A DNA stretch of 64,000 bases from Thioalkalivibrio sp. AKL19 (lineage in GTDB: Bacteria > Pseudomonadota > Gammaproteobacteria > Ectothiorhodospirales > Ectothiorhodospiraceae): contig NZ_ATUK01000013.1 in assembly GCF_000420165.1 (NCBI RefSeq), forward strand, positions 248,001-312,000, written 5' to 3'. The notes under the pieces are model-generated. The model was given only the letters and a program-made list of their open reading frames with translations, was not told the DNA's origin and ran no database searches. Position 1 is the first letter of the stretch. Each line of letters begins with the position of its first letter. Positions 1 to 64,000 of this stretch are shown here, in pieces. A program made the position numbers and the translations under genes.

Positions 1-134
1 GTGAGCGAACCATGCGGGTCCACATCCACCAGCAGAACACGCTGTTCCGGACCGGACAGCAGGCCGCCCAGTGTCACGGTGGTGGTGGTCTTGCCGACGC
101 CGCCTTTCTGGTTCGCAACCGCCCAGACCTTCAT
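1..134 (-). CDS. ParA-like ATPase, partial (C-terminus beyond window)
   Basis: Only the first 44 codons are present; the gene runs off the left edge. The start reads MKVWAVANQKGGVGKTTTT, with a deviant Walker A P-loop, followed by VLLVDVDPHGSL, the Walker A' region of the ParA/Soj/MinD family. Such ATPases commonly follow motCD in gammaproteobacterial flagellar clusters, where they position chemotaxis arrays at the pole. The ATG overlaps the motD stop in an ATGA arrangement, so it is translationally coupled. The family assignment is firm. The exact role (ParC-type chemotaxis positioning) is inferred from context. Confidence 0.85.
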   Translation of the reverse strand, partial: MKVWAVANQKGGVGKTTTTVTLGGLLSGPEQRVLLVDVDPHGSL

Positions 135-1033
135 GGTGCATCTCCATCCGTCGGGAGCGGTGCGGGCGGAAGATCCTCGCGCAGGCGCTCCGGTTCCTGC
201 GCGCCCTCGGCGCGTGGACGTGCCCCGGGCAATACCACGATGGACACGCGCCGGTTCTCGGCACGCCCCTCGGGCGTGTCGTTGCTGGCCACCGGGCGGT
301 GCTCGCCATAACCCAGGGCGACCAGGTTCTCCGGATCGACCCCGGCGCCCTCGAACACACTCACGACCGCCGCCGCCCGCCCGGAGGAGAGCTCCCAATT
401 GGAAGGATAGACCGCGGTCTGGATGGGCACGTTGTCGGTATGCCCCTCGACATGGATCCGCGACACCCGTGGCGCCAGGATGCCGCCCACCTCCTGCAGA
501 AGGTCCTCAGCCTGCGGGTTCAGGGTTGCCGAACCGGACGGAAACAGCAGACGGCTGGTGATCTCGATCTCCAGCCAGTAGGCCTCGCGGGTAACACTGA
601 GATCGCCGTCCTCGATCCACTGGGCCATCGCCTGCTCGATCTCGCGAGCCGTCTCGGCCAGCTCGTCGAGGAACGCCTGCATTCCGTCATCATCGGGCGC
701 ATCGTCCAGCATCCCGCTCAGGGCCATGTCGATCGGCTGCGGGCCGTCTTCCACCAGGCCGGGTTGCACCTCGATGGGGACCAGGGCGCGCAGGTCCTGC
801 GGGCTGCGCTCGCGCGCCACGGTCGGGTCGCCCACCTGAATCGGCTCGGCCTGCATCGGCGCACGGAACGCATCCACCAGCGATTCCGACAGCACGCGGT
901 ACTTGCCGTCGTCCACCGACGAGATGGCGTACATCACCACGAAGAACGCCAGCAGCAACGTGACCAGATCCCCATAGGGAATGGCCCATGCCTCGTGATT
1001 CTGGTGCTCCTCTGCCCGCTTGCGCCGCGCCAT
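131..1033 (-). CDS. motD: Flagellar stator protein MotD (MotB family)
   Basis: A 300-residue stator subunit that anchors the ion channel to peptidoglycan. Residues 1-15 are a charged cytoplasmic leader. One membrane helix follows, starting PYGDLVTLLLAFFV, in which Asp22 matches the conserved ion-binding aspartate of MotB. The C-terminal third is an OmpA-like peptidoglycan-binding domain (VEGHTDNVPI, LSSGRA, NRRVSIVV). The start at MARRKRAEEH is preferred over an upstream in-frame start nine codons earlier, because family members begin with this short basic leader. It follows motC closely and overlaps the ParA-like gene. Pairing with MotC and the cluster position argue for MotD rather than MotB. 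Confidence 0.9.
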   Translation of the reverse strand: MARRKRAEEHQNHEAWAIPYGDLVTLLLAFFVVMYAISSVDDGKYRVLSESLVDAFRAPMQAEPIQVGDPTVARERSPQDLRALVPIEVQPGLVEDGPQPIDMALSGMLDDAPDDDGMQAFLDELAETAREIEQAMAQWIEDGDLSVTREAYWLEIEITSRLLFPSGSATLNPQAEDLLQEVGGILAPRVSRIHVEGHTDNVPIQTAVYPSNWELSSGRAAAVVSVFEGAGVDPENLVALGYGEHRPVASNDTPEGRAENRRVSIVVLPGARPRAEGAQEPERLREDLPPAPLPTDGDAP

Positions 1034-1040
1034 GGTGACC

Positions 1041-1784
1041 TCACTCGTGGATGAAGCCACTCAGCTTGCTTTCAATGTTCCGCGGGTTTTCACCCTCGGC
1101 AATGGCGATCAGACCTTCCATCAGCATTTGCTGGTGTTGGGAACGGTTCTGGATAATCGACTTCAACTTGTTTGCGACCGGCAGGAAAAGCAGGTTGGCC
1201 GAGGCAATGCCGTAGATCGTGGCGACGAACGCGGCCGCGATCCCCGCCCCGAGCTTGCTCGGATCCGCGAGGTTCTGCATCACCGCCATCAGCCCCATCA
1301 CCGCGCCCACGATCCCGAGGGTTGGTGCGTAGATCCCCATGCTCTCGAACACCTTCGCGCCCTGCATGTCGAACTGCTCGCGATTGTCGAGATCCGCCTC
1401 CAGGATCTGGCGGATGGTCTGCGGTTCGCTACCGTCGACCAGCAGTTGCAGCCCCTTCCGCGCGAACCCGTCGCTCTCCTCGTCGGCAAGCGTCTCCAGC
1501 CCAAGCAGGCCTTCCTTGCGGGCCACGTGGGACCACTCGACGATCTGCTCGACCATGGCCCGGTTGTCGACCTTCGGCGGCTTGAAGGCCCAGGGCAGGA
1601 TGCGCATGCCGTGCATGAACACCGACATCCGGGCCTGTACCAAGGTGGCCCCCAGTGTCCCTAGCACCACGATCACGAAGGCCGCGGCATTCCACAGCGC
1701 CCCCAGCCCACTGCCCTTGGCAATGCTCCCCCCGAGCACCGCTACCAGCCCCAGGGTCACCCCGATGAGGCTCAGGATATCCAT
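1041..1784 (-). CDS. motC: Flagellar stator protein MotC (MotA family)
   Basis: A 247-residue integral membrane stator subunit. With MotD it forms the ion channel that drives rotation. It opens MDILSLIGVTLGLVAVLGGS, and the later segments AFVIVVLGTLGATLVQ, TLGIVGAVMGLMAVM and GIAAAFVATIYGIASANLLFLPVA match the four-helix MotA/ExbB pattern. The ATG at 1784 is chosen because the upstream open frame runs back into cheB, whose stop codon (1786-1788) lies immediately before it. Close packing with cheB and motD implies one transcript. Confidence 0.93.
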   Translation of the reverse strand: MDILSLIGVTLGLVAVLGGSIAKGSGLGALWNAAAFVIVVLGTLGATLVQARMSVFMHGMRILPWAFKPPKVDNRAMVEQIVEWSHVARKEGLLGLETLADEESDGFARKGLQLLVDGSEPQTIRQILEADLDNREQFDMQGAKVFESMGIYAPTLGIVGAVMGLMAVMQNLADPSKLGAGIAAAFVATIYGIASANLLFLPVANKLKSIIQNRSQHQQMLMEGLIAIAEGENPRNIESKLSGFIHE

Positions 1785-1785
1785 G

Positions 1786-2901
1786 TCAGCAGAACCCCTT
1801 GACCAGGGCGGGCCCGATCTCGGGCAGCGGATAGACGTGGTCCGACAATCCCGCCTCGGCGACTGCGGCCGGCATCCCGTAAACCACGCAGGTGGCCGCA
1901 TCCTGCGACCACACCTGGGCACCCTCGGCCTTCAGCGCCCGCGTGCCTTCGCGCCCGTCCGCACCCATGCCGGTCAGCACCACCGCCAGGACCTGGCCGC
2001 GCAGCGCGTCCACCGCCGAGGTGAATGCCGCATCCACGCTGGGCTTGTAGATGGTACCGAGCGGGCTCTCCGCGATACGCACATGGGTCTGGCTGCCGCG
2101 TTCCAGGGTCATCTGCATACCCCCGGGTGCCAGCAGGGCCACACCCGGCTTCAGCACGTCGCCGTCCTTCGCCTGGCGTACCTCGATGTTACACATGGCA
2201 TTCAGGCGCTCGGCGAAGGCCGGGGTAAAGCTGGCCGGCATGTGCTGTACCAGGACGATCGGCAGCGGGAACGTGGCCGGCAGCGGCTTGAGCACCTCCT
2301 GCAGGGCCACCGGTCCGCCCGTGGAGGTACCAATGAGGACCGCGCGCAACTGACGCAGCGGGGTCGGCGGTCGCGTGCTTGCAACCGGGGCCGCCGGCTT
2401 GCGGGCATCGGCGGCGGCCTGGCGATCGGTCTCTTCCCGGCGCGCCGTCGGCCGCGCCTCGCGGGCCGGAGCGCTGCTACCCGGGGCACTGGCCGAGCGC
2501 GCCCGACTGCGCGACAGCGAGCGGACGCGACGGCGCAGCAGCATGCGTGCGCTGTCCTCGTCACCCGCCATGTCGCTGAAGCGCTTGGGCAGGAAGTCCA
2601 CCGCCCCGGCCTCCAGTGCGTCCAGGGTCGCCTGCGCGCCCTCGGTCGTCAGGCTGGAGAACATCAGGATCGGCCGCGGATGTTCGGCCATGATCTTGCG
2701 CACAGCCGTGATGCCGTCCATAACCGGCATCTCGATGTCCATGGTCACGACATCGGGGTCGAGCTCCCGCACCTTCTCGATCGCCTGCTCGCCGTTCTCC
2801 GCCGAGCCGACCACCTCGATACCCGAGTCGGAGTCCAGGATCTCCGCGATGCGTCGGCGAAAAAAGCCCGAGTCGTCGACTACCAGAACCCTGATCGGCA
2901 T
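1786..2901 (-). CDS. cheB: Chemotaxis response regulator protein-glutamate methylesterase CheB
   Basis: A 371-residue methylesterase that removes methyl groups from chemoreceptors during adaptation. The N-terminal receiver domain has the acidic pair in VLVVDDSGFFRRR, the phosphoacceptor in VTMDIEMPVMDG and the lysine in VDFLPK. An alanine/arginine-rich linker (about residues 140-180) leads to the esterase domain. There the catalytic serine is in LIGTSTGGP, the histidine in VQHMP and the aspartate in TGMGADGREG. No cheR methyltransferase gene is present in the window. It lies two bases downstream of cheA. Confidence 0.96.
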   Translation of the reverse strand: MPIRVLVVDDSGFFRRRIAEILDSDSGIEVVGSAENGEQAIEKVRELDPDVVTMDIEMPVMDGITAVRKIMAEHPRPILMFSSLTTEGAQATLDALEAGAVDFLPKRFSDMAGDEDSARMLLRRRVRSLSRSRARSASAPGSSAPAREARPTARREETDRQAAADARKPAAPVASTRPPTPLRQLRAVLIGTSTGGPVALQEVLKPLPATFPLPIVLVQHMPASFTPAFAERLNAMCNIEVRQAKDGDVLKPGVALLAPGGMQMTLERGSQTHVRIAESPLGTIYKPSVDAAFTSAVDALRGQVLAVVLTGMGADGREGTRALKAEGAQVWSQDAATCVVYGMPAAVAEAGLSDHVYPLPEIGPALVKGFC

Positions 2902-2903
2902 CC

Positions 2904-5021
2904 TCAGCCCTCGCTCGAGCGCGATGCGCGGCGCGGCCGGCCGGACATCTGCAGCTGCCGCATCAGGATCGTCACCAGGTCGGAGACATCGAGGATCAGC
3001 GCGATTCCGCCATCCCCCGTGATGGTGGCACCCGCCAGCCCCTTCACGCCCTGCAGATTCTGGCCCAGGGGCTTGATGACGACCTCTTCCTGGCCCACCA
3101 GGTCGTCCACCACCAGACCGACCTTGCGGTCCGCGGTATGCACCACGACCACGTGGGCATCCTTGCGCGGCTCGGGCTCGTGCCCCGGCTTCAGCCAGCG
3201 CTTGAGGTAATGGATCGGGAGCGCCTGCTTGCGCACGATGATGACTTCCTGGTCATCCACGTAGTGTGTCTTGGTCAGGTCCAGATCGAGGATCTCGGAT
3301 ACCGAGGCCAGCGGGATGGCGAAACGCCGACCATCCAGGATCACCATCAGCGCGGGCAGGATCGCCAGGGTCAGTGGCAGCTTGACCCGCAGCGTGGTGC
3401 CCACGCCGATCTCCGAGTCGATCTCGATGGTGCCGTTGAGTTGCGAGATCTTGGTCTTGACCACGTCCATGCCGACCCCGCGGCCGGAAACGTCGGAGAT
3501 CTCGGTCTTGGTGGAGAATCCGGCCATGAAGATCACGTTGAAGGCCTCGCGATCGGTCATGCGTTCGGCCATCGCGGGTTCCATCAGGCCCTTCTCCACG
3601 GCCTTTCGGCGCAGGGCCTGCGGGTCCATGCCGCCACCATCGTCCTTGATCAGCAGTGCGATGTGATCGCCTTCCTGGGCCGCCCCCAGCACGACCGTGC
3701 CCTTGCGCGGCTTGCCGGCCGCCTCGCGCACATCCGGCGTCTCGACACCGTGGTCCACCGCATTGCGCACCAGATGCACGAGCGGATCCGACAGGGCCTC
3801 GACCAGGTTCTTGTCGAGGTCGGTATCCTCGCCGAAGATCTCCAGTTCGATCTCCTTGCCCAGGTTTCGCGACAGGTCGCGGATCACCCGCGGGAAACGG
3901 TTGAAGACCTTTTTCACCGGCTGCATCCGGGTCTTCATCACCGACGTTTGCAGGTCGGAAGTTACCAGGGCCAGGGAACTGATCGCCTTGCCCAGTTCGT
4001 CATCGACATGCTGGGAACGCAGCATGCTCAGGCGATTCCGCACCAGTACCAGTTCGCCCACCAGGTTCATGATCTCGTCCAGGCGCTCGGTATCGACACG
4101 CACGGAGGTCTCGCCCTGCGGCGCGGACCGGCCTCCGGCCTCGGCCCCACCCCCGGCGCGCGCACTACCCCCGCCCTGGCCGCCGGCGGCGGAAGGCTCC
4201 GGTGCCTTTTCGGGTTCGGGCGCGGCCGCCGCGGCCGGTTCGGCCACGGGCTCGCCGGGTTCTTCGGGTTCCGGGCTGGATGCCGGGACCGCCCCGGTGG
4301 CCGCCGGACCGGCCCCCTTGGCCTGAAGTTCATCCAGGAGGTTCTCGAATTCGTCGTCGGTGATTACGTCACCCGAGCCCCCGGCCTCGGCCGCGCCGGA
4401 TTCTGCGTTGGAACCTTCAGGCACCTCGTCGCCTCCGTCGGCATCCACGGCCTTCGGGGGCTGGTCACCATGCAGGCTGTCCAGCAGGGCCTCGAATTCG
4501 TCATCTGTGATTTCGTCATCGGCACCGACCATGGCGTCGCCGTCGGCCGGGGATTCCGCATCCGGCGTCGGCGGTGGCTCGGGCTCGGGTTCGGGTGCAG
4601 GCGGTGGTGCGGCCGCCTCCGCCGCCACGTCCTCGTTGTTCGCCATGCGCCGCAGGTCCTCGACCAGGTCCGCCTCGGCCGGCGTGGGATCCACGCCGGA
4701 ACGCAGGTCGCCGAACATCACGTTCAGGGTGTCCAGCACGCGCAGCATGGTGTCCATCAGGTGGCTGTCGGCCCGCCGCTCACCGTTGCGCAACAGGTTG
4801 AAGACATCCTCGGCGTGGTGACACACGGTCACCAGCGGATCCAGGCTCAGGAAGCCGGCGCCGCCCTTGATGGTGTGAAAGCTGCGAAACACCGCATTGA
4901 GCAGATCCCGGTCGTCCGGGTTCTGCTCCAGGTCGATGAGTTGCTCGTTGAGCCCCTCCAGCAGTTCCCCGGCCTCGATCAGGAAGTCCTGAAGGATTTC
5001 GTCATTGGGGTCGATGGCCAT
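2904..5021 (-). CDS. cheA: Chemotaxis sensor histidine kinase CheA
   Basis: A 705-residue kinase that phosphorylates CheY and CheB. The HPt domain carries the phosphorylated histidine in FHTIKGGAGF (His49). Residues about 130-300 are a Pro/Ala/Glu/Gly-rich linker instead of an obvious folded P2 domain. The linker contains two near-repeats, ITDDEFEALLDSLHG (171-185) and ITDDEFENLLDELQ (220-233). Then come the dimerisation helix pair (from about 305), the ATPase domain (LVRNAVDHGVE, DDGGGM, GRGVGMDVV) and a CheW-like domain that ends the protein. It lies between cheZ and cheB with short gaps. The linker repeats resemble the CheY-contact motifs of FliM and CheZ in this same cluster. Confidence 0.97.
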   Translation of the reverse strand: MAIDPNDEILQDFLIEAGELLEGLNEQLIDLEQNPDDRDLLNAVFRSFHTIKGGAGFLSLDPLVTVCHHAEDVFNLLRNGERRADSHLMDTMLRVLDTLNVMFGDLRSGVDPTPAEADLVEDLRRMANNEDVAAEAAAPPPAPEPEPEPPPTPDAESPADGDAMVGADDEITDDEFEALLDSLHGDQPPKAVDADGGDEVPEGSNAESGAAEAGGSGDVITDDEFENLLDELQAKGAGPAATGAVPASSPEPEEPGEPVAEPAAAAAPEPEKAPEPSAAGGQGGGSARAGGGAEAGGRSAPQGETSVRVDTERLDEIMNLVGELVLVRNRLSMLRSQHVDDELGKAISSLALVTSDLQTSVMKTRMQPVKKVFNRFPRVIRDLSRNLGKEIELEIFGEDTDLDKNLVEALSDPLVHLVRNAVDHGVETPDVREAAGKPRKGTVVLGAAQEGDHIALLIKDDGGGMDPQALRRKAVEKGLMEPAMAERMTDREAFNVIFMAGFSTKTEISDVSGRGVGMDVVKTKISQLNGTIEIDSEIGVGTTLRVKLPLTLAILPALMVILDGRRFAIPLASVSEILDLDLTKTHYVDDQEVIIVRKQALPIHYLKRWLKPGHEPEPRKDAHVVVVHTADRKVGLVVDDLVGQEEVVIKPLGQNLQGVKGLAGATITGDGGIALILDVSDLVTILMRQLQMSGRPRRASRSSEG

Positions 5022-5065
5022 TCATTCTCTCCGGTCGCGTGGCGCCATTCGCATGAGGGGATGGC

Positions 5066-5842
5066 CTAGAAGCCCAGGCTCGATAGAAGATCGTCCACCT
5101 CGTCCTGTCCTTGAACGACATCCGCGCCGGAATCTTGAGTCTTCGGCACGCTGGGACCGTGACCCTTGCGGTCCGCCTCGCGATCTTCCTCGTTGCGTTC
5201 CAGCGATGCCTCGGCTGCCTCGACCTGCTCCATGCGGCCGCTGGAGAGCCGGATCAGGGACACGAGGTTCTCCTCCAGGTCCGTCACCAGCTGGATCACC
5301 CGGCGGATCACCTGGCCGGTAATATCCTGGTAACTCTGGGCCATCAGGACCTCGGAGAGCAGTCGGCGCAACTCCTCGGTGTCCTCTCCCGCCTGGGCAA
5401 AAAAGCTGTCCAGTTCGCGGGCGAAGTCGCGAAACTCGTCCACCGAAAGCTGGCGGTTGCGAAAACGCGTCCACTTCGCCGTCAGGTCGGCCGCCTGCTG
5501 GCTGAACGATTCCGCGATCGGCAGGCTCGACTCGATGGCATTCATCGTGTCGTGCGCGGCCTGCTCGGTCATCGTCACCACGTAGTTCAGGCGTTCCTTT
5601 GCATCGGGGATCTCGGCCTGGGTCAGTTCGACCAGGCGTGAATCCCCGCGAAAGCTCTGCAGGGCCTCGTGGAGATCGCGGGTGAGCTTGCCCAGCTCGT
5701 CGAAGAGTTCGCGGTCATACGGTCGCGCCAGATCCTGTACCAGTGCCCGGGCACCGGCGTCATCGCCCGCCTCCAGCGTCTGCACCAGTTGCCGGGCAAG
5801 CTCGAGCTGGCCGTCGCGCGGTGGGTGTTCCTGTTCAGTCAT
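5066..5842 (-). CDS. cheZ: Protein phosphatase CheZ
   Basis: A 258-residue phosphatase of phosphorylated CheY. It is mostly helical, and the catalytic-helix region lies around QSYQDITGQVIRRV, which holds the conserved Asp and Gln pair of the family. The extreme C-terminus GQDEVDDLLSSLGF is the CheY-binding tail. The ATG at 5842 (MTEQEHPPRD) is preferred to the upstream start of a 14-codon longer frame, because family homology begins here. It sits between cheY and cheA, as in Pseudomonas-type clusters. Confidence 0.95.
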   Translation of the reverse strand: MTEQEHPPRDGQLELARQLVQTLEAGDDAGARALVQDLARPYDRELFDELGKLTRDLHEALQSFRGDSRLVELTQAEIPDAKERLNYVVTMTEQAAHDTMNAIESSLPIAESFSQQAADLTAKWTRFRNRQLSVDEFRDFARELDSFFAQAGEDTEELRRLLSEVLMAQSYQDITGQVIRRVIQLVTDLEENLVSLIRLSSGRMEQVEAAEASLERNEEDREADRKGHGPSVPKTQDSGADVVQGQDEVDDLLSSLGF

Positions 5843-5937
5843 GGGGAGCCTCTTGCTGATGCGGCGCCGAAGGAGCCGGGTCACGTCCGCCGTTGCAGGC
5901 GTAACGGGCGGCGTACGTACTCAACACCGGGGATCAC

Positions 5938-6330
5938 TTATCCCTGTGCTTCAATACGTTCGAAGATCTTGTCGATCTTTTCCTTCAGCGTTTCGGCGGT
6001 GAACGGCTTGACCACATATCCGTTCACGCCCGCCTCCGCGGCCTCCACGATCTGGTCGCGCTTGGCTTCGGCGGTCACCATCAGCACCGGCATGGACTTC
6101 AGGTTCGGATCCGCCCGCACGGCCTTCAGCAGGTCGATACCCGGCATGTTCGGCATGTTCCAGTCGGTGATCAGGAAGTCGAAATCACCATTTTGCAGCA
6201 TCGGCAGCGCGGTGCTGCCGTCGTCGGCTTCCTGCGTGTTGTTGAAGCCGAGATCGCGCAAGAGGTTCTTGATAATGCGTCGCATCGTGGAAAAGTCGTC
6301 CACGATGAGAATTTTCATTCCCTTGTCCAC
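5938..6330 (-). CDS. cheY: Chemotaxis response regulator CheY
   Basis: A 130-residue single-domain receiver that, when phosphorylated, binds FliM and CheZ. All key residues are present: the acidic pocket in [12 protein letters not shown], the phosphoacceptor in [11 protein letters not shown], the threonine in VLMVTAEAK and the lysine in [10 protein letters not shown]. The start is a GTG at 6330 with a GGAG sequence six bases upstream. An ATG four codons inside (6318) is the alternative. It follows fliA closely and probably shares its transcript. Confidence 0.97.
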
Positions 6331-6359
6331 ACGTCACTCCGGGATTCGTAGGGTGGGTT

Positions 6360-7127
6360 TTAGAATAACTGCAAAGCCGTGCCGTCTTCGAGCCACGAGC
6401 CCAGACGGGCCCGCAACCGGATCGTGGCCTGACTCCGGATCTGGCTCACGCGCGACTCGGTCACGCCGAGTACGGCACCGATCTCGCGCAGGTTGAGTTC
6501 CTCGATGTAATAAAGCGACAGTACCAGGCGTTCGCGCTCGGGAAGATCGTCCAGCGCCTCGGCCAGCTCCGCGCGAAACTCGCCCGCCTCCAGCGTGCCC
6601 GCGGGCGATGCCTCCTGCCCCTCGATCACGCGGTCGGCGCCATCCTCCCCGCCGCCAAGGTCGTCCAGGGCAAACAGGTGGGCCCCGGCATGGTCCTGCA
6701 ACATGTCGTAGTACTGGTCGATCGGCACGTCGAGCTCTGCGGCCACTTCACTGCCTCGTGCGGACCGCCCCTCGCGCGCCTCGACGGTCTGGATCGCGGC
6801 GGCGATCCGCCGGCTGTTGCGGTGGACCGAACGCGGGGTCCAGTCGCTGCGACGCAACTCGTCGATCATGGCGCCGCGGATCCGGATACCGGCATAGGTG
6901 GCGAAGGTCGCACCCTGCCCGCCCTCGAACTGCCGCGCGGCCTCCAGCAACCCGATCATGCCCGCCTGGATCAGGTCGTCGACCTGCACCGAGGCCGGCA
7001 GCCGCGCCATCAGGTGGTGCGCAATGCGATGCACCAGCTCGACGTGATCGGCAATCAGCTGTTCGTGCCCGCCGCACGCGGAGGACGTTGCCTGATAGCC
7101 GGAAAGTCGATTACGCGTCGTCATCAT
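6360..7127 (-). CDS. fliA: RNA polymerase sigma factor FliA (sigma-28)
   Basis: A 255-residue flagellar sigma factor for late genes (flagellin, chemotaxis). Region 2 is seen in VDDLIQAGMIGLLEAARQF, FATYAGIRIRGAMIDELR and WTPRSVHR. Region 4 is seen in LPERERLVLSLYYIEELNLREIGAVLGVTESRVSQI, which is split here only by description. The ATG overlaps the flhG stop (ATGA), so the two are coupled. No flgM anti-sigma gene is seen in the window. Confidence 0.96.
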   Translation of the reverse strand: MMTTRNRLSGYQATSSACGGHEQLIADHVELVHRIAHHLMARLPASVQVDDLIQAGMIGLLEAARQFEGGQGATFATYAGIRIRGAMIDELRRSDWTPRSVHRNSRRIAAAIQTVEAREGRSARGSEVAAELDVPIDQYYDMLQDHAGAHLFALDDLGGGEDGADRVIEGQEASPAGTLEAGEFRAELAEALDDLPERERLVLSLYYIEELNLREIGAVLGVTESRVSQIRSQATIRLRARLGSWLEDGTALQLF

Positions 7128-7948
7128 GCGCTCTGCAGCATTCGTTCCACGAAAAACCCGACGCCGCCGTGGTCACCGCCACCCACCGGCCAGCGATCCA
7201 CTGTGCGCGCCAGTTCCGCAAACGCCTTTCCGGCTGGACTCCCGGGGTATTGCTGCACCACCGGCGCCCGTTTCTGCACGGCCTTGCGCAGGTGATCGTC
7301 CATGGGAATATAGCCGGCCAGGTCCAGCACCACCTCCGGCAGGTAGTTGCCGCAGACGGTATTGAGCTTCTGCATCAGTCGATCGGCACCCTCGCGTCCG
7401 CTGACCATGTTGGTGACCATGCGGAAGCGGCGCAGACCGTGATCCCGGTGCAGTACCTTGATCAGGGCATAGGCGTCGGTAATCGACGCCGGTTCGTCGC
7501 ACACAACCACGAGGGTTTCCTGCACCGCCCGGCAGAACGAGGTGACGGACTCCTGCAACCCCGCCGCGGTATCCACGATGAGGACATCCAGGGGCTTGCG
7601 ATAGGCGCTGAAGGCGTGGATCAGGCCGGCGTGCTCGGCCGGCGTCAGGTTCGCCATGGCGGCGATCCCCGACGCCGAGGGCACGACCTTGACGCCGTCC
7701 GGGCCCTGCACGAGGACATCCTCGAGGCTCTCGACGTCTCCCGTCACCAGGTCATGCAGGGTGCGTTCCGGGCGCATGCCCAGGAGCAGGTCCACATTGG
7801 CCAGTCCCAGGTCGGCGTCAAACAGCATGACCTCACGACCCAGTCGGGCCAGGCCCACCGACAGGTTCACCGATACATTGGTCTTGCCCACCCCGCCCTT
7901 GCCCGAGGCGACCGCAATGACCTTCAAAGGCTTGTTAGTGCGTGGCAT
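7124..7948 (-). CDS. flhG: Flagellar number regulator FlhG (FleN), MinD-like ATPase
   Basis: A 274-residue MinD/ParA-type ATPase that limits flagellar number and antagonises FleQ. The deviant Walker A is in ASGKGGVGKTNVSVNL and the Walker A' in LFDADLGLANVDLLLG; LIVDTAAGLQ carries the Walker B aspartate. The ATG at 7948 is chosen because it follows a GGAAAGGGGCGTT ribosome-binding region. The longer frame would need a TTG. It overlaps the end of flhF by 14 bases and overlaps fliA by four. The flhF-flhG-fliA order is the conserved polar-flagellum arrangement. Confidence 0.95.
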   Translation of the reverse strand: MPRTNKPLKVIAVASGKGGVGKTNVSVNLSVGLARLGREVMLFDADLGLANVDLLLGMRPERTLHDLVTGDVESLEDVLVQGPDGVKVVPSASGIAAMANLTPAEHAGLIHAFSAYRKPLDVLIVDTAAGLQESVTSFCRAVQETLVVVCDEPASITDAYALIKVLHRDHGLRRFRMVTNMVSGREGADRLMQKLNTVCGNYLPEVVLDLAGYIPMDDHLRKAVQKRAPVVQQYPGSPAGKAFAELARTVDRWPVGGGDHGGVGFFVERMLQSA

Positions 7949-9224
7949 AACGCCCCTTTCCAACCGGCTGAATCAATTCCAGTGTCGCAGGCTCGGCATT
8001 GCGTACCGGGCGCGATTGCGTACCCGCCCGGCGGGGCGGGTCCAGCTCCGCCAGACGTTCGGCGGCCCAGGTCTCCCGGGCATTCCCCGCCGCACCGGCA
8101 TTCCCGGCGTCATCGTCCAGCGCCAGGCGGGTCAGATGTCCGGTATCGACCCGGTGGAAGTCCTCCGCGATGCGCTGCCCATCGCTGACGAACCCCAGGC
8201 CCAGGTGCTGGTCCAGCAGCACCGAAAGCACCTCGCCCAGCTGTTCCGCCTCGTCCAGCTTGGTCAGTACCAGCGCGGAGGGCTCCGCCTTGCGAAACGC
8301 CTCCAGCACCCGCCGCAGGGCGTTGCCCTCGGTCGTGGCCGACACCACCAGCCAGCTCTCGGCGCGAATATCCGGCGGCAGATGCGCGAACAGGGATTCA
8401 TCCTCCACCGCCCGCGGGGCCTGCCCCGCAGTATCCACCAGAATCAGGTGCCCATCCTCCACGCGCCGCGCCAGCTCGCGCAACTCCCGCGCGTTCTGCA
8501 GCACTCGCACAGAGATCCCCGCCATCTGGGCAAAGGCCTGCAACTGGCGAGTGGCCCCGATGCGCTGGCTGTCCAGGGTGACCAGCGTAACCGAATCCGC
8601 CCCCATGCGGCGGATCTGGCGCAACGCGATGCGCGCCAGCGTGGTGGTCTTGCCGACACCGGTCGGCCCCACCAGCGCCAGCAGCCCCCCCTCGTCGAGG
8701 ATACTCGGTCGGTGCGTGGCGATTGCGCCGGACAGGCGCGCCCGCAGCCGTTCCCAGGCCTGTTCGGGGGAGCTGTCGTCGAGGATGCTGCCGGCCAGAC
8801 TGCGCGCCAGGGATTCGCTGAAACCGCGATCGATCAGACGCGCCTTGCATTCCGCCGCCAGCGGGTGACGAGCCGCCCAGCGAGCCTCCTCGCTCTCGGC
8901 GTACTGGCGGGTCATCAGGCTGCGCAGGTCGCGCAGCTCCTGACGCATCGCGGTGAGCTCGGGATCCGCCGGCCACGAGGGCGCGGCCTGCCCGGTCGCG
9001 CCCTCGCGTGCAGGCTCGGCCGCCGGATGCGGCGCGCGGCCGGGGTTCGCGGTTTCCGGCTCGCAGACCGGGTCCGAAGAGGCCCCGTCCTCGAGCGCCG
9101 CGACGACCTCAAGCCAGCCATCCACCCGGCGACTGGACAGGATGACCGCATCCTCGCCCTGCTGCTCGCGCACCTGGCGCATCGCGTCACGCATGTCGCG
9201 GGCCCGATATCGTCTGACATTCAT
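7935..9224 (-). CDS. flhF: Flagellar biosynthesis GTPase FlhF
   Basis: A 429-residue SRP-type GTPase that places the flagellum at the cell pole. The N-terminal domain (MNVRRYRARDMRDAMRQVRE) is followed by a variable Ala/Pro-rich linker and the NG domain. G1 is in LVGPTGVGKTTTLARIA, followed by VTLDSQRIGATRQL, then LVDTAGQAPR and LTKLDEAEQLGEVL. The family more often has a tyrosine where this has DSQR. It is separated from flhA by 48 bases and overlaps flhG. Confidence 0.95.
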   Translation of the reverse strand: MNVRRYRARDMRDAMRQVREQQGEDAVILSSRRVDGWLEVVAALEDGASSDPVCEPETANPGRAPHPAAEPAREGATGQAAPSWPADPELTAMRQELRDLRSLMTRQYAESEEARWAARHPLAAECKARLIDRGFSESLARSLAGSILDDSSPEQAWERLRARLSGAIATHRPSILDEGGLLALVGPTGVGKTTTLARIALRQIRRMGADSVTLVTLDSQRIGATRQLQAFAQMAGISVRVLQNARELRELARRVEDGHLILVDTAGQAPRAVEDESLFAHLPPDIRAESWLVVSATTEGNALRRVLEAFRKAEPSALVLTKLDEAEQLGEVLSVLLDQHLGLGFVSDGQRIAEDFHRVDTGHLTRLALDDDAGNAGAAGNARETWAAERLAELDPPRRAGTQSRPVRNAEPATLELIQPVGKGRYATH

Positions 9225-9272
9225 GCTTTATCTCCTGCGCCGCTCGCGCGGCGGAACCCTTCATCTTGTGGT

Positions 9273-11375
9273 TCAGGCGGACTGCTTCTGCGACTCTTCC
9301 TGCCCGACGGTGGCGACCACCCGGATCCGGCGATTGTCCGGAATCTCGGTGAAGGCCAGCACGGTCAGGCTGCGAACCGCGCCGCGCAGCCATCCGGCGA
9401 TCCAGGACCGGATCTCCGGCGCCACCACCAGGACCGCCGGCTGTCCGGCCGTTTCCTGGCGGCGGGCCGCGTCGGCGACCGAGCGTTGCAGCCGCTCCGC
9501 CAGCCCGGGCTCCAGTCCAACCGTGCCACCCGAACTGCCCTGCAGGGACTTATGCAAGAGCTGTTCCAACGAAGGGTCCAGGGCGATCAGCGGCAGCTCG
9601 TCCTCCGGTCCCACAAGGTCCTGGACGATGGAACGCGCCAGCGCGACCCGGACCGCGGCGGTGAGAGTGCCGGGATCCTGACTCTTCACCCCCTCGTCTG
9701 CCAGCGTTTCGGCGATCGTGCGCAGGTCGCGGATCGAGACCTGCTCGGCCAGCAGGTTCTGCAGGACCTTGAGGACGATGGAAAGCGAGAGGGTCTTGGG
9801 GACCAGGTTTTCCACCAGCTTCGGCGAATGGCGCGCCAGCTGATCCAGCAGGTGCTGTGCCTCCTCGTGCCCGATCAGGCGGTGGGCGTTCTCGCGGAAC
9901 ACCTGCGACAGGTGCGTCGCGATAACGGTGGAGCAGTCCACCACCGTGTAGCCGGCGCCCTGGGCCTGGTCGCGGTCGGCCGGATCGATCCACAGGGCAT
10001 CCAGGTTGAAGGTCGGGTCCTTGGTCGGTGTGCCCGGCACCGTCCCGAAGACCTCGCCGGGATTGATCGCCAGCTCGCGGTCGGGAAAGACCTCGGCCTC
10101 GGCGACCGTGACGCCGAGCAGGCTGATGCGGTAGGCGTTCGGGCTCAGTTCGAGATTGTCGCGGATATGCACGGGCTGCAGCAGGAAGCCCAGTTCCTGC
10201 GAGAGCTTGCGCCGCACGCCCTTGATCCGCCCCATCAGCTGGCCGTCCTGGGTGCGATCGACCAGCGGGATCAGGCGATAGCCCACCTCCAGCGAGACCA
10301 GGTCCACCGGTGGTACGTCTTCCCAGGTCAGGTCGCGGTCCTCCGAGCGCGCCCCGCCCTCGTCCTCCTGCGGGATGCGCTCGACCTCCACCGCGGCCTC
10401 GCGGGCCTGGCGCTTGAGCAGGTAGGCGCCGCCGAAGATCAGTGCCGCCAGGCCCAGGAACACCGCGTTCGGCATGCCCGGCACGATCCCCAGCGCCGCG
10501 ATCACGCCACCGGCCACGTACAGCACGCGCGGGTTGGAGAACATCTGCCCGTAGACCTGCTGGCCCATGTCCTGGCTGCTGGTCACGCGGGTCACGATGA
10601 TCGCGGTGGCCGAGGACAGCACCAGCGACGGGATCTGCGCGACCAGACCGTCGCCGATTGTCAGCAGCACGTAATTCGTGGCGGCATCGCCGATGGACAT
10701 GCCGTGCTGGACCGCCCCAATGGTCAAGCCGCCGATGATGTTCACGAACAGGATCAGGATCCCGGCGATCGCGTCACCGCGCACGAACTTCGAGGCGCCG
10801 TCCATGGAGCCATAGAAGTCCGCCTCGCTGGCAATCTCCTCGCGCCGCTTGCGCGCCTCTTCCTGGGTCAGGATGCCGGCGTTCAGGTCGGCGTCGATCG
10901 CCATCTGCTTGCCGGGCATGGAATCGAGGGTGAAGCGGGCGCTGACCTCGGAAACACGTCCCGCGCCCTTGGTCACCACCACGAAGTTGATGATGATCAG
11001 GATGGCGAACACCACCAGGCCGACGGTGTAATTGCCCCCCACCACGAAGTCACCGAATGCCTGGATCACCTTGCCGGCGGCATCGGTTCCCGTGTGGCCC
11101 TCGAGCAGGATCACGCGGGTCGAGGCGATATTCAGGGCCAGGCGCAGCAAGGTGGCGACCAGCAGCACCGTCGGGAAGACCGCGAACTCCAGCGGGCGCG
11201 GCGTGTACACCGCGACCATGATCACGACCAGCGACAACGCGATGTTGAAGGTGAACAGCACGTCCAGCGCCAGCGGCGGCAACGGCAGCACCATCATGGA
11301 GAGCATCGCGATCAGCAGGATGGGTGCGCCCAGCCCCCACTTGCCGACATTGCCCAGGCGGTCGAGGAAGGCCAT
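9273..11375 (-). CDS. flhA: Flagellar type III export protein FlhA
   Basis: A 700-residue export-gate subunit. The N-terminal half contains about eight membrane helices. Between them lies the conserved FHIPEP-family cytoplasmic loop (RFTLDSMPGKQMAIDADL, then FYGSMDGASKFVRGD). The C-terminal half is the cytoplasmic ring that binds chaperone-substrate complexes. The length is normal for the family. Its start overlaps the flhB stop by one base (TGATG), indicating coupling to flhB. Confidence 0.97.
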   Translation of the reverse strand: MAFLDRLGNVGKWGLGAPILLIAMLSMMVLPLPPLALDVLFTFNIALSLVVIMVAVYTPRPLEFAVFPTVLLVATLLRLALNIASTRVILLEGHTGTDAAGKVIQAFGDFVVGGNYTVGLVVFAILIIINFVVVTKGAGRVSEVSARFTLDSMPGKQMAIDADLNAGILTQEEARKRREEIASEADFYGSMDGASKFVRGDAIAGILILFVNIIGGLTIGAVQHGMSIGDAATNYVLLTIGDGLVAQIPSLVLSSATAIIVTRVTSSQDMGQQVYGQMFSNPRVLYVAGGVIAALGIVPGMPNAVFLGLAALIFGGAYLLKRQAREAAVEVERIPQEDEGGARSEDRDLTWEDVPPVDLVSLEVGYRLIPLVDRTQDGQLMGRIKGVRRKLSQELGFLLQPVHIRDNLELSPNAYRISLLGVTVAEAEVFPDRELAINPGEVFGTVPGTPTKDPTFNLDALWIDPADRDQAQGAGYTVVDCSTVIATHLSQVFRENAHRLIGHEEAQHLLDQLARHSPKLVENLVPKTLSLSIVLKVLQNLLAEQVSIRDLRTIAETLADEGVKSQDPGTLTAAVRVALARSIVQDLVGPEDELPLIALDPSLEQLLHKSLQGSSGGTVGLEPGLAERLQRSVADAARRQETAGQPAVLVVAPEIRSWIAGWLRGAVRSLTVLAFTEIPDNRRIRVVATVGQEESQKQSA

Positions 11376-12526
11376 CAGCGATCCCTCCGCTTGCCGCGTT
11401 GCTTGTCGGGATCGAGGTAATCCTCCGGCACCGGCAGGTCATCCGGCATCTGCGCGTCGGCATCGGCCCGCTTGAGCTGATAGACGTAGGCCAGGATGCG
11501 TGCCACGGCGACGAACAGGCCGTTCGGGATCTCCTGGTTCAGGTCGGTGGTGAAATAGATCGCACGGGCCACGCGTGGTGCCTCGACGCGGATGATCGCG
11601 TGCTCGTCCGCCACAGCCCGGATCGACGCGGCCACCTCGTCGGCACCCTTGGCCACCACCTTGGGGGCTGCCATGCGCGAGGCCTCGTACACGATGGCCA
11701 CGGCATAGTGCGTCGGGTTGGTGATGATCACGTCGGCTTTCGGGACCTCTTCCATCATCCGCCGCTGCGCCATCTCCTGCTGCAGCTGCCGGACCTTCTG
11801 CTTCACCTCGGGCTTGCCGTCCGTCTCCTTGTATTCGTCCTTGACCTCCTGCCGGGTCATGCGCAGTTGCTTCTGGTGATTCCACATCTGGAACGGCGCA
11901 TCGATCGCCGCCACCACGATCAGGGCCGCCGATACCGCGATAAAGGTGCCCAGCACCAGCGTGGCGGCGTGGGCAATACCTTGATGAACGGGCTCGTAGC
12001 CAAGCATCAGCAGCCGGTCGGAGAACGTCGCGAGCACGGCCACCGCGACACTGGAGATCAGTACGAACTTGGCAAAGGTCTTGCCGAACTCCATCAGGCC
12101 CTGCCACGAGAAGATCCGCTTGAGTCCCTTGCCGGGATTCAGCTTGGAGGCCTTCGGCGCTGCCGCCTTCCAGGAAAAGTTCGCGCCCCCGATCACGATC
12201 GGCGCCATCACCGCCGCGACGATCAACACCCCGAAAAGGGGAAACAGGGTGCGCAGGGTGCGGAAGAGTTCCTGGGCCAGGTAGGGCAGCAGCAGCGAGG
12301 AGTCGTACGCCAGTTCCGGCTCGAAATCCAGACGACTGCTCATCTGTTCAGCGAGTTGCGCGCCCATATTCGGGCCGTACATCAACATAAACGCCCCCGC
12401 GGCCATCAGCACCAGGAAGGTGCTGAGTTCGCGCGATCGCGGAACCTGTCCCTTCTCCTTCGCCTCGCGCAGGCGTTTCGGAGTGGGCTCTTCGGTTTTT
12501 TCCTGTCCGCTCTCGTTCTCGGCCAT
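11375..12526 (-). CDS. flhB: Flagellar type III export switch protein FlhB
   Basis: A 383-residue export-gate protein that switches substrate specificity from rod/hook to filament. The N-terminus has the typical EKTEEPTPKRLREAKEKGQV. Four membrane helices follow, and the cytoplasmic domain carries the autocleavage motif in DVIITNPTHYAVAI (cleavage between Asn and Pro is established for the family). The C-terminal tail is charged. It lies one base after fliR and overlaps flhA. Confidence 0.97.
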   Translation of the reverse strand: MAENESGQEKTEEPTPKRLREAKEKGQVPRSRELSTFLVLMAAGAFMLMYGPNMGAQLAEQMSSRLDFEPELAYDSSLLLPYLAQELFRTLRTLFPLFGVLIVAAVMAPIVIGGANFSWKAAAPKASKLNPGKGLKRIFSWQGLMEFGKTFAKFVLISSVAVAVLATFSDRLLMLGYEPVHQGIAHAATLVLGTFIAVSAALIVVAAIDAPFQMWNHQKQLRMTRQEVKDEYKETDGKPEVKQKVRQLQQEMAQRRMMEEVPKADVIITNPTHYAVAIVYEASRMAAPKVVAKGADEVAASIRAVADEHAIIRVEAPRVARAIYFTTDLNQEIPNGLFVAVARILAYVYQLKRADADAQMPDDLPVPEDYLDPDKQRGKRRDR

Positions 12527-12527
12527 G

Positions 12528-13301
12528 TCAGAATCCCATCCGGGTCTGCATCAGGTTGAAGCCCTCGAGCATCAGCTCGCCAAAGCGTTCCGGCAGACCC
12601 GGAAGCGTGAACATCAGCAGCACGAACCCGATCAGGATCATCATCGGGAACCCCACCGCGAAGATGTTCAGCTGCGGCGAGGCGCGGGTGATTACCCCCA
12701 TGGAGATGTTCACCAGCAGCAGCGAGGCCACCGCCGGCAGCGCCACCAGCACGGCCCCGACAAACATCGTCGACCCAAACGCGACCAGCGCGTAGAACGC
12801 CTCCGCGTTCAGGCCGGTGGGCGCGATCGGCATGGTCTCGAAGCTGGTCAGCATCAGTTCCAGCGCGATCAGGTGGCCATTCATCGCCAGGAACAGCAGG
12901 GTCGAGAAGATCACGAAGATGGTCGACACCACCGGCACCTGAACCCCCTGGGCCGGATCCACGATGGAGGCGAAGCCGAGCCCCATCCCCAGGGCGATCA
13001 CCTCGCCGGCCTGGGTCACGGCGGAGAACACCATTTGCAGGATGAACCCCATGAACACACCGATCGCGACCTGATGCAGCGTCACCACCACACCCTCCAG
13101 GCTCAGCGGATCGATATCCGGCACGACCGGCCCTTGCATGGCCACGAAGATCGCCAGCAGCAACGCCAGCCCCATGCGCACTCGCGCGTTGACCGTATCG
13201 GCGCCGAAGATCGGCATGGCGACGAGCATGGCGCCAATGCGCGCGAACGGCCACAGGACCGCCCCCACCCACAGCACCAGCTGTTCCGCCGCCAGGGTCA
13301 T
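12528..13301 (-). CDS. fliR: Flagellar type III export protein FliR
   Basis: A 257-residue polytopic export-gate component. Hydrophobic helices run through most of its length, and the family patterns ARIGAMLVAMPIFG and NARVRMGLAL near the start are visible. In the FliPQR complex five FliP, four FliQ and one FliR form the export pore. It is packed three bases after fliQ and one base before flhB. Confidence 0.95.
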   Translation of the reverse strand: MTLAAEQLVLWVGAVLWPFARIGAMLVAMPIFGADTVNARVRMGLALLLAIFVAMQGPVVPDIDPLSLEGVVVTLHQVAIGVFMGFILQMVFSAVTQAGEVIALGMGLGFASIVDPAQGVQVPVVSTIFVIFSTLLFLAMNGHLIALELMLTSFETMPIAPTGLNAEAFYALVAFGSTMFVGAVLVALPAVASLLLVNISMGVITRASPQLNIFAVGFPMMILIGFVLLMFTLPGLPERFGELMLEGFNLMQTRMGF

Positions 13302-13304
13302 TGC

Positions 13305-13574
13305 CTATCCCACCATGCCCGGCGCGCCCTCGTAGAGCCGCTCGGTGTAGTCGATCAGCAGTGCCAGCATCCAGTGGCCACTGATCAGCAAGGCGGCGAA
13401 CATCGCCAGCAGCTTGGGGATGAAGGACAGGGTCATTTCCTGGATCTGCGTGGCCGCCTGCAGCATGCCGATCGCCAGGCCCACGGCCAGCGCGGTCAAC
13501 AGCGGCGGCGCGGCGAGCAGCACCACCACGGTCAGGGTCTCGCGCCCCACATCAACGACCAATTCGGGTGTCAT
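13305..13574 (-). CDS. fliQ: Flagellar type III export protein FliQ
   Basis: An 89-residue protein with two membrane helices (about 16-38 and 50-73). The family pattern is seen as LLTALAVGLAIGMLQAATQIQE followed by LSFIPKLLAM. It is an export-gate subunit assembled with FliP and FliR. Size and position between fliP and fliR are standard. Confidence 0.95.
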   Translation of the reverse strand: MTPELVVDVGRETLTVVVLLAAPPLLTALAVGLAIGMLQAATQIQEMTLSFIPKLLAMFAALLISGHWMLALLIDYTERLYEGAPGMVG

Positions 13575-13583
13575 CCGGACCTC

Positions 13584-14336
13584 CTAGACGAAGAAACTGG
13601 TGGCAAGCGTGTTCATCATCAGCGCCCATCCGTCCACCAGCACGAACAGCATCACCTTGAACGGCAGCGAGATAATCAGCGGCGAAAGCATGACCATCCC
13701 CATCGACATCAGGACCGAGGCCACCACCAGGTCGATGATCAGGAACGGAATCAGGATCAGGAAGCCGATCTGGAACGCGGTCTTGAGTTCGCTGGTGATG
13801 AACGCCGGTACCAGCAGGCTCAGCGGGATGTCGTCCGCCTCCTCGAACCCGTCGATGCCGTTGATCTCGGCGAACATCGCAATGTCGCTCTCGCGGGTAT
13901 GCGCGAGCATGAACTCGCGCAGCGGCTGTACCCCGGCCTGCAGCACCTCCTCGGTGCCCATCTCCTCGTTGACATAGGGCACGAACGCGGTGTCGTAGAT
14001 CTCCTCGAAGACCGGCGCCATCACGAACAGGGTCAGGAAGAAGGCCAGGCCGATCAGGATCTGATTGGAGGGGGTCTGGGTCGTCCCCAGTCCCTGGCGC
14101 AGGATCGCCAGGACCACCAGGATGCGGGTGAAGGCGGTCATCATGATCAGGATCGACGGCAGCAGGGTGAGCAGCGTCATCAGCAGGATGATCTGCAGCG
14201 TCACCGAATAGGTCTCGCCCCCGTTCCCGTCCGTCGTTACGGTCAGGGCCTCGATCCCCTGGGCCACCTGTGCCCCGGCCATCCCGGGAAGAGCCAGAAG
14301 ACCGAGCGCCAGGCCGATGCGCAGCAGCCGCGACAT
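13584..14336 (-). CDS. fliP: Flagellar type III export protein FliP
   Basis: A 250-residue export-gate protein with a cleavable signal peptide (MSRLLRIGLALGLLALPGMAGA). Characteristic segments are LTLLPSILIMMTAFTRILVV and LRQGLGTTQTPSNQILIGLA. The ATG at 14336 overlaps the fliO stop (TGATG). The open frame upstream of it is only the shadow of fliO in another frame. The family assignment is unambiguous. Confidence 0.96.
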   Translation of the reverse strand: MSRLLRIGLALGLLALPGMAGAQVAQGIEALTVTTDGNGGETYSVTLQIILLMTLLTLLPSILIMMTAFTRILVVLAILRQGLGTTQTPSNQILIGLAFFLTLFVMAPVFEEIYDTAFVPYVNEEMGTEEVLQAGVQPLREFMLAHTRESDIAMFAEINGIDGFEEADDIPLSLLVPAFITSELKTAFQIGFLILIPFLIIDLVVASVLMSMGMVMLSPLIISLPFKVMLFVLVDGWALMMNTLATSFFV

Positions 14337-14779
14337 CACGACTGCCCTCGCTCGCCCGCCGCCGGGGCGCGACGGCTCACGGCCCGCTTGAGCACGCCGG
14401 AGAAGTCCGGGGCCTCGCCGGCCGGCGCGGTCACCGGCTCGCGCAGGGTGTGCAGCGCGCGCATGCCGGAGGGTGCCACCCCGACCAGCACCTGTTCGTC
14501 GCCAACCTGGACCAGCACCAGCCGTTCCCGCGCGCCCACCGAACGCGCCGCGACGATCTCGATCACCTGAGAGCCACGGTTCAGCCCGCCCTGCGTCCGG
14601 CGCAGCACCCATCCGAGGACGACGATCGCGCCGATCACCAGCACCAGGCCGCCGATCAGCTGAGCCAGATACCCCGCGGCGCCACTGCTACCGCCCTCCG
14701 CGAACGCGGTCAGCGGCCAGAGGCTCCCCGTGACGGCCGTCAGGACGAGGGCCGATATGTGCGTATACCGTTGATTCAT
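14336..14779 (-). CDS. fliO: Flagellar biosynthesis protein FliO
   Basis: A 147-residue membrane protein that helps assemble the FliP complex. It has an N-terminal signal-like segment ending near AFAEGG, one strong membrane helix (LIGGLVLVIGAIVVLGWVL) and a short cytoplasmic domain with VGARERLVLVQVGDEQVLVG, the FliO/FliZ-family pattern. It is weakly conserved overall, but its position between fliN and fliP supports the call. Confidence 0.92.
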   Translation of the reverse strand: MNQRYTHISALVLTAVTGSLWPLTAFAEGGSSGAAGYLAQLIGGLVLVIGAIVVLGWVLRRTQGGLNRGSQVIEIVAARSVGARERLVLVQVGDEQVLVGVAPSGMRALHTLREPVTAPAGEAPDFSGVLKRAVSRRAPAAGERGQS

Positions 14780-14781
14780 GG

Positions 14782-15366
14782 CTATTTGAGTTTGCGAATC
14801 CGTTCGCTGGGGCTAATCACATCGGTCAGCCGGATCCCGAATTTCTCGTTGACCACCACGACCTCGCCGTGCGCGATCAGGGTGCCGTTGACCAGCACGT
14901 CGAGCGGTTCGCCGGCCAGACGGTCCAGTTCCACCACGGAGCCCTGGTTCAGCTGCAGCAGGTTGCGGATCGGGATGCGCGTACGGCCGATCTCCATGGA
15001 AATGGTCACCGGTACATCCAGCACCATCTCCAGGTTCATCTCCTCGCCGTCGCCCTGCACCACGCCGGAGAGTTGTTCCGGCTGCAGCGTCTCCGCGCCC
15101 GGGTCGGGCTTGTGCTTGCGCTCCTTCTTCTCGGACTTCGGCGTCTCCTGTTCGGATTCGCCAGCGCCGCCGCCTTGCGCCTCGTTGAGCAGTGCATCCG
15201 GATCGGCGGCCTCCTCGCCGTCATCGTCCTTCTGCTCCGCCAGGGCGGCGGCCCATTCGTCGGCCAGGGCCTGGTCGTCGGAACCACCCTCGGCTTCCGA
15301 AGTCTCGGTGGCGGCTTCCTCTTCCGGGCCGGGGTTGTCCTGTTTGGGATCGTCGGTGTCTGCCAT
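14782..15366 (-). CDS. fliN: Flagellar motor switch protein FliN
   Basis: A 194-residue C-ring protein. The first about 110 residues are a Glu/Asp/Ala-rich low-complexity extension, longer than in Escherichia coli. The C-terminal SpoA domain has the classic pattern: LEMVLDVPVTISMEIGRT, LLQLNQGSVVELDRLAGEPL and VVVNEKFGIRLTDVISPSER. It forms the lower C-ring with FliM. It sits 11 bases after fliM and just before fliO. Confidence 0.96.
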   Translation of the reverse strand: MADTDDPKQDNPGPEEEAATETSEAEGGSDDQALADEWAAALAEQKDDDGEEAADPDALLNEAQGGGAGESEQETPKSEKKERKHKPDPGAETLQPEQLSGVVQGDGEEMNLEMVLDVPVTISMEIGRTRIPIRNLLQLNQGSVVELDRLAGEPLDVLVNGTLIAHGEVVVVNEKFGIRLTDVISPSERIRKLK

Positions 15367-15377
15367 GCTGCGGCCCT

Positions 15378-16352
15378 CTATCGTTTGATGATGCGTTCCG
15401 AAATCTGGATCGCATTCAGCCCATTGGATACGCCGAACTTCCCGCGGAACATCGGGATGTCTTCGACTTGCAGGGAAATCTTGTCGGGGAGGTCGACCGG
15501 AATGATGTCGCCGGGCTGGATATCCAGCAGCTCGCGGACGGTGACCTCGGTCTCCGCGAGGATGGAGCTGATCTCGACCTCGGCGGTCTGGATCTCCTCC
15601 TGCAGCGCGTGCATCCAGCGCTGGTCGACGTCGGAGCGATCCGACTGGATGCCGGTATCCAGCTGCTCGCGGATCGGCTCGATCATCGAGTACGGCAGGG
15701 TGACGTGCAGGTTGCCGCCGCCCCCGTCGAGCTCGATGTGGAACTCGCTGATCACAACGATCTCGGTGGGGGAGACGATGTTCGCGAACTGCGGGTTGAC
15801 CTCCGAATTCAGGAACTCGAACTGCAGTTCCATCACCGGCTGCCAGGCCTTCTGCATGTCCTCGAAGGCACCCTCCAGCACCCCGTGCACCACCTTCATC
15901 TCCATCGGCGTGAAGTCACGCCCCTCGATACGGGTGTAGTAGCGCCCGTCGCCCCCGAAGAAGTTGTCCACCAGGATGAACACCAGCTTGGGGTCGAACA
16001 CGAACAGCCCGGTGCCATGCAGCGGATGCGCCCGCACCAGATTCAGACTGGTGGGCACGAACAGGGAGTGCATGTATTCGGAGAACTTGGTGATGCGGGT
16101 GCCCACCACCGAGATCTCGGCGGAGCGGCGCAGGACGTTGAACAGGCGGACCCGGAGATGGCGTGCGAAGCGCTCGTTGATCATCTCCAGCGTGGGCATC
16201 CGCCCACGCACGATCCGGTCCTGCGTGGCGAAGTTGAATTCCCGAGCCTGGCCGTCACTCGGATACGGGTCTTCGGTCTCGACATCGCCCTCGTCCACAC
16301 CATGCAGGAGGGCATCGATCTCGTCCTGGCTGAGGATATCCGTCTGTGCCAT
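15378..16352 (-). CDS. fliM: Flagellar motor switch protein FliM
   Basis: A 324-residue switch protein that receives CheY-P. The N-terminal CheY-binding peptide is ILSQDEIDALLHGV (residues 6-19). The middle CheC-like domain contains the conserved NERFARHLR region and GGDGRYYTRIEGRDFT. The C-terminus is the SpoA domain that joins FliN. It is coupled to fliL and fliN with about ten-base gaps. Confidence 0.97.
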   Translation of the reverse strand: MAQTDILSQDEIDALLHGVDEGDVETEDPYPSDGQAREFNFATQDRIVRGRMPTLEMINERFARHLRVRLFNVLRRSAEISVVGTRITKFSEYMHSLFVPTSLNLVRAHPLHGTGLFVFDPKLVFILVDNFFGGDGRYYTRIEGRDFTPMEMKVVHGVLEGAFEDMQKAWQPVMELQFEFLNSEVNPQFANIVSPTEIVVISEFHIELDGGGGNLHVTLPYSMIEPIREQLDTGIQSDRSDVDQRWMHALQEEIQTAEVEISSILAETEVTVRELLDIQPGDIIPVDLPDKISLQVEDIPMFRGKFGVSNGLNAIQISERIIKR

Positions 16353-16362
16353 GACGGGGCTC

Positions 16363-16860
16363 CTACTGCATCACCAGTTCGTTGAACAGCACGGCCTCGA
16401 CCGCATCCGGCGCATCGCGCGAGGCCAGGATCTCGCGGATCGCCTCTTTCAGCTCCTGCGCCAGTTCCGCCTTGCCCCCACGCGTGTTCAGATCCTCGTA
16501 GCGCTGTTCCGCCAGGATGCCCAGGATGTCGTTACGGATCGCCGGCATGTGCCGCTCGAAGGCCTCCTCGACCGCCGCGTCATGGGTCACCAGGCTCAGT
16601 TCCGCCCGCAGGTAGCGGATGCGACCCGGCGCCTCGATGTTCACCGTCATCGGCTCCAGACTGGTGTAGAAGCGTTCGGGCGGGCCGGCCTCGACCTCTT
16701 CGGTCTCGTCGTCCCCCGCCACCAGGAAGAACCAAGCGGCGCCGGCACCGCCTGCCAGCAGCAGCACCGCGATCAGGATCAGGACAATCAGCTTGCCCTT
16801 GCCACCCTTCTTCGGGGTTGCGCCTTCTTCTTCCTCAAGATTGACTTCCTTCTCCGCCAT
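16363..16860 (-). CDS. fliL: Flagellar basal body-associated protein FliL
   Basis: A 165-residue single-pass membrane protein that supports stator function. A basic/acidic cytoplasmic leader precedes one helix (KLIVLILIAVLLLAGGAGAAWFF, described rather than exact). The periplasmic domain includes FYTSLEPMTVNIEAPGRIRYLR and ends in ILASRDAPDAVEAVLFNELVMQ-type sequence. It is the first gene of the fliLMNOPQR-flhBA run, and a sigma-54 promoter lies 51-66 bases upstream. Confidence 0.94.
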   Translation of the reverse strand: MAEKEVNLEEEEGATPKKGGKGKLIVLILIAVLLLAGGAGAAWFFLVAGDDETEEVEAGPPERFYTSLEPMTVNIEAPGRIRYLRAELSLVTHDAAVEEAFERHMPAIRNDILGILAEQRYEDLNTRGGKAELAQELKEAIREILASRDAPDAVEAVLFNELVMQ

Positions 16861-17171
16861 GTCGCACCCGCTGTCCGGTAAACCGAGGATTTGCTCTCGG
16901 TGCAGACCATAGCAAGGCGGATGCCAGAGTTCGATTTAGTTCGCTAAAACCGATACTTAGAGAGGGATGATGCGAGGATTCGAGCGTTATTCGGGAAAAA
17001 CCATGGCGGAGAACGTCAAGAATCGGCCGCCCGTGGCCAGGGAAAGACGGAATCTTGGCGGCAAGGCGGCAGCACGTGGCTCACCACGGAGAAGCGCCGC
17101 CGGGGGGCAGCGATGCCCCGATTCGCCGCCCGCATGCAAGCCACGGCCAACCGCACTCCGCCCGAGCCGGG
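16861..17171. other. Intergenic region between fliL and fliK
   Basis: No gene is seen in these 311 bases. The fliL-proximal part holds the sigma-54 promoter. The rest contains short stretches (CTCACCACGGAGAA near 17079 and GGAGAACGTCAAG near 17010) that match parts of the CACCACGGAG repeat found beside the tmRNA gene, so a decayed copy of that repeat may lie here. No convincing terminator for fliK was found. Confidence 0.5.
16911..16926 (-). promoter_or_regulatory. Sigma-54 promoter of the fliL operon
   Basis: The minus strand reads TGGCATCCGCCTTGCT. It matches the -24/-12 consensus TGGCACG-N4-TTGCW with correct GG/GC spacing and one clear mismatch. It lies 51 bases upstream of the fliL ATG. 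FleQ plus RpoN, or FleR, is the expected activator in a Pseudomonas-type hierarchy. Confidence 0.8.
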
Positions 17172-18269
17172 TCAGGCAAACAGGTCCAGGCGCCGATTCA
17201 GCATCGAGAGGGTGCTGCCCTCGTTCTCGCCTTCGTCGGTCTCGCTGGCCTCGCCATCCGCCGGGGCGCTGCCGTGCGCATCCTGCTCGGCCTGTTCCTC
17301 GGCCGCCTGGTCGGAGACGGTCGCATCCTCGAGCATCAGGCCGCTCTCCGCCAGGCTGTCACGCAGACGCGGCATGGCCGCTTCGAGGACTTCCCGGGTC
17401 ACCGGGTTGGCACTAATGAACTGAATACTGGTGCGATCGCCCTCCACCAGCACGCGGACATCCAGGCTGCCCAGCTGTGGCGGGTGCAACTTGAGTTCGG
17501 TGCGTCCACCCTGTGCCTGGGCCAGCATCCGCACCTGGTCCGCCAATTCGCGCGCCCCGTTGGGCTGTTGCAGCAACCGGGTGAGATCCAGCCTGGGCAT
17601 GGCCCGGGCCGCCTCCCCGGCCTCGGCCTGCCCCGCACCGGCGACCGGGAGGACACCGGCAAGGGGGTCCGTGCGCCCGCGTCGCGACTCATCCCCACCC
17701 TGCGTCATCCACTGGGCAAGGATCTCCAGCACGTTGTCGCGCGCAAGCCCGCCCTGGCCGCCCTGGCCGCCCAGGACATCGGGCTTGAGCGCGGCCACCC
17801 CGTCACGCCCCCCGGAGGCCTGGCTCGCCTCCACGAACAGTCGCATAACCGCGGCGGGCAATGGCTTGACCGGTAGCCCCCGGTCCTCGGCGCCGCTCCG
17901 GCCCGGGCCCGACTCGCCCCGGGGGGCATCCGGTCGCCCGGGCTCCTGTACAGCGCCGATCAGGGCGGCGACCGGCAAGCCCTTGCCATCCCCTTCGGCA
18001 CCGGCGGCGAGGCCCTGCCCGTCGAGAAGCTCCTGCAGCCGTGCAAGCATCGCCTCCAGGTCCAGCCCTTCGAGCTCGTCTTCCGCCACGCCCAGACGGG
18101 CCAGCAGGGCCTCCATTTGTGGCTCCAGCACCGCGAGGAAACCCTCGCCCTCCTGGCCCTCGAGCCCGCCCTTCAGGCCCTTCATGCCATCCAGGTCCTG
18201 CAGCGAGCCGCCGCCCAGCAGTTGCAGCAGCGGCAGCATGCCCTGGCCAGTATTCTGTGTCGCGATCAT
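17172..18269 (-). CDS. fliK: Flagellar hook-length control protein FliK
   Basis: A 365-residue secreted ruler protein that sets hook length and triggers the FlhB switch. The N-terminal two thirds are Gly/Leu/Glu-rich and poorly conserved. The C-terminal hook-length domain is recognisable from LTRLLQQPNGARELADQVRM and the motif TELKLHPPQLGSLDVRVLVE, followed by the family's LRDSLAESGLMLEDATV. A Glu/Ala/Asp-rich tail follows. It sits 64 bases after fliJ. Confidence 0.93.
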   Translation of the reverse strand: MIATQNTGQGMLPLLQLLGGGSLQDLDGMKGLKGGLEGQEGEGFLAVLEPQMEALLARLGVAEDELEGLDLEAMLARLQELLDGQGLAAGAEGDGKGLPVAALIGAVQEPGRPDAPRGESGPGRSGAEDRGLPVKPLPAAVMRLFVEASQASGGRDGVAALKPDVLGGQGGQGGLARDNVLEILAQWMTQGGDESRRGRTDPLAGVLPVAGAGQAEAGEAARAMPRLDLTRLLQQPNGARELADQVRMLAQAQGGRTELKLHPPQLGSLDVRVLVEGDRTSIQFISANPVTREVLEAAMPRLRDSLAESGLMLEDATVSDQAAEEQAEQDAHGSAPADGEASETDEGENEGSTLSMLNRRLDLFA

Positions 18270-18333
18270 GTCCGGATCCTCGGTATGCCGGGGTGATCCC
18301 CGGGCCCTCGCCTCAATCGATAGTCACGGTCAT

Positions 18334-18780
18334 TCAAGAACCCTGCCAACGCGCGTCTTCGTCGCGCGCATGGGCCTGTCGAGTTGCCCACATGTCCTGC
18401 TCGGTCTGCTGACGCCGGGCGTCATGCTGGGCCGTCTCGGCCCGCCGGCGTTCAAGCAGCTTCTCCAGCGAAAGGCTGTTGCGATGGCGTTCCAGCCATT
18501 CCTGGCGCGCCGTCTCTACCTGCGACTCCGCTGCCTGGATACGCAGATCCTGCTGCTCCAGCGCGGAGCGCAACTGGTCGCGCATCCCCGCCAGCCACTT
18601 CAGGGCATTCGCATCGTCCGGCAGAGTCGCCTGCAGGTATTCGCGCTGATACGTCTCCAGCCGCTCGCGTTGACCCGCGATGGCATCCAGCTGCTGCAAG
18701 CGCTCACCCAGCTGGCGCGTCGCCTCGCTCTCCTCGATCCGGCGCAGGCGCAACAGCCGTTCCAGGCGTTTCGGGTTCAT
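18334..18780 (-). CDS. fliJ: Flagellar export chaperone FliJ
   Basis: A 148-residue protein predicted to be almost entirely a two-helix antiparallel coiled coil rich in Arg, Glu and Gln. This is typical of FliJ, the stalk of the FliH-FliI export ATPase. It begins [20 protein letters not shown], close to the family pattern. Its start overlaps the fliI stop (ATGA). Confidence 0.93.
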
Positions 18781-20156
18781 GCCGCCGCGCCCACCAGAGC
18801 CAGGAGATCATCCCGTGCGCGGTCGAAGCCGATGGCCTCATCGCGACCCTGTGCCAGATAGGCCTCCAGGCGTTCATGCATCACCACCGCCTCGTCCAGA
18901 TGAGGGTCGGCGCCCTTGCGATAGGCGCCCACGGCGATCAGGTCACGATTGCGCATGTAGGTTGCCGCGAGGTCGCGGAAACGCCGTGCGGCGCGCTCGT
19001 GTTCCGGCGTGATCAGCGAGGACATCACGCGCGAGACCGACGCACCCACATCGATGGCCGGATAGCGCCCGGTCTCCGCCACCTCGCGTGACAGGACCAC
19101 ATGGCCGTCGAGGATCGCGCGTGCCGCGTCCACGATGGGATCATTCTGGTCATCGCCTTCGGCCAGCACCGTATAGAAGGCCGTGATCGAGCCGCCCCCG
19201 ACATCGCCATTGCCGGCGCGCTCCACCAGCTGCGGCAGGCGCGCGAACACCGAGGCCGCATAGCCTTTGGAGGCCGGCGGTTCCCCGATCGCCATCGCGA
19301 TCTCGCGGGCCCCCTGGGCAAAACGGGTCAGGGAATCCATCAGCAGCAGCACATGCAGGCCCTGATCGCGGAAATGCTCCGCCACCGCTGTGGCCACCCA
19401 GGCGCCATGCTGGCGCAGCAGCGGCGACTGGTCGGCCGGCACCGCAACCACCACCGTGCGGGTGCGCGATTCCTCGTCCAGGATCTCGTGGATGAATTCG
19501 TTGACTTCCCGGCCGCGTTCGCCGATCAGGCCCACCACGATCACGTCCGCCGTGGTGTTGCGGGTCATCATCCCCAGCAACACGCTCTTGCCGACCCCCG
19601 AGCCCGCGAAGAGACCGAGACGCTGGCCGCGCCCCACCGACAACAGTCCATTGATCGCGCGGATCCCGACATCCAGCGGCTCGCGCACGGGTGCGCGCTG
19701 CAACGGGTTGATCGGCCGCCCGGCCAGCGGCCCGAAGTCATGGGTGCGGATCGGGCCCTGCCCGTCCAGTGGCCGGCCGTTGGCGTCGATCACCCGGCCG
19801 AGAAGCCCCTCGCCAACCGGGATCTGGCGCTGGTTGTCCAGCGGTTCGATACGCGCCCCGGGTGTCAGGCCGGTGGCCAGTTCCTCCGGCATCAGGAAGG
19901 TGCGTTCGTTCTGGAAGCCGACCACCTCGGCCGGCACCGGGTCCCCGGTCTCGCCATGGATCAGGGCACGCCCGCCAATCGGCAGACGCAAGCCCTCGGC
20001 CTCCAGCGTGAGCCCGGTCAGGCGCGACAGGTGGCCTTCCGACTGCGGCGGGTTGACCCGTTCCACCCGCCCCCGGGTCTGCTGCAGGCGATCCAGAAGA
20101 CCGGTGCTCAGGCGTTCGCGTCCCCTGCGGCGCAGGTCGTCGATCGGGGTGCTCAT
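18777..20156 (-). CDS. fliI: Flagellum-specific ATP synthase FliI
   Basis: A 459-residue export ATPase of the F1-beta/EscN family. The Walker A motif is in [16 protein letters not shown], Walker B in [15 protein letters not shown], and the family stretch [19 protein letters not shown] follows. The ATP-synthase-like N-terminal beta-barrel precedes it. The gene overlaps both fliH and fliJ by four bases, so fliHIJ form a coupled unit. Confidence 0.97.
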
Positions 20157-20875
20157 GAATCCTCCGGGTTCGGGCCCGTTTCAGGGCGCGTTGCCGCCGG
20201 GCCCTGTGAGGGCGCGTCGTCGTCCGCCATCGGGGCTTCGCCGTTCCATAGCGCCTCCACGGCGTGTTGCAGCCGCCGTTCCAGGCTGGCGTCCACACTC
20301 GCCGCGCCCGCCTCGACCCGGCAGCCGCCGCGCGCCAGCGTTGGGTCCGGTACCCAGGTAATCCGCGTGTCCGAGCGTTCCCCGTAGGTCTCGACCAGTC
20401 CCTGATCATCCGGGTTCAAGTGAACGCGCACCTCCTGGTTGCGCCCCGGCAGCTGGGCCAGCGCCCCGTCCAGGACCGCCCGGATCTGTTCCGGCCGGGA
20501 TTCCAGTTCGCTCTGCACTACCTTCCGGGCCAGCACGGTCACCAGCGCGAGCAGCTCCGGCTCCAGGGCGTCCGTGGCGTCGGCCAGCGGGTCGGCCAGT
20601 CCGCCGGCAACGGCCTCCAGGGCCGCCACGGTCTCGCGCAGCTTCTTGTCCTCGCGCGCGCGGGCGGCCTTCTCGGCCTCCTTCTGCCCCAGTTCATGGC
20701 CTTCGGCATACCCCGCCTCGAAGCCGTTCTTGCGCGCCTCTTCCTCGATCGCCTCGATCTCGGCGGCGGTGGGCAGCCGACGCGGGGGGTGTACGCCATC
20801 CTCGCCGATCTCCGGCGGCTCCCACAGCGACGCCGAGGCGTCGGTATACAGCCTGGCCGCCGGGCTGTCGGTCAC
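20153..20875 (-). CDS. fliH: Flagellar export ATPase regulator FliH
   Basis: A 240-residue stator-like protein that binds and regulates FliI. The middle is a charged helical region with small-residue repeats ([21 protein letters not shown], with the family's spaced glycines). The C-terminal domain resembles the F1 delta subunit (LAPEL-type helices, [20 protein letters not shown] and [13 protein letters not shown]). It overlaps fliG and fliI by four bases each. Confidence 0.94.
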
Positions 20876-21888
20876 AACATGGCCTCGCTACCGCCACCAC
20901 CCAGCACGATGTCGCCGTTCTCCGCCAGGCGCCGGGCCACCGACAGGATCTCCTTCTGCGCGGCTTCCACTTCGCTGACGCGGACCGGGCCCTTGGCCTC
21001 GAGGTCCTCGCGCAGCATCTCGCCGGCGCGCTTGGACATGTTGCGGAAAATCTTGTCCTTCAGGTCGTCGTCGGCGCCCTTCAACGCGAGCACCAGGGAT
21101 TCGGTCTGGATCTCGCGCATCAGCGTCTGGATCCCGCGGTCGTCGATGTCCACCAGGTTCTCGAAGACGAACATCTCTTCCTCGATCCGCGAGCCCAGGT
21201 CGGAGTCGGACTCCTTGATCGTATCCATGATCTCGGCCTCCCGCGAGCCCTCCATCAGGTTCATGATGTTGGCCGCCGAACGCACCCCGCCCAGCATGGA
21301 GGTCTTGCTCGCTGCATTGCCAGAGAGTTGCCGGTCGAGGATCTCGTCCAGCTCCTGCAGCGCCTGGGGCTGGACCCCGTCCATGGTGGCGATGCGCATC
21401 ACGATGTCGGACTGCACCCGGCCGGGCAGATACTGCAGGGTGTCCGAGGCCTGGTCGGAATCCAGGTGCGACAGCACGATGGCCACGATCTGCGGATGCT
21501 CGTTGCGCAGCATGTCCGCGATCGCACGCGGGTCCAGCCACTTCAGCGCCTCGATCCCCTTGGAATTGCGCCCGAGGAGGATGCGGTCGATCAGGCCCGA
21601 GGCCTTGTCGCCGAGCGCATTCTCCATGACGCTGCGCACGTACTCGTCGGCCCCCACACCCAGCGCGGTTTGTTCCTGCACATGGGTGGAAAACTCGTGC
21701 AGCGCGGCGTTCACGTCACTACGGGAGATGCGGTCCATCGAGGCCATCGCGGTGCCGATCTTCTGCACCTCCTTGGGCCCCATGTGGCGCATGACCTCGG
21801 CGGCGGCATCTTCGCCGAGGCTCATCATGAACACGGCGGCGCGTTCGGCGCCTTCCAGATTGGAGTTCTTGTCAGCGGCCATCGTCAC
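20872..21888 (-). CDS. fliG: Flagellar motor switch protein FliG
   Basis: A 338-residue C-ring protein that interacts with the stator and with FliF. The N-terminus shows LEGAERAAVFMMSLGEDAAAEVMRH. The middle domain has the family EHPQIVAIVLSHLDSDQAS. The C-terminal torque helix region includes MFVFENLVDIDDRGIQTLM, with charged residues conserved. It overlaps the end of fliF by 17 bases. An ATG two codons in (21882) is an alternative start. Confidence 0.97.
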   Translation of the reverse strand: MTMAADKNSNLEGAERAAVFMMSLGEDAAAEVMRHMGPKEVQKIGTAMASMDRISRSDVNAALHEFSTHVQEQTALGVGADEYVRSVMENALGDKASGLIDRILLGRNSKGIEALKWLDPRAIADMLRNEHPQIVAIVLSHLDSDQASDTLQYLPGRVQSDIVMRIATMDGVQPQALQELDEILDRQLSGNAASKTSMLGGVRSAANIMNLMEGSREAEIMDTIKESDSDLGSRIEEEMFVFENLVDIDDRGIQTLMREIQTESLVLALKGADDDLKDKIFRNMSKRAGEMLREDLEAKGPVRVSEVEAAQKEILSVARRLAENGDIVLGGGGSEAML

Positions 21889-23542
21889 CCAACCACGTCT
21901 TCATCACCTGTGCCACGCGCTTGGGATCCTCGCGGACCATCTCGCGCACGGCCTCCAGATCCATCTCCTGCTGGTCCGGTCCCTTGGGCCCGGTCAGCGC
22001 GGCCACGGCCGATCCTTCGCTCTGCCCCTGCCCCATACCGGCCTCTCCGCCGGACTCGTCGGTCAAGGCCTCGCGCTCATCCTCGCGACGGGGCGGGGCC
22101 GGCGGGCGCTTCATCAGATGTTTCATCGCGGGTCGCACCACCGTCAGCAAGATAATCAGGGCCAGCAACAGCGCCGCCACAATCTTGACAACCTCGATGA
22201 ACCAGGGCTGCTCCCAGAAGGCGATCTCTTCCGCCGGAAGTTCCTCGACCGGTGCCTCGAACGGGGCCGTCACCACGTTGATCGTATCGCCACGCTCGGC
22301 ATTGAAGCCAACCGCCTCGCGCACCAGCGCCTCGATGCGGTCCAGTTCTTCCGCATCTCGCGCCACCTGCACGGTCTCGCCGTCCTCGTTCACTTCCTGC
22401 CGGAAGTCCACCACGACCGCGGTGGACACCCGCTGCACGCCGCCGGGCATCTCGCGGATGTGATTGATCCGGCGGTCCACCTCGTAGTTGCGGGTCACGT
22501 TGGTACTGCGACTGCCCGGGAGCGGCGCCGGCTGGACACCGCCCTCATCGTCTTCGGCACCCACCGCCCCACCCTCGGGCGGCTGGTTAGTCAGGGCCCC
22601 TGGAACGCCCCCCATGCCGCCCTCGGAGCCCGTGCGTTCTTCCTCGCGGGTCTGCTCGGAGCGCAGCGCGATCGTCTCGGGATCGTACAGCTCCTCGGTG
22701 CGCTCGGTGCGCGAAAAATCGATGTCCGCGTTCACCTGCACCCGGACCTTGTCGCGACCCACGATCGGAATCAGCAGGTCGCGGATCCGGTCGGTGTAAC
22801 GGTTTTCCACATCCCGGGTGAAGCTGAGGCGATCGCCACTGCCGCCCATGCCCGACTCGGCCCCGTCCTGGGTCAGCAGGTTCCCGCGCTGATCCACTAC
22901 GGTCACGCGCTCGGGATCCAGGTCCGACGTGCTGGACGCTACCAGGTGCACGATCGCACCCACCTGCGACTCGCTCAGGGAGCGATTCCCCCGCAGGTGC
23001 ACCACGACGGAGGCACTGGCCGGGCGCCGGTCGCGCACGAACACCGACTGCTCGGCCTCGGCGATATGCACCCGCGCCCGCTCGACAGCGTCCAGCGAGG
23101 CGACCGTGCGGCCGAGTTCGCCCTCCATCGCGCGATGGTGGCGTGCCCCCTCGATCATGCGGCTGGTGCCCAGGCCGGTGTCTTCCTGCAGGAGTTCGAA
23201 GCCCAGGTCCCCGGAGCGCGGCAGCCCCTCGCTCGCCAGCTGCAAGCGCGCATCGGCCACATCCCCTTGAGGCACCTTCACCTGCCCGGTCGTGGAATCC
23301 ACCTGGTACTGGATCCCGGCCTGGGACAGCACCTGCACCACCTCCGCCGCGTCCTCCGCATCCATGCGCGGAAACAGCGGCACATAGGTCGGCCGCATCG
23401 CCCAGTACAGCAGCGCCACGATCACCACGATCGCACCCGCCAGCATCCCGATCAGGGCCAGCTGACGCCCCGCGGGCATCCCGTTGAACTCCTTGATGCC
23501 CCCGGTTACCACCGCCGGCAGGGTTTGTGCATTCTCGGCCAT
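21872..23542 (-). CDS. fliF: Flagellar MS-ring protein FliF
   Basis: A 556-residue ring protein spanning the inner membrane. One membrane helix is near residues 28-48 (LALIGMLAGAIVVIVALLYW) and a second near residue 440 (WFIEVVKIVAALLLALIILL, approximate). The periplasmic ring-building motifs lie between them (LFPRMDAEDAAEVVQVL, YQVDSTTGQVKVP, RVHIAEAEQSVF). The C-terminal tail ends in acidic sequence that binds FliG. It follows fliE by 32 bases. Confidence 0.97.
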   Translation of the reverse strand: MAENAQTLPAVVTGGIKEFNGMPAGRQLALIGMLAGAIVVIVALLYWAMRPTYVPLFPRMDAEDAAEVVQVLSQAGIQYQVDSTTGQVKVPQGDVADARLQLASEGLPRSGDLGFELLQEDTGLGTSRMIEGARHHRAMEGELGRTVASLDAVERARVHIAEAEQSVFVRDRRPASASVVVHLRGNRSLSESQVGAIVHLVASSTSDLDPERVTVVDQRGNLLTQDGAESGMGGSGDRLSFTRDVENRYTDRIRDLLIPIVGRDKVRVQVNADIDFSRTERTEELYDPETIALRSEQTREEERTGSEGGMGGVPGALTNQPPEGGAVGAEDDEGGVQPAPLPGSRSTNVTRNYEVDRRINHIREMPGGVQRVSTAVVVDFRQEVNEDGETVQVARDAEELDRIEALVREAVGFNAERGDTINVVTAPFEAPVEELPAEEIAFWEQPWFIEVVKIVAALLLALIILLTVVRPAMKHLMKRPPAPPRREDEREALTDESGGEAGMGQGQSEGSAVAALTGPKGPDQQEMDLEAVREMVREDPKRVAQVMKTWLGDDGR

Positions 23543-23574
23543 CGTCCGTTTTCTCCCTCAGCCCGTCCGGCCGA

Positions 23575-23919
23575 TCAGACCTGCATCCGCATGATTTCCT
23601 GGTACGCGGTCAGCAGCCGGTTGCGTACCTGGTTGGTCGCCTCAAAGGCAATACTGGACTTGCTCATGGCTGTCATCACCTGTGGCAGGCTCACGCTGTC
23701 GTCGCCCAGCTCGAAACGGGTCTGCAGGTCGGAGGCCGTTTGTTGCGTCTCGTTCACGCCGCGCAGCGACTCGGTCAGCACGTTCTGGAAGTCCGCGCCG
23801 CCCACGCGCTGGGGGTCGCGCACCTGCTGGGCCGGATTCGTACCCTCGATCCCGTTCGTCTGCGTCAACTGACGCATCTGCTGCAGGACGTTCTGGATCT
23901 GCATCTCGCTCATGGTCAT
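23575..23919 (-). CDS. fliE: Flagellar hook-basal body complex protein FliE
   Basis: A 114-residue rod-MS ring junction protein. The family C-terminus is clear: SLPQVMTAMSKSSIAFEATNQ, then VRNRLLTAYQEIMRMQV. It is the first gene of fliEFGHIJK, and a sigma-54 promoter lies 80-95 bases upstream of its start. An ATG two codons inside (MSEMQIQN) is an alternative start. Confidence 0.96.
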   Translation of the reverse strand: MTMSEMQIQNVLQQMRQLTQTNGIEGTNPAQQVRDPQRVGGADFQNVLTESLRGVNETQQTASDLQTRFELGDDSVSLPQVMTAMSKSSIAFEATNQVRNRLLTAYQEIMRMQV

Positions 23920-23998
23920 TACCCCCGGGGCTTCTCGTCACGCCGGACCGTCCCGCAGGACGGACCCGGCGTGTTGCGGTTCTGTCTGGAAATCATCA

Positions 23999-24014
23999 AG
24001 CAATCGACATGCCA
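23999..24014 (-). promoter_or_regulatory. Sigma-54 promoter of the fliE operon
   Basis: The minus strand reads TGGCATGTCGATTGCT, which fits the sigma-54 consensus at every conserved position except the C before G of the -24 element. It lies just beyond the fleR stop codon and 80 bases upstream of the fliE start. This fits FleR- or FleQ-activated class III expression of fliEFGHIJK. Confidence 0.82.
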
Positions 24015-24026
24015 GGCCACTCGGCG

Positions 24027-25397
24027 TCAGCCGGATGCGGGCACCGCAAAGCCGTGCTCGCGCAGGCGCGCCAGCTTGTAACGCAATGTTCTCGGGCTGA
24101 TTCCCAGGCGATCCGCCGCCTCCTTGCGGCGCCCGCCCGACTCCCGCAGGACGTTCAGGATCACCCGGCCCTCCTGGGTCTGAAGGGTCTGCTCCAGCAT
24201 GGGTGTCGGGTTTTCGTCGATGCCCTCTGCCGCGTGCCCCGGCGCGTGCGGGGCGACTCCGGCGGCATTCGGCGAGGCCCAAGGGCCCAACATGTCGGCG
24301 TCCAGCCAGACCGCCTCTGCCGTCACCCGTGGGGTCTCGTCCTCGTGGAGCGTGATCGCGCGTTCCATCACGTTGGCAAGCTCGCGCACGTTGCCGGGCC
24401 AGTCATGCGCCTGCAGGCGTCGCTGCGCGCCCGCGTCGAGATCCTGCAGCCGTCCTCCGCTCAGGCGGCGCAGCAGGGCCTGCGCGAGCGGCACGATATC
24501 CTCGGGCCGTTCGCGCAGCGGCGGAATGCAGAGGGGGAAAACGTTCAGACGGTAGTAGAGGTCCTCGCGCAGCTCGCCCTCGGCCACCGCCGCGCGCAAG
24601 TCACGGTTGGAGGTCGCGATCACCCGCACGTCCACGCGTTGCGCCTGTCGCCCCCCGAGCGGCTCGACCTCCCGCTCCTGCAGGGCGCGCAGCAGCTTGG
24701 CCTGCAGATGCACGGGGATCTCGGTCACTTCGTCGAGCAACAGGGTCCCGCCATGGGCGCGCTGGAACTTGCCCGGCCGCGCCTCCACCGCACCGGTAAA
24801 CGCGCCCTTGGCGTGTCCGAACAGCATGGCCTCGAGCATCGCCTCGGGGAGCGCCGCACAGTTGATTGCCTCGAACGGGCCCCGCTTGCGCGGCGAACGC
24901 GCATGCAGTTGCCGCGCCAGCACTTCCTTGCCCACTCCCGACTCCCCGGTGACGAATACGGTCGCGGCGCTGGACGCGATGCGCGAGACAAACCGGTCGA
25001 TCCCCTGCATCGCGGCACTCCGGGCGACCAGCGCGGGAGCTTCGAAGTCGCGCCCGGATGCCAGCAGTGGGCGCAGCCACTGAGCCAGGGATTCCCCCAT
25101 CTCCGGCAGCGCAAAGTGCGCATCGACCCCGGCCCGCATGGCAGCCAGCTCGCGCTCGTGGCTGGCATCCAGGCTCACGGCGGCAAACGCAGAGCGTGGT
25201 TGCGGCAGGGGTCCGGCGGGAACCGCCGCGGCGTCCGCCAGAAGCACCGCCGCAGCACCGGTCCCCTCAAGGGTCTGCGGCAACGCCGCGGCGGTGCAGG
25301 TCTGCAATCGCACCCGCGGAATCGTGGCCAGCACTCGGACCACGGCCTCGCGCAGGGCCGGTTCGGCATCCACCAACAGGATTGTGGCTCGCGACAT
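24027..25397 (-). CDS. fleR: Sigma-54-dependent response regulator FleR-like
   Basis: A 456-residue NtrC-type activator. The AAA+ domain has FVTGESGVGKEVLARQ (Walker A), GAFTGA in HAKGAFTGAVEARPG (sigma-54 contact) and GTLLLDEVTEIP (Walker B). The C-terminal Fis-type helix-turn-helix is seen in RKEAADRLGISPRTLRYKLARL. The N-terminal receiver domain is degenerate. Asp10 survives in ILLVDAEPALRE, but the second acid is displaced, the acceptor region reads VLLADAAAVP, and the conserved lysine is replaced (AHFALPEM). No fleS kinase gene adjoins it. In Pseudomonas FleR activates basal-body and hook genes after phosphorylation by FleS; here phosphorylation-independent action is likely. Confidence 0.88.
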   Translation of the reverse strand: MSRATILLVDAEPALREAVVRVLATIPRVRLQTCTAAALPQTLEGTGAAAVLLADAAAVPAGPLPQPRSAFAAVSLDASHERELAAMRAGVDAHFALPEMGESLAQWLRPLLASGRDFEAPALVARSAAMQGIDRFVSRIASSAATVFVTGESGVGKEVLARQLHARSPRKRGPFEAINCAALPEAMLEAMLFGHAKGAFTGAVEARPGKFQRAHGGTLLLDEVTEIPVHLQAKLLRALQEREVEPLGGRQAQRVDVRVIATSNRDLRAAVAEGELREDLYYRLNVFPLCIPPLRERPEDIVPLAQALLRRLSGGRLQDLDAGAQRRLQAHDWPGNVRELANVMERAITLHEDETPRVTAEAVWLDADMLGPWASPNAAGVAPHAPGHAAEGIDENPTPMLEQTLQTQEGRVILNVLRESGGRRKEAADRLGISPRTLRYKLARLREHGFAVPASG

Positions 25398-25430
25398 GGA
25401 CGTCTTCCCTCAGAGATTCGGGAGACATCC

Positions 25431-25446
25431 AGCAAAAAACGCGCCA
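25431..25446 (-). promoter_or_regulatory. Sigma-54 promoter of fleR
   Basis: The minus strand reads TGGCGCGTTTTTTGCT, matching TGGCNCG-N4-TTGCW with correct spacing. It lies 34 bases upstream of the fleR ATG. This placement reproduces the known FleQ-to-fleSR step of the Pseudomonas flagellar hierarchy. Confidence 0.8.
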
Positions 25447-25597
25447 TCAATGCAAGTCATTGACTAGTCGGGGTAATAAAGGGACACCGGGCTAAAACCG
25501 TCAATCCCCCGGCGGCGGAAGGAACCCGGTTCGCGGATCCGGGTGACGGGATTCCGACCCCTGCCGCACGTCGCTGGGGGCTGCCCCCGGCGTCGGG

Positions 25598-26974
25598 TCA
25601 GGCCTTGCCCAGGCCGAACTTGCGCATGCGCTCGACCAGGGTGGTCCGGCGCATGCCCAGACGCCGCGCGGCCCGCGCGACCACGTGCCCGGTCTCGTCC
25701 AGGGCGCGCGTAATCATGTCGCGCTCGAGGTCATTCAGGAAGCTGCGAAGGTCCACTCCTTCCGGCGGGAGGCCTCCAGCCAGCAGGTTCGCTCCCGAGG
25801 CGCCCGGCTCGGACGCACCCGGGGCGGTGGGCGCCAGGTTCAGGTCCTCGATCCCGTCGGGGCGAACCCGCGGCGGTAGCTGAGCGAGGTCGACCGGAAG
25901 GTCGGGATACATGATGGCGAGTTGCTCCAGTAGATTCGCCAGTTCCCGAATATTGCCCGGCCACTCCAACTGCGACAGATGCGCGATAACGGCCGGTGTC
26001 AGGTGAGCCGGAGTCATGCCCTGCTCCCGCAACCGGTCCTCCAAGGCCACAATCAACTGTGGCAGGTCACTGGTACGTTCGCGCAGGGGTGGCAGTTCGA
26101 TGGGAAAGACGCTCAGGCGAAAGAAAAGATCCTGCCGGAAACTGCCATCCGCCACCGCATCATCCAGATTCCGGTGGGTGGCCGCGATGATCCGTGCGCG
26201 CGCCGGCATCGACTTGTTGGAACCCACCCGCTCGAAAACCCGTTCCTGCAGCACGCGCAGGAGCTTCACCTGCATCGGCAGCGGCATGTCGCCGATCTCG
26301 TCCAGGAACAGCGTACCGTCCTCGGCCAGCTCAAAGCGCCCGGCACGGGCGGTGAACGCACCGGTAAACGCTCCTTTCTCGTGGCCGAACAGCTCGCTCT
26401 CCAGAAGATCGCCCGGGATCGCGCCACAGTTCACGGCCACGAACGGCTTGTCCGCGCGATCCGATGCGTTATGGATGGCGCGAGCCACGACTTCCTTGCC
26501 AGAGCCGGTCTCGCCCAGGATCAACGCCGTGGCATCGGTGCGCGCGACCTGCCCCACCAGACGCTTCACCGCCTGCATAGTGGGATGTACCCCCACCAGC
26601 CCGGGCATATCGTCGTACCCCGGTTCGCGCCCGAAGCGCAACCACTGCAGTACCTGTGAAACCCCTCCGATCGACAGCGGATGTTCCACAACACAATCCA
26701 CCCCGGGGGCTTGAACCCTGCCCCCATCGGTGGGCTGGACCACGACTGGAGCAGCATCACCCGCCCGCTCTTGCAGGCGGGCATCGAGCTCGGCCGCCGG
26801 GCCGCAAAGCCACACGGCCGCGGCCGGCGTGCCATCCGTCAGATCGTTGGGATTATCGTGGGTCTCGGCCTGGAACCCGAGGCAGTTAAGGATGGCCCGG
26901 GTGGCGTCCGTGGCGCCCGCATCGCCGCTGAGCGCAATACGCATCGTCTCCTGCTTGTCACCAGAATCCTGCAT
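25598..26974 (-). CDS. fleQ: Flagellar master regulator FleQ, sigma-54 activator
   Basis: A 458-residue activator. The N-terminal FleQ domain ([20 protein letters not shown] onward) is receiver-like but lacks phosphorylation residues, as is usual for FleQ. The AAA+ domain shows [18 protein letters not shown] (Walker A), GAFTGA in [15 protein letters not shown] and [12 protein letters not shown] (Walker B). The C-terminal HTH is [24 protein letters not shown]. The ATG at 26974 is chosen for a GGGA eight bases upstream. An ATG at 26944, preceded by AGGAG at very short spacing, is the alternative. FleQ also binds c-di-GMP in Pseudomonas; binding residues were not verified here. Confidence 0.93.
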
Positions 26975-26997
26975 ACCGCTTTTCCCGATTGATGCGC

Positions 26998-27025
26998 CCG
27001 GATGAAACGGCTTGTTCTCATCCGG
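26998..27025 (-). other. Inverted repeat in the fleQ leader
   Basis: CCGGATGA and TCATCCGG form a perfect 8-base inverted repeat around a 12-base loop, 24 bases upstream of the chosen fleQ start and just after the PilZ-like gene. It could be an operator or an mRNA hairpin. No T-run follows, so it is not an intrinsic terminator. Confidence 0.4.
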
Positions 27026-27053
27026 TGATGTGATCGAGTTCGCAGTATCCGGT

Positions 27054-27614
27054 CTATTTGCGACTGCCGTCAACTTTCTGGCGTTTCTCGGCGATGTCAC
27101 GGCGGTGCAGCCGGAAAATCCAGCGGCCGATGGCTTCCCCCAGCGGCCCATCGACACCCACCCAGCGAGTCAATTGCTGGCCTCCACGGGTTGTCGGAGT
27201 CTCGACACCGAACACGCAGGGCTGCGGAAGCAGGCGACTGAGATAGACCTCCACGCGGTCGCAATCCTCCGGCAGTGTGCCCGCGGGCAATACGATCCCG
27301 TGGCCGCTGATCGTCACCGCCACCGGGTCCGGGCGCTCCGGGTGCAGCGACTCGGCGACCAGATGCAGCAACAGGTCCAGCTTGTGCTCCAGGCGCTGCA
27401 CCTCGGGCGCGGCCTCGTCCTCGTGCGGCATCGAGCCGCGCGAGTGCGTATCGTCGAACAGGTCGAGGCTTTCGATCAGACGCTGCGCCAGCACCGGATC
27501 GGTGGTCGGGCGACTGGACGGGCCGATCATCAGGTCCGTGTTTACGCGCAGGTCCTCTCCGAGGAACTCGTCCTGACCGGCTTCATCCATGTCCGCACCC
27601 GCCTCCCGCGTCAT
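27054..27614 (-). CDS. Atypical PilZ-domain-like protein next to fleQ
   Basis: A 186-residue soluble protein. The centre has [16 protein letters not shown], a helix typical of atypical PilZ proteins. It is followed by [15 protein letters not shown] (the PilZ beta-barrel start) and a C-terminal segment [23 protein letters not shown] with the family's IFR-x-HRR ending. The classical RxxxR c-di-GMP motif is not evident, so binding is uncertain. It is the first gene of the flagellar run, 79 bases before fleQ. It is probably a c-di-GMP-related regulator or adaptor of motility. The call rests on pattern recognition. Confidence 0.6.
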
Positions 27615-27656
27615 CCGTGCAAATGCCTTCGTTATAGACCATCGATCCGCTGTACT

Positions 27657-30600
27657 TCAGCCCACGAACACCCGTGCGTTGCGGAACAGCCGCAACCACG
27701 GACCGTCCTCGCCCCAGTCCTTCGGATGCCAGCTGTGCTGCAGCGTGCGGAATACGCGCTCCGGGTGCGGCATCATGATCAGCGCCCGTCCGTCCTGGCT
27801 GGCGAAGCCGGTGGCCCCGCCCACCGACCCGTTCGGGTTGGCCGGATACTGCGTGGCCGGGGTGTCATCGCCCTCGACGTAGCGCAGTGCGGCCTGGTCG
27901 TGGACCGGCGCCCCATCGGCGTAGCGCGTGCGTCCTTCGCCATGCGAGACCACCACCGGCAGCACGGAGCCGGCCATGCCGTCCAGCAGCACCGCCGGCC
28001 CGGGCTCGATGCGAACCTGCGACAGGCGCGCCTCGAACTGCTCGGAGCGGTTGCGCACGAAGCGCGGCCAGTGGTCGGCCCCGGGAATCAGCGGGGCGAG
28101 ATGCGACAGCATCTGGCAGCCGTTGCAGACGCCCAGCGTGAAGGTTTCGTCGCGCTCGAAGAAGCCCTGGAAGGCATCGCGCAGGGCCGGATGATTCAGG
28201 ATGGTCTGCGCCCAGCCACCACCGGCACCCAGCACATCGCCATAGGAAAAGCCGCCACAGACGGCCATCCCCTGCATCGAGCCCAGATCCTGGCGTCCGT
28301 CGAGCAGATCGGTCATGTGTACGTCCACCGGCGCAAATCCGGCGCGTTCGAACGCCGCCGCCATCTCCAGCTGCCCGTTGACCCCCTGTTCGCGCAGGAC
28401 CGCAATGCGCGGACGTTCGCCACGCGCGATCATCGGCGCCGCCACATCCTCGGCCGGATCAAAGGTCACCCGCGGCTGCAGGCCGCCATCGACATCCACT
28501 CGGGCGAGCTCTTCGTCGGCGCACTCTGGATCGTCACGGAGGCGCTGCATTTGCGCCGAGGTCTCCTGCCAGGTTCGCTGCAGCTCCGCCCGGGTAGCCA
28601 CATGCCGCTCGCTCCCGTCCTGCCGGATCACGACACGCTCGTCGTCCCTCAGACGGGCCACGGGGTGCAGGTGGGCCTCCAGCCCGACTTCCGCCATGGC
28701 ATCGCGCAGGGCCGACTCGGCCCCCGCCGCCACCTGGACGACCGCGCCCAGTTCTTCGTTGAACAGCCACGCCGCGAGGGCATGGCCGCCCGGGACCTCG
28801 ATGTCCAGCCCGCAGCGTCCGGCAAAGGCCATCTCCAGCAGCGTGGTCACCAGCCCACCGTCGGAACGATCGTGATAGGCGCACAGCAGGCCGTTGCGGC
28901 GCAACGTGGCGATGGCATCAAAAAAGGCTCGCAGGCGGCCGGCATCCACTACATCGGGCGGGGTGTCGCCGACATGCCCCCAGGCCTGCGCAAGGGCCGA
29001 TCCGCCCATGCGCGCGCTCCCCTCGCCCAGGTCGATCAGCCACAGCCGATCGTCCGCCTCCGGGTCCGGCTGGGGCGTCAGGGTCCGGCGCGCATCCGCC
29101 ACCGGGGCGAAACCCGATACGATCAACGAGACGGGCGCGTGCATGTGGCGCGCCTGCCCCGCCGCGGTCTCCCATACCGTGCGCATGGACAGCGAGTCCT
29201 TGCCCACCGGGATCGAGATCCCCAGCGCCGGACACAGGTCCTCCGCGATCGTCCGCACAGTGTCGAACAGGTTGGCATCCTCGCCCGGCACGCCGGCGGC
29301 CGCCATCCAGTTCGCCGACAGGCGAATCGCCTGCGTGCCCTCGATATCCGCGGCCGCCAGATTGGTCACCACCTCGCCGATCGCCATGCGCCCGGAGGCC
29401 GGGGCCGACAGGATCGCGAGCGGTGTGCGCTCGCCCATCGCCATCGCCTCACCGGTGTAGCCATCGAAATCCGTCAGCGTGACGGCGCAGTCCGCCACCG
29501 GCACCTGCCAGGGACCGACCATCTGATCGCGCGCGACCAGCCCCCCCACACTGCGATCCCCGATCGTGATCAGGAAGTGCTTGGCCGCGACCGAAGGCAT
29601 GTGCAGCACACGCTCCAGCGCCTCCGCGAGCGGACAGGCCTCGGGGTCAAAAGCCGTCTCCGGCGGCGGCAGGCGCCGATCCTCGCGCGTCATCCGCGGC
29701 GTCTTGCCCAGCAGCATCCCCATGGGCATGTCCACCGGCGGTTCATGGAACAGACTGTCCTCGACCTTCAGGTGCCCCTCGTCGGTCGCCTCGCCCACCA
29801 CGGCAAACGGGGCGCGTTCACGCGCGGCCAGGGTGCGGAAGGTCTCCAGCTGCTCGGCGGCGATCGCCAGGACGTAGCGTTCCTGGGCCTCGTTGCACCA
29901 CAGCTCCATCGGCGAAAGCCCTGGTTCCGCCGTCGGCAGGTCACGCAGCTGGATCACCCCGCCGCGCCCGGCATCGTCCAGGATCTCCGGGATCGCATTG
30001 GAAAGCCCGCCCGCGCCCACGTCGTGGATCGACAGGATGGGGTTGCCGGCCCCCAGGGCCGTGCAACGGTCGATCACCTCCTGGCAGCGGCGTTCCATCT
30101 CCGGGTTGCCGCGCTGAACCGAGGCGAAATCCAGCTGTTCCGAACTCGCCCCGCTCGCCATCGAGGAGGCCGCCCCGCCGCCCAGGCCGATCAGCATCGC
30201 CGGGCCACCCAGCACCACGATCGGGGTACCGGCCGGCACATCCTGCTTGTGTACATGCTCGCCGCGGATCGACCCGACCCCGCCGGCCAGCATGATCGGC
30301 TTGTGATAGCCGTACAGGGTCTCGCCGCCCGCGGCATCCGGCAGCGCCATCTCCAGCGTGCGGAAGTAGCCAGCCAGCGCCGGCCGCCCGAACTCATTAT
30401 TGAACGCGGCCGCGCCGATCGGGCCGTCCAGCATGATCTGGCGCGCGCTCTCGATCCGGCCGGGGCGGCCAAAATCGTGTTCCCAGGGCTGCTCGAAGCC
30501 CGGGATCCGCAGGTTGGACACGGAGAACCCGGTCAACCCCGCCTTGGGCTTCGACCCCTGCCCGGTTGCCCCCTCGTCACGGATCTCCCCGCCCGAGCCC

Positions 30601-31532
30601 GTCGCGGCGCCCGGGAACGGCGAGATCGCGGTCGGGTGGTTATGCGTCTCCACCTTCATCAGGATCGGCAGGTCCAGCGATTCACGACGGTATTCACCGG
30701 TGATCGCATCCGGCATCAGCCGCGTACCCTCGTGCCCCGCGATCACCGAGGCGTTGTCGCTGTAGGCGGACAGCACCCCCTCGGGATGGCGCGCATGGGT
30801 CTGGCGGATCATCCCGAACAGCGTGCGTTCATCGGCCTCGCCGTCCAGCACCCAGGCGGCGTTGAAGATCTTGTGCCGGCAGTGTTCCGAGTTCGCCTGC
30901 GCGAACATCATCAGCTCGGCATCGGTCGGCGCGCGACCGAGTGCGGAGTAGCCCTCAGCCAGGTAGTCGATCTCGTCCGGCGACAACGCCAGGCCCAGCT
31001 CGCCATTGGCGCATTCCAGCGCCGCCCGGGCGTCCTCGCCCAGTTCCACGCGCGCCAGTGAGCGCGGCGTCTCGCTGTGAAAGAGTTGCGCGGCGGCCGC
31101 GGGGTCCTCGATCACGGCCTCGGTCATCCGGTCGTGCAGCAGGTCGGCAAGCGCCTCCAGATCCGCGCCGGCCGTCGCTTCGCCTCCGATCTGCCAGTGG
31201 ATGCCACGCTCGATGCGCTCGACCGCGTCCTCCAGCCCGGCGTGATGGGCAATCTCGGTGGCCTTGGACGACCACGGGCTGATCGTGCCGAAACGCGGGA
31301 TCACGACCAGTTCGCGCTCTACCGCGAACCCGGGCGCCACCCAGTCCTCGCCCTCGCGCAGCAGGCGCGCCAGCACGGCCTCTTCGTCCGGAGTCAGCCG
31401 GCGGCGCGTCTCCACGAAATAGACAAAACGGGCCACGACCGGGCCCGCGCCCGGTACGCTTGTCCGCAGCCCTGCCTCCAGGGCCCGCAGCCGAAACGGC
31501 GAGACTGCCGCGCCTCCTTCCACAACCCGCAT
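27657..31532 (-). CDS. purL: Phosphoribosylformylglycinamidine synthase PurL
   Basis: A 1291-residue purine-biosynthesis enzyme of the large fused type. It converts FGAR, ATP and glutamine to FGAM. The PurS-like N-terminus is followed by the synthetase domains ([49 protein letters not shown]). A C-terminal glutamine amidotransferase has its nucleophile in [12 protein letters not shown] and a PHPERVFR ending. The ATG at 31532 is used because GAGGA lies six bases upstream. A further start nine codons upstream lacks this. It is a single gene flanked by the flagellar cluster and the tmRNA gene. Confidence 0.97.
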
Positions 31533-31613
31533 TGCGCTTCCTCGCACCGGACGTCCCAAAAGCCGCGCATTGTACCGGACCCGCCCCCCGCGCGGGACCT
31601 GTTAGACCGATCT

Positions 31614-31807
31614 CACCACGGAGTCCACAGAGGGCACGGAGAACGTCAAGGTCAAGGGCCCGTCTACAGGAAGACAGGAAGGCAAGAAGGTTTTGGGGGA
31701 TGTCGAGACTCGTCCTGGAGAGTGCCAGTCGTCCCATCGTAAATCTTCCTGCCTTCCTATCTTCCTGTGAATGGACCTGCTCTGTGTCCTCAGTGTTCTC
31801 CGTGGTG
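31614..31807. repeat. Head-to-head copies of a CACCACGGAG-type dispersed repeat
   Basis: Copy one (31614-31694) and the reverse complement of copy two (31741-31807) share CACCACGGAG at one end and ACAGGAAGA-AGGAAGGCA at the other, with a diverged middle. They face each other across about 45 bases, so the region could form an imperfect cruciform or hairpin. The whole 330-base gap between purL and tmRNA (31560-31889) has no gene. Confidence 0.7.
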
Positions 31808-31889
31808 AACCCGCTTTTGACCTTCACCCCGCCGAAGAATCACATGACCGGGGAACTTCGGATGCGCTACCATGTCCATGACAGTACTT

Positions 31890-32250
31890 GGGGGCGACAT
31901 GGCTTCGACGCGGGTCGCGAAACCTGAGGTGCATGCCGAGGCTGTAGTGGACCTCGTAAAAACCGCTGCAAAAAAATAGTTGCCAACGACGACAACTACG
32001 CACTCGCCGCTTAAAAACCGGTAGATGCCGTCCGACTGGAGCCGTGCTTATGCGTCCAGTATCGGGCGTCGACTCTCATAAGCTCGTGGTGAAGCGCGCC
32101 CGGCGTGGATCCATTAAAACTCAACCGGGATCGCCAGCTGCATTCCCTGCCTGTCGGGTAGTAGCTGGTTAAACTCAAAGACAGAATAAGCATGTAGAGC
32201 CGAAGGCGGAGGTCCTGCGGACGCGGGTTCGATTCCCGCCGCCTCCACCA
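31890..32250 (+). ncRNA. ssrA: Transfer-messenger RNA (tmRNA)
   Basis: A 361-base RNA that rescues stalled ribosomes. The 5' end GGGGGCGACATGGCTTCGAC pairs with the 3' end (CGCCTCC, then ACCA), including one G-U pair, to make the tRNA-like acceptor. The T arm is GGGTTCGATTCC near the 3' end and CCA is encoded. The tag frame at 31982-32014 encodes ANDDNYALAA followed by TAA, one residue different from the Escherichia coli tag. A weak sigma-70 promoter is possible at 31844-31873 (ATGACC, 18-base spacer, TACCAT). Confidence 0.97.
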
Positions 32251-32266
32251 AATTAGCAGTACGATC

Positions 32267-32288
32267 AAGCGCCTACGGGCGCTTTTTT
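32267..32288 (+). terminator. Intrinsic terminator of ssrA
   Basis: A seven-base stem AAGCGCC/GGCGCTT with loop TACG is followed by a run of T. It lies 17 bases after the tmRNA 3' end and directly before yjbQ. Confidence 0.9.
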
Positions 32289-32308
32289 GTTTGTATTCGA
32301 GGAAACGC

Positions 32309-32728
32309 ATGGCCGTCTATCAGGACACCCTGACCGAGCAGACCCGCGGACGCGGCACCCTGAACATCACCCAGGCGGTCGAGCACATCGTGCGCGCCTC
32401 CGGCATCACCACCGGCACCTGTCATATCTTCCAGCACCACACCAGCGCCTCCCTGCTCGTGACCGAGAACGCCGATCCCGACGTCCGCCACGACCTGGAG
32501 ACCCTGATCGCACGCATGGCCCCGGACGGCGACCCCGCCTACCGCCACGACATGGAAGGCGACGACGACATGGCCGCCCACGCCCGCGCCATGCTCACGC
32601 ACAACGACCTGACCGTCCCGGTCGGCCAGGGCCGCCTGATCCTCGGCACCTGGCAGGGCCTCTTCCTCTGGGAGCATCGCTACGCCGCCCAAACCCGCAG
32701 GCTCACGATCACGGTCCAGGGCGAGTAG
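32309..32728 (+). CDS. yjbQ: YjbQ/UPF0047 family protein
   Basis: A 139-residue single-domain protein. The family signature is clear: HIFQHHTSASLLVTENADPDV and the C-terminal LILGTWQGLFLWEHRYAAQTR. The conserved histidines and serine suggest metal or phosphate binding. YjbQ of Escherichia coli has weak thiamin-phosphate synthase activity, but its true role is unclear. GAGGAA lies five to six bases before the ATG at 32309. It is convergent with the rlmM fragment and mgtE. Confidence 0.93.
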   Translation: MAVYQDTLTEQTRGRGTLNITQAVEHIVRASGITTGTCHIFQHHTSASLLVTENADPDVRHDLETLIARMAPDGDPAYRHDMEGDDDMAAHARAMLTHNDLTVPVGQGRLILGTWQGLFLWEHRYAAQTRRLTITVQGE

Positions 32729-32735
32729 CACCCCG

Positions 32736-32825
32736 CTCAGCCCCGCTCCACGTGCACCGTGATCTCCTCGCGGTCGTGATAGAGCTGGCGCGCCCGCATC
32801 CAGCAGGTGTTCGGGGCTTCGATCT
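32736..32825 (-). pseudogene. 3'-end fragment of rlmM (duplicated)
   Basis: The minus strand encodes MRARQLYHDREEITVHVERG followed by a stop, identical to the last 20 residues of the intact RlmM at 34686. A 20-base deletion between two GCATCC sequences separates this from a few further matching bases. It cannot be functional. It lies between yjbQ and mgtE and marks a duplicated junction. Confidence 0.85.
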
Positions 32826-32944
32826 GCGGCCAGAAACCGAGGATCGTACGGCGTCGTTATTCGCTGCGCCGCAAACGGGGCCCCATGAACGCGTACCCGG
32901 ATCGGCGACTGCCGCGAGGCCCGGGAAGGGTTCAAACACGAAAC

Positions 32945-34354
32945 TCAGGCCAGAATCAGCAGCGTCGCCAGCCCCAGAAAGGACAGAAATCCGACCACGT
33001 CGGTGACGGTGGTCAGGATGACTGCTCCGGAAAGTGCGGGGTCCATGCCGAGGCGCTTCAAGGTCAGCGGTATGGTGATCCCGGCCACGTTGGCCACCGT
33101 CATGTTGATGATGATCGCCAGCGTGATGATGAGGCTGATCGCCAGGTCCTGGAACCACAAATGGGCCACCAGGCCGACAACCAATGCCCAGATAATCCCG
33201 TTGGCCAGGCCGACCCACAGCTCCTTGTTCAAGAGCCACCAACGATTCGTACCGGCGATTTGACCCATGGCCAGGCCACGGATGACCACGGTCAGGGTCT
33301 GGCTCCCGGCAATACCCCCCATGCTGGCCACCACGGGCATGAGTACCGCCAGGGCGACGACCTGCGAGAGCACGGCCTCGAACTGGCCAATGACGTAGGC
33401 GGCCAGAAAGGCCGTTGCCAGATTGATGCCAAGCCAGATACCGCGACTGCGAATACTGAACCGGATCGGTGCGAACAGCTCGCCTTCTTCCTTGACCCCG
33501 GCCATCCCGAGCAGGGTCGCGTCCGCATCCTCGCGCACGATCTCCATGATGTGGCTCATGTTCAGCTGACCGACGAGGACGCCTTCGGCGTCTACCACGG
33601 GCGCAAACGGCAGTTCCCGGGCACGCAGGATGGTTGCCGCCTTGCGGATATCCATGGTGTCGAGCAGGCACGTCGGCATGTACATGAAATCGGCAACCGT
33701 CCTTTTTTGATGGTTGCGCACGAGGTCGACCAGACGTAGCGAGCCAACGAGGCGGGCATCCTTGTCCGTGACCAGCAATTCCTGCGACTCGCTGTCCAGC
33801 GAGTGACTAATGCGTACAAACCGTTGAACGGCCTCGAGTGTTACATCCGGTTTCACATTGGTGGTTTCGGGATCCATGTAACGCCCGACCGCATCGTCAT
33901 CGTAGCCATGAAGCGTCGCGACATGGTGTCGCACTCCCGCGGCCAGCGTTTCGATCACGGATTCGCGGATCGGATCGTCGATCGTGTCCAGGAGCTCCGC
34001 CACCGTTTCCGGTGGAAGATCCTGCGCCAGGGCCGTGACCTCCTCGACCGGCATGTCCGCCATCAAATGCTCGCGGGCATCCACGCCGACTTCGGCCAAT
34101 ACCTCCCCGCGCTGGTCTTGAGGTATGCAGGACCAGATGCGTTCCCGCTCACGGAATGGAAACGATTCCAGCAACAAGGCGATGGCCTGTTCATCCAGGC
34201 CTTGCAGGAAATCGCAGACAGCGGCTTGGGAGTCGGATTCGGCGAGCTGCGCCTGCAGGCCAAGCAACAACTCTTCGATCGTGGCGGAACCGTCACTGGC
34301 CGGAACCGAAGTCTCCCGTTGCGGATCAGGGGCGTCTTCGGTGGCGGGAGTCAT
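32945..34354 (-). CDS. mgtE: Magnesium transporter MgtE
   Basis: A 469-residue Mg2+ channel. The N-terminal superhelical domain (about 30-150, LPPETVAELLDTIDD) is followed by a tandem CBS domain (about 150-285) that senses Mg2+. Five membrane helices follow, with the pore signature in PVVASMGGIAGSQTLTVVIRG and IIINMTVANVAGITIPL. The length is standard. No M-box riboswitch was recognised upstream; the leader region is instead occupied by a 108-base tandem repeat. The gene is flanked by duplicated pieces of the yjbQ/rlmM junction, suggesting insertion. Confidence 0.95.
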   Translation of the reverse strand: MTPATEDAPDPQRETSVPASDGSATIEELLLGLQAQLAESDSQAAVCDFLQGLDEQAIALLLESFPFRERERIWSCIPQDQRGEVLAEVGVDAREHLMADMPVEEVTALAQDLPPETVAELLDTIDDPIRESVIETLAAGVRHHVATLHGYDDDAVGRYMDPETTNVKPDVTLEAVQRFVRISHSLDSESQELLVTDKDARLVGSLRLVDLVRNHQKRTVADFMYMPTCLLDTMDIRKAATILRARELPFAPVVDAEGVLVGQLNMSHIMEIVREDADATLLGMAGVKEEGELFAPIRFSIRSRGIWLGINLATAFLAAYVIGQFEAVLSQVVALAVLMPVVASMGGIAGSQTLTVVIRGLAMGQIAGTNRWWLLNKELWVGLANGIIWALVVGLVAHLWFQDLAISLIITLAIIINMTVANVAGITIPLTLKRLGMDPALSGAVILTTVTDVVGFLSFLGLATLLILA

Positions 34355-34441
34355 TAGCAGGCCTCTTCAGTCCAGGTGCAGTGGTCCGACCGCAACCCTC
34401 TCCTGCGGTCCTGGCATATGGTACATGGCCACCGCCCGGCC

Positions 34442-34657
34442 CGACGGGTGACCGCCAGGGTCGGACCACGGTAACCACCGGACTCCACGTCTTTTTTTCC
34501 CACAAAACCGCCCAGTGGGACGCTTATTCGTGCAATTTCGGACGCAAAACGACGGGTGACCGCCAGGGTCGGACCACGGTAACCACCGGACTCCACGTCT
34601 TTTTTTCCCACAAAACCGCCCAGTGGGACGCTTATTCGTGCAATTTCGGACGCAAAA
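34442..34657. repeat. Exact 2 x 108-bp tandem repeat upstream of mgtE
   Basis: Two adjacent 108-base units (34442-34549 and 34550-34657) appear identical. Each contains GGGTCGGACCACGGTAACC, a motif also seen near 54030 and 55441, then a CTTTTTTTCCCAC stretch and TTCGTGCAATTTCGGACGC. The unit length is divisible by three, so it creates spurious open frames. The 331-base gap 34355-34685 holds no gene. Identity implies a recent duplication. Confidence 0.9.
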
Positions 34658-34664
34658 CGGCCGC

Positions 34665-34795
34665 GTCAGGGCGAGTACATCCAACTCAGCCCCGCTCGAC
34701 ATGCACGGTGATCTCCTCGCGGTCGTGATAGAGCTGGCGCGCCCGCATCCGGTGGGTGATTCGGGCATCCAGCAGGCGTTCCTCGATGTGGTCGA
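34665..34795. repeat. Second copy of the yjbQ/rlmM junction
   Basis: CAGGGCGAGTA followed shortly by CTCAGCCCCGCTC and the rlmM 3' end matches 32715-32825, where the same CAGGGCGAGTA is the true end of yjbQ. The two copies are imperfect direct repeats that bracket mgtE and the 108-base tandem repeat. Confidence 0.75.
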
Positions 34796-35762
34796 GGCAG
34801 TCGTATACGGTCTGCCAGCGCTGTTTCATCGGCAGCTTCAGGTTGAAGATCGCCTCACGGCACCAGCCTGCCTCCAGCCAGTCCGCCATGCGCGCGGCCA
34901 CCCGTGACGGCTTGTCCACGATGTCGCAGACCAGCCAGGTAACCGATTTCGGTGGTACCCAGGAGAAGGCGTCCTCGCGGTGGTGCTCCACCTGGGTGGT
35001 TGCCATCAGCGCGGCATCCATCGGCCCGTTGTCCACTGCGTGCACGTACATGCCGCGGCGCACCAGCTGCCAGGTCCAGCCACCCGGGGCCGCGCCCAGG
35101 TCCACGGCCTGCATGCCCTGCGCCAGGCGCGTGTCCCAGGCATCCCGCGGGATGAAAGTGTGCCAGGCCTCCTCCAGCTTCAGGGTCGACCGGCTGGGCG
35201 CCTCGCGCGGGGAGCGCAAATGCAGGATGCCCCCGGGCCACTCGCTGCGTTCACCGGGGCGGCTGATACCCAGCTGGACGCAATCGCCCGCATGCCAGAA
35301 GACGTGCAGGCGTTGTCCGTCCGCCTGGGGGCACAGCACTCCGCGCTTGCGCAGCACCGCCGCGAGCGGCCGTTCCACGGCCTTGATCAGGCGGCGCAGG
35401 CCCTTGCCATCGTTGGTATCCGGCATCTCGTGCCAGATGGACTCGACCGCCAGGCCCGAGGCGACCGCTTGCTCGATGATCGGAGTCAGGCGGTCCACCC
35501 GGTCCAGGCTCTCGAGGGCCGGAAACGCGGGGAACACCTGTCGCGCGAAGATCAGCTCCTCGAAGGGCAGCGCGCCCGCCAGCGCCTCCACAGTGCAGCC
35601 CGCCGGTTCGAAATGGACGTACCCGGTGCCTGGCTGCACGCGCGCAAAACCGCCCAGGCCGGCCCGCGCTGCACGATCCGTCAGCTCCGCTGTCAGGTCC
35701 GCCTCGAAGCCGGCGCGGCAATACAGCAGCAGGCCGGAAAAGCCTGATCCGCTCGCTTCCAT
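34686..35762 (-). CDS. rlmM: 23S rRNA 2'-O-ribose methyltransferase RlmM
   Basis: A 358-residue enzyme that methylates the 2'-OH of C2498 in 23S rRNA, using SAM. The N-terminal THUMP-like region (LLLYCRAGFEADLTAEL) is followed by the Rossmann-type methyltransferase with VDLGAAPGGWTWQL (SAM binding). The catalytic lysine/aspartate region includes WLVCDIVDKPSRVA and FNLKLPMKQRWQ. The ATG at 35762 is chosen over a TTG eight codons upstream that lies in the terminator T-run. Confidence 0.95.
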   Translation of the reverse strand: MEASGSGFSGLLLYCRAGFEADLTAELTDRAARAGLGGFARVQPGTGYVHFEPAGCTVEALAGALPFEELIFARQVFPAFPALESLDRVDRLTPIIEQAVASGLAVESIWHEMPDTNDGKGLRRLIKAVERPLAAVLRKRGVLCPQADGQRLHVFWHAGDCVQLGISRPGERSEWPGGILHLRSPREAPSRSTLKLEEAWHTFIPRDAWDTRLAQGMQAVDLGAAPGGWTWQLVRRGMYVHAVDNGPMDAALMATTQVEHHREDAFSWVPPKSVTWLVCDIVDKPSRVAARMADWLEAGWCREAIFNLKLPMKQRWQTVYDCLDHIEERLLDARITHRMRARQLYHDREEITVHVERG

Positions 35763-35780
35763 CCCGGAACCCCTCTCCCC

Positions 35781-35821
35781 AAACAAAAAAGCCGCCGGAC
35801 ACCCGAATGGTGCACGGCGGC
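35781..35821 (-). terminator. Intrinsic terminator downstream of soxB
   Basis: On the minus strand GCCGCCG and CGGCGGC form a seven-base stem followed by TTTTTTGTTT. It lies 45 bases after the soxB stop codon and just before rlmM. Confidence 0.9.
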
Positions 35822-35866
35822 TGCGAGACTACCCGGCCCGCTTGCGCGGGCCAAGCGAAACGCCGA

Positions 35867-37600
35867 TCAGCGGTCCAGGCCAGGGTTGTCCCCGACGTTC
35901 TTCAGCTTCGGCAGGTAGGGCTTGCCGGGGCTGATGGTTTCGCGATCACGCAGATACCCGGCGACCACCTCCCAGACCGGATCGGTATCCAGCGGCTCGT
36001 GGACATTGGCCCAGCCGGCCACCACGTAGTTCTTGTCCGGATCCAGCGGCTCACCGTTGATGTGCATGTCGCTGATACGACTACCCATCGACTCGTGCGG
36101 ATCGATGGTGTATTCGATGCCGGAGGTTCGCACCATGTCCCCGCCGCGGTGATGGTAGGGATTGGCATTGAAGATCGAGTTGGCCACGTCCTCCAGGGCA
36201 TTCTTCAGCTGCGCACCGGTCATCTCGTTGCGCTGCGTCTCCGAATAGGTGGTCGCGGTTTGCGTCATCAACTCCTCGAAGGTGATGGGCGAACCCGGCA
36301 GGACGCTAATGCCCCAGCGGAAGCCGGGCGACAGGGCCACCTCGGCATCCATCTCCTTGATCATCGCATCCATGATGACCTCGTCGAAGGTGCCGTTGAA
36401 GTTGCCCCGGCGGTAGAGAACACCGTCGGTTACGGCCAGTTCTTCATTCAATTTGTCCTCATAGGGCTCGCGCACCGTGCGGATGTGCTCCTCCATCTCG
36501 GCGTCCGGCTCGATCAGGTTGGAGAACACCGGCAGCAGCGTGAACTTGTAGTCACGGATACCGCTGTCGGTCACGTCCAGATCCATCACCCCGACAAATT
36601 TGCCGTTCGAACCGGCGTTGGTGACCAGCGTGGTCTCGCCACCGGCATTTTCGATCTCCATCGCGCCCGGCACCGCGTCATGCGTATGCCCGCCCATGAT
36701 GATGTCCACATCGCGCAGGCGACGGGCCATCTCCATGTCGGTGACCATCCCGTTGTGCGACAGGATCGCCACGACCTTGGCGCCCTTCTCGCGGCACTCG
36801 TCAATCATGCGCTGCATGTTCTCGTCGCGGATGCCGAAGCTCCAGTCCGGGAACATGTAGTCGGGGTTGGCCACGGATGTATAGGGAAACGCCTGGCCGA
36901 TCACGGCGACCGGCACGCCATTCATCTCGCGGATGGTATAGGGCTCGAAGACCGGGTCGCCCCAGTCGCGATCCTCGATGTTCTGTGCCAGGAACTCGAT
37001 GTTGTTGGGTTTAAAATCGTTCTCGATGATTTCCTTCACCCGGTCGTCACCGAAGGTGAACTCCCAGTGGCCGACCATGATGTCCACGCCCAGCAGTTTC
37101 TGCGCATCGACCATGTCCTGCCCGTTCGTCCACAGCGACGTCGCCGAACCCTGCCAGGTGTCGCCACCATCCAGCAGCAGGGAATTCGGGCGCTCCGCGC
37201 GCAGCTTCTGGATCAGCGTGGACAGGTGGGAGAACCCACCCAGACGACCGTATTTCTCGGCCGCGTACTTGAAGTCCATGTGGGTGACGGCATGCGCCAG
37301 CGGCGTGCCCGGCTGGATGTCGAAGTACTCGAGCATGTCCTTGCCGGCGAGCACCGGCGGCTTGCCCTGCATGTCGCCCACGCCGATGTTGACGTCCGGC
37401 TCGCGGAAGTAAACCGGCTTCAGCTGTGCGTGACAGTCGGTGTAGTGCAGCAGGGAGACGTTGCCGAACTTCGGCAGGTCGTACATATCCGCCTCCGCCG
37501 GTCGCCAGGACCCCTTCTCCCCGGCCCAGGCATTCATCGAGAAGCCAGCGGCACTCGCGGCAACCATGGCCTCCAGAAATTCTCTGCGCGTCAGACTCAT
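35867..37600 (-). CDS. soxB: Thiosulfohydrolase SoxB
   Basis: A 577-residue periplasmic dimanganese enzyme of thiosulfate oxidation. It hydrolyses the sulfate group from SoxY-bound thiosulfonate. A Tat signal (TRREFLEAMVAASAAGF) starts the protein. Metal-ligand motifs are LLHYTDCHAQ, LDGGDTWQGSATSLWTNGQD, MVGHWEFTFG, SHNG and MGGHTHDAV. The GHWEF form, rather than GNHEF, distinguishes SoxB from 5'-nucleotidases of the same fold. AAGGAGAACCAC precedes the ATG at 37600. No soxAXYZ genes lie within the window, so it is a solitary soxB, as is common in some sulfur-oxidising gammaproteobacteria. Confidence 0.95.
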   Translation of the reverse strand: MSLTRREFLEAMVAASAAGFSMNAWAGEKGSWRPAEADMYDLPKFGNVSLLHYTDCHAQLKPVYFREPDVNIGVGDMQGKPPVLAGKDMLEYFDIQPGTPLAHAVTHMDFKYAAEKYGRLGGFSHLSTLIQKLRAERPNSLLLDGGDTWQGSATSLWTNGQDMVDAQKLLGVDIMVGHWEFTFGDDRVKEIIENDFKPNNIEFLAQNIEDRDWGDPVFEPYTIREMNGVPVAVIGQAFPYTSVANPDYMFPDWSFGIRDENMQRMIDECREKGAKVVAILSHNGMVTDMEMARRLRDVDIIMGGHTHDAVPGAMEIENAGGETTLVTNAGSNGKFVGVMDLDVTDSGIRDYKFTLLPVFSNLIEPDAEMEEHIRTVREPYEDKLNEELAVTDGVLYRRGNFNGTFDEVIMDAMIKEMDAEVALSPGFRWGISVLPGSPITFEELMTQTATTYSETQRNEMTGAQLKNALEDVANSIFNANPYHHRGGDMVRTSGIEYTIDPHESMGSRISDMHINGEPLDPDKNYVVAGWANVHEPLDTDPVWEVVAGYLRDRETISPGKPYLPKLKNVGDNPGLDR

Positions 37601-37838
37601 GTGGTTCTCCTTGGTGGCTTGGTCTTGTCCGGGGTGCCCATCGCACCCCCTACCAAGCCCCCGACGTCTACCAGCCTCAAATGTTCCCCCGGGCGGACGC
37701 GGAAACACCCACGTCGACAGCGCGTTTGCGTTCGTTTAGACCGAGATCGAAAGAGAAAGGCCCCACTTCCCCGGCGTTGGCGAAATTCTGGATTTTTGCG
37801 AATAGGTTCACATTTGGTCCTGGTCCTGGTCCGGGCAC

Positions 37839-37868
37839 AAAAAAGCCTGCTATCCGCAGATAGCAGGC
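37839..37868 (-). terminator. Strong intrinsic terminator between fba and soxB
   Basis: On the minus strand GCCTGCTATC and GATAGCAGGC form a perfect ten-base stem with a four-base loop, followed by TTTTTTG. It lies 193 bases beyond the fba stop and 239 bases before the soxB start, so it could end a separate short transcript. Confidence 0.92.
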
Positions 37869-37960
37869 CAAGACGCGACATACACCGTCGGAAGCTAACG
37901 GCCCGCATCGCACGTTGGGGGTACGTGCATTCCCTGCTGGCCGCACATCGGATCCGACGA
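37839..37960 (-). ncRNA. Candidate FNR-regulated small RNA
   Basis: This is an inference from three elements on the minus strand. A perfect FNR box lies at 37993-38006. A -10-like CTGATTAG is centred about 30 bases downstream, as in class II FNR promoters, and predicts a start near 37960. The terminator at 37839-37868 would end it. The roughly 122-base product would contain a GCACGT/ACGTGC hairpin with loop ACCCCCA (37910-37928), a C-rich loop able to pair with Shine-Dalgarno sequences. There is no open frame with a ribosome-binding site. It could instead be fba 3' UTR or soxB leader. Confidence 0.4.
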
Positions 37961-37992
37961 CGTCAGGCTAATCAGACACCGGCCGGTCTTTG

Positions 37993-38006
37993 TTGATCCA
38001 GATCAA
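37993..38006. promoter_or_regulatory. FNR/ANR binding site
   Basis: TTGATCCAGATCAA is a perfect match to the FNR consensus TTGAT-N4-ATCAA. A second, two-mismatch copy, TCGATCCAGATAAA, lies at 38015-38028, exactly 22 bases (two helical turns) away. Both are downstream of the fba stop codon. Confidence 0.75.
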
Positions 38007-38061
38007 CAGATACGTCGATCCAGATAAAGCATCCCTCCGTGCGGACTTGTGCACCGCCGCA

Positions 38062-39066
38062 TCACGCGGCGTACTTGCCCTGCGCTGCCAGCCCGTTGTC
38101 GCGGGCACGTTCGTACACCGTCTCCTGTGCCTTCTCGAAATTGCTGGCCATATCCTTGCCCCACAGCTCCATGGCGGCTTGCTGCATGCCCCGGCCGTAG
38201 GAGAACGACAATGGCCAGGGAGCACCGCCGATCCGGTTCATCGCATCCAGGTGATTGGTGGCATCGGCATCGCTTTGGCCCCCGGAGAGGAACACGATTC
38301 CCGGCAGGATCGCGGGCACCGCGGACTCCAGGCAGCGCAGTGTCGCGTGCGCAACGTCCTCCACACTGGCCCGTTCGGGGCAGTCCTTGCCCGGCAGTAC
38401 CATGCTGGCCTTGAGGATGGTGCCCTCGAGCAGGACGTGGTGCTCGTACAGCGCCTTGAACACGGCCCGCTGGGTCGCCTCGGTCACGCCGTAGCAGGTT
38501 TCGATGTCGTGGCTTCCGTCCATCAGGACCTCCGGCTCCACGATCGGCACAATGCCCTGCTCCTGGCACAGCGCGGCATACCGCGCGAGGGCATGCGCAT
38601 TCGCCTCGATGCAGGTGTCGGTGGGCATCGTCTCGCCGATGGTGATCACCGCGCGCCACTTGGCGAAGCGCGCGCCCATCTTGGCGTATTCCTCCAGCCG
38701 TTCACGAAGGCCATCCAGCCCCTCGGTCACCTTCTCGCCCGGGAAGCCCGCCAGGTCCTTCGCCCCGGTATCAACCTTGATACCCGGCAGGATGCCGGCC
38801 TCGTTCATCACGTCCACGAACGGCTTGCCGTCGCGGGTGGACTGGCGGATGGTCTCGTCGTACAGGATCGCGCCCGAGATGTACTCGTTCAGCTGCGGCG
38901 TGGTCAGCAGCAGCTCGCGATAGGTGCGGCGGTTCTCCTCGGTATTCTCGACGCCCACCGCACCCAGGCGCTTGCCGATCGTGCCAGTGGATTCATCGAT
39001 GGCAATGATGCCCTTGCCGGGTGCCACCATCGCTTCGGCCGTCTCTACCAACTGATCGATCTTCAT
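38062..39066 (-). CDS. fba: Class I fructose-bisphosphate aldolase
   Basis: A 334-residue Schiff-base aldolase that interconverts fructose-1,6-bisphosphate with the two triose phosphates, serving glycolysis, gluconeogenesis and the Calvin cycle. The family pattern is strong: GKGIIAIDESTGTIGKRL near the start, IVPIVEPEVLMDGSHDI, LEGTILKASMVLPGKD (Schiff-base lysine region) and GIVFLSGGQSDADATNHL. AAGGAGCAGGC precedes the ATG at 39066; the longer upstream frame has no family similarity. It stands alone. Confidence 0.96.
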   Translation of the reverse strand: MKIDQLVETAEAMVAPGKGIIAIDESTGTIGKRLGAVGVENTEENRRTYRELLLTTPQLNEYISGAILYDETIRQSTRDGKPFVDVMNEAGILPGIKVDTGAKDLAGFPGEKVTEGLDGLRERLEEYAKMGARFAKWRAVITIGETMPTDTCIEANAHALARYAALCQEQGIVPIVEPEVLMDGSHDIETCYGVTEATQRAVFKALYEHHVLLEGTILKASMVLPGKDCPERASVEDVAHATLRCLESAVPAILPGIVFLSGGQSDADATNHLDAMNRIGGAPWPLSFSYGRGMQQAAMELWGKDMASNFEKAQETVYERARDNGLAAQGKYAA

Positions 39067-39228
39067 GCCTGCTCCTTGCATTTCTGCGTGGGACTGCGCA
39101 TTACTTCTGCTTGGGACTGAATAGGGAGAGTAGTCACCCTCCGCGGGTTCTTCCAACCCGACAAGGAAAACCCCACCACAGTTTCCGGAACAGCACGAAA
39201 GGCCGTGTCCACGGCGCATGAAAACGGT

Positions 39229-40425
39229 TCAGGCGTATTCGCCCGCCGCGTGCCCGGAGGCCCACGCCCACTGGAAGTTGTGGCCGCCAAGGTGCCCGGT
39301 CACGTCCACCACCTCGCCAATGAAGTAAAGCCCCGGGATCGACCGGCATTCCATCGTCTTGGATGACAGCGCAGCGGTATCCACCCCGCCCAGTGTCACC
39401 TCCGCGGTGCGGTAGCCCTCGGTCCCGGATGGCCACACCGTCCACGGCTGGCACACGGCCACCACCTGCTCGATATCCGCATTGCTCAGGCGCTCCACTG
39501 GCCGGTTTTCCACCCAGAGCTCGCACCAGCGCTGCGCGACCCGGCGCGTGAGCTGCTCGCCCAGCACGCTCTTCAGTTCCAGCTTCGGCCGTTGCTCGCG
39601 CAGGTCGCGCAGATGTGCCGCCAGATCCACCCCCGGGAACAGGTCGATCGCGACCGCCTGCCCCTCTTCCCAGTAGGACGACGCCTGCAACACCGCCGGC
39701 CCGCTCAGCCCGCGATGCGTAAACAAAAGGTTCTCGCGAAACCCCATGCCCCCGGTCGTCGTCACCGTATCCAGCGCCACACCCGACAGCCCGTCCAGCT
39801 CCTCCAGTGGTCGCCCGCTCAGGGTGAACGGCACCAGGGCCGGTCGGGTCGGCTGCACCGGTAGCCCCAGCGAGCGCGCCAGGTCCACCCCGAAGCCAGT
39901 GGCCCCCATGCGCGGGATGGAATAGCCGCCCGTGGCGATCACCAGCGACTCGCAGGCAATGGCCTCCGAGCCGGCCTTCAGGCGGTGCGGCGTGCCCGTT
40001 TCCACATCCGTCACCGGCGTGTCCGTGCGCACCGTGACACCGGCCGCCGCGCACTCGTCCAGCAGCATCCGCACGATGTCCTTCGACGAATGGTCGCAGA
40101 ACAGCTGGCCCAGCTTCTTCTCGTGGTAGGGAATGCCGTGCTTTTCCACCAGGGCGATGAAGTCCCACTGGCTGTAGCGGCTCAGGGCGGATTTCACGAA
40201 ATGCGGGTTCGCGGAGATGAAGTTCTCCGGCTCGCAATACATGTTGGTGAAGTTGCAGCGGCCGCCGCCGGACATCAGGATCTTCTTTCCCACGCGGTTG
40301 GCGTGGTCCAGCACCAAGACCCGCCGCCCGCGTCCGCCCGCCGTCAGGGCGCACATCAGCCCCGCCGCGCCGCCACCGATCACCACCACGTCAAAGGACG
40401 CTGCTGTACGCTCCGCCTCGCTCAT
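39229..40425 (-). CDS. YhiN/HI0933-family flavoprotein
   Basis: A 398-residue NAD(P)/FAD-dependent oxidoreductase. The N-terminal dinucleotide-binding motif is VVVIGGGAAGLMCALTAG. The family signature KKILMSGGGRCNFTN follows. The C-terminal FAD segment is ECRSIPGLYFIGEVVDVTGHLGG-like and ends in QWAWASGHAAG. The physiological reaction of this broadly conserved family is not established. The ATG at 40425 is taken because it directly precedes the conserved region. Confidence 0.88.
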   Translation of the reverse strand: MSEAERTAASFDVVVIGGGAAGLMCALTAGGRGRRVLVLDHANRVGKKILMSGGGRCNFTNMYCEPENFISANPHFVKSALSRYSQWDFIALVEKHGIPYHEKKLGQLFCDHSSKDIVRMLLDECAAAGVTVRTDTPVTDVETGTPHRLKAGSEAIACESLVIATGGYSIPRMGATGFGVDLARSLGLPVQPTRPALVPFTLSGRPLEELDGLSGVALDTVTTTGGMGFRENLLFTHRGLSGPAVLQASSYWEEGQAVAIDLFPGVDLAAHLRDLREQRPKLELKSVLGEQLTRRVAQRWCELWVENRPVERLSNADIEQVVAVCQPWTVWPSGTEGYRTAEVTLGGVDTAALSSKTMECRSIPGLYFIGEVVDVTGHLGGHNFQWAWASGHAAGEYA

Positions 40426-40480
40426 GGCGGGCGATTCTACCCGAAGCGCCGGCCCCACCCGTCGGCGGGGCGCCACCCCG

Positions 40481-41038
40481 TCAGCGGAGCCACTCCTTGC
40501 GCACCACCAGGGTCTGGGCGATCAGGTCATGCAGGGCCTGACGGCGCCGGGTAAACGCCACCATGATGTAACCGATCATGAGGATCATGGCCGAAAGGGT
40601 GGTGGCAAAGTGCCGGGCCGTCGCGCGCAAGAACGAGATCCGCTCGCCGTCGTAGTCCACCACTCGCAGCCCGAACACCCGCTTGCCCAGGGTCGCCTGA
40701 TACCGAGAGCTGTGCATGCCGGCCCAGTACAGCCACCCGACCACCACGTTCACCAGGAGCCACGCCACCTCGGCCGGTGGTATCGGATCCCCCGGCTCGC
40801 GCGGCACCATCGTCTCGGGGCTGATCACCGTCTGTGCCAGCACCTGCGGCAGGCCGATAATCAGCGCATCCAGAAGATACGCCCCCGCGCGCACCCAGAA
40901 TCCACCGTAGGCGTTGCGATCCTGCGGCGGCCCCGACTCCGCCATCTCGCCCGCGGGGACGGAATCCATACGGCTGCCACAGCTCAGGCAGTAGCGGGCA
41001 TCGTCCGGATTCGCTTGACCGCATTCCCTGCAGTTCAT
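40481..41038 (-). CDS. RDD-family membrane protein with zinc ribbon
   Basis: A 185-residue protein. The N-terminus has a CxxC...CxxC zinc ribbon (NCRECGQANPDDARYCLSCG). The RDD domain follows: GFWVRAGAYLLDALIIGLPQ, a second helix, LGKRVFGLRVVDYDG, and a third helix. Function is unknown; related proteins are linked to ion transport. AAGGAGG precedes two tandem ATGs, and the second (41038) has the better spacing. It is 22 bases after the SnoaL-like gene and may be cotranscribed with it. Confidence 0.85.
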   Translation of the reverse strand: MNCRECGQANPDDARYCLSCGSRMDSVPAGEMAESGPPQDRNAYGGFWVRAGAYLLDALIIGLPQVLAQTVISPETMVPREPGDPIPPAEVAWLLVNVVVGWLYWAGMHSSRYQATLGKRVFGLRVVDYDGERISFLRATARHFATTLSAMILMIGYIMVAFTRRRQALHDLIAQTLVVRKEWLR

Positions 41039-41060
41039 CATTGACCTCCTTGTAATCCGT

Positions 41061-41540
41061 TCAGTAGGGCGAAACGGCCGTGTTCTGGGCAAACCGGATC
41101 TGCCAGCCGTGGTCGGCGTCCTGCTCCAGCAGGAAACTCATCCGGGTGCGCAGGATACCGTCACCCCCATCCGGCAGCCCCGCGGGCATCGTCTCGATAT
41201 CCGAGACGGTCAGCTTGGCCACGGCCAGCGCTCGATTCTCGTCCAGCATCTCGATGTGTTCCACCGCGATGTCCAGTGCCGTGCCGGCCAATGGCCCGGC
41301 GAACACCGCATCATGCCGCCGCGCATTCGCCTCGCGCCCGAGCAACCGACTTCCCGCCAGGTTCACCACCACCGAATCCGTCTGGTAGTCCCGCGCCCAT
41401 GCGTCGCCATCCGCGGCCGCCCAGGCGCTCTGCTTCGCTTCCAGAAGGGTCTCGATCGCGGCTTCATCGCCAGCCGCCACCGGGCCGGAACAGGCCAGCA
41501 GCCCGACCACACCCGCCATCCACACCATCTTTCGCGTCAT
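41061..41540 (-). CDS. Secreted SnoaL-like (DUF4440) protein
   Basis: A 159-residue protein with a signal peptide (MTRKMVWMAGVVGLLACSGPVAAG). The mature part fits the NTF2-like cone fold: IETLLEAKQSAWAAADGDAWA, YQTDSVVVNLAGSRLLGRE and a final strand GWQIRFAQNTAVSPY. Such SgcJ/EcaC-type proteins have varied or unknown roles. GGAG lies eight bases upstream of the ATG at 41540; an upstream extension has no signal-peptide character. Confidence 0.75.
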   Translation of the reverse strand: MTRKMVWMAGVVGLLACSGPVAAGDEAAIETLLEAKQSAWAAADGDAWARDYQTDSVVVNLAGSRLLGREANARRHDAVFAGPLAGTALDIAVEHIEMLDENRALAVAKLTVSDIETMPAGLPDGGDGILRTRMSFLLEQDADHGWQIRFAQNTAVSPY

Positions 41541-41693
41541 ACCAGACTCTCCACCGTTGAACGAATCCCCTGTGTACAGGAGAGCTCCAACCCATGCCAG
41601 CCGAATGGCAGCGGTGCCCGCCCATCTCGTCACGCCGGCAATGCTTGCACCCCCGGCGGTGCCCTCCGCCCGGAAGGGCTGCAGGCACATCCC

Positions 41694-43256
41694 CTACAGC
41701 AACGGTTCCACCGGCAAAATCCGCGTCACGCCCGCGATAAAGCGCCGCCACACCCCCGCCTTCGGTTCGTACTGATACACATTCCCGTCCCCGTCTCGCC
41801 ACTCCAGGCCACCCGTGGCATCGCGGCCCACCCGGAACGCCACCTGTGGCCGGATGCCCTGCTGGTGCAGGGCCTGCAGACGGTCGACCAGCACCGGATC
41901 TCGGAGGAACACCCCGGACTCGCTGTTGGTATGCGCCGAGCGCGGGTCCAGGTTGAACGAGCCGACAAAGGCCTCCTCGCGATCGAAAACCAGCAGCTTG
42001 GAATGCAAGCTCGCCTGCGAGGTATCAATACCGCGATCGCGCTCCAGGCGCGCCCAGCGCGGCGGACCGGTCGGGCGCAGCTCGAACAGCTCCACCCCCG
42101 CATCCAGCAATGCATGTCGACGCCGGGCATAGCCCGCATGGGTAAAGGCCACATCGTTGGCCGCCAGCGAATTCGTCAGCACCTGAACCCGCACCCCCGA
42201 CTCGCTCATCTGCGCCAGCTGGGCGGTCCCGTCGCGCCCCGGCACAAAGTACGGCGAGACAATCAGCAGTTCCCGCTGCACGCCCCGCAGCCGCTCCCCC
42301 AGCGCGTCCGCCACGCGCGAGCCCGTACCCCGGCCCCGCGCCTTGGCCTCGTCGTCCACCACGAACTCCGCCCGTGTGGTCCACACATACGCCGCCGGAT
42401 CATCGATCGGCTGCGGGACCGGTTGCCCATTCAGGGGTTCCATCTGCATCAGGGGATGGGTGTGATTCTGCGCCAGCCAGGCCCGCAAGGCGCCTTGCTG
42501 CATCGCGAGTCGGTCCGTTGCTCCCGCCTCGCGCGCCAGACGCTCGACCTCGATCGCCCCGGGGCTGTTCCAGAACTCAACGAACGAGCGGTCGATCTCC
42601 CGCACCAGCGGCCCCACCGCCACCAGATCCAGGTCCGCAAAGTTGTAGTCCGGGCTCGCCTCGAAGTACTCGTCCCCTACATTGCGCCCGCCGGTAATCG
42701 CCAGGCGCCCGTCCACCACCCAGGCCTTGTTGTGCATCCGGTGGTTCAGGTCGCTGCCACGAAAGAAGAACTCGGCGCTCGCCCGAAACAGACCCTCGCG
42801 CGTACGAAACGGATTGAAGACCCGCACCTCGATGTTCGAATGCTGGGCGATCGCGGCCAGCGTCGCGTCACGTCCGCGCGCGTCGATGTCATCCAGCAGC
42901 AGGGAGACCCGCACCCCACGATCGGCCGCCCCGAGCAACTCGCCCATCAACACCCGTCCGGCGGCATCGTCCCGCCAGATATACGACTGCACCTGGATCC
43001 GCTCGCGCGCCATGCGCACGCTCATCACCCGCCAGCGAAACGCCTCCGCGCCCTCGTCCAGCAACCGGAAGCCCGTCTTCGCGTCATCCCGGGCCGGCTC
43101 GAACCCCTCCAGCCACTCCGCCAGCGGTCCCTCCGACGCGGGGGGCTCCAGCGCCTGCCATGCGCGTTCCGGCGCCGGCTGCAACGGCGCACAGCCGGCC
43201 GCGAGTGCCAGAAAGAGCACCGCGAGAACCCACGAAAACCCAACCGGATAGCGCAT
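41694..43256 (-). CDS. Phospholipase D-family lipoprotein (cardiolipin synthase-like)
   Basis: A 520-residue predicted lipoprotein with a lipobox in LALAAGCAPL. Two HKD motifs are intact: HNKAWVVDGRLAITGGRN and HSKLLVFDREEAFVGSFN. It resembles the cardiolipin synthase C/YmdC-type PLD proteins, which join or hydrolyse phospholipid head groups. The ATG at 43256 is used because the longer frame needs a TTG start and would spoil the signal peptide. It is likely anchored to the envelope. Confidence 0.88.
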   Translation of the reverse strand: MRYPVGFSWVLAVLFLALAAGCAPLQPAPERAWQALEPPASEGPLAEWLEGFEPARDDAKTGFRLLDEGAEAFRWRVMSVRMARERIQVQSYIWRDDAAGRVLMGELLGAADRGVRVSLLLDDIDARGRDATLAAIAQHSNIEVRVFNPFRTREGLFRASAEFFFRGSDLNHRMHNKAWVVDGRLAITGGRNVGDEYFEASPDYNFADLDLVAVGPLVREIDRSFVEFWNSPGAIEVERLAREAGATDRLAMQQGALRAWLAQNHTHPLMQMEPLNGQPVPQPIDDPAAYVWTTRAEFVVDDEAKARGRGTGSRVADALGERLRGVQRELLIVSPYFVPGRDGTAQLAQMSESGVRVQVLTNSLAANDVAFTHAGYARRRHALLDAGVELFELRPTGPPRWARLERDRGIDTSQASLHSKLLVFDREEAFVGSFNLDPRSAHTNSESGVFLRDPVLVDRLQALHQQGIRPQVAFRVGRDATGGLEWRDGDGNVYQYEPKAGVWRRFIAGVTRILPVEPLL

Positions 43257-43363
43257 CAACAAGCAATCGCCGGACGCGAAGCCCCCTTTCAAACCGCAAA
43301 ACGGGTATCAGCCTGACGCCGCGCCGCCGCCCTGTCGACACAGCCCCCCCGAACCCCGGACAC

Positions 43364-43401
43364 AAAAAAAGCGAGCCGGGCGGACCCTGACTCGCTTTTT
43401 T
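43364..43401 (-). terminator. Intrinsic terminator after tRNA-Val (bidirectional symmetry)
   Basis: AAAAAAGCGAG and CTCGCTTTTTT form a long stem with T-runs on either strand. On the minus strand it lies nine bases after the tRNA 3' end. Confidence 0.9.
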
Positions 43402-43409
43402 CAACAAAC

Positions 43410-43486
43410 TGGTAGGCGCGATTGGACTCGAACCAACGACCCCCACCATGTCAAGGTGGTGCTCTAACCAGCTGAGCTACGCGCCT
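43410..43486 (-). tRNA. tRNA-Val (anticodon GAC)
   Basis: A 77-base tRNA with encoded CCA. The acceptor arm is AGGCGCG/CGCGCCT, the D arm GCTCAGCTGGTTAGAGC, the anticodon loop TTGACAT inside CCACC/GGTGG, and the T arm GTTGG/CCAAT with TTCGAAT. All stems pair. Confidence 0.97.
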
Positions 43487-43504
43487 GTCGTCTTCGAGCC
43501 GCGT

Positions 43505-43532
43505 ATTCTACCGACTCCCCGCCCCCTGTCAA
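43505..43532 (-). promoter_or_regulatory. Sigma-70 promoter of tRNA-Val
   Basis: On the minus strand TTGACA (43527-43532), a 16-base GC-rich spacer and TAGAAT (43505-43510) lie 19 bases upstream of the tRNA 5' end. Confidence 0.75.
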
Positions 43533-43698
43533 AGCATCCGTTAAGTCATTTTACGGGCCGCGTTATGGCGGCCGGAACACGGCACCCGGGACGCCCGACA
43601 TTTCACAGGCGATTGGGCGCTTGCCGGTCGGCGCGCGTTCCCGCCGCGCAACGCACGGGGATGCGGACAGCCGTTTCCCGCCCGGGGCCCAACCGGCC

Positions 43699-45036
43699 TC
43701 AGCCCCGTTTCACCGCCTTTTCATAGAGCCCCGGAAAGCGCCCTTCTGGATCGCACTCGCGCTTGAGGGCCTCGTAGGCCGGGCGGTCGTAGTTCTGCCA
43801 GAAGGTGGCTTCGTCGTAGGTGCTGCGCGAATACAGGCTCTTCTTGCCGCCGTGTTTCGCGACCAGTTCCTCGACCCGAGCGTTGTAATAACCGTCGGGC
43901 TCGCTGGAACGGACGATGTCCCAGAAGCCGAAGTTGATGTACGCCGTATCGGGACGCAGCTCGAACAACGAGAACCCGGCCTCTGGCACGACAAACGGGC
44001 AGATCCACACCGGACGGATCCCGATTTCGGCCTCGAAATCGGCCAGAAACGCCGCGGCGTTGGCGATCGGGATGTCGACGTCCTGGATCACCGCCTCGCT
44101 GCGCGGCCGTACGGCGTGGAGCAGGCTCAGCGGCCAGCGGCGGCTGGCGCGCATGATCTTCTGGTAGGTCACGCTCGACAGGCGCTTGCGCCCGAGCAGC
44201 AGGCGCACCGGCTTGAGGTGGGCGCCAACATTCCTGCTGCACCAGAACCAGTCGGTGTCCCAGCGCCAGAGGTAATCGTGGATGCTCAGATAGTCCTCGC
44301 GCCGCTCGCGGAGGCTCCGCCAGTACTGGCGCATCCAGGTGTAGTCGCTGGCCTCGGTGCCCGCCGGCGGCGATTCCACGCAATGCGCGCGGGTCAGCAC
44401 GAAATCGCCGGGTGCGAAGTACACGCCATCGAGAAACGCGCAGGTCGGGTGCGCGCATTCCTCGGCGATTGCGGAAAACAGCGCCTCGGGGTCGCGGAAG
44501 CGGGTGTGCTCGAGCCGCACATAAGGCTCCACCCGAATCAGCCGCAGCCGGACCCGCGTGGCGTACCCGAGGCTGCCGTAGGAGTTCGGAAAGCCGTGGA
44601 ACAGTTCCGGGCGCTGCTCGCGCGAGCAGGTCAACACGCGCCCGTCGGCGACCATGACGTCGAGCTCGTCCACCGTGTCGTGCACCAGGCCGTAGCGGAA
44701 CGCGCCCGACTCGATGCCGATCCCGGTGGTCGCGCCGCCGACCGTAATGCTCCTGAGCTCCGGCACGATGGCCGGTGCCAGCCCGTACGGCAGGGTTGCG
44801 TCGACCACGTCGGCATAGGTCGTCATGCCCTCCACCTCGGCAATGCAGGCCTCGGCGTCGATCTCGATCACGTGGTTGAGCGAAGCCACGTCGATCTCCG
44901 TCCGGCGGGCCTCCTCGCGCGGCCTGAACAGGTTGCTGGTGGACTTTCTGAGGCGCACCGGGCCGTCGGACCCGGCCAGCGCGGCGGCCATCGCCTCCAC
45001 ACGATTGCGGTGGGCGGCCCAGGCGGCGCTGCTCAT
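43699..45036 (-). CDS. FAD-binding oxidoreductase paired with a fatty-acid methyltransferase (TmsA/BfaA-like)
   Basis: A 445-residue PCMH-type FAD oxidoreductase. The FAD region is seen in HVIEIDAEACIAEVEGMTTY, PELRSITVGGATTGIGIESG and FHGFPNSYGSLGYATRVRL. The C-terminal substrate domain is less conserved. It overlaps the stop of the adjacent methyltransferase (four bases), so the two are coupled. In actinobacteria an equivalent pair makes 10-methyl branched fatty acids: the methyltransferase forms a 10-methylene chain and this flavoenzyme reduces it. A DWARF1-like reductase of another lipid is possible. The ATG at 45036 is set by the overlap. Confidence 0.7.
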   Translation of the reverse strand: MSSAAWAAHRNRVEAMAAALAGSDGPVRLRKSTSNLFRPREEARRTEIDVASLNHVIEIDAEACIAEVEGMTTYADVVDATLPYGLAPAIVPELRSITVGGATTGIGIESGAFRYGLVHDTVDELDVMVADGRVLTCSREQRPELFHGFPNSYGSLGYATRVRLRLIRVEPYVRLEHTRFRDPEALFSAIAEECAHPTCAFLDGVYFAPGDFVLTRAHCVESPPAGTEASDYTWMRQYWRSLRERREDYLSIHDYLWRWDTDWFWCSRNVGAHLKPVRLLLGRKRLSSVTYQKIMRASRRWPLSLLHAVRPRSEAVIQDVDIPIANAAAFLADFEAEIGIRPVWICPFVVPEAGFSLFELRPDTAYINFGFWDIVRSSEPDGYYNARVEELVAKHGGKKSLYSRSTYDEATFWQNYDRPAYEALKRECDPEGRFPGLYEKAVKRG

Positions 45037-46163
45037 CGGATCGGCTCGTAACGCGGCAGATCCCCGTGACTGAGCACGAGCTGCCATAGATTCAGATGAC
45101 GGGCCCGGAACGCGCCGGCACAGCTGAGCAGGTAATAGCGCCACATCCGATAGAAGCGTTCGTCCAGGCCTTCGCTTTGTTTCAGCTCCGGCCAGGCGGC
45201 GACGAAATTGTCATCCCAGGCCATCAGGGTGCGGTCGTAGTCCGGGCCGAAGTTGTGCCAGTCCTCCAGCACGAACACCCCCTCCTTGGCCCGGGTGAGC
45301 TGCGCCTCGGACGGGATCACGCCACCGGGAAAGATGTATTTGGCGATCCAGCGGTCGGTACTCCTGCGGCTGACGTTGCCGCCAATGGTGTGCAGCAGCA
45401 TCAGGCCACCGGGCTTCAGACGGGAGCGCGCGAGTTCGAAGAAAGCGCGAAAATTCTTCGGCCCGACGTGCTCCATCAGCCCGATGCTCACAACACGATC
45501 GTATTGCCGGGATTCCCTGGCCGCCTCGCGGTAGTCCTGCTGCCGGACATCGACCGGAAGGCCCTCGCAGAGCCCTCTCGCGTACTCCACCTGCTGGCTG
45601 CTGATGTTGTAGCTGTCCACCTCGCAGCCGTGCTCGGCGGCCAGATACCGGGCCAGTTCGCCGAACCCGCCGCCCAGCTCGAGCACGCGCATGCCCGGCT
45701 CCAGATGCAGCTTGCGCGCGATCAGGTCCAGCTTCGCGCGCTGGGCTTCGTCCAGGGTCGCCTCGGCCCCGTCGGGGCCGTAATAGGCGCAGGTGTACTG
45801 CATGGTCGGCCCGAGCATGGCCTCGTAGAGCCGGTTCGAGAGGTCGTAGTGCTGCTCCGCGACCCGCCGCGAGCGCCGGCGACTCTGCTCATTGGCGAGC
45901 CAGCTTAGCAGCACCCGGCCGAGTACCGCGGGGCTGCGCACCTTGTGCTCCAGGTGCGCCCGGAGGATCCGGAAGAACAACTCGTCGAGCCGCTCGACGT
46001 CCCACCAGCCGTCCATATAGGCCTCGCCGGTGCCGAGCGACCCCTCGGCCAGAATCCGCTGATACAGCCCCTCTTCGTGGACCTGGATATCCCAGGGCCG
46101 CTCGCCGCCGACCTCGATGTCAGCGCTGCGCAAGAGTTCCGTAACTTGTTGTCTTGCCGACAT
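45033..46163 (-). CDS. SAM-dependent fatty-acid methyltransferase (cyclopropane synthase family, TmsB/BfaB-like)
   Basis: A 376-residue enzyme acting on unsaturated phospholipid acyl chains. Family landmarks are AEQHYDLSNRLYEAML, MQYTCAYYGPDG, VLELGGGFGELARYLA (SAM site), VSIGLMEHVG, HTIGGN, YIFPGGVIPS and YYLLSCAGAFRARHLNLWQ. The active-site cysteine, glutamate, histidine and tyrosine regions of CFA synthase are therefore retained. Position next to the flavoprotein suggests 10-methylene rather than cyclopropane products. GGAG lies eight bases before the ATG at 46163. Confidence 0.85.
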   Translation of the reverse strand: MSARQQVTELLRSADIEVGGERPWDIQVHEEGLYQRILAEGSLGTGEAYMDGWWDVERLDELFFRILRAHLEHKVRSPAVLGRVLLSWLANEQSRRRSRRVAEQHYDLSNRLYEAMLGPTMQYTCAYYGPDGAEATLDEAQRAKLDLIARKLHLEPGMRVLELGGGFGELARYLAAEHGCEVDSYNISSQQVEYARGLCEGLPVDVRQQDYREAARESRQYDRVVSIGLMEHVGPKNFRAFFELARSRLKPGGLMLLHTIGGNVSRRSTDRWIAKYIFPGGVIPSEAQLTRAKEGVFVLEDWHNFGPDYDRTLMAWDDNFVAAWPELKQSEGLDERFYRMWRYYLLSCAGAFRARHLNLWQLVLSHGDLPRYEPIR

Positions 46164-46489
46164 GCTCGTGCTCCGTGCAGCAATCGGATTGCCGGTTTGC
46201 GCCACCGGACTAAGCGAAGAGCCTGCCACTCAAGAAGACAAAGGCCATGACCCCTCTCAAGCCCAAGGGTACTGTGGATGGCTTGCCACTGCGACCGTTC
46301 TCGGACCGGTACTGCTCACTACTCTAACCTCACCTCGTCATCCTGGGTGCACCGAGGTCTCCTCTCCTTGCAAGAAGTCTTCACACGCCCCGCGACGGAC
46401 ACCCAATCGGCACCGAGTAGCTCGTAAGGAACAGCGGGAGTGAATCCGTTACGATGCCGGGAGCAGAGCAATCACGCCGAGGGGTAAAC
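46164..46489. other. Gene-free divergent intergenic region
   Basis: This is the shared upstream region of the methyltransferase (minus) and the pyrophosphohydrolase (plus). No gene, repeat or convincing promoter was recognised. Confidence 0.5.
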
Positions 46490-46858
46490 ATGAGCGAAGG
46501 ATCGAACGGTACACAGGCACTGGAAGAACTGGCTTCTCGTGTAGAAGCGTTCGTAACGGAACGCGACTGGGCCCAGTTCCACTCGCCCAAGAACCTGTCG
46601 ATGGCGCTGGCCGGCGAGGTCGGCGAACTGATCGAGCACTTCCAGTGGTTAACTCAGGAACAATCGCGAGCGCTATCCGGCGAGGCCCGTGAGTCGGTCC
46701 GGCAAGAGATCGCAGATGTGCAGATCTACCTGCTGCTCCTCGCGCGCAAGCTCGATATCGATCTGGTGGAAGCCGCCAGCGACAAATTGGAGATGAACGC
46801 CCGCAAGTACCCGGTGGAAAAGGCCCACGGCAACGCACGTAAGTACTCCGAGCTTTAA
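46490..46858 (+). CDS. MazG-like nucleotide pyrophosphohydrolase
   Basis: A 122-residue all-alpha NTP pyrophosphohydrolase of the RS21-C6/dCTPase type. The metal-binding EExxE-like pattern is in AGEVGELIEHFQWL and EIADVQIYLLLLARKL. Such enzymes cleave (d)NTPs to monophosphates and pyrophosphate in house-cleaning or defence roles. GAGGGG lies seven bases before the ATG at 46490. It converges on the helicase fusion gene, with 63 bases between their stops. Confidence 0.88.
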   Translation: MSEGSNGTQALEELASRVEAFVTERDWAQFHSPKNLSMALAGEVGELIEHFQWLTQEQSRALSGEARESVRQEIADVQIYLLLLARKLDIDLVEAASDKLEMNARKYPVEKAHGNARKYSEL

Positions 46859-46921
46859 CAGCCGTCATCACGAGAACGCAGGCGACCGTACGGCACGATT
46901 GAGCGACCTGGACGAACTCCC

Positions 46922-49330
46922 TCAACCCTCAAGCTGACCGACGTATTCGCCCACGACCACTAACTCGGAAAGCGCATCCTCCTCCAGCATGATCGGCTGA
47001 TAGCCCGGCAGACTGGACTCCGGCTCGAGGATGATCCGAGCATGGCGCCACTCCGTGTCCGAATCGGCGATTTTCTCACTGTGGTAACGCTTGATGGTGA
47101 AACTGGCACCCGTATCCGGGTCGTCGATGTCGCGGTGCTGCACCAGTACGATCTTGCCCTCGCGCGTGCCGCCCCCAGGCGGCGCGAACAGGCACCACGC
47201 CCCATCCGGAATCCGGCGATTCATCGATCCCCCGACTACCTGGGCGATGAACATGCCGGGCTTTGGTGCGATGAAGTCGGGCGGTGTCACCCAATCGAAA
47301 GCCTCCGGATTCTGTTCAACATTTTGCAGGTCGCTGAAACCGCCAGCAGCCGCCTTGAACGAAACCACCGGCAACGCATTTTCGAAAGGCTCGACCTCCT
47401 CCAGTGCTAGTTTCGGGAACGGCAGGGTATTCGTATCGACGTCGCCGGCGTCCGCCACATCAGGCTCTCCAGCGTCTCGATTTACAAGCGCGCGGAAGTA
47501 TTCGTTGGTCTCCGGGTCCGCCGACCAAATCAGGCACCCTTTCATCCCGCGGCTCATCAGCGTGCGGTAGGTGTTCTTGATGATCTGGTCGGCCTTCTTG
47601 CGCGCCTGATCCGGGTTTTCCTTCAGTGCCTTCTTGTAGCCCTTGATGGAGGCATCGTTCTTTGAACGCGCCTCCGGGACCGTGATCACTTCGCCATCGC
47701 GTACGATCAGGTCCGGCCCGATGATCACGCCCACATAATCCAGCTCCAGCCCCTGGCTGGTATGGATACAGCCGATCTGGTGCACCGAATTCGGCTGAAT
47801 CATCCAAGTGGAACCGTCCTTGTCCAGGTTCCACTGCATCGCGAAGTTGTGCTCCGCGAACCGGATATCCATCGCCTCCGCGTTCTTCTTGCTGTCCCAG
47901 TCCCAGCAGTAGCCAGCCAGCAGCCGCGCCCGGTTGGCCTCCACGTTCCGCGCGAAGATGCGATCACGCAGCTCGATGGGCGAATTGACGACCTCGACCG
48001 AGTAATCCAGCTCGTCCAGGTTCTCGTTCGCGGTCTCCCGGATCTGCAGCGCCTGATCCAGCCAGGCCAGGTAGCCGTCAGAACCGGCACAGCGAAACTG
48101 CGAGCGCAACTCAGCGTAGTGGATAGTCGCCCCGGCGGCCTTCGCCCACCGTTCGATCTCCTCGCGCGAGCCAATATCCTTCCAGTGGATCCGCTGCTCC
48201 TCGTCCAGAAAGAACACCGCCGTGCGTGCGGCGCGGATGATCTCCTTGGCCTGGTTCTCCCCCAGGTTCTGATACATGCCCGACTTCTCGTTCAGCCGGT
48301 GGGCCTCGTCCACGATCAGGGTGTCGAACGTGTCCGGCTCCGTCTCGTGATAGGAACCGGAACCTCGGAACAGGTTGCTGATCCGGCTCTTCTTCATCGT
48401 GCCGGTCAGTCGGGCCTCGTATACCGCCCTGGGCGCCGCATTACGCGTCACGTACTGGGCCACCTTGCCCTGCCGGGTTAGCTCCCCGAGCAGGTTCACA
48501 GCCACCACCGACTTCCCGGTCCCCGGTCCGCCCTGCACGATGAACACCTGTTTCCCGTGCTCTTCGGCGATCGCGGAAAGATCCAGCGCGCTCTCGAAAA
48601 CCAGCTTCTGGTCATCGATCATCAGGAACTCGGCATTGCCCTCCAGAAGTGACGCCAGATGATCCGCCAACGACTTCGACGGACGGATCCGACCGTGCTC
48701 GACCCGATAGAGGATGTCGTTGGCATCCCCCTCGCGCACATGCTGGCTCAGGAACCGGGCGAGCTTTTCGGTATCCGCCTTCAGGAAGGCCGGGGCGCGT
48801 TCCAGGTGCTCGTGATAACGCTCATCCCCGATGGCTGGTGACAAGCTGTTGTGCAGGTAGGCGCAGGGATGTAACCCGATATTGTCGGTCTGCACCGTCT
48901 CGTTGTAGTCCTCCAGCAGCGCCGCATAGGACCACGCCTGGTAGGACGGATGCGTGACTTCCCGTTCCCGTCCGCCGACGAAGGTGCGCACGAGCGCATC
49001 CTTCTCGGTCGCCTCCACATGCTCCCACTGCTTAAGCTCGACGATCACTGCTGTGTCACGCCCGTCGCTGTTGCGCCCCGTCAGAATGAAGTCCACCCGC
49101 TTCGAGGTCTGCGGGATCATGTATTCGATCGCCACGCCCGCATCATCCGGGATCCTGGATGCGCTGAGCACGTTTTCCATGTACTGCATCGAGTTGCGCC
49201 AGGACGTGATCTCGTTGGGAGAGGGCTTGCCCTTCCCGCTTCCCAGCATCCTTGCCAGAATGCGATCCTCGATCTCGTTGCCGCGCACATGCTCGATGAA
49301 CCGGCGCTTATCGGCCGTGTAGATCAGCAT
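46922..49330 (-). CDS. Nuclease-helicase (DUF2075/Schlafen-3 group)-S24 peptidase fusion protein
   Basis: An 802-residue three-part protein. Residues about 60-110 carry a PD-(D/E)xK-like motif, VDFILTG followed by TAVIVELKQWE. The DUF2075 helicase/ATPase occupies about 235-620: Walker A FIVQGGPGTGKSVVAVNLL, Walker B DTLIVDEAHRLNE, then ELRSQFRCAGSDGYLAW and a late IGCIHTSQGLELDYVGV. Residues about 680-800 match LexA/S24 peptidases: AQVVGGSMNRRIPDGAW (serine) and FTIKRYHSEK (lysine). Residue positions are approximate. Related helicases occur in defence islands. Self-cleavage or a sensor role for the S24 part is inference. Confidence 0.75.
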   Translation of the reverse strand: MLIYTADKRRFIEHVRGNEIEDRILARMLGSGKGKPSPNEITSWRNSMQYMENVLSASRIPDDAGVAIEYMIPQTSKRVDFILTGRNSDGRDTAVIVELKQWEHVEATEKDALVRTFVGGREREVTHPSYQAWSYAALLEDYNETVQTDNIGLHPCAYLHNSLSPAIGDERYHEHLERAPAFLKADTEKLARFLSQHVREGDANDILYRVEHGRIRPSKSLADHLASLLEGNAEFLMIDDQKLVFESALDLSAIAEEHGKQVFIVQGGPGTGKSVVAVNLLGELTRQGKVAQYVTRNAAPRAVYEARLTGTMKKSRISNLFRGSGSYHETEPDTFDTLIVDEAHRLNEKSGMYQNLGENQAKEIIRAARTAVFFLDEEQRIHWKDIGSREEIERWAKAAGATIHYAELRSQFRCAGSDGYLAWLDQALQIRETANENLDELDYSVEVVNSPIELRDRIFARNVEANRARLLAGYCWDWDSKKNAEAMDIRFAEHNFAMQWNLDKDGSTWMIQPNSVHQIGCIHTSQGLELDYVGVIIGPDLIVRDGEVITVPEARSKNDASIKGYKKALKENPDQARKKADQIIKNTYRTLMSRGMKGCLIWSADPETNEYFRALVNRDAGEPDVADAGDVDTNTLPFPKLALEEVEPFENALPVVSFKAAAGGFSDLQNVEQNPEAFDWVTPPDFIAPKPGMFIAQVVGGSMNRRIPDGAWCLFAPPGGGTREGKIVLVQHRDIDDPDTGASFTIKRYHSEKIADSDTEWRHARIILEPESSLPGYQPIMLEEDALSELVVVGEYVGQLEG

Positions 49331-49634
49331 CGTGACGCCCCCTGCCCCCGCCTAAAACTCTGCCTCCTAACGCGCACTACAACACTCCTTGTCTGCCGAA
49401 TATGTAAACCGTTCGGAGACAACCGCTCGACCAGCCCCGCCAGTCCCTGCGCGCTCCCTCGTCATCCCATCCCTTGGCATCAATGCCGTCGTTCCCTGGC
49501 ATCGTACCGAACTCCGCCCTGCTCCAGTAATTGCGGCTACGCCTGCATGCACACGCGCCATTTGCTCAAGATTGATATGGTCTCCCCGAAGGAGCCGACG
49601 AACAACTTGGACAACCAACGAGAGAGCTGCACGG
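49331..49634. other. Gene-free region upstream of the helicase fusion
   Basis: About 300 bases between divergent genes. Open frames here lack coding character. No recognisable promoter or repeat was found. Confidence 0.45.
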
Positions 49635-50186
49635 ATGGGGCTATCAGACCGAGATTACGACCGCGACGGGCCGCCCCGTCGTAAACGGGGACGGCAACCT
49701 CGTCACTCGGAAGAGCCGGCGATGGACCGGAGCACCAAGCAACTCCTCATGATCGTGCTAATCCTGGCGCTCGTGCTCGCCCTAGCCTACCTGTTGCACT
49801 ACCACATGCAGATCCGGGCCGTGAACAACATGCTGGAGCGACTGGGAGTCGTTCAGAACGAAGCAGCAGAGCAGCTCGTCAAACCGGCGATCGACGGTCT
49901 GCGCAGTCAACAGGAACGCCTGCAACAGCAACACCGGCATCAAGAGGCGGCCCGTCAGCGCGAAGAGGCGATCCGTCAGCGCGAAGCCGCCGAGGCCCGA
50001 ACGGAACGAGCGTTTGAACGCGCGTTCATCGCCCAGTATGAGGTCCCGGCAGGCTGCGACAGCTGGGACTCCGAAGCGCAGATGGTCGAGTGCACAAACC
50101 ACCGCATCCGCGCGCGCCGCGAGTTCCGGGGCGAATTCTTCCGCGAACCCGCGCCCAACCAGCTCCTGCTGGAGGGTACTCGGTGA
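49635..50186 (+). CDS. Hypothetical single-pass membrane coiled-coil protein
   Basis: A 183-residue protein of unknown function. It begins MGLSDRDYDRDGPPRRKRGR, a basic leader whose opening MGLxDRDY is shared by various small membrane proteins. One membrane helix follows (LLMIVLILALVLALAYLLHY). Residues about 85-145 are a Gln/Arg/Glu-rich predicted coiled coil with repeats like RQREEAIRQREAAEAR. The C-terminal segment has two cysteines (AGCDSWDS and VECTNHR). An internal ATG at 49722 is the alternative start. It overlaps no neighbour and precedes the methyltransferase remnant. Confidence 0.6.
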   Translation: MGLSDRDYDRDGPPRRKRGRQPRHSEEPAMDRSTKQLLMIVLILALVLALAYLLHYHMQIRAVNNMLERLGVVQNEAAEQLVKPAIDGLRSQQERLQQQHRHQEAARQREEAIRQREAAEARTERAFERAFIAQYEVPAGCDSWDSEAQMVECTNHRIRARREFRGEFFREPAPNQLLLEGTR

Positions 50187-50274
50187 TGACGGCGCAGACA
50201 TCCATCCGCCTGCACCTGTCGTCCGTTCCGCCTCACCCAAACAAAAGTTACAGCCTGAACCCGGTGTCGCCCAC

Positions 50275-50888
50275 CGCAACCCGCCTTGGCTCACCCCTAC
50301 ACGAACTGCGCGACGACCTCGACCGCGCCGTCTTCGACGCCTACGGTTGGAACGACCTCGCCGACCGCCTCGTCGGCCGCCCCGGCGCCACCACCCTGCT
50401 GCCGGACAAACGGCGCCGACCAGGCCGAAGCCGAAGAAGAACTCCTCAGCCGCCTTGTCACACTCAACACGGCACGCGCCGCCGAAGAAGCCCAGGGCCA
50501 CATCCGCTGGCTGCGCCCCGACTACCAGGCCCCCGAAGCCACCCAGACCACCGCCACGCTGGAAGCCAAACCCGAGGCCGCCGCCGACACCCCGACCGAA
50601 CCGGCCAAAAAGCCCACCTGGCCCAAATCCATGCCCGACCAGGTCGAAGCCGTCCGCCGCCTCCTCGCCATCGGCCCCCAAACCCCGGAAGCCCTGGCCA
50701 GCCACTTCAAGCGCAAACCCACGAAGTCGATCCTCCAGGTCCTCGCCGCCCTCCAAATCCTCGGCCAGGCCGCGACGGACAACGACCACTGGCGCCTGAC
50801 ATGGCAATCGACCAGCAGCATCAAGGGTTCACCGCCCGGCCATGGCCCCAACCCGCATCGACAGCCGCGCGAGATAACACGCTGCTAA
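50275..50888 (+). pseudogene. C-terminal remnant of an MmeI/PglX-like DNA methyltransferase, frameshifted
   Basis: Two reading frames give one continuous family pattern. The first encodes LHELRDDLDRAVFDAYGWNDL and runs to TTLLPDK near 50408. The second continues ADQAEAEEELLSRLVTLNTA, then RAAEEAQGHIRWLRPDYQAP. This is the C-terminal signature of large class I SAM-dependent methyltransferases in type IIL restriction or BREX-like systems. A frameshift near 50410 joins them. A winged-helix-like tail (VEAVRRLLAIGPQTPEALA) follows and ends at 50888. The catalytic N-terminal part is absent, so this is a decayed defence gene. Confidence 0.75.
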
Positions 50889-51012
50889 AAACCACCGCGG
50901 CGACACATCCGCCTGATTTAACGACGGTTTCTGACGCCACGCGCCCGGTTCAATATCCAATCAAACACGCGCGCACGTTCATCCAATATCCGTGCGCGCT
51001 ACCCAATCACTG

Positions 51013-51538
51013 TTAAGACGCAGAGAGAGGTAATGTGAAGCTAGAGACACAGGTCACTGGTAATATTGGTTTGTATTATGTGTGCTATCACCTGTCCCGA
51101 TTGGGCTGGAATGTGATGCCAACTGCTCGAAACGCACGCGGAATCGACCTTATTGCCTATGACAAGACGGGGACTGAGTTCATTGGTGTCCAGGTGAAGG
51201 CGTTAACAAAGCGGGCTCCCGTACCGCTGGGTTCGAGCCTCGACAAGATCATGGGTGACTGGTGGGTAGTGGTCAATAATATTGGGAAGGAGCCATCGAC
51301 GTATATTCTTCGACCTAGCGAAGTGCGCGATTTGGCTCATAGGGGCGAGAAGGACCGCCGGGTCAGTTATTGGCTCCAGCCGAGATCATATTGTGTGGAC
51401 GAATTCAGTGAAGCTTGGGGGAGAATCGGCAATGGCCACTAGCGTCTCAACCAGTGGCTCGAGTTCGCCCCGGCCCTGTCCGGGCCTCCGCCGGACGGGC
51501 TTTCCGCGTTCGCTTCACGCCCGCCGCTCAGCTTGGCG
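51013..51538 (+). mobile_element. Integron gene cassette 1 (nuclease-like gene plus attC)
   Basis: The unit starts within a GTTAAGA core (51012-51018) and ends at the GTT core of the next attC (51538). The R'' core of its attC is TCTCAAC, whose complement GTTGAGA matches the leading GTTAAGA at six of seven positions, as expected for a circularised cassette. It carries one gene. Confidence 0.65.
51035..51442 (+). CDS. Small PD-(D/E)xK-like cassette protein
   Basis: A 135-residue soluble protein with a GTG start at 51035 after AGAGAGAGG. It shows ARGIDLIAYDKTGTEFIGVQVKA, a D...QxK arrangement typical of restriction-endonuclease-like folds, with the acid replaced by glutamine as in some families. 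Its GC content is clearly lower than that of flanking genes, indicating foreign origin. No close family is recognised. It lies in an integron cassette whose attC follows the stop directly. Confidence 0.6.
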   Translation: MKLETQVTGNIGLYYVCYHLSRLGWNVMPTARNARGIDLIAYDKTGTEFIGVQVKALTKRAPVPLGSSLDKIMGDWWVVVNNIGKEPSTYILRPSEVRDLAHRGEKDRRVSYWLQPRSYCVDEFSEAWGRIGNGH

Positions 51539-51544
51539 TTATGT
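51445..51544. other. attC site 1 (100 bp)
   Basis: The ends are TCTCAAC (R'') and GTTATGT (R'). The L'' box GCTCGAG pairs with the L' complement GCTGAG, leaving one extra base in L'', the characteristic extrahelical base of attC sites. An inner GC-rich inverted region completes the hairpin. Confidence 0.7.
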
Positions 51545-52205
51545 GTGAGCGCGAGCGATTCCTGAACGATCTTCATAGGGCTCCCAAGACATGAAAGTTT
51601 CGGCGTATAGCCAGTCTGATCGACAGGAAATAGAGGCCCTCTTTACCCGGACGTTCTCTGATTCAGAAGGTGAGTTCGAGGGAAAGCGGATCGGACATTT
51701 GGTGCATGAGTTGATGAATGGAACGGAGACCGATGACATGTTCGGGTTCATCGCTACCGAGCAAGGGCGGATAGTCGGCTGTATCTTTTTCACGAGATTG
51801 TCATTCAGCGCCCACGTAAAAGCGTTTATGTTGTCACCGGTTGCCGTTGATCCAGGCCATCAGCGCATAGGCGTTGGCCAAAAACTGATTAATCTTGGCA
51901 TTCAGCACTTGCGTGAACAGGGTGTCGGACTCATTTTTACCTATGGTAATCCGAACTTCTATTCGAAAGTGGGTTTCGAGCACGTACCTCAGGAGGTTGC
52001 TAAAGCGCCGTTTAAACTAACCCATCCAGAGGGGTGGCTGGGGCAGTCGTTGGATGGAGGCAGTCTTGAACTCCCGCTGGGCCAGGCTTATTGCGTTGAG
52101 GCATTCAATGATCCTCAGTATTGGTAACCTTTTCTACCGGACCGACAATCACATAACAATTCGCGTAAGGTGGACGTCCCTGACGGGCCGCCGCTTCGCT
52201 CCGCG
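51539..52205 (+). mobile_element. Integron gene cassette 2 (GNAT acetyltransferase plus attC)
   Basis: The left boundary core is GTTATGT (51538-51544). The R'' core of its own attC is ACATAAC (52151-52157), an exact reverse complement. Perfect pairing of these two sequences is expected only if they were adjacent in a circular cassette. Confidence 0.75.
51591..52127 (+). CDS. GNAT family N-acetyltransferase
   Basis: A 178-residue acetyltransferase. The acetyl-CoA-binding motif A is clear in LSPVAVDPGHQRIGVGQKLI (V/I-x-P-x-x-Q-x-x-G-x-G). It is followed by GVGLIFTYGNPNFYSKVGFEHV, the YhbS-like pattern. The substrate is unknown. It has lower GC than the genome core, and it is the only gene of an integron cassette bounded by two attC sites. 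Acetyltransferases are frequent cassette cargo, including antibiotic-modifying ones, but nothing here shows that activity. Confidence 0.9.
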   Translation: MKVSAYSQSDRQEIEALFTRTFSDSEGEFEGKRIGHLVHELMNGTETDDMFGFIATEQGRIVGCIFFTRLSFSAHVKAFMLSPVAVDPGHQRIGVGQKLINLGIQHLREQGVGLIFTYGNPNFYSKVGFEHVPQEVAKAPFKLTHPEGWLGQSLDGGSLELPLGQAYCVEAFNDPQYW

Positions 52206-52211
52206 TTATAA
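52151..52211. other. attC site 2 (61 bp)
   Basis: The ends are ACATAAC and GTTATAA. The L'' region TTCGCGTAAG pairs with the L' complement GCGAAG, leaving one unpaired base. The central part GACGTCC...GGGCCGCC is imperfectly palindromic. AACAATTCG after R'' resembles classical attC sites. Confidence 0.72.
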
Positions 52212-52232
52212 GCCATAGGCGACTCTCGTGAT

Positions 52233-52337
52233 GAAAAACGGGGACAGATTTATTTTCTCACGTCGGACGTGACGGAGGAAAAACGGGGACAGGGAAAAAC
52301 GGGGACAGATTTATTTTCTCACGTCGGACGTGACGGC
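52233..52337. repeat. REP-like elements beside the RAYT transposase
   Basis: Two 40-45-base copies (52233-52276 and 52294-52337) share GGGGACAGATTTATTTTCTC followed by the palindrome CACGTCGGACGTG. A partial third start lies between them (52276-52292). The second copy contains the transposase stop codon. A solo copy without the palindrome is at 53825-53853 and an inverted partial copy at 53050-53070. Confidence 0.85.
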
Positions 52338-53011
52338 GGACGGCCAGGACGCCGCCGCTCAACGCGACAACCGATGATCTGCTCCACCTCATCCACAAAA
52401 CGCTGGTTGCCGGTGAGTTGGCCGCGCTGCAATGCCTCGCGCATCAGCGACAGCTCCTGCTCCGGGACGCCCTGCTCCACGAACCGCGCATAGCGGACAC
52501 GCCGTTCGGCGTTGTCAGCCGCGAGCTCGCGATACGCCGGGTCGAAATCGATCCAGCACTCCGCCTCGCCCATGCGCTGGCGGTAGCTGGACCAGGGGTA
52601 CGCTCCGGCGGCCGGCACCATTCGCGCTCGTACCGGGTTCAACTCGATGTAGCGCGTACACGCAAGAAGATACGTCTCTGTCTGCACCGGGCTGGACTTG
52701 TAGCGCCCTTCCCACAACGTACCGGAGCGCCCTTCCAGTCGATTGCGATACCGCGTGGCACGCGCCGCCAATGCCTTCATCAAGCGGCCCATTGCAGCCA
52801 CTTCTTCGCCTGGCCCCAGCAACAGGTGCACGTGGTTGCTCATCAGGCAGTACGCGTACACCCGAATATCCAGCGCACTACTCAGCTCCCGCAGGTCCTC
52901 CAGGTACCGCTCGTAATCCTCGTCCTCCGCAAACACGACCTGCCGATTGTGCCCGCGCTGCACCACATGGTGCGGCATATGCGGCAACACCACTCGCGCC
53001 ATCCTTGGCAT
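52319..53011 (-). CDS. REP-associated tyrosine transposase (RAYT, Y1/IS200-like)
   Basis: A 230-residue Y1-type single-strand transposase. It opens PRMARVVLPHMPHHVVQRGHN. The metal-binding HxH is in YCLMSNHVHLLLGPGEE, and the tyrosine region follows in LACTRYIELNPVRARMV with YPWSSYR. The C-terminal tail is basic (VERRRPGRPPSRPT). GGAGGAGAGG precedes the ATG. The stop codon lies inside a REP-like repeat, and further copies flank the gene, so it probably mobilises or maintains these repeats. Confidence 0.93.
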   Translation of the reverse strand: MPRMARVVLPHMPHHVVQRGHNRQVVFAEDEDYERYLEDLRELSSALDIRVYAYCLMSNHVHLLLGPGEEVAAMGRLMKALAARATRYRNRLEGRSGTLWEGRYKSSPVQTETYLLACTRYIELNPVRARMVPAAGAYPWSSYRQRMGEAECWIDFDPAYRELAADNAERRVRYARFVEQGVPEQELSLMREALQRGQLTGNQRFVDEVEQIIGCRVERRRPGRPPSRPT

Positions 53012-53100
53012 ACCTCTCCTCCTGCATCACCGCCGCATCCTTGCGGCCGAAAAGAAATCTGTCCCCGTTTAAGTCCGTTTAAGTCCCGGACGCCAGAGGT

Positions 53101-53370
53101 TCAGAGCCTGTCGTAATGGCCACCGATGGCGAAGATGTAGATCGCCTGGTCGTCGAAGCGGTAGATCAGGCGATCCCGGGCGGAGAGACGCCGGGACCAG
53201 AAGCCCGACAGCGAATGCCGAAGGGGCTCCGGCTTACCCGTACCTGTGGCCGGGTCGTTTCGGAGCATTTCCTTGAGGGTTCGGCGCAGGGCTCGATGTA
53301 GCTTTGGGTCGCGCTCCCGGAGCGTTTCGTAGGCGGCCCAGGTATTACCCTCGAATACCAGTGATCTCAT
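53101..53370 (-). CDS. yoeB: Toxin YoeB (RelE-type mRNA endonuclease)
   Basis: An 89-residue ribosome-dependent endoribonuclease. The family ending is clear: GKPEPLRHSLSGFWSRRLSA, then RDRLIYRFDDQAIYIFAIGGHYD, which contains the catalytic Glu, Arg and His-Tyr region. It overlaps the antitoxin gene by 26 bases, and its ATG lies inside that gene, so translation is coupled. Confidence 0.93.
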   Translation of the reverse strand: MRSLVFEGNTWAAYETLRERDPKLHRALRRTLKEMLRNDPATGTGKPEPLRHSLSGFWSRRLSARDRLIYRFDDQAIYIFAIGGHYDRL

Positions 53371-53623
53371 CCATCTCCCCTTCCGTGGGACGGTAGCCTT
53401 CTCCCTTCCGATGGGTAACGGCCGAATCGGCGATTTGCTGCATCAGGCTGGAGTTCTGCAGGACGTAGAGCGTTTCCTGCTCCCGCTCCCAGTCATCCGC
53501 ACTCATCACCACAAAGGCCTCACCCGCTCGGCGCGTGACCTTGAGCGGCGTGTGCGTAGTGACGGCCTCTTCCACGAAGGCCTTCAGGTTCTCGCGAAAC
53601 CGGTTCACGCTGACTGTTTCCAT
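53345..53623 (-). CDS. yefM: Antitoxin YefM (Phd/YefM family)
   Basis: A 92-residue antitoxin. The N-terminal DNA-binding part reads METVSVNRFRENLKAFVEEA and PLKVTRRAGEAFVVMSADDWE, as in YefM. The C-terminal tail neutralises YoeB. The ATG at 53623 follows GAGG six bases upstream; a start four codons earlier is less likely. The promoter and operator upstream allow autoregulation. Confidence 0.93.
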   Translation of the reverse strand: METVSVNRFRENLKAFVEEAVTTHTPLKVTRRAGEAFVVMSADDWEREQETLYVLQNSSLMQQIADSAVTHRKGEGYRPTEGEMDEITGIRG

Positions 53624-53637
53624 GCCGGACCTCAAAC

Positions 53638-53684
53638 GTACGGGAGTACCGTACCAATATAGACATCCTTCAGGTTCGGTTCAA
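53638..53684 (-). promoter_or_regulatory. yefM-yoeB promoter and operator
   Basis: On the minus strand TTGAAC (53679-53684), a 17-base spacer and TATATT (53656-53661) form a good sigma-70 promoter. The palindrome GTACGG-GAGTA-CCGTAC (53638-53654) lies just downstream, 15 bases before the ATG, matching the GTAC-containing operators known for YefM. Confidence 0.85.
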
Positions 53685-53714
53685 TTGCGTCTTCCGGCCC
53701 ATCGAGAGGACTTT

Positions 53715-54047
53715 GGGGTCAGACCTTGCCTTTTGCCCTCGCATCAAGGGCCTACGGGGTCAGATCTTGCCTTTTGCCCATTCAGCCAACGCTGGCCGCA
53801 CCGAGCAAGGGGCAAGATCTAGCAAGAAAAACGGGGACAGATTTATTTTCTCAGGCAAAAGGCAAGGCCTGACCCCGAAGTCCCGTGGGGACAGACAGGC
53901 AAAAGGCAAGGCCTGACCCCGAAGTCCCCACTCTGACGACACGCGGCGTACTCTTCTGTAGAAACACGGCCTTGTTCTTCCTCCACGGAAGATAGGATCT
54001 CCCGGGGTCGGGAGAATCGAGGAAGACGGGGTCAGACCACGGTAAGC
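53715..54047. repeat. Cluster of short dispersed repeats
   Basis: There is no gene in 53624-54081. The gap holds two direct copies of GGGGTCAGACCTTGCC-TTTTGCC (53715-53737, and 53756-53778 with one change), two inverted copies (53854-53876 and 53898-53920), one solo GGGGACAGATTTATTTTC element (53825-53853) and one GGGGTCAGACCACGGTAA element (54028-54045). They resemble recombining REP-like units. Confidence 0.85.
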
Positions 54048-54081
54048 CGGCGGACAGCATGTGAGTGAATGAGGCGTCATA

Positions 54082-55440
54082 GTGAAAACACTGACTTTCA
54101 GGTATTGGGACCGCATTCGATCCAGCTTATGGTTCATCCCCACCATGATGGCCCTGGGCGCGGTGTTTTTGGCCTTCATAAGCGTCGCCCTGGATAGGCC
54201 GGTGACGAACTGGTTGTTGCGTTCGTGGGGCTGGACATTCACCGCTGGAGCCGAGGGGGCCAGCGCCGTGCTGGGGATCATCGCCGGATCGATGATCACC
54301 ATCGCTGGAGTTGTGTTTTCGATGACGCTGGTCGCCCTGTCGCTGGCGACGTCGCAGTTGGGGCCGCGCTTGCTCCGCAATTTCCTGCGCGATACGACGA
54401 CTCAGGTCGTGCTGGGCACGTTCGTCGCCACCTTCCTGTATTGCTTGCTCGTCCTCCTTACCATCCGGCGCGCGGAGGAGGTTGCTTTCGTTCCTCATGT
54501 ATCAATCACGCTCGGCGTGCTCTTTGCGGTCGCGAGCGTGGGGGTGCTGATCTATTTCATTCACCACGTGTCTGTTTCGATGCAGGCCAACGAAATCGTG
54601 GCGCGCGTGAGCGAGGAGTTGATCGCCGGGGTGGACCGCCTGTTTCCGGAACACATCGGGCGGGCGAAGCCACGGACGTCGGCAACACCACCCGAGTCGG
54701 CATTTCTGGACGCATTTGACCGGGAGGCTCGTCCCATTCCAGCGAGCGCGGACGGATACATTCAGTTCATCGACACGGACGCCTTGATCGAGTTGGCGAT
54801 GCAAAAGGATGTGGTCATTCGACTGGAGCGGGTACCCGGCGACTATGTGGTCTCCGGCGGCCCGCTTATGCTGGTCTGGCCGGGAGAGAGGGCGGCCGAT
54901 GTGCCCGCGGATCAGGTCAACAACACCTTTGCCCTGGGTAACCAGCGGACTTCGGGCCAGGACATCGAGTTCGCGGTTACCCAACTCGTGGAGGTCGCTC
55001 TGCGTGCCCTCTCCTCGGGAGTGAATGACCCGTTCACGGCCATTACGTGCGTAGACCACCTGGCGTCCGCGTTGAGTCGTTTGGCTACGCGAGACATGCC
55101 ATCGCCCTATCGTTATGACAGTACGGATCAGCTGAGGGTGATTGCCCCAGGGTCTACTTTTGTGGACGTCACAGATGCGGCCTTCAACCAGATCCGACAA
55201 ATGTCCCGCTCTAACACCGCGGTTACTGTCCGCCTGCTGGAAACGATCGCCGAGGTCGCGAGATTCGCACAGCGGCCAGAGGATCGCGCTGCGCTATTAC
55301 GGCACGCTGAAATGATTGCCCGTGGGGCTCGCGAGGGACAGCCCGAAGTTGAGGACCGCCAGAAGGTAGAGGAACGCCTTCAATTTGCGAAAGAATTGTT
55401 GAGCGTGTCGCCAGGGTCTAAACAGACACCCGAACCATGA
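54082..55440 (+). CDS. DUF2254 membrane protein
   Basis: A 452-residue protein with four N-terminal membrane helices (about 18-40, 60-85, 105-128 and 138-162) and a long soluble C-terminal part. The family pattern is visible in IAGSMITIAGVVFSMTLVAL, LGPRLLRNFLRD and DIEFAVTQLVEVALRALSSG with VNDPFTA. Function is unknown. The start is a GTG at 54082 with GAGG eight bases upstream. It is flanked by dispersed repeats on both sides. Confidence 0.88.
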   Translation: MKTLTFRYWDRIRSSLWFIPTMMALGAVFLAFISVALDRPVTNWLLRSWGWTFTAGAEGASAVLGIIAGSMITIAGVVFSMTLVALSLATSQLGPRLLRNFLRDTTTQVVLGTFVATFLYCLLVLLTIRRAEEVAFVPHVSITLGVLFAVASVGVLIYFIHHVSVSMQANEIVARVSEELIAGVDRLFPEHIGRAKPRTSATPPESAFLDAFDREARPIPASADGYIQFIDTDALIELAMQKDVVIRLERVPGDYVVSGGPLMLVWPGERAADVPADQVNNTFALGNQRTSGQDIEFAVTQLVEVALRALSSGVNDPFTAITCVDHLASALSRLATRDMPSPYRYDSTDQLRVIAPGSTFVDVTDAAFNQIRQMSRSNTAVTVRLLETIAEVARFAQRPEDRAALLRHAEMIARGAREGQPEVEDRQKVEERLQFAKELLSVSPGSKQTPEP

Positions 55441-55524
55441 CGGGGTCGGAACACGGTAACCCTCTGTAGGCACGAGATTTTCCTGCTCTCAAGGGCGGTT
55501 TCTGAGCCTGAAATGCTAACATCG

Positions 55525-55617
55525 GGGGTCAAACCTTGCCTTTTGCCCCCTGACAGCCGGTTGGAGCCCAGGCAGTTCCAACCGATTGCCACGGCCTCTG
55601 CGAGGCCTGGCAATGAC
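55525..55617. repeat. Composite dispersed repeat, copy 1
   Basis: It starts GGGGTCAAACCTTGCC-TTTTGCC, passes TGACAGCCGG and ends CCGATTGCCACGGCCTCTGC-GAGGCCTGGCAATGAC. Copies 2 (56986-57080) and 3 (63028-63125) have the same order of parts. The gap 55441-55778 has no gene; it also holds a GGGGTCGGAACACGGTAA element at 55442. Confidence 0.8.
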
Positions 55618-55758
55618 CGCGGCCAATAGCGGGGGCAGACCTCACCTCTTGCCCTCCGCCTCACCTTCGAGTCAGAAACCACCGTTTGATCCGATAATGT
55701 CGGGAATCCGGGCGACTGTCCGGGTGCTTGACCCACGGGAGGGTGCTTTTCATGCTCG

Positions 55759-55778
55759 CCTCCTGAAAGGAGGAGTCG
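55759..55778 (+). promoter_or_regulatory. Hairpin sequestering the ribosome-binding site of the cyclase gene
   Basis: CCTCCT and AGGAGG (55759-55773) form a perfect six-base stem around GAA, then GAGTCG leads to the ATG at 55779. The stem covers the Shine-Dalgarno sequence, so translation may need the hairpin to open. Confidence 0.5.
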
Positions 55779-56972
55779 ATGCAGTTCTCGCAAAAGGTGC
55801 AGCGGATCAGCGGGCGGTTGTTGAACGCCATCACGGTCGCTTTCGTGGTCCTGCTGGCGGGCATGATTGTGATTGTGGGCAACAGCCTGTGGCAGAACCA
55901 GCGCCTGCTGGACGAGCTGCATCACATCACGGAGGAGCGAGGACAGCGCATCCAGCTGGCGTCCGATCTGCTGGAGGCCGCCTACAATCGCCACCAGACC
56001 ATGGTGAATCAGGTCATCACCGACGACCCCTTCGAGCGTGATGACCTGATGATGGAGTACCACCGCTGGGGGCACCGGGTCGGCGAGGTGCGCGCAGCCC
56101 TCGATGAGCGCGTGACCGAGGATTCGGCGCGGGCAAAGCTCCAGGAACAGGATGCCCTGATCCCGCAGATCGTGAAGCTGCAAGACCAGGTGGTGAACCT
56201 GGCGGCCCGCGAGGAGCTCGAGCCGGCCATGGCGATCCTGAGCGAGCGTCTGTTTGATCTTGATCGCGAGTTCGACAGCTCCATCGAGGCGTTGCGAGCA
56301 CATGAACGCGCACAGATGGAAGCGGCAGCCGAGCGCGCAGGCGAAGTCGGGGCGCACACGCAGCGCTTCATGCTGGTGTTCGGTGGCGGCGGCGTGGTGT
56401 TCGCGTTGGCTCTGATTCTGCTCACCCGGCGGACCCTGGTGACCATGCACCATGATTTGCGCGAGCAGGCGTCACAGCTCGACGAGGCCGGACGCCAGCT
56501 GCAGCACGAGGCTAGCCATGACCCGCTGACCGGTCTACCCAACCGGCGGGCTTTCTATAAGCGCCTGCAGGACGCAATCGCCTGGTCCCAACGGACCGGC
56601 GAAGCGTTCTCCGTAGGCTTCATCGATCTCGACCAGTTCAAGCCGGTGAACGATCGGTTCGGACACGCGGCGGGTGACGAGCTGCTGGGAGTCGTCGCCC
56701 GCCGGCTGGAGGAGGCGCTCAGCGAGCCGGCCTGTGTGGCCCGGGTCGGGGGTGACGAGTTTGCGGTGCTACTGTTTGGCGAGGATTCAACCGAAGCCGA
56801 GGGGAAGCGACTGCAGGCGGCGGTGTCCCGGCCGGTCCAGCTTGCTGCGGGCGAGATCACCCTGGCGATGACTCTAGGCTGGGCCTCCGGCCCGGGAGAC
56901 GGCGATCCGGACGCACTGCTGGGGCAAGCCGACCGCGCGATGTATGGCCTCAAGGCGGGGCGCGGGACGTAG
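55779..56972 (+). CDS. Membrane diguanylate cyclase (GGDEF)
   Basis: A 397-residue c-di-GMP synthase. Membrane helices lie near residues 15-36 and 190-212. The region between is a helical periplasmic sensor rich in Glu and Arg. A short coiled linker (LREQASQLDEAGRQLQHEAS) leads to the GGDEF domain: DPLTGLPNRRAFYKRL, FIDLDQFKPVNDRFGHAAGD and RVGGDEFAVLL (GGDEF 324-328). The inhibitory RxxD site is absent (SEPA in its place), so product inhibition is probably lost. Similar composite repeats flank the gene on both sides. Confidence 0.93.
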   Translation: MQFSQKVQRISGRLLNAITVAFVVLLAGMIVIVGNSLWQNQRLLDELHHITEERGQRIQLASDLLEAAYNRHQTMVNQVITDDPFERDDLMMEYHRWGHRVGEVRAALDERVTEDSARAKLQEQDALIPQIVKLQDQVVNLAAREELEPAMAILSERLFDLDREFDSSIEALRAHERAQMEAAAERAGEVGAHTQRFMLVFGGGGVVFALALILLTRRTLVTMHHDLREQASQLDEAGRQLQHEASHDPLTGLPNRRAFYKRLQDAIAWSQRTGEAFSVGFIDLDQFKPVNDRFGHAAGDELLGVVARRLEEALSEPACVARVGGDEFAVLLFGEDSTEAEGKRLQAAVSRPVQLAAGEITLAMTLGWASGPGDGDPDALLGQADRAMYGLKAGRGT

Positions 56973-57427
56973 CCGTGAGATGCCCGGGGTCGACCTTCGG
57001 ATTTAGCCCTCCATGACAGCCGATCGGCCGCCGTGCCGCCCCAGCCGATTGCCGCGGCCCCTTCGAGGCCCGGCAAGGACAGGTACTGGCTTGCAGGATT
57101 ACGGACGTCGAACCCTGCCTTTTACCCCTACCGGGCCCGTAATGCCGTGCGGGATGAACGATCTTCAGTGCCGGAGCACACAACAAACAATCGCCGAAAG
57201 GGAAACGGCCATCAATGGCCGCGGCCGGTCTGCGTCACCGCCCCCGCAACGTGCCGGCCGTGCGCATGCTGCTCGAGGAGAGTTACGACGCGCGCCCACT
57301 CGCGTCCGGCATTCGGGCCTGGTGGTCTCTCGGATTCGCCTGCGACAATGGCCAACGCACGGCCTCGACGGATGCATTCGCATCCCGGGAAAAGGGAGCA
57401 GAGTGAATCCCGAGCCGGTGGAGCCCT
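56973..57427. other. Gene-poor gap with composite repeat, copy 2
   Basis: 56986-57080 is copy 2 of the composite repeat (GGGGTCGACC at one end, CTTCGAGGCCCGGCAAGGAC at the other). Nearby GTCGAACCCTGCCTTTTACC (57106) is a further decayed unit. Overlapping open frames in 57013-57600 look non-coding and are not called. Confidence 0.6.
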
Positions 57428-58027
57428 ATGAATATGATCCCTTCCTGCTGTCCCCTTCGCAGGGCGCGCCGCCCGGAAACCCGCACGAACCCGGCGGACC
57501 GCGCGCTGCGCCGCCGGGAGGCCGCGTCTCCCTGGCGGCTGGCGGCGTGGCTGGCCAGCGGGATGCTGTTGGGTGCCTGCACCGGTGCACCACAGCCTGA
57601 GCCGTCCACCACCGAAGACGCCGTGGCGCAAGAACAGCCGGCCGCCGAGGCGGATGTCCCCGTGGAGGGGTTCGCCAGTCCCGGGGACGAGATGCACTAC
57701 TACCTCGACCGCTCGTCGGATCGCGACTTTGTCGAGACCTACGGGGGCGAGGAGCATCCGCGCATCTGGTACACCGCGGCCGAGGCGCTCGGGCGGATCG
57801 GGGCGCCCGCCGTGCCGCATCTGGTGCCATACCTCGATTCCGATGATCCGTGGGAACTGAAACTCGCGCTGTACGCCCTGATGCTGGCCACGCAGGATCC
57901 GGCGGTGACCTCGCGCACCGGCGGCGAGTACATCCGCCTGGGGACCGTCCTCGACGAACGCGAGAACGCAGCTAACCGGGCCATCGCCCGCGACTGGTGG
58001 GAACGCTGGGGTCACCTCTGGGATTAG
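57428..58027 (+). CDS. Hypothetical lipoprotein with HEAT-like repeat
   Basis: A 199-residue protein of unknown function. A long Arg-rich leader precedes a lipobox (ASGMLLGACTGA, cysteine 51), so it is probably an exported lipoprotein. The mature part has AAEALGRIGAPAVPHLVPYL, a HEAT-repeat-like helix pair. It ends NRAIARDWWERWGHLWD. GGAG lies close to the ATG at 57428; no better start lies nearer the signal region. Confidence 0.6.
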   Translation: MNMIPSCCPLRRARRPETRTNPADRALRRREAASPWRLAAWLASGMLLGACTGAPQPEPSTTEDAVAQEQPAAEADVPVEGFASPGDEMHYYLDRSSDRDFVETYGGEEHPRIWYTAAEALGRIGAPAVPHLVPYLDSDDPWELKLALYALMLATQDPAVTSRTGGEYIRLGTVLDERENAANRAIARDWWERWGHLWD

Positions 58028-58236
58028 AGACACGCTGATGGAGCAGTGTTTCCCGGTGGCACATCCGTTTCCCACAACACTGCGGGATGGCGGTCGGCGA
58101 TGCTCAAGAGGGTCCGCGCAGCGTCCGACAGCTTGCGCCGGCCCTGATCCCGGGCCTGGAGCGTACGGGGGGATACACCGAGCAATTGCGCAAAACGGGT
58201 CTGGGTGAGGCTGAACCAGGCCCGGGGAAAGCGTAG
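58024..58236 (-). pseudogene. Truncated HTH (XRE) antitoxin-like remnant
   Basis: The minus strand encodes LTQTRFAQLLGVSPRTLQAR, then DQGRRKLSDAARTLLSIADR and HPAVLWE. This is the C-terminal HTH signature of HigA/NadS-type antitoxins (SQ-x-FA-x-LLGVS-x-RTLQ-x-WE-x-GRR). The frame is closed by a stop at 58237-58239 before any start codon, and the N-terminal part and any toxin gene are missing. It fills most of the 58028-58346 gap. Confidence 0.65.
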
Positions 58237-58346
58237 CTACCTTTGCGTTGAGGACCAGCACCGCCCAAATCCGGGGGCTGCTAGCATGGCTTTTTCTATC
58301 CGTACCGGGTCCTTCTTGATCCGGTCTTGTTGCAGGGATCTCGAGC

Positions 58347-60308
58347 ATGCGCAACTCGTATTTCGAAAGGACGGCGGATTTCACTCGGCTACTATTCGAA
58401 TGCCCCCGGATCGAACAGGCCCATCAGCAGTGGCTCCAGGCGCTGGACGCCATTCCGGACCCCATCCTGCTGCACGACAGCGAAGGGCGGATCCTGCGCG
58501 TCAACCAGGCCTACGCCGAAAAGGCGGGCGCGTCCTATAGCGAGCTGATCGGCTCACCCTACTGGCACTTCTTCCCGCGTCAGGACGCCCCCCTGCCCGA
58601 GTGCCAGGCGATCGCCGAAGGGGCGGATTACCGCAGCCGGGAACTGCATCTGGCCAAGGGGGAGGCCTACCAGCTCTTCGCGTATGCCGTCCGGGATCCG
58701 GAATCGGATCAGCGCTTCGCATTCAACCTCTTCCGTGATATCACCGACGAGGTCCGCCATCGGCAACAGCGGCAGAAGCAGGAGGCCTTCTTTACCACCC
58801 TGGCGGAGACCGCCCGGGATGCTGTCGTGGTCATGGACCCGGAAGGCCAGGTGGCGTACTGGAATCGGGCGGCCGAGAAGGTTTTCGGCTATTCCTCCGG
58901 GGAGGTGCTGGGGAAGCCCCTGCATCCGCTGATTGCCGCACCCCGGCACCAAAGGAAATACGAGACGGGCCTGCGCCACTTTGTGGAGACCGGGGAGGGG
59001 CCCGTCGTCGGGGACACCCTGGAGCTGGAGGCTCAGCACAAGGACGGAACGGTCTTCCTGGTGGAACTGTCGGTTTCGGCTGTTCAGTTCGAGGGGGGCT
59101 GGCACGCCCTCGGGATTTTGCGGGATATCACCCGGCGCAAGACCCGCGAACGCCGGCTCGCACGCACGACCGAGTACCTGCGAGCCCTGATCCAGGCCCA
59201 TTCCGCCCTGGTCACGGCCGAAGACGAGGGCCAGTTGTTCCAGGATGTCTGCCAGGCCCTGGCCGATGCCCGGGAGTACCCCCTGGTCTGGGTGGGGATG
59301 GCTCGTGAAGGAGCCGACCACCCGGTAGAAGTAGTGGGGTCGGCAGGCCCTCGCACGGATTATCTGGACACCGTGGTGGTGACCTGGGACAGCAGCGAGT
59401 CCACGGGCCAGGGCCCTACCGGCCGGGCAATCCGGGAGGGCAAGCCCCAAATGACCCGCAACATGGCCACCGACCCCAGCTTTACGCCCTGGCGGGAGCC
59501 CGCCAGGGAACGAGGATTCGCCTCTTCCATTGCCCTGCCTCTCCAGGTGGACGGCGAGACCATCGGGGCCCTCAATGTGTATGCCACCGAACCCGAGGCC
59601 TTTGACGACGAGGAACAGTCCCTGCTGGAAGGATTGGCAAGGGACCTCTCGCGCGGTCTCAAGGCCCTGCGGACGCAGAAGGAACGCGACGAAAGCCAGA
59701 CCGCCCTGCAGGAGGCCCTGGTCGATACCGTCGAGGCCATCGCCCGCCTGGTGGACAAGCGCGACCCCTACACGGCCGGCCACCAGAAGCGCGTGGCCGA
59801 ACTGAGCCAGGCGATCGGCCGCAAGCTCGGATTGCCCGAGGACCGGATCAAGGGTCTCTACCTGGCCGGCCTGATCCACGACCTGGGCAAGATCAGCATT
59901 CCCGCCGAGATCCTGAACCGCCCAGGTACGCTGTCGCCCAAGGAGTTCGAGCTCATCAAGGACCATGCCCGGGCCGGTTACGACATCATCCGGGATATCG
60001 CCTTCCCGTGGCCGGTGGCGGACGCCGTCCTTCAGCACCACGAGCGACTGGATGGGTCCGGCTACCCAGACGGGCTGAGCGGTGACGAGATCCTTCTCGA
60101 GGGACAAATCCTGGCCGTAGCGGATGTGGTGGAGGCCGTGTGTTCACACCGCCCCTACCGACCGGCCTTCGGCATCGAGGCGGCCCTGGACGTCATCCAG
60201 AACGGGCGCGGGACCCAGTTCAGCCCCGAGATCGTGGATACCTGCCTGGCACTGTTCCGGGACGATGGTTTCCTGTGGGAGGATACCGAAGCAAGGTCGG
60301 CCCCCTGA
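58347..60308 (+). CDS. PAS-PAS-GAF-HD-GYP c-di-GMP phosphodiesterase
   Basis: A 653-residue soluble signalling protein. PAS 1 lies at about 25-140 (ALDAIPDPILLHDSEGRILR), PAS 2 at about 150-265 (DAVVVMDPEGQVAYWNRAAE) and GAF at about 285-430. The HD-GYP domain occupies about 455-640: RLVDKRDPYTAGHQKRVAEL, LAGLIHDLGKISIPAEIL and HHERLDGSGYPDGLSGDE. All metal-binding His/Asp residues and the GYP loop are present, so hydrolysis of c-di-GMP is expected. It has no membrane helices. It lies just upstream of a cyclase gene, suggesting paired turnover. Confidence 0.93.
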   Translation: MRNSYFERTADFTRLLFECPRIEQAHQQWLQALDAIPDPILLHDSEGRILRVNQAYAEKAGASYSELIGSPYWHFFPRQDAPLPECQAIAEGADYRSRELHLAKGEAYQLFAYAVRDPESDQRFAFNLFRDITDEVRHRQQRQKQEAFFTTLAETARDAVVVMDPEGQVAYWNRAAEKVFGYSSGEVLGKPLHPLIAAPRHQRKYETGLRHFVETGEGPVVGDTLELEAQHKDGTVFLVELSVSAVQFEGGWHALGILRDITRRKTRERRLARTTEYLRALIQAHSALVTAEDEGQLFQDVCQALADAREYPLVWVGMAREGADHPVEVVGSAGPRTDYLDTVVVTWDSSESTGQGPTGRAIREGKPQMTRNMATDPSFTPWREPARERGFASSIALPLQVDGETIGALNVYATEPEAFDDEEQSLLEGLARDLSRGLKALRTQKERDESQTALQEALVDTVEAIARLVDKRDPYTAGHQKRVAELSQAIGRKLGLPEDRIKGLYLAGLIHDLGKISIPAEILNRPGTLSPKEFELIKDHARAGYDIIRDIAFPWPVADAVLQHHERLDGSGYPDGLSGDEILLEGQILAVADVVEAVCSHRPYRPAFGIEAALDVIQNGRGTQFSPEIVDTCLALFRDDGFLWEDTEARSAP

Positions 60309-60453
60309 GTTCCATTCGGCAGGGCCAACGGAAGGCGCACGCGCTACGTTGCTTCCCGGATACCGGAGAGTGGTCCATTGTATGGGTCGGGGGCGCGACA
60401 CGGGCTATCGCGAGGGAGTGGGGAGTGAATCTGACAAGGGGGGGACATCCAAC

Positions 60454-62949
60454 GTGAGCGAGGAAGCGGATGGGGAAAGCTCGCCGCTCGAGGCTAATCG
60501 GCAGTACTGGAAATATCAGCTGGCCTTCGAGCAGTCCCGCGACGCAATCATGTTTCTCAACGGTGATCGCTTCGAGGATTGCAATCCGGCCTCATTGGCG
60601 CTGTTCCGGGTTCCCGATGTTGCGACCTTTGCGACGCTCCATCCCGGCGAGCTTTCACCGCCGTTCCAGCCCGACGGCTGCCCCAGCCGGCCGGCGGCAG
60701 CCGATTACATCGACCAGGCCCTGCGCGAGGGCCAGGCCTTCTTCGAGTGGAGCCACACCACGTGGGATGGAAGCGAATTCCCCGCCGAGGTCCTGCTAAG
60801 CCGTATCGATCTGGAACAGGGTCCCCTCCTCCAGGCGGTGGTGCGCGATATCAGTGATCGCAAGCAGGCCGAGCTCGCCCTGCAAGAGCGCGAGAAGGAC
60901 CTGGCCGAGGCACAGAATATCGCCCAGGTAGGGAGCTGGGTCTCGGATTTCCACACCAACGAGATACGCTGGTCCGACGAGGTTTACCGCATCTTTGGTA
61001 TGGCCCGCGAGGAATGGGGTGCCAGCCACGAGTCGTTCATGGCAGCGGTCCACCCAGCGGATCGGAGCAAGGTGCAGTCGGCGCTCGAGGCTTCGTTTCA
61101 GGGCGATCCCTACGACGTGGTCCACCGAGTCATCCACCCTGACGGTGAGGTGCGTACCGTCCGCGAGCGGGGTTATACGGAGTTCGACACCGACGGCGAC
61201 CCCGTACGCATGGTCGGCACGGTCCAGGACATCACCTCGCAGTACCAGCTGGAGGACAACCTGCGGCGCCTGGTAGCGATCCTGGAAGGAACTCCCGACA
61301 TCGTCAGCATGCACGGCCCCGACGGCACGCTGCTTTACCTTAACGCCCCCGGGCGGCGCCACATGGGGCTTCCCGAACGCTCCAGTGGGGAGGTCTGGCA
61401 GCCGGACACAGGCTGGGACCGATCGGACTTCCCTCCGGAGACAGAGGACCTGGAATCGACGCTGCGGTGGGGCCACCCGCCCTGGGCGCTCAAGAAGGTG
61501 CTCGACGAAGGGCTTCCGACAGCCTGCAAGGAGGGGGCCTGGCAGGGCGAAACAGCCCTTCTGGACAGCTCGGGGAACGAGATACCGGTCTCACAGGCGA
61601 TCATCATCCACCGGGACGACTCTGGCGGGATCCTTCAGATCTCCACGATTTTCCGCGATATCTCCGAGCGACGCGCCCTTGAGTCTCAACTGCGCAAGGA
61701 AAAGGCGCTCTCGGAATCCATTCTGGCGAGCCTGCCGGGGGTCTTCTACATGCTCGACGAGCAAGGTCGATTGACCCAGTGGAATGATCGGCTGGCCGCG
61801 GTGACGGGACACACCGCCGAGGAGCTGCAAGGGGCCGATGCACGGAAGTTTGTCCCGGAGGAGGAACAGGACGGTATTACGAAGGCCATCGCCGAAACCT
61901 TCGCGGACGGCAGCACTCTGGTGGAGAGCAGGCTGCGCACCGCGGAGGGGGACCGGCCCTATCTGTTTCACGGTTATCGAGTCGAGTTGGAGGGAGCCCC
62001 TTACATTCTGGGCGTTGCGCTGGATATGTCCACACGCCATGCCCTGGAAGATCAGCTCCGACGCGAGAAGGCGGTCTCCGAATCCATCCTTGACGGCCTG
62101 CCCGGGGTCTTCTACATGCTCGACCGGGAAGGTCGCCTCGTTCAATGGAACGAACGGATGGAAACGGTTACAGGCCGCACCCCCGAGGAGCTGGACGGGA
62201 TTGATGCCCTGGCGCTCGTCCCGACTGCCGAGCAGGAGCGGATTGTCGAAAGTATCCGCGAAGTCTTCTCCCGTGGCAGCACGCTGGTTGAAAGCAAACT
62301 GTTGACCGTCGAGGGCGAGGCGACTTACCTGTTCAATGGGCTGCGAATCAAGATCGATAGCCAGCATTACCTGCTGGGTGTCGGACTGGACATAACCAGG
62401 CAAAAGCGCCTGGAGGCCGCCCTGGAACACGAGGCCTCGACGGACCCCCTTACCGGGGTCGCGAACCGCCAGCGCTTCGATTCGGAGCTGGAGCGCGCGT
62501 TGGCTCGCTACAATCGCTACGGCAGCCCGCTCGCTCTGGCGATCATCGACCTGGACCATTTCAAACGCGTCAATGACGTCTACGGACACGACATCGGTGA
62601 CCACGTCCTGGTGGAACTGACCGAACGGCTGGCCGGAGAGATCCGAGAGCCCGATTTTCTCGCCCGCTGGGGGGGCGAGGAATTCGTGGTGCTCCTGCAG
62701 GAAACCGGCGCCTCCGACGCCTACTCGATGGCGGAGCGATTGCGCCAACGCGTCGCGGCCGAACCATTCCCCGATGTGGGACCCATTACCGTCAGCGCGG
62801 GCCTTGCCAGCGTCCGTGCCGGAGACAACGCGGACACACTGCTGAAACGAGCGGACGACGCACTCTACGAAGCCAAGCGCAACGGTCGTAATCAGGTGGT
62901 GGTCCATGCTAATGCCCCGGAATCCGAGGAAGGCGGGGCCAGGTCCTAG
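60454..62949 (+). CDS. Multi-PAS diguanylate cyclase (GGEEF)
   Basis: An 831-residue soluble sensor. About five PAS/PAC modules lead to a C-terminal GGDEF domain: DPLTGVANRQRFDSELERAL, IIDLDHFKRVNDVYGHDIGD and RWGGEEFVVLL (GGEEF 740-744). The inhibitory site REPD lies five residues upstream of GGEEF, so feedback control is intact. The last two PAS modules are a clear internal duplication (SESILASLPGVFYMLDEQGR versus SESILDGLPGVFYMLDREGR). The GTG at 60454 is chosen after a G-rich ribosome-binding region; an ATG at 60382 is an alternative. It follows the HD-GYP gene. Confidence 0.92.
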   Translation: MSEEADGESSPLEANRQYWKYQLAFEQSRDAIMFLNGDRFEDCNPASLALFRVPDVATFATLHPGELSPPFQPDGCPSRPAAADYIDQALREGQAFFEWSHTTWDGSEFPAEVLLSRIDLEQGPLLQAVVRDISDRKQAELALQEREKDLAEAQNIAQVGSWVSDFHTNEIRWSDEVYRIFGMAREEWGASHESFMAAVHPADRSKVQSALEASFQGDPYDVVHRVIHPDGEVRTVRERGYTEFDTDGDPVRMVGTVQDITSQYQLEDNLRRLVAILEGTPDIVSMHGPDGTLLYLNAPGRRHMGLPERSSGEVWQPDTGWDRSDFPPETEDLESTLRWGHPPWALKKVLDEGLPTACKEGAWQGETALLDSSGNEIPVSQAIIIHRDDSGGILQISTIFRDISERRALESQLRKEKALSESILASLPGVFYMLDEQGRLTQWNDRLAAVTGHTAEELQGADARKFVPEEEQDGITKAIAETFADGSTLVESRLRTAEGDRPYLFHGYRVELEGAPYILGVALDMSTRHALEDQLRREKAVSESILDGLPGVFYMLDREGRLVQWNERMETVTGRTPEELDGIDALALVPTAEQERIVESIREVFSRGSTLVESKLLTVEGEATYLFNGLRIKIDSQHYLLGVGLDITRQKRLEAALEHEASTDPLTGVANRQRFDSELERALARYNRYGSPLALAIIDLDHFKRVNDVYGHDIGDHVLVELTERLAGEIREPDFLARWGGEEFVVLLQETGASDAYSMAERLRQRVAAEPFPDVGPITVSAGLASVRAGDNADTLLKRADDALYEAKRNGRNQVVVHANAPESEEGGARS

Positions 62950-63665
62950 TAACGAACTGACTTCGACTTTCGAATCGTAAGGGCCGCAAGGGCTCGAAAG
63001 AGGACAGCCACGTTTCTACGGACATCCGGGCTCAGGTCTTGCCTGTTGCCCCGCTCCACGGCCGGCTGGCCACATTCCATAGCACCTCTGCCGATTCCCA
63101 CGGTTTCTTCGAGTCCTCGCAATACAAGCACCCGGCGCACCAACGTGGCCCTGGAGCGCAGCGGTACGCGCCCCGGGGCTCCACGCGCCTCCGCCTCCGT
63201 GATCCCGGACACCGCGTAGCGGGTATCCGGGGTCTCGGTGGTCGGGGGTGCACTGACGGGTGGGAGATCTCGGCGCTTCGCTCCGGCCGGGATGTCAGTG
63301 CAGGGGCAAGGGCCGGGGATGGTGACATTCCCAAGAGGCCCCGGAAAAAAGCGACCTGCGACGGGCCCTTTGTGTCCCCGGATGGTCCCCGTGCCCGGCT
63401 GACCCTCGTGGCTGATCAGGACGGGATATATCCCTGCGGTCGATTCTCGCCTCGCCCTCGCCGCCCGGAATTCGGTGAGCCGGGCTGCAGATGCACTTGT
63501 TGAGAGCTCGCATGCCGCAGCGGCCGATCGTGGGCATTTGGGATGGACGCAATGATTCGTCGGTGCGGCATCCCACCCAAGCGTTAGTCGGGCGTTATGT
63601 TACTCTTCGGCAGAGTCCCCGCTCGCCTTCAACTCGTTCTCGCGGGGTCCGATCAGGAGACTGCG
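62950..63665. other. Gene-free region with composite repeat, copy 3
   Basis: No convincing gene was found in these 716 bases. 63028-63125 is a third, more diverged copy of the composite repeat (GGGCTCAGGTCTTGCC... to CGAGTCCTCGCAATAC). 63514-63580 has an eight-base inverted repeat (ATGCCGCA/TGCGGCAT) followed by GCGTTAG and GCGTTATGTT, which recall integron cores but lack a matching left end. Confidence 0.5.
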
Positions 63666-64000
63666 GTGCGATCTCTCCCCCAAGCACACCTCCCAATCCT
63701 GGCGTTGGTCGCGGCCGGCCTTCTGGCGTTGCCGCTGCCTGCCCTCGCCGACGAGGACGGGTATCGGCTGCTCAAGCTGGATGGCTACAAGGTGAAGTGG
63801 GGAGACCAGCGCTTAGGGGTGGGAGCCCGCATCAGCTATGCCTTTGCCGGCGAGGCGCTGCGGTTTGATGACGCGTACAACTGCCGTGACCTGGCGCCGG
63901 TCGAACAGTTACTCGGGGACGATCTCTCCATGGAGACGTTCGAGCGCGAGACGGCGGCGGCGTTTCGGGTCTGGGAGCGCGCAGCCGGTGTGTCATTCCA
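63666..64000 (+). CDS. Secreted matrixin-like metalloprotease, partial
   Basis: The first 111 codons are present; the gene runs off the right edge. A Sec signal peptide (LPILALVAAGLLALPLPALA) is followed by YKVKWGDQRLGVGARISYAF, DDAYNCRDLAPVE and AAAFRVWERAAGVSF, the N-terminal pattern of bacterial matrixin-family proteins. The zinc motif HExxHxxGxxH would lie beyond the window. The GTG start follows AGGAGACTGCG. Confidence 0.75.
   Translation, partial: MRSLPQAHLPILALVAAGLLALPLPALADEDGYRLLKLDGYKVKWGDQRLGVGARISYAFAGEALRFDDAYNCRDLAPVEQLLGDDLSMETFERETAAAFRVWERAAGVSF

Follow-up and report, generated by a model that had tools for sequence, protein, structure and literature searches.

A nuclease-helicase fused to an SOS-type S24 domain and facing a MazG-like gene: a candidate mobile defence module in Thioalkalivibrio sp. 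AKL19

Motif conservation, profile searches and structure modelling confirm that a single 802-aa protein of Thioalkalivibrio sp. AKL19 joins a PD-(D/E)xK-type nuclease region, a SLFN group 3 helicase and an S24 domain. Its gene lies in a stretch of 64,000 nucleotides that was analysed as a whole, referred to here as the window. We interpret the protein and its MazG-like neighbour as a mobile nuclease-helicase/MazG module directed against phages or other mobile elements, in which the S24 domain would act as an autoproteolytic switch responsive to RecA filaments, a reading to which we give about an even chance. Its grounds in sequence and model are the domains, their intact catalytic and cleavage residues, the conservation of these, the pairing with MazG and the location in a defence hotspot. 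The features of the locus are the following.

46922..49330, minus strand: nuclease-helicase-S24 fusion protein, 802 aa (ORF, Pfam, structure model, 80 named relatives)
48731..49330, minus strand: PD-(D/E)xK-type nuclease region, N-terminal, approximately residues 1-200 (invariant motif; strand/helix order of the model)
47516..48553, minus strand: SLFN group 3 SF1 helicase, residues 260-605 (PF09848; VIA fold matches)
46925..47401, minus strand: S24 (LexA/UmuD/CI-type) domain, residues 644-802 (PF00717, LexA profile, fold, residue counts)
46490..46858, plus strand: MazG-like NTP pyrophosphohydrolase, convergent with the fusion gene and 64 bp from it (PF12643; ExxE/ExxD)
41694..43292, minus strand: phospholipase-D-like gene bordering a variable defence hotspot (ORF; matches in solved structures)
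50283..51010, plus strand: remnant of a type IIG (MmeI-like) restriction-methylation gene, 3' end and following sequence (DNA match)
51035..51442, plus strand: small Mrr/PD-(D/E)xK-like protein, a possible further defence gene, weakly indicated (Pfam E 0.04, below cut-off)
52319-53011: Y1/IS200-like transposase (Pfam)

A preliminary description of this DNA had named all three parts of the fusion protein, and each of them stands. The model of the whole protein has an overall pLDDT of 83.6. In the nuclease region the motif residues E69, D80 and E98-x-K100 are invariant in all 49 aligned sequences, and the elements of the model follow the order alpha-beta-beta-beta-alpha-beta, so that both the motif and the core topology of a PD-(D/E)xK enzyme are present. 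No nuclease family of Pfam rises above threshold for the fusion protein, and PADLOC SduA/DUF4263 gives a weak match only (E 0.035). The DUF2075 (Schlafen-3 group) helicase is recognised over residues 260-605 by SLFN-g3_helicase PF09848, with 345 bits against a curated cut-off of 24 (E 5e-103), and carries the motifs Walker A (GGPGTGK, 267-273) and DEAH (341-344). By VIA its fold matches UvrD at Z 21.0 and SLFN11 (7zep) and SLFN14 (9jr9) at Z 18.4, and with the whole model as query almost all of the Foldseek and VIA matches listed are helicases. Family PF09848 and the fold are common to the window protein and to Schlafen group III (SLFN11, SLFN14), whereas at the N-terminus a PD-(D/E)xK-type region takes the place of a Pfam-recognisable Schlafen RNase core, which is absent among the 21 Pfam families listed to E 1 for the fusion protein.

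S24 is a self-cutting domain and the normal trigger of the DNA-damage response. Its presence at the C-terminus, on which the preliminary description had staked its reading, is upheld by profile search and fold. With the whole fusion protein PF00717 gives E 2.5e-4 and 21.2 bits, slightly below the Pfam cut-off of 23.3, and with the isolated domain 25.0 bits, above it; the family is found in all 22 S24 regions scanned, the window copy included (best E 3e-12), and the domain is also recognised as LexA by profile. Modelled alone, it matches LexA, lambda CI and UmuD in Foldseek (E 6e-5) and, by VIA, Thermotoga LexA (Z 13.1, rmsd 2.4 over 122 residues), lambda CI (Z 11.7) and UmuD' (Z 10.3). By profile and modelled fold, the C-terminal domain is of the S24 (LexA/UmuD/CI) type. 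The residue set predicted for self-cleavage is complete in the window protein, comprising the A662-G663 bond and the catalytic S702 and K747. Among 31 S24 copies (30 distinct sequences), S702 is present in every one, and K747, G663 and an A or C at P1 in 30 each, with Cys-Gly at the bond in the four Bacteroidales copies; in the lone exception, L026, the K, the G and the P1 residue are all gone. The loop at 661-673, around the predicted site, has a pLDDT below 50 in the model. We infer from these residues that the domain is probably able to cleave itself.

The facing gene had been taken for an NTP pyrophosphohydrolase, and it is indeed MazG-like, with PF12643 at E 2.6e-17 and 63 bits against a cut-off of 27. 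ExxE...ExxD is the metal motif of MazG; it is intact here, with E55, E85 and D88 (numbered from the ATG at 46454) found in all 70 rows and E58 in all but one (64 distinct sequences), and the putative reaction is hydrolysis of NTP/dNTP or ppGpp. The ATG at 46454 opens the longest ORF, and the ATG at 46490, the coordinate given in the preliminary description, suits the relatives L004 and L005 better. The survey of MazG neighbours suggested at the outset establishes the partnership as real across phyla: MazG lies within 150 bp of the helicase gene in 50 of 80 named loci, mostly upstream on the same strand (strand shared in 49 of the 50), overlapping it or standing at most 4 nt away in 31, and is found beside the helicase gene in eight of nine further loci (L097-L105). 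The claim of a tail-to-tail pair stands for the window, where the genes converge, and the pairing itself holds elsewhere; that layout, however, recurs in none of the 50 named loci that have MazG. Loci without MazG and orphan MazG genes rule out an invariable partnership. Of the 30 named loci with no MazG within 150 bp, seven end less than 600 bp from the gene and one, L095, has MazG at 166 bp, which leaves 22; in the genus, 17 of 30 genomes have MazG matches and 13 of these are without the helicase, so MazG is not obligatory. The nearest orphans match the window MazG at 79-85% and the others at 72-75% or 52-58%, while the operonic MazG of G022, at 69%, is farther away than the nearest orphans. 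In a MazG tree from which seven distant copies (L162-L168) were left out, the module copies group with the nearer orphans in a single clade, to which the G022 gene is sister.

The fusion, whose confinement to this genome would have told against the preliminary description, is widespread: it occurs in 19 of the best 80 named relatives, in several phyla and with defence context elsewhere. The remaining 61 are without S24, so most relatives work without it. Within the genus the intact module is patchy, being present in four of 30 genomes. In two loci a GIY-YIG nuclease replaces PD-(D/E)xK while helicase, S24 and MazG are retained; this version is rare, with one full-length copy (G288) among 274 genomes of the class, and the three other matches in that search, the window protein included, span helicase and S24 only. 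A single origin followed by strictly vertical descent is disfavoured by trees of 90 and 59 rows, which require 6 and 7 label changes; starred branches force 4 and 5, respectively, with gain and loss indistinguishable. Copies that are short, broken or divergent (L009, L012, L020, L026, L042, L087, L095 and L100 are examples) do not enter the 90-row tree, nor does the duplicate L007, and the frameshifted L010 is scored there as S24-less; the 59-row tree is further reduced by five rows that are near-copies or long and by 26 of the 35 rows from Bacillota or archaea, and scores L010 as S24. A stand-alone S24 gene serving the S24-less relatives in trans is likewise unsupported: an HMM of the fused domains (E<=1, locus flanks) found none, and its only matches outside fused loci were L009, a contig-end fragment, L010 with its frameshift, and the window gene itself under the labels L001 and L003. 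Nor does the element appear to be phage-borne: a phage collection gave four records, each with less than 80% coverage of the query, viral contigs gave at least five loci with one near-complete helicase match (34% identity, ending at residue 614), and one of 41 plasmid records covers at least 80% of the query, so few phage or plasmid copies were found.

The module sits at a variable site bordered by the phospholipase-D-like gene, which has phospholipase matches among solved structures (best E 8e-10) and occurs in 16 of the 30 genus genomes, its own included; in others that flank of it holds different defence genes. In congeners this chromosomal site is taken by BREX or Zac genes or by restriction genes of the MmeI type, which encode enzymes unrelated to the window module. 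The methyltransferase remnant reported earlier proved to be such a trace: from 50283 the window DNA matches the 3' part of intact type IIG (MmeI) genes of 1164-1166 aa in G019 and G021 at 87-93%, and the match extends past their stop. Of the mobile cassettes said to lie next door, the Y1/IS200-like transposase was recovered and nothing else bears the claim out. The small Mrr-like protein has no PADLOC match. Around 17 S24-fused loci, the 132 neighbour ORFs yield 154 PADLOC families at E<=1e-10, compared with 13 for a control of 117 ORFs (12 regions in 10 genomes of one class only); these are counts of families, not of ORFs matched, and are not independent since PADLOC profiles overlap. Large neighbours of S24-fused loci that are not defence genes include FeoB (L018), PEPCK (L017), GGDEF (L025) and TPR (L024) proteins and a carboxypeptidase-regulatory-like protein (L023). 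SOS control through a LexA box is unsupported: the E. coli-type box, CTGT-N8-ACAG, scanned with one mismatch allowed, has 12 matches in the whole window against 15.4 expected and none near either gene, so there is no sign of SOS transcriptional control.

How might such a module work? The nuclease-helicase core would load on abnormal DNA and destroy or block it, assisted by the MazG-like enzyme, which may hydrolyse (d)NTPs or an alarmone. Infection or its consequences would expose RecA-coated ssDNA, the filament would bind the S24 domain, and this would cut its own linker after A662. The freed nuclease-helicase of 662 residues would then change its state of activity, most likely through relief of autoinhibition. 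Defence activity, DNA target, dependence on RecA, direction of the switch and MazG substrate are all what we infer for this scheme. Tentatively, and with clearly less than even confidence, we further suggest that a defence nuclease-helicase is armed post-translationally by the SOS machinery, with no transcriptional step: RecA filaments formed on the DNA of an invader, or on damaged DNA, would trigger the S24 cut that frees the effector, MazG would drain the nucleotide pool, and S24 would be a portable switch, repeatedly gained or lost, on PD-(D/E)xK and GIY-YIG effectors.

The same conservation of S24 residues would also be expected if self-cleavage turned the defence module off, the intact protein being armed and RecA filaments arising from host damage prompting the cut, so that the cell's own repair intermediates are spared. 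S24-less relatives resemble complete enzymes, which makes S24 look like an added safety device. However, the cut would fall between complete domains and leave a product like those presumably active relatives, so that activation would be the more natural outcome of the two, and we regard this direction as unlikely. It is quite improbable that S24 serves a defence module for dimerisation or for docking to RecA filaments without cleavage, with Ser and Lys retained by descent or for structure. Dimers are also formed by S24 domains of the LexA and CI types, and the S24 model matches RecA-bound LexA and CI entries (8gms, Z 11.4; 8gmu, Z 11.7; VIA), but 30 of the 31 copies retain S, K, G and P1 as a set, and in L026 the last three have decayed at once, the pattern expected for catalysis. 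A mobile factor for DNA repair or stress, rather than defence, would be an SOS-controlled helicase-nuclease of the replication fork, with MazG removing nucleotides that are oxidised or damaged. S24, the UvrD/SLFN11-like helicase fold and MazG are all compatible with DNA-damage tolerance, and SLFN11 is reported to block stalled forks (PMC11615386). This proposal is nevertheless a doubtful one, given the patchy spread (four intact copies in 30 genus genomes), a hotspot common to restriction, BREX and Zac genes, defence-rich neighbourhoods and the swapping of the nuclease for GIY-YIG.

What would a RecA-responsive defence switch imply for bacterial immunity? How the host is spared and what wakes the system are open questions for many nuclease-helicase defences, and here the sensor would be readable in the sequence, as a LexA-type domain whose trigger, the RecA filament, is known. 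If the proposal is true, the SOS response would be linked directly to immunity through proteolysis of an effector, and a bacterial Schlafen-type helicase would have sensing of damaged or single-stranded DNA wired to its effector, in parallel to human SLFN11. Single-residue mutants could serve as tests, and LexA self-cleavage has a known inhibitor, 3-aPBA, used in PMC13192584.

By sequence, the core of nuclease and helicase is similar to defence proteins already known or proposed as candidates; the new element is the fused, intact SOS-type protease. The profile of PDC-S41, a PADLOC phage-defence candidate with no function given, matches all 44 proteins scanned (best E 5.5e-22), and in the window protein the match is partial (17-275 of 657), running from the nuclease into the first part of the helicase and including none of S24. 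Nhi and AbiO match the helicase region in 43 of the 44 (best E 1.4e-13 and 3.5e-14) and, in the window protein, only part of the helicase (254-398 and 235-394), with no full-length match. Nhi is itself a nuclease and helicase in one chain; we know of no S24 or MazG in Nhi or AbiO. Gabija, Hachiman and Druantia are absent from the PADLOC families listed, eight for the window protein (E<=1) and 10 for the 44. DefensePredictor places a MazG domain within a predicted, unvalidated defence system (PMC13092281), and its main text makes no mention of helicase, S24, LexA or DUF2075, unlike the window module. Among the results listed in searches of open-access literature, we found no description of the S24 fusion or of the MazG pairing, and no paper that brings a nucleotide pyrophosphohydrolase together with DUF2075.

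LexA, UmuD and lambda CI have the fold, the A-G (or C-G) site and the Ser-Lys dyad in common with the window S24 domain, which is joined to a nuclease-helicase where they carry a helix-turn-helix or the short UmuD arm. The AKL19 genome also has four further frames, 122-236 aa long, that match S24, and a second, unrelated helicase-S24-DUF3427 fusion, which on the tentative reading of S24 as a portable switch would suggest a general design.

In the fusion protein a nuclease-helicase core which, by its profile matches, is of a known kind carries a fused, intact SOS-type protease. PDC-S41, a phage-defence candidate of the PADLOC collection, matches 44/44 proteins scanned and Nhi/AbiO 43/44, in both cases only partially in the window, and the assignment of the core follows from these matches. 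Since the core is of a known kind and literature searches of an open-access library gave no description of an intact SOS-type protease fused to such an effector, we regard the fused protease as the new element.

Features of the fusion protein
46922-49330, minus strand: open reading frame of the fusion protein, 802 residues
Residues 260-605: Schlafen group 3 SF1 helicase (PF09848, 345 bits), Walker A at 267-273, DEAH at 341-344
Residues 644-802: S24 domain (PF00717, LexA profile match, fold)

The preliminary description had placed a LexA/S24-type domain with its catalytic Ser and Lys at the C-terminus, and both points hold. PF00717 matches 22/22 S24 regions scanned, an S24 family profile retrieves LexA structures whose Ala-Gly bond aligns to A662-G663, and the domain folded separately matches LexA, lambda CI and UmuD in structure comparison. 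S702 is conserved in all 31 copies with S24, which amount to 30 distinct sequences and include some close relatives; K747 and G663 are each retained in 30, and the P1 residue is Ala in 26 and Cys in four (30/31). Only L026 deviates, and there K, G and P1 are all lost. Cys-Gly occupies the predicted cleavage bond in four Bacteroidales copies. PMC8565304 gives Ala-Gly (Cys-Gly in UmuD) and a Ser-Lys dyad as determinants of self-cleavage. In the model of the fusion protein, built from a 44-sequence alignment (mean pLDDT 83.6), loop 661-673 is among the lowest-confidence parts, as expected of a mobile cleavage loop. Judged by its residues, the S24 domain looks functional, with self-cleavage predicted.

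For the modelled helicase the best structural alignment is to UvrD (Z 21.0, rmsd 3.7, 307 residues); SLFN11 and SLFN14 align too (Z 18.4). Within the N-terminal 200 residues, E69, D80 and E98-x-K100 are invariant in 49/49 aligned sequences and the model displays the helix-strand order typical of PD-(D/E)xK enzymes; no curated Pfam or PADLOC nuclease profile exceeded threshold in this region. A GIY-YIG nuclease replaces PD-(D/E)xK in L100 and L105 (Pfam E 1.7e-4 and 7e-4, just below the cut-off), which retain the helicase, an S24 domain with cleavage residues and an adjoining MazG. This version is rare, with one full-length copy among 274 genomes of the class.

Fusions of this type are not confined to AKL19. 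At least 202 relatives were confirmed in a genome scan and the best 80 were taken for counts; 19 of these bear S24, a share biased upward by retention of the best-scoring 80 and including one decayed locus (L026) and two with broken frames (L020, L042). They belong to Pseudomonadota, Nitrospirota, Thermodesulfobacteriota, Acidobacteriota, Verrucomicrobiota/Kiritimatiellae and Bacteroidota. Matches occur in 7/47 genomes sampled from the order, 5/369 from the class and 7/398 from the phylum (own genome counted), and the genus holds the intact gene in 4/30 genomes plus one contig-end fragment. The helicase trees require 6-7 changes of the S24 label, and branches with good support make 4-5 of these unavoidable, so that S24 has been gained and/or lost repeatedly. 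The Halomonas sp. PA16-9 plasmid copy (L010) has a frameshift just ahead of S24, both frames being otherwise open. S24-less Bacillaceae loci, among them L057, L061, L062, L073, L074 and L079, end in a C-terminal tail of ~25-32 residues, and no MazG was found near them.

Is the MazG-like gene a genuine partner, as had been claimed? The pairing recurs across phyla and is real, but it is optional. An HMM made from module MazGs detected one within 150 bp in 50/80 of the best relatives, in 42/65 loci with >600 bp on both sides and in 12/19 S24-fused loci; it also adjoins 8/9 relatives L097-L105 (exception L099). The metal-binding ExxE/ExxD is intact. No MazG was found near the Thioalkalivibrio denitrificans (L017) or G045 (L008) copies, and 13 of the 17/30 genus genomes with one or more MazGs have no helicase. 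The window shares with G018 and G025 a convergent arrangement of the two genes. This layout is probably derived, given that MazG sits upstream on the same strand in 40 of the 50 MazG-bearing loci, and directly so in G022, whose fusion protein is 85% identical; in 31 of the 50 the genes overlap or are ≤4 nt apart. The nearer helicase-less MazGs form one clade with the window MazG and the G022 operonic gene. Two further MazG-like genes of AKL19 (L150, L151; contig C10), 82-85% identical to that of the window, have no helicase close by, and copies in the congeners G017 and G021 contain an in-frame stop. In Microcystis phage Mwe-JY31 (L015) MazG is followed directly by a nuclease-helicase that lacks S24, and the annotation gives both as hypothetical. 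PMC13092281 treats MazG as a predicted, not validated, defence domain.

The module lies near the same phospholipase-D-like gene in the window, G018 (where PDC-S54 follows it) and G025. On the same side of this gene are BREX PglZ and BrxL in G016 (~6 kb off), ZacA, ZacB and ZacC in G024, and MmeI-like type IIG enzymes in G019, which also has PDC-S59, and G021. In G023 and G040 FAD-oxidase-like and cyclopropane-synthase-like genes follow the phospholipase-D-like gene, and the 17.5 kb read in these genomes holds no module. From 50283 on the window retains the 3' end of the G019/G021-type MmeI gene, which identifies the methyltransferase remnant reported next door. At E≤1e-10 the neighbours of S24-fused loci (17 of 19 loci, 132 ORFs) hit 154 PADLOC families and controls 13 (117 ORFs, 12 regions, 10 genomes, one class), an excess that is an indication of defence context rather than a test, as profiles overlap and taxa are unmatched. 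L019 adjoins a GmrSD type IV enzyme, L035 a PLD-helicase-DUF3427 protein, and L028 has a conjugation gene (TrbL) nearby. S24-less relatives lie near restriction-modification genes and an ABC-three-component protein (Priestia) or a methyltransferase-restriction pair (Hymenobacter). Counted against a defence context are other large neighbours: FeoB, PEPCK, GGDEF, TPR and carboxypeptidase-regulatory-like proteins.

Building on the observed domains, residues, conservation, MazG pairing and hotspot, we propose that the helicase would load onto abnormal or single-stranded DNA, where the nuclease would cut, while MazG may lower or edit the nucleotide pool. RecA filaments arising from infection or damage would induce S24 to cut after A662, leaving a protein about as long as the S24-less relatives. 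As these relatives look complete without the domain, we favour self-cleavage as activation of the nuclease-helicase over the rival readings, in which cleavage would be an off-switch, S24 would serve in docking, or the module would have a pure repair role.

The cyclopropane-synthase-like methyltransferase gene at 45033-46229 has a 94% identical second copy on AKL19 contig C16, and G023 also has two copies. At 52319-53900 a Y1/IS200-like transposase precedes a stretch that recurs in 8/30 genus genomes (own counted) and at three places in G023. The Hymenobacter canadensis plasmid (L011) carries two tandem DUF2075 nuclease-helicases downstream of a restriction-methylation pair. AKL19 encodes a second, unrelated helicase-S24 fusion (L147; contig C14:299288-299638 and flanks), which in the part read runs from a helicase C-terminal domain through an internal S24, with IACG and GDSM motifs visible, to DUF3427.
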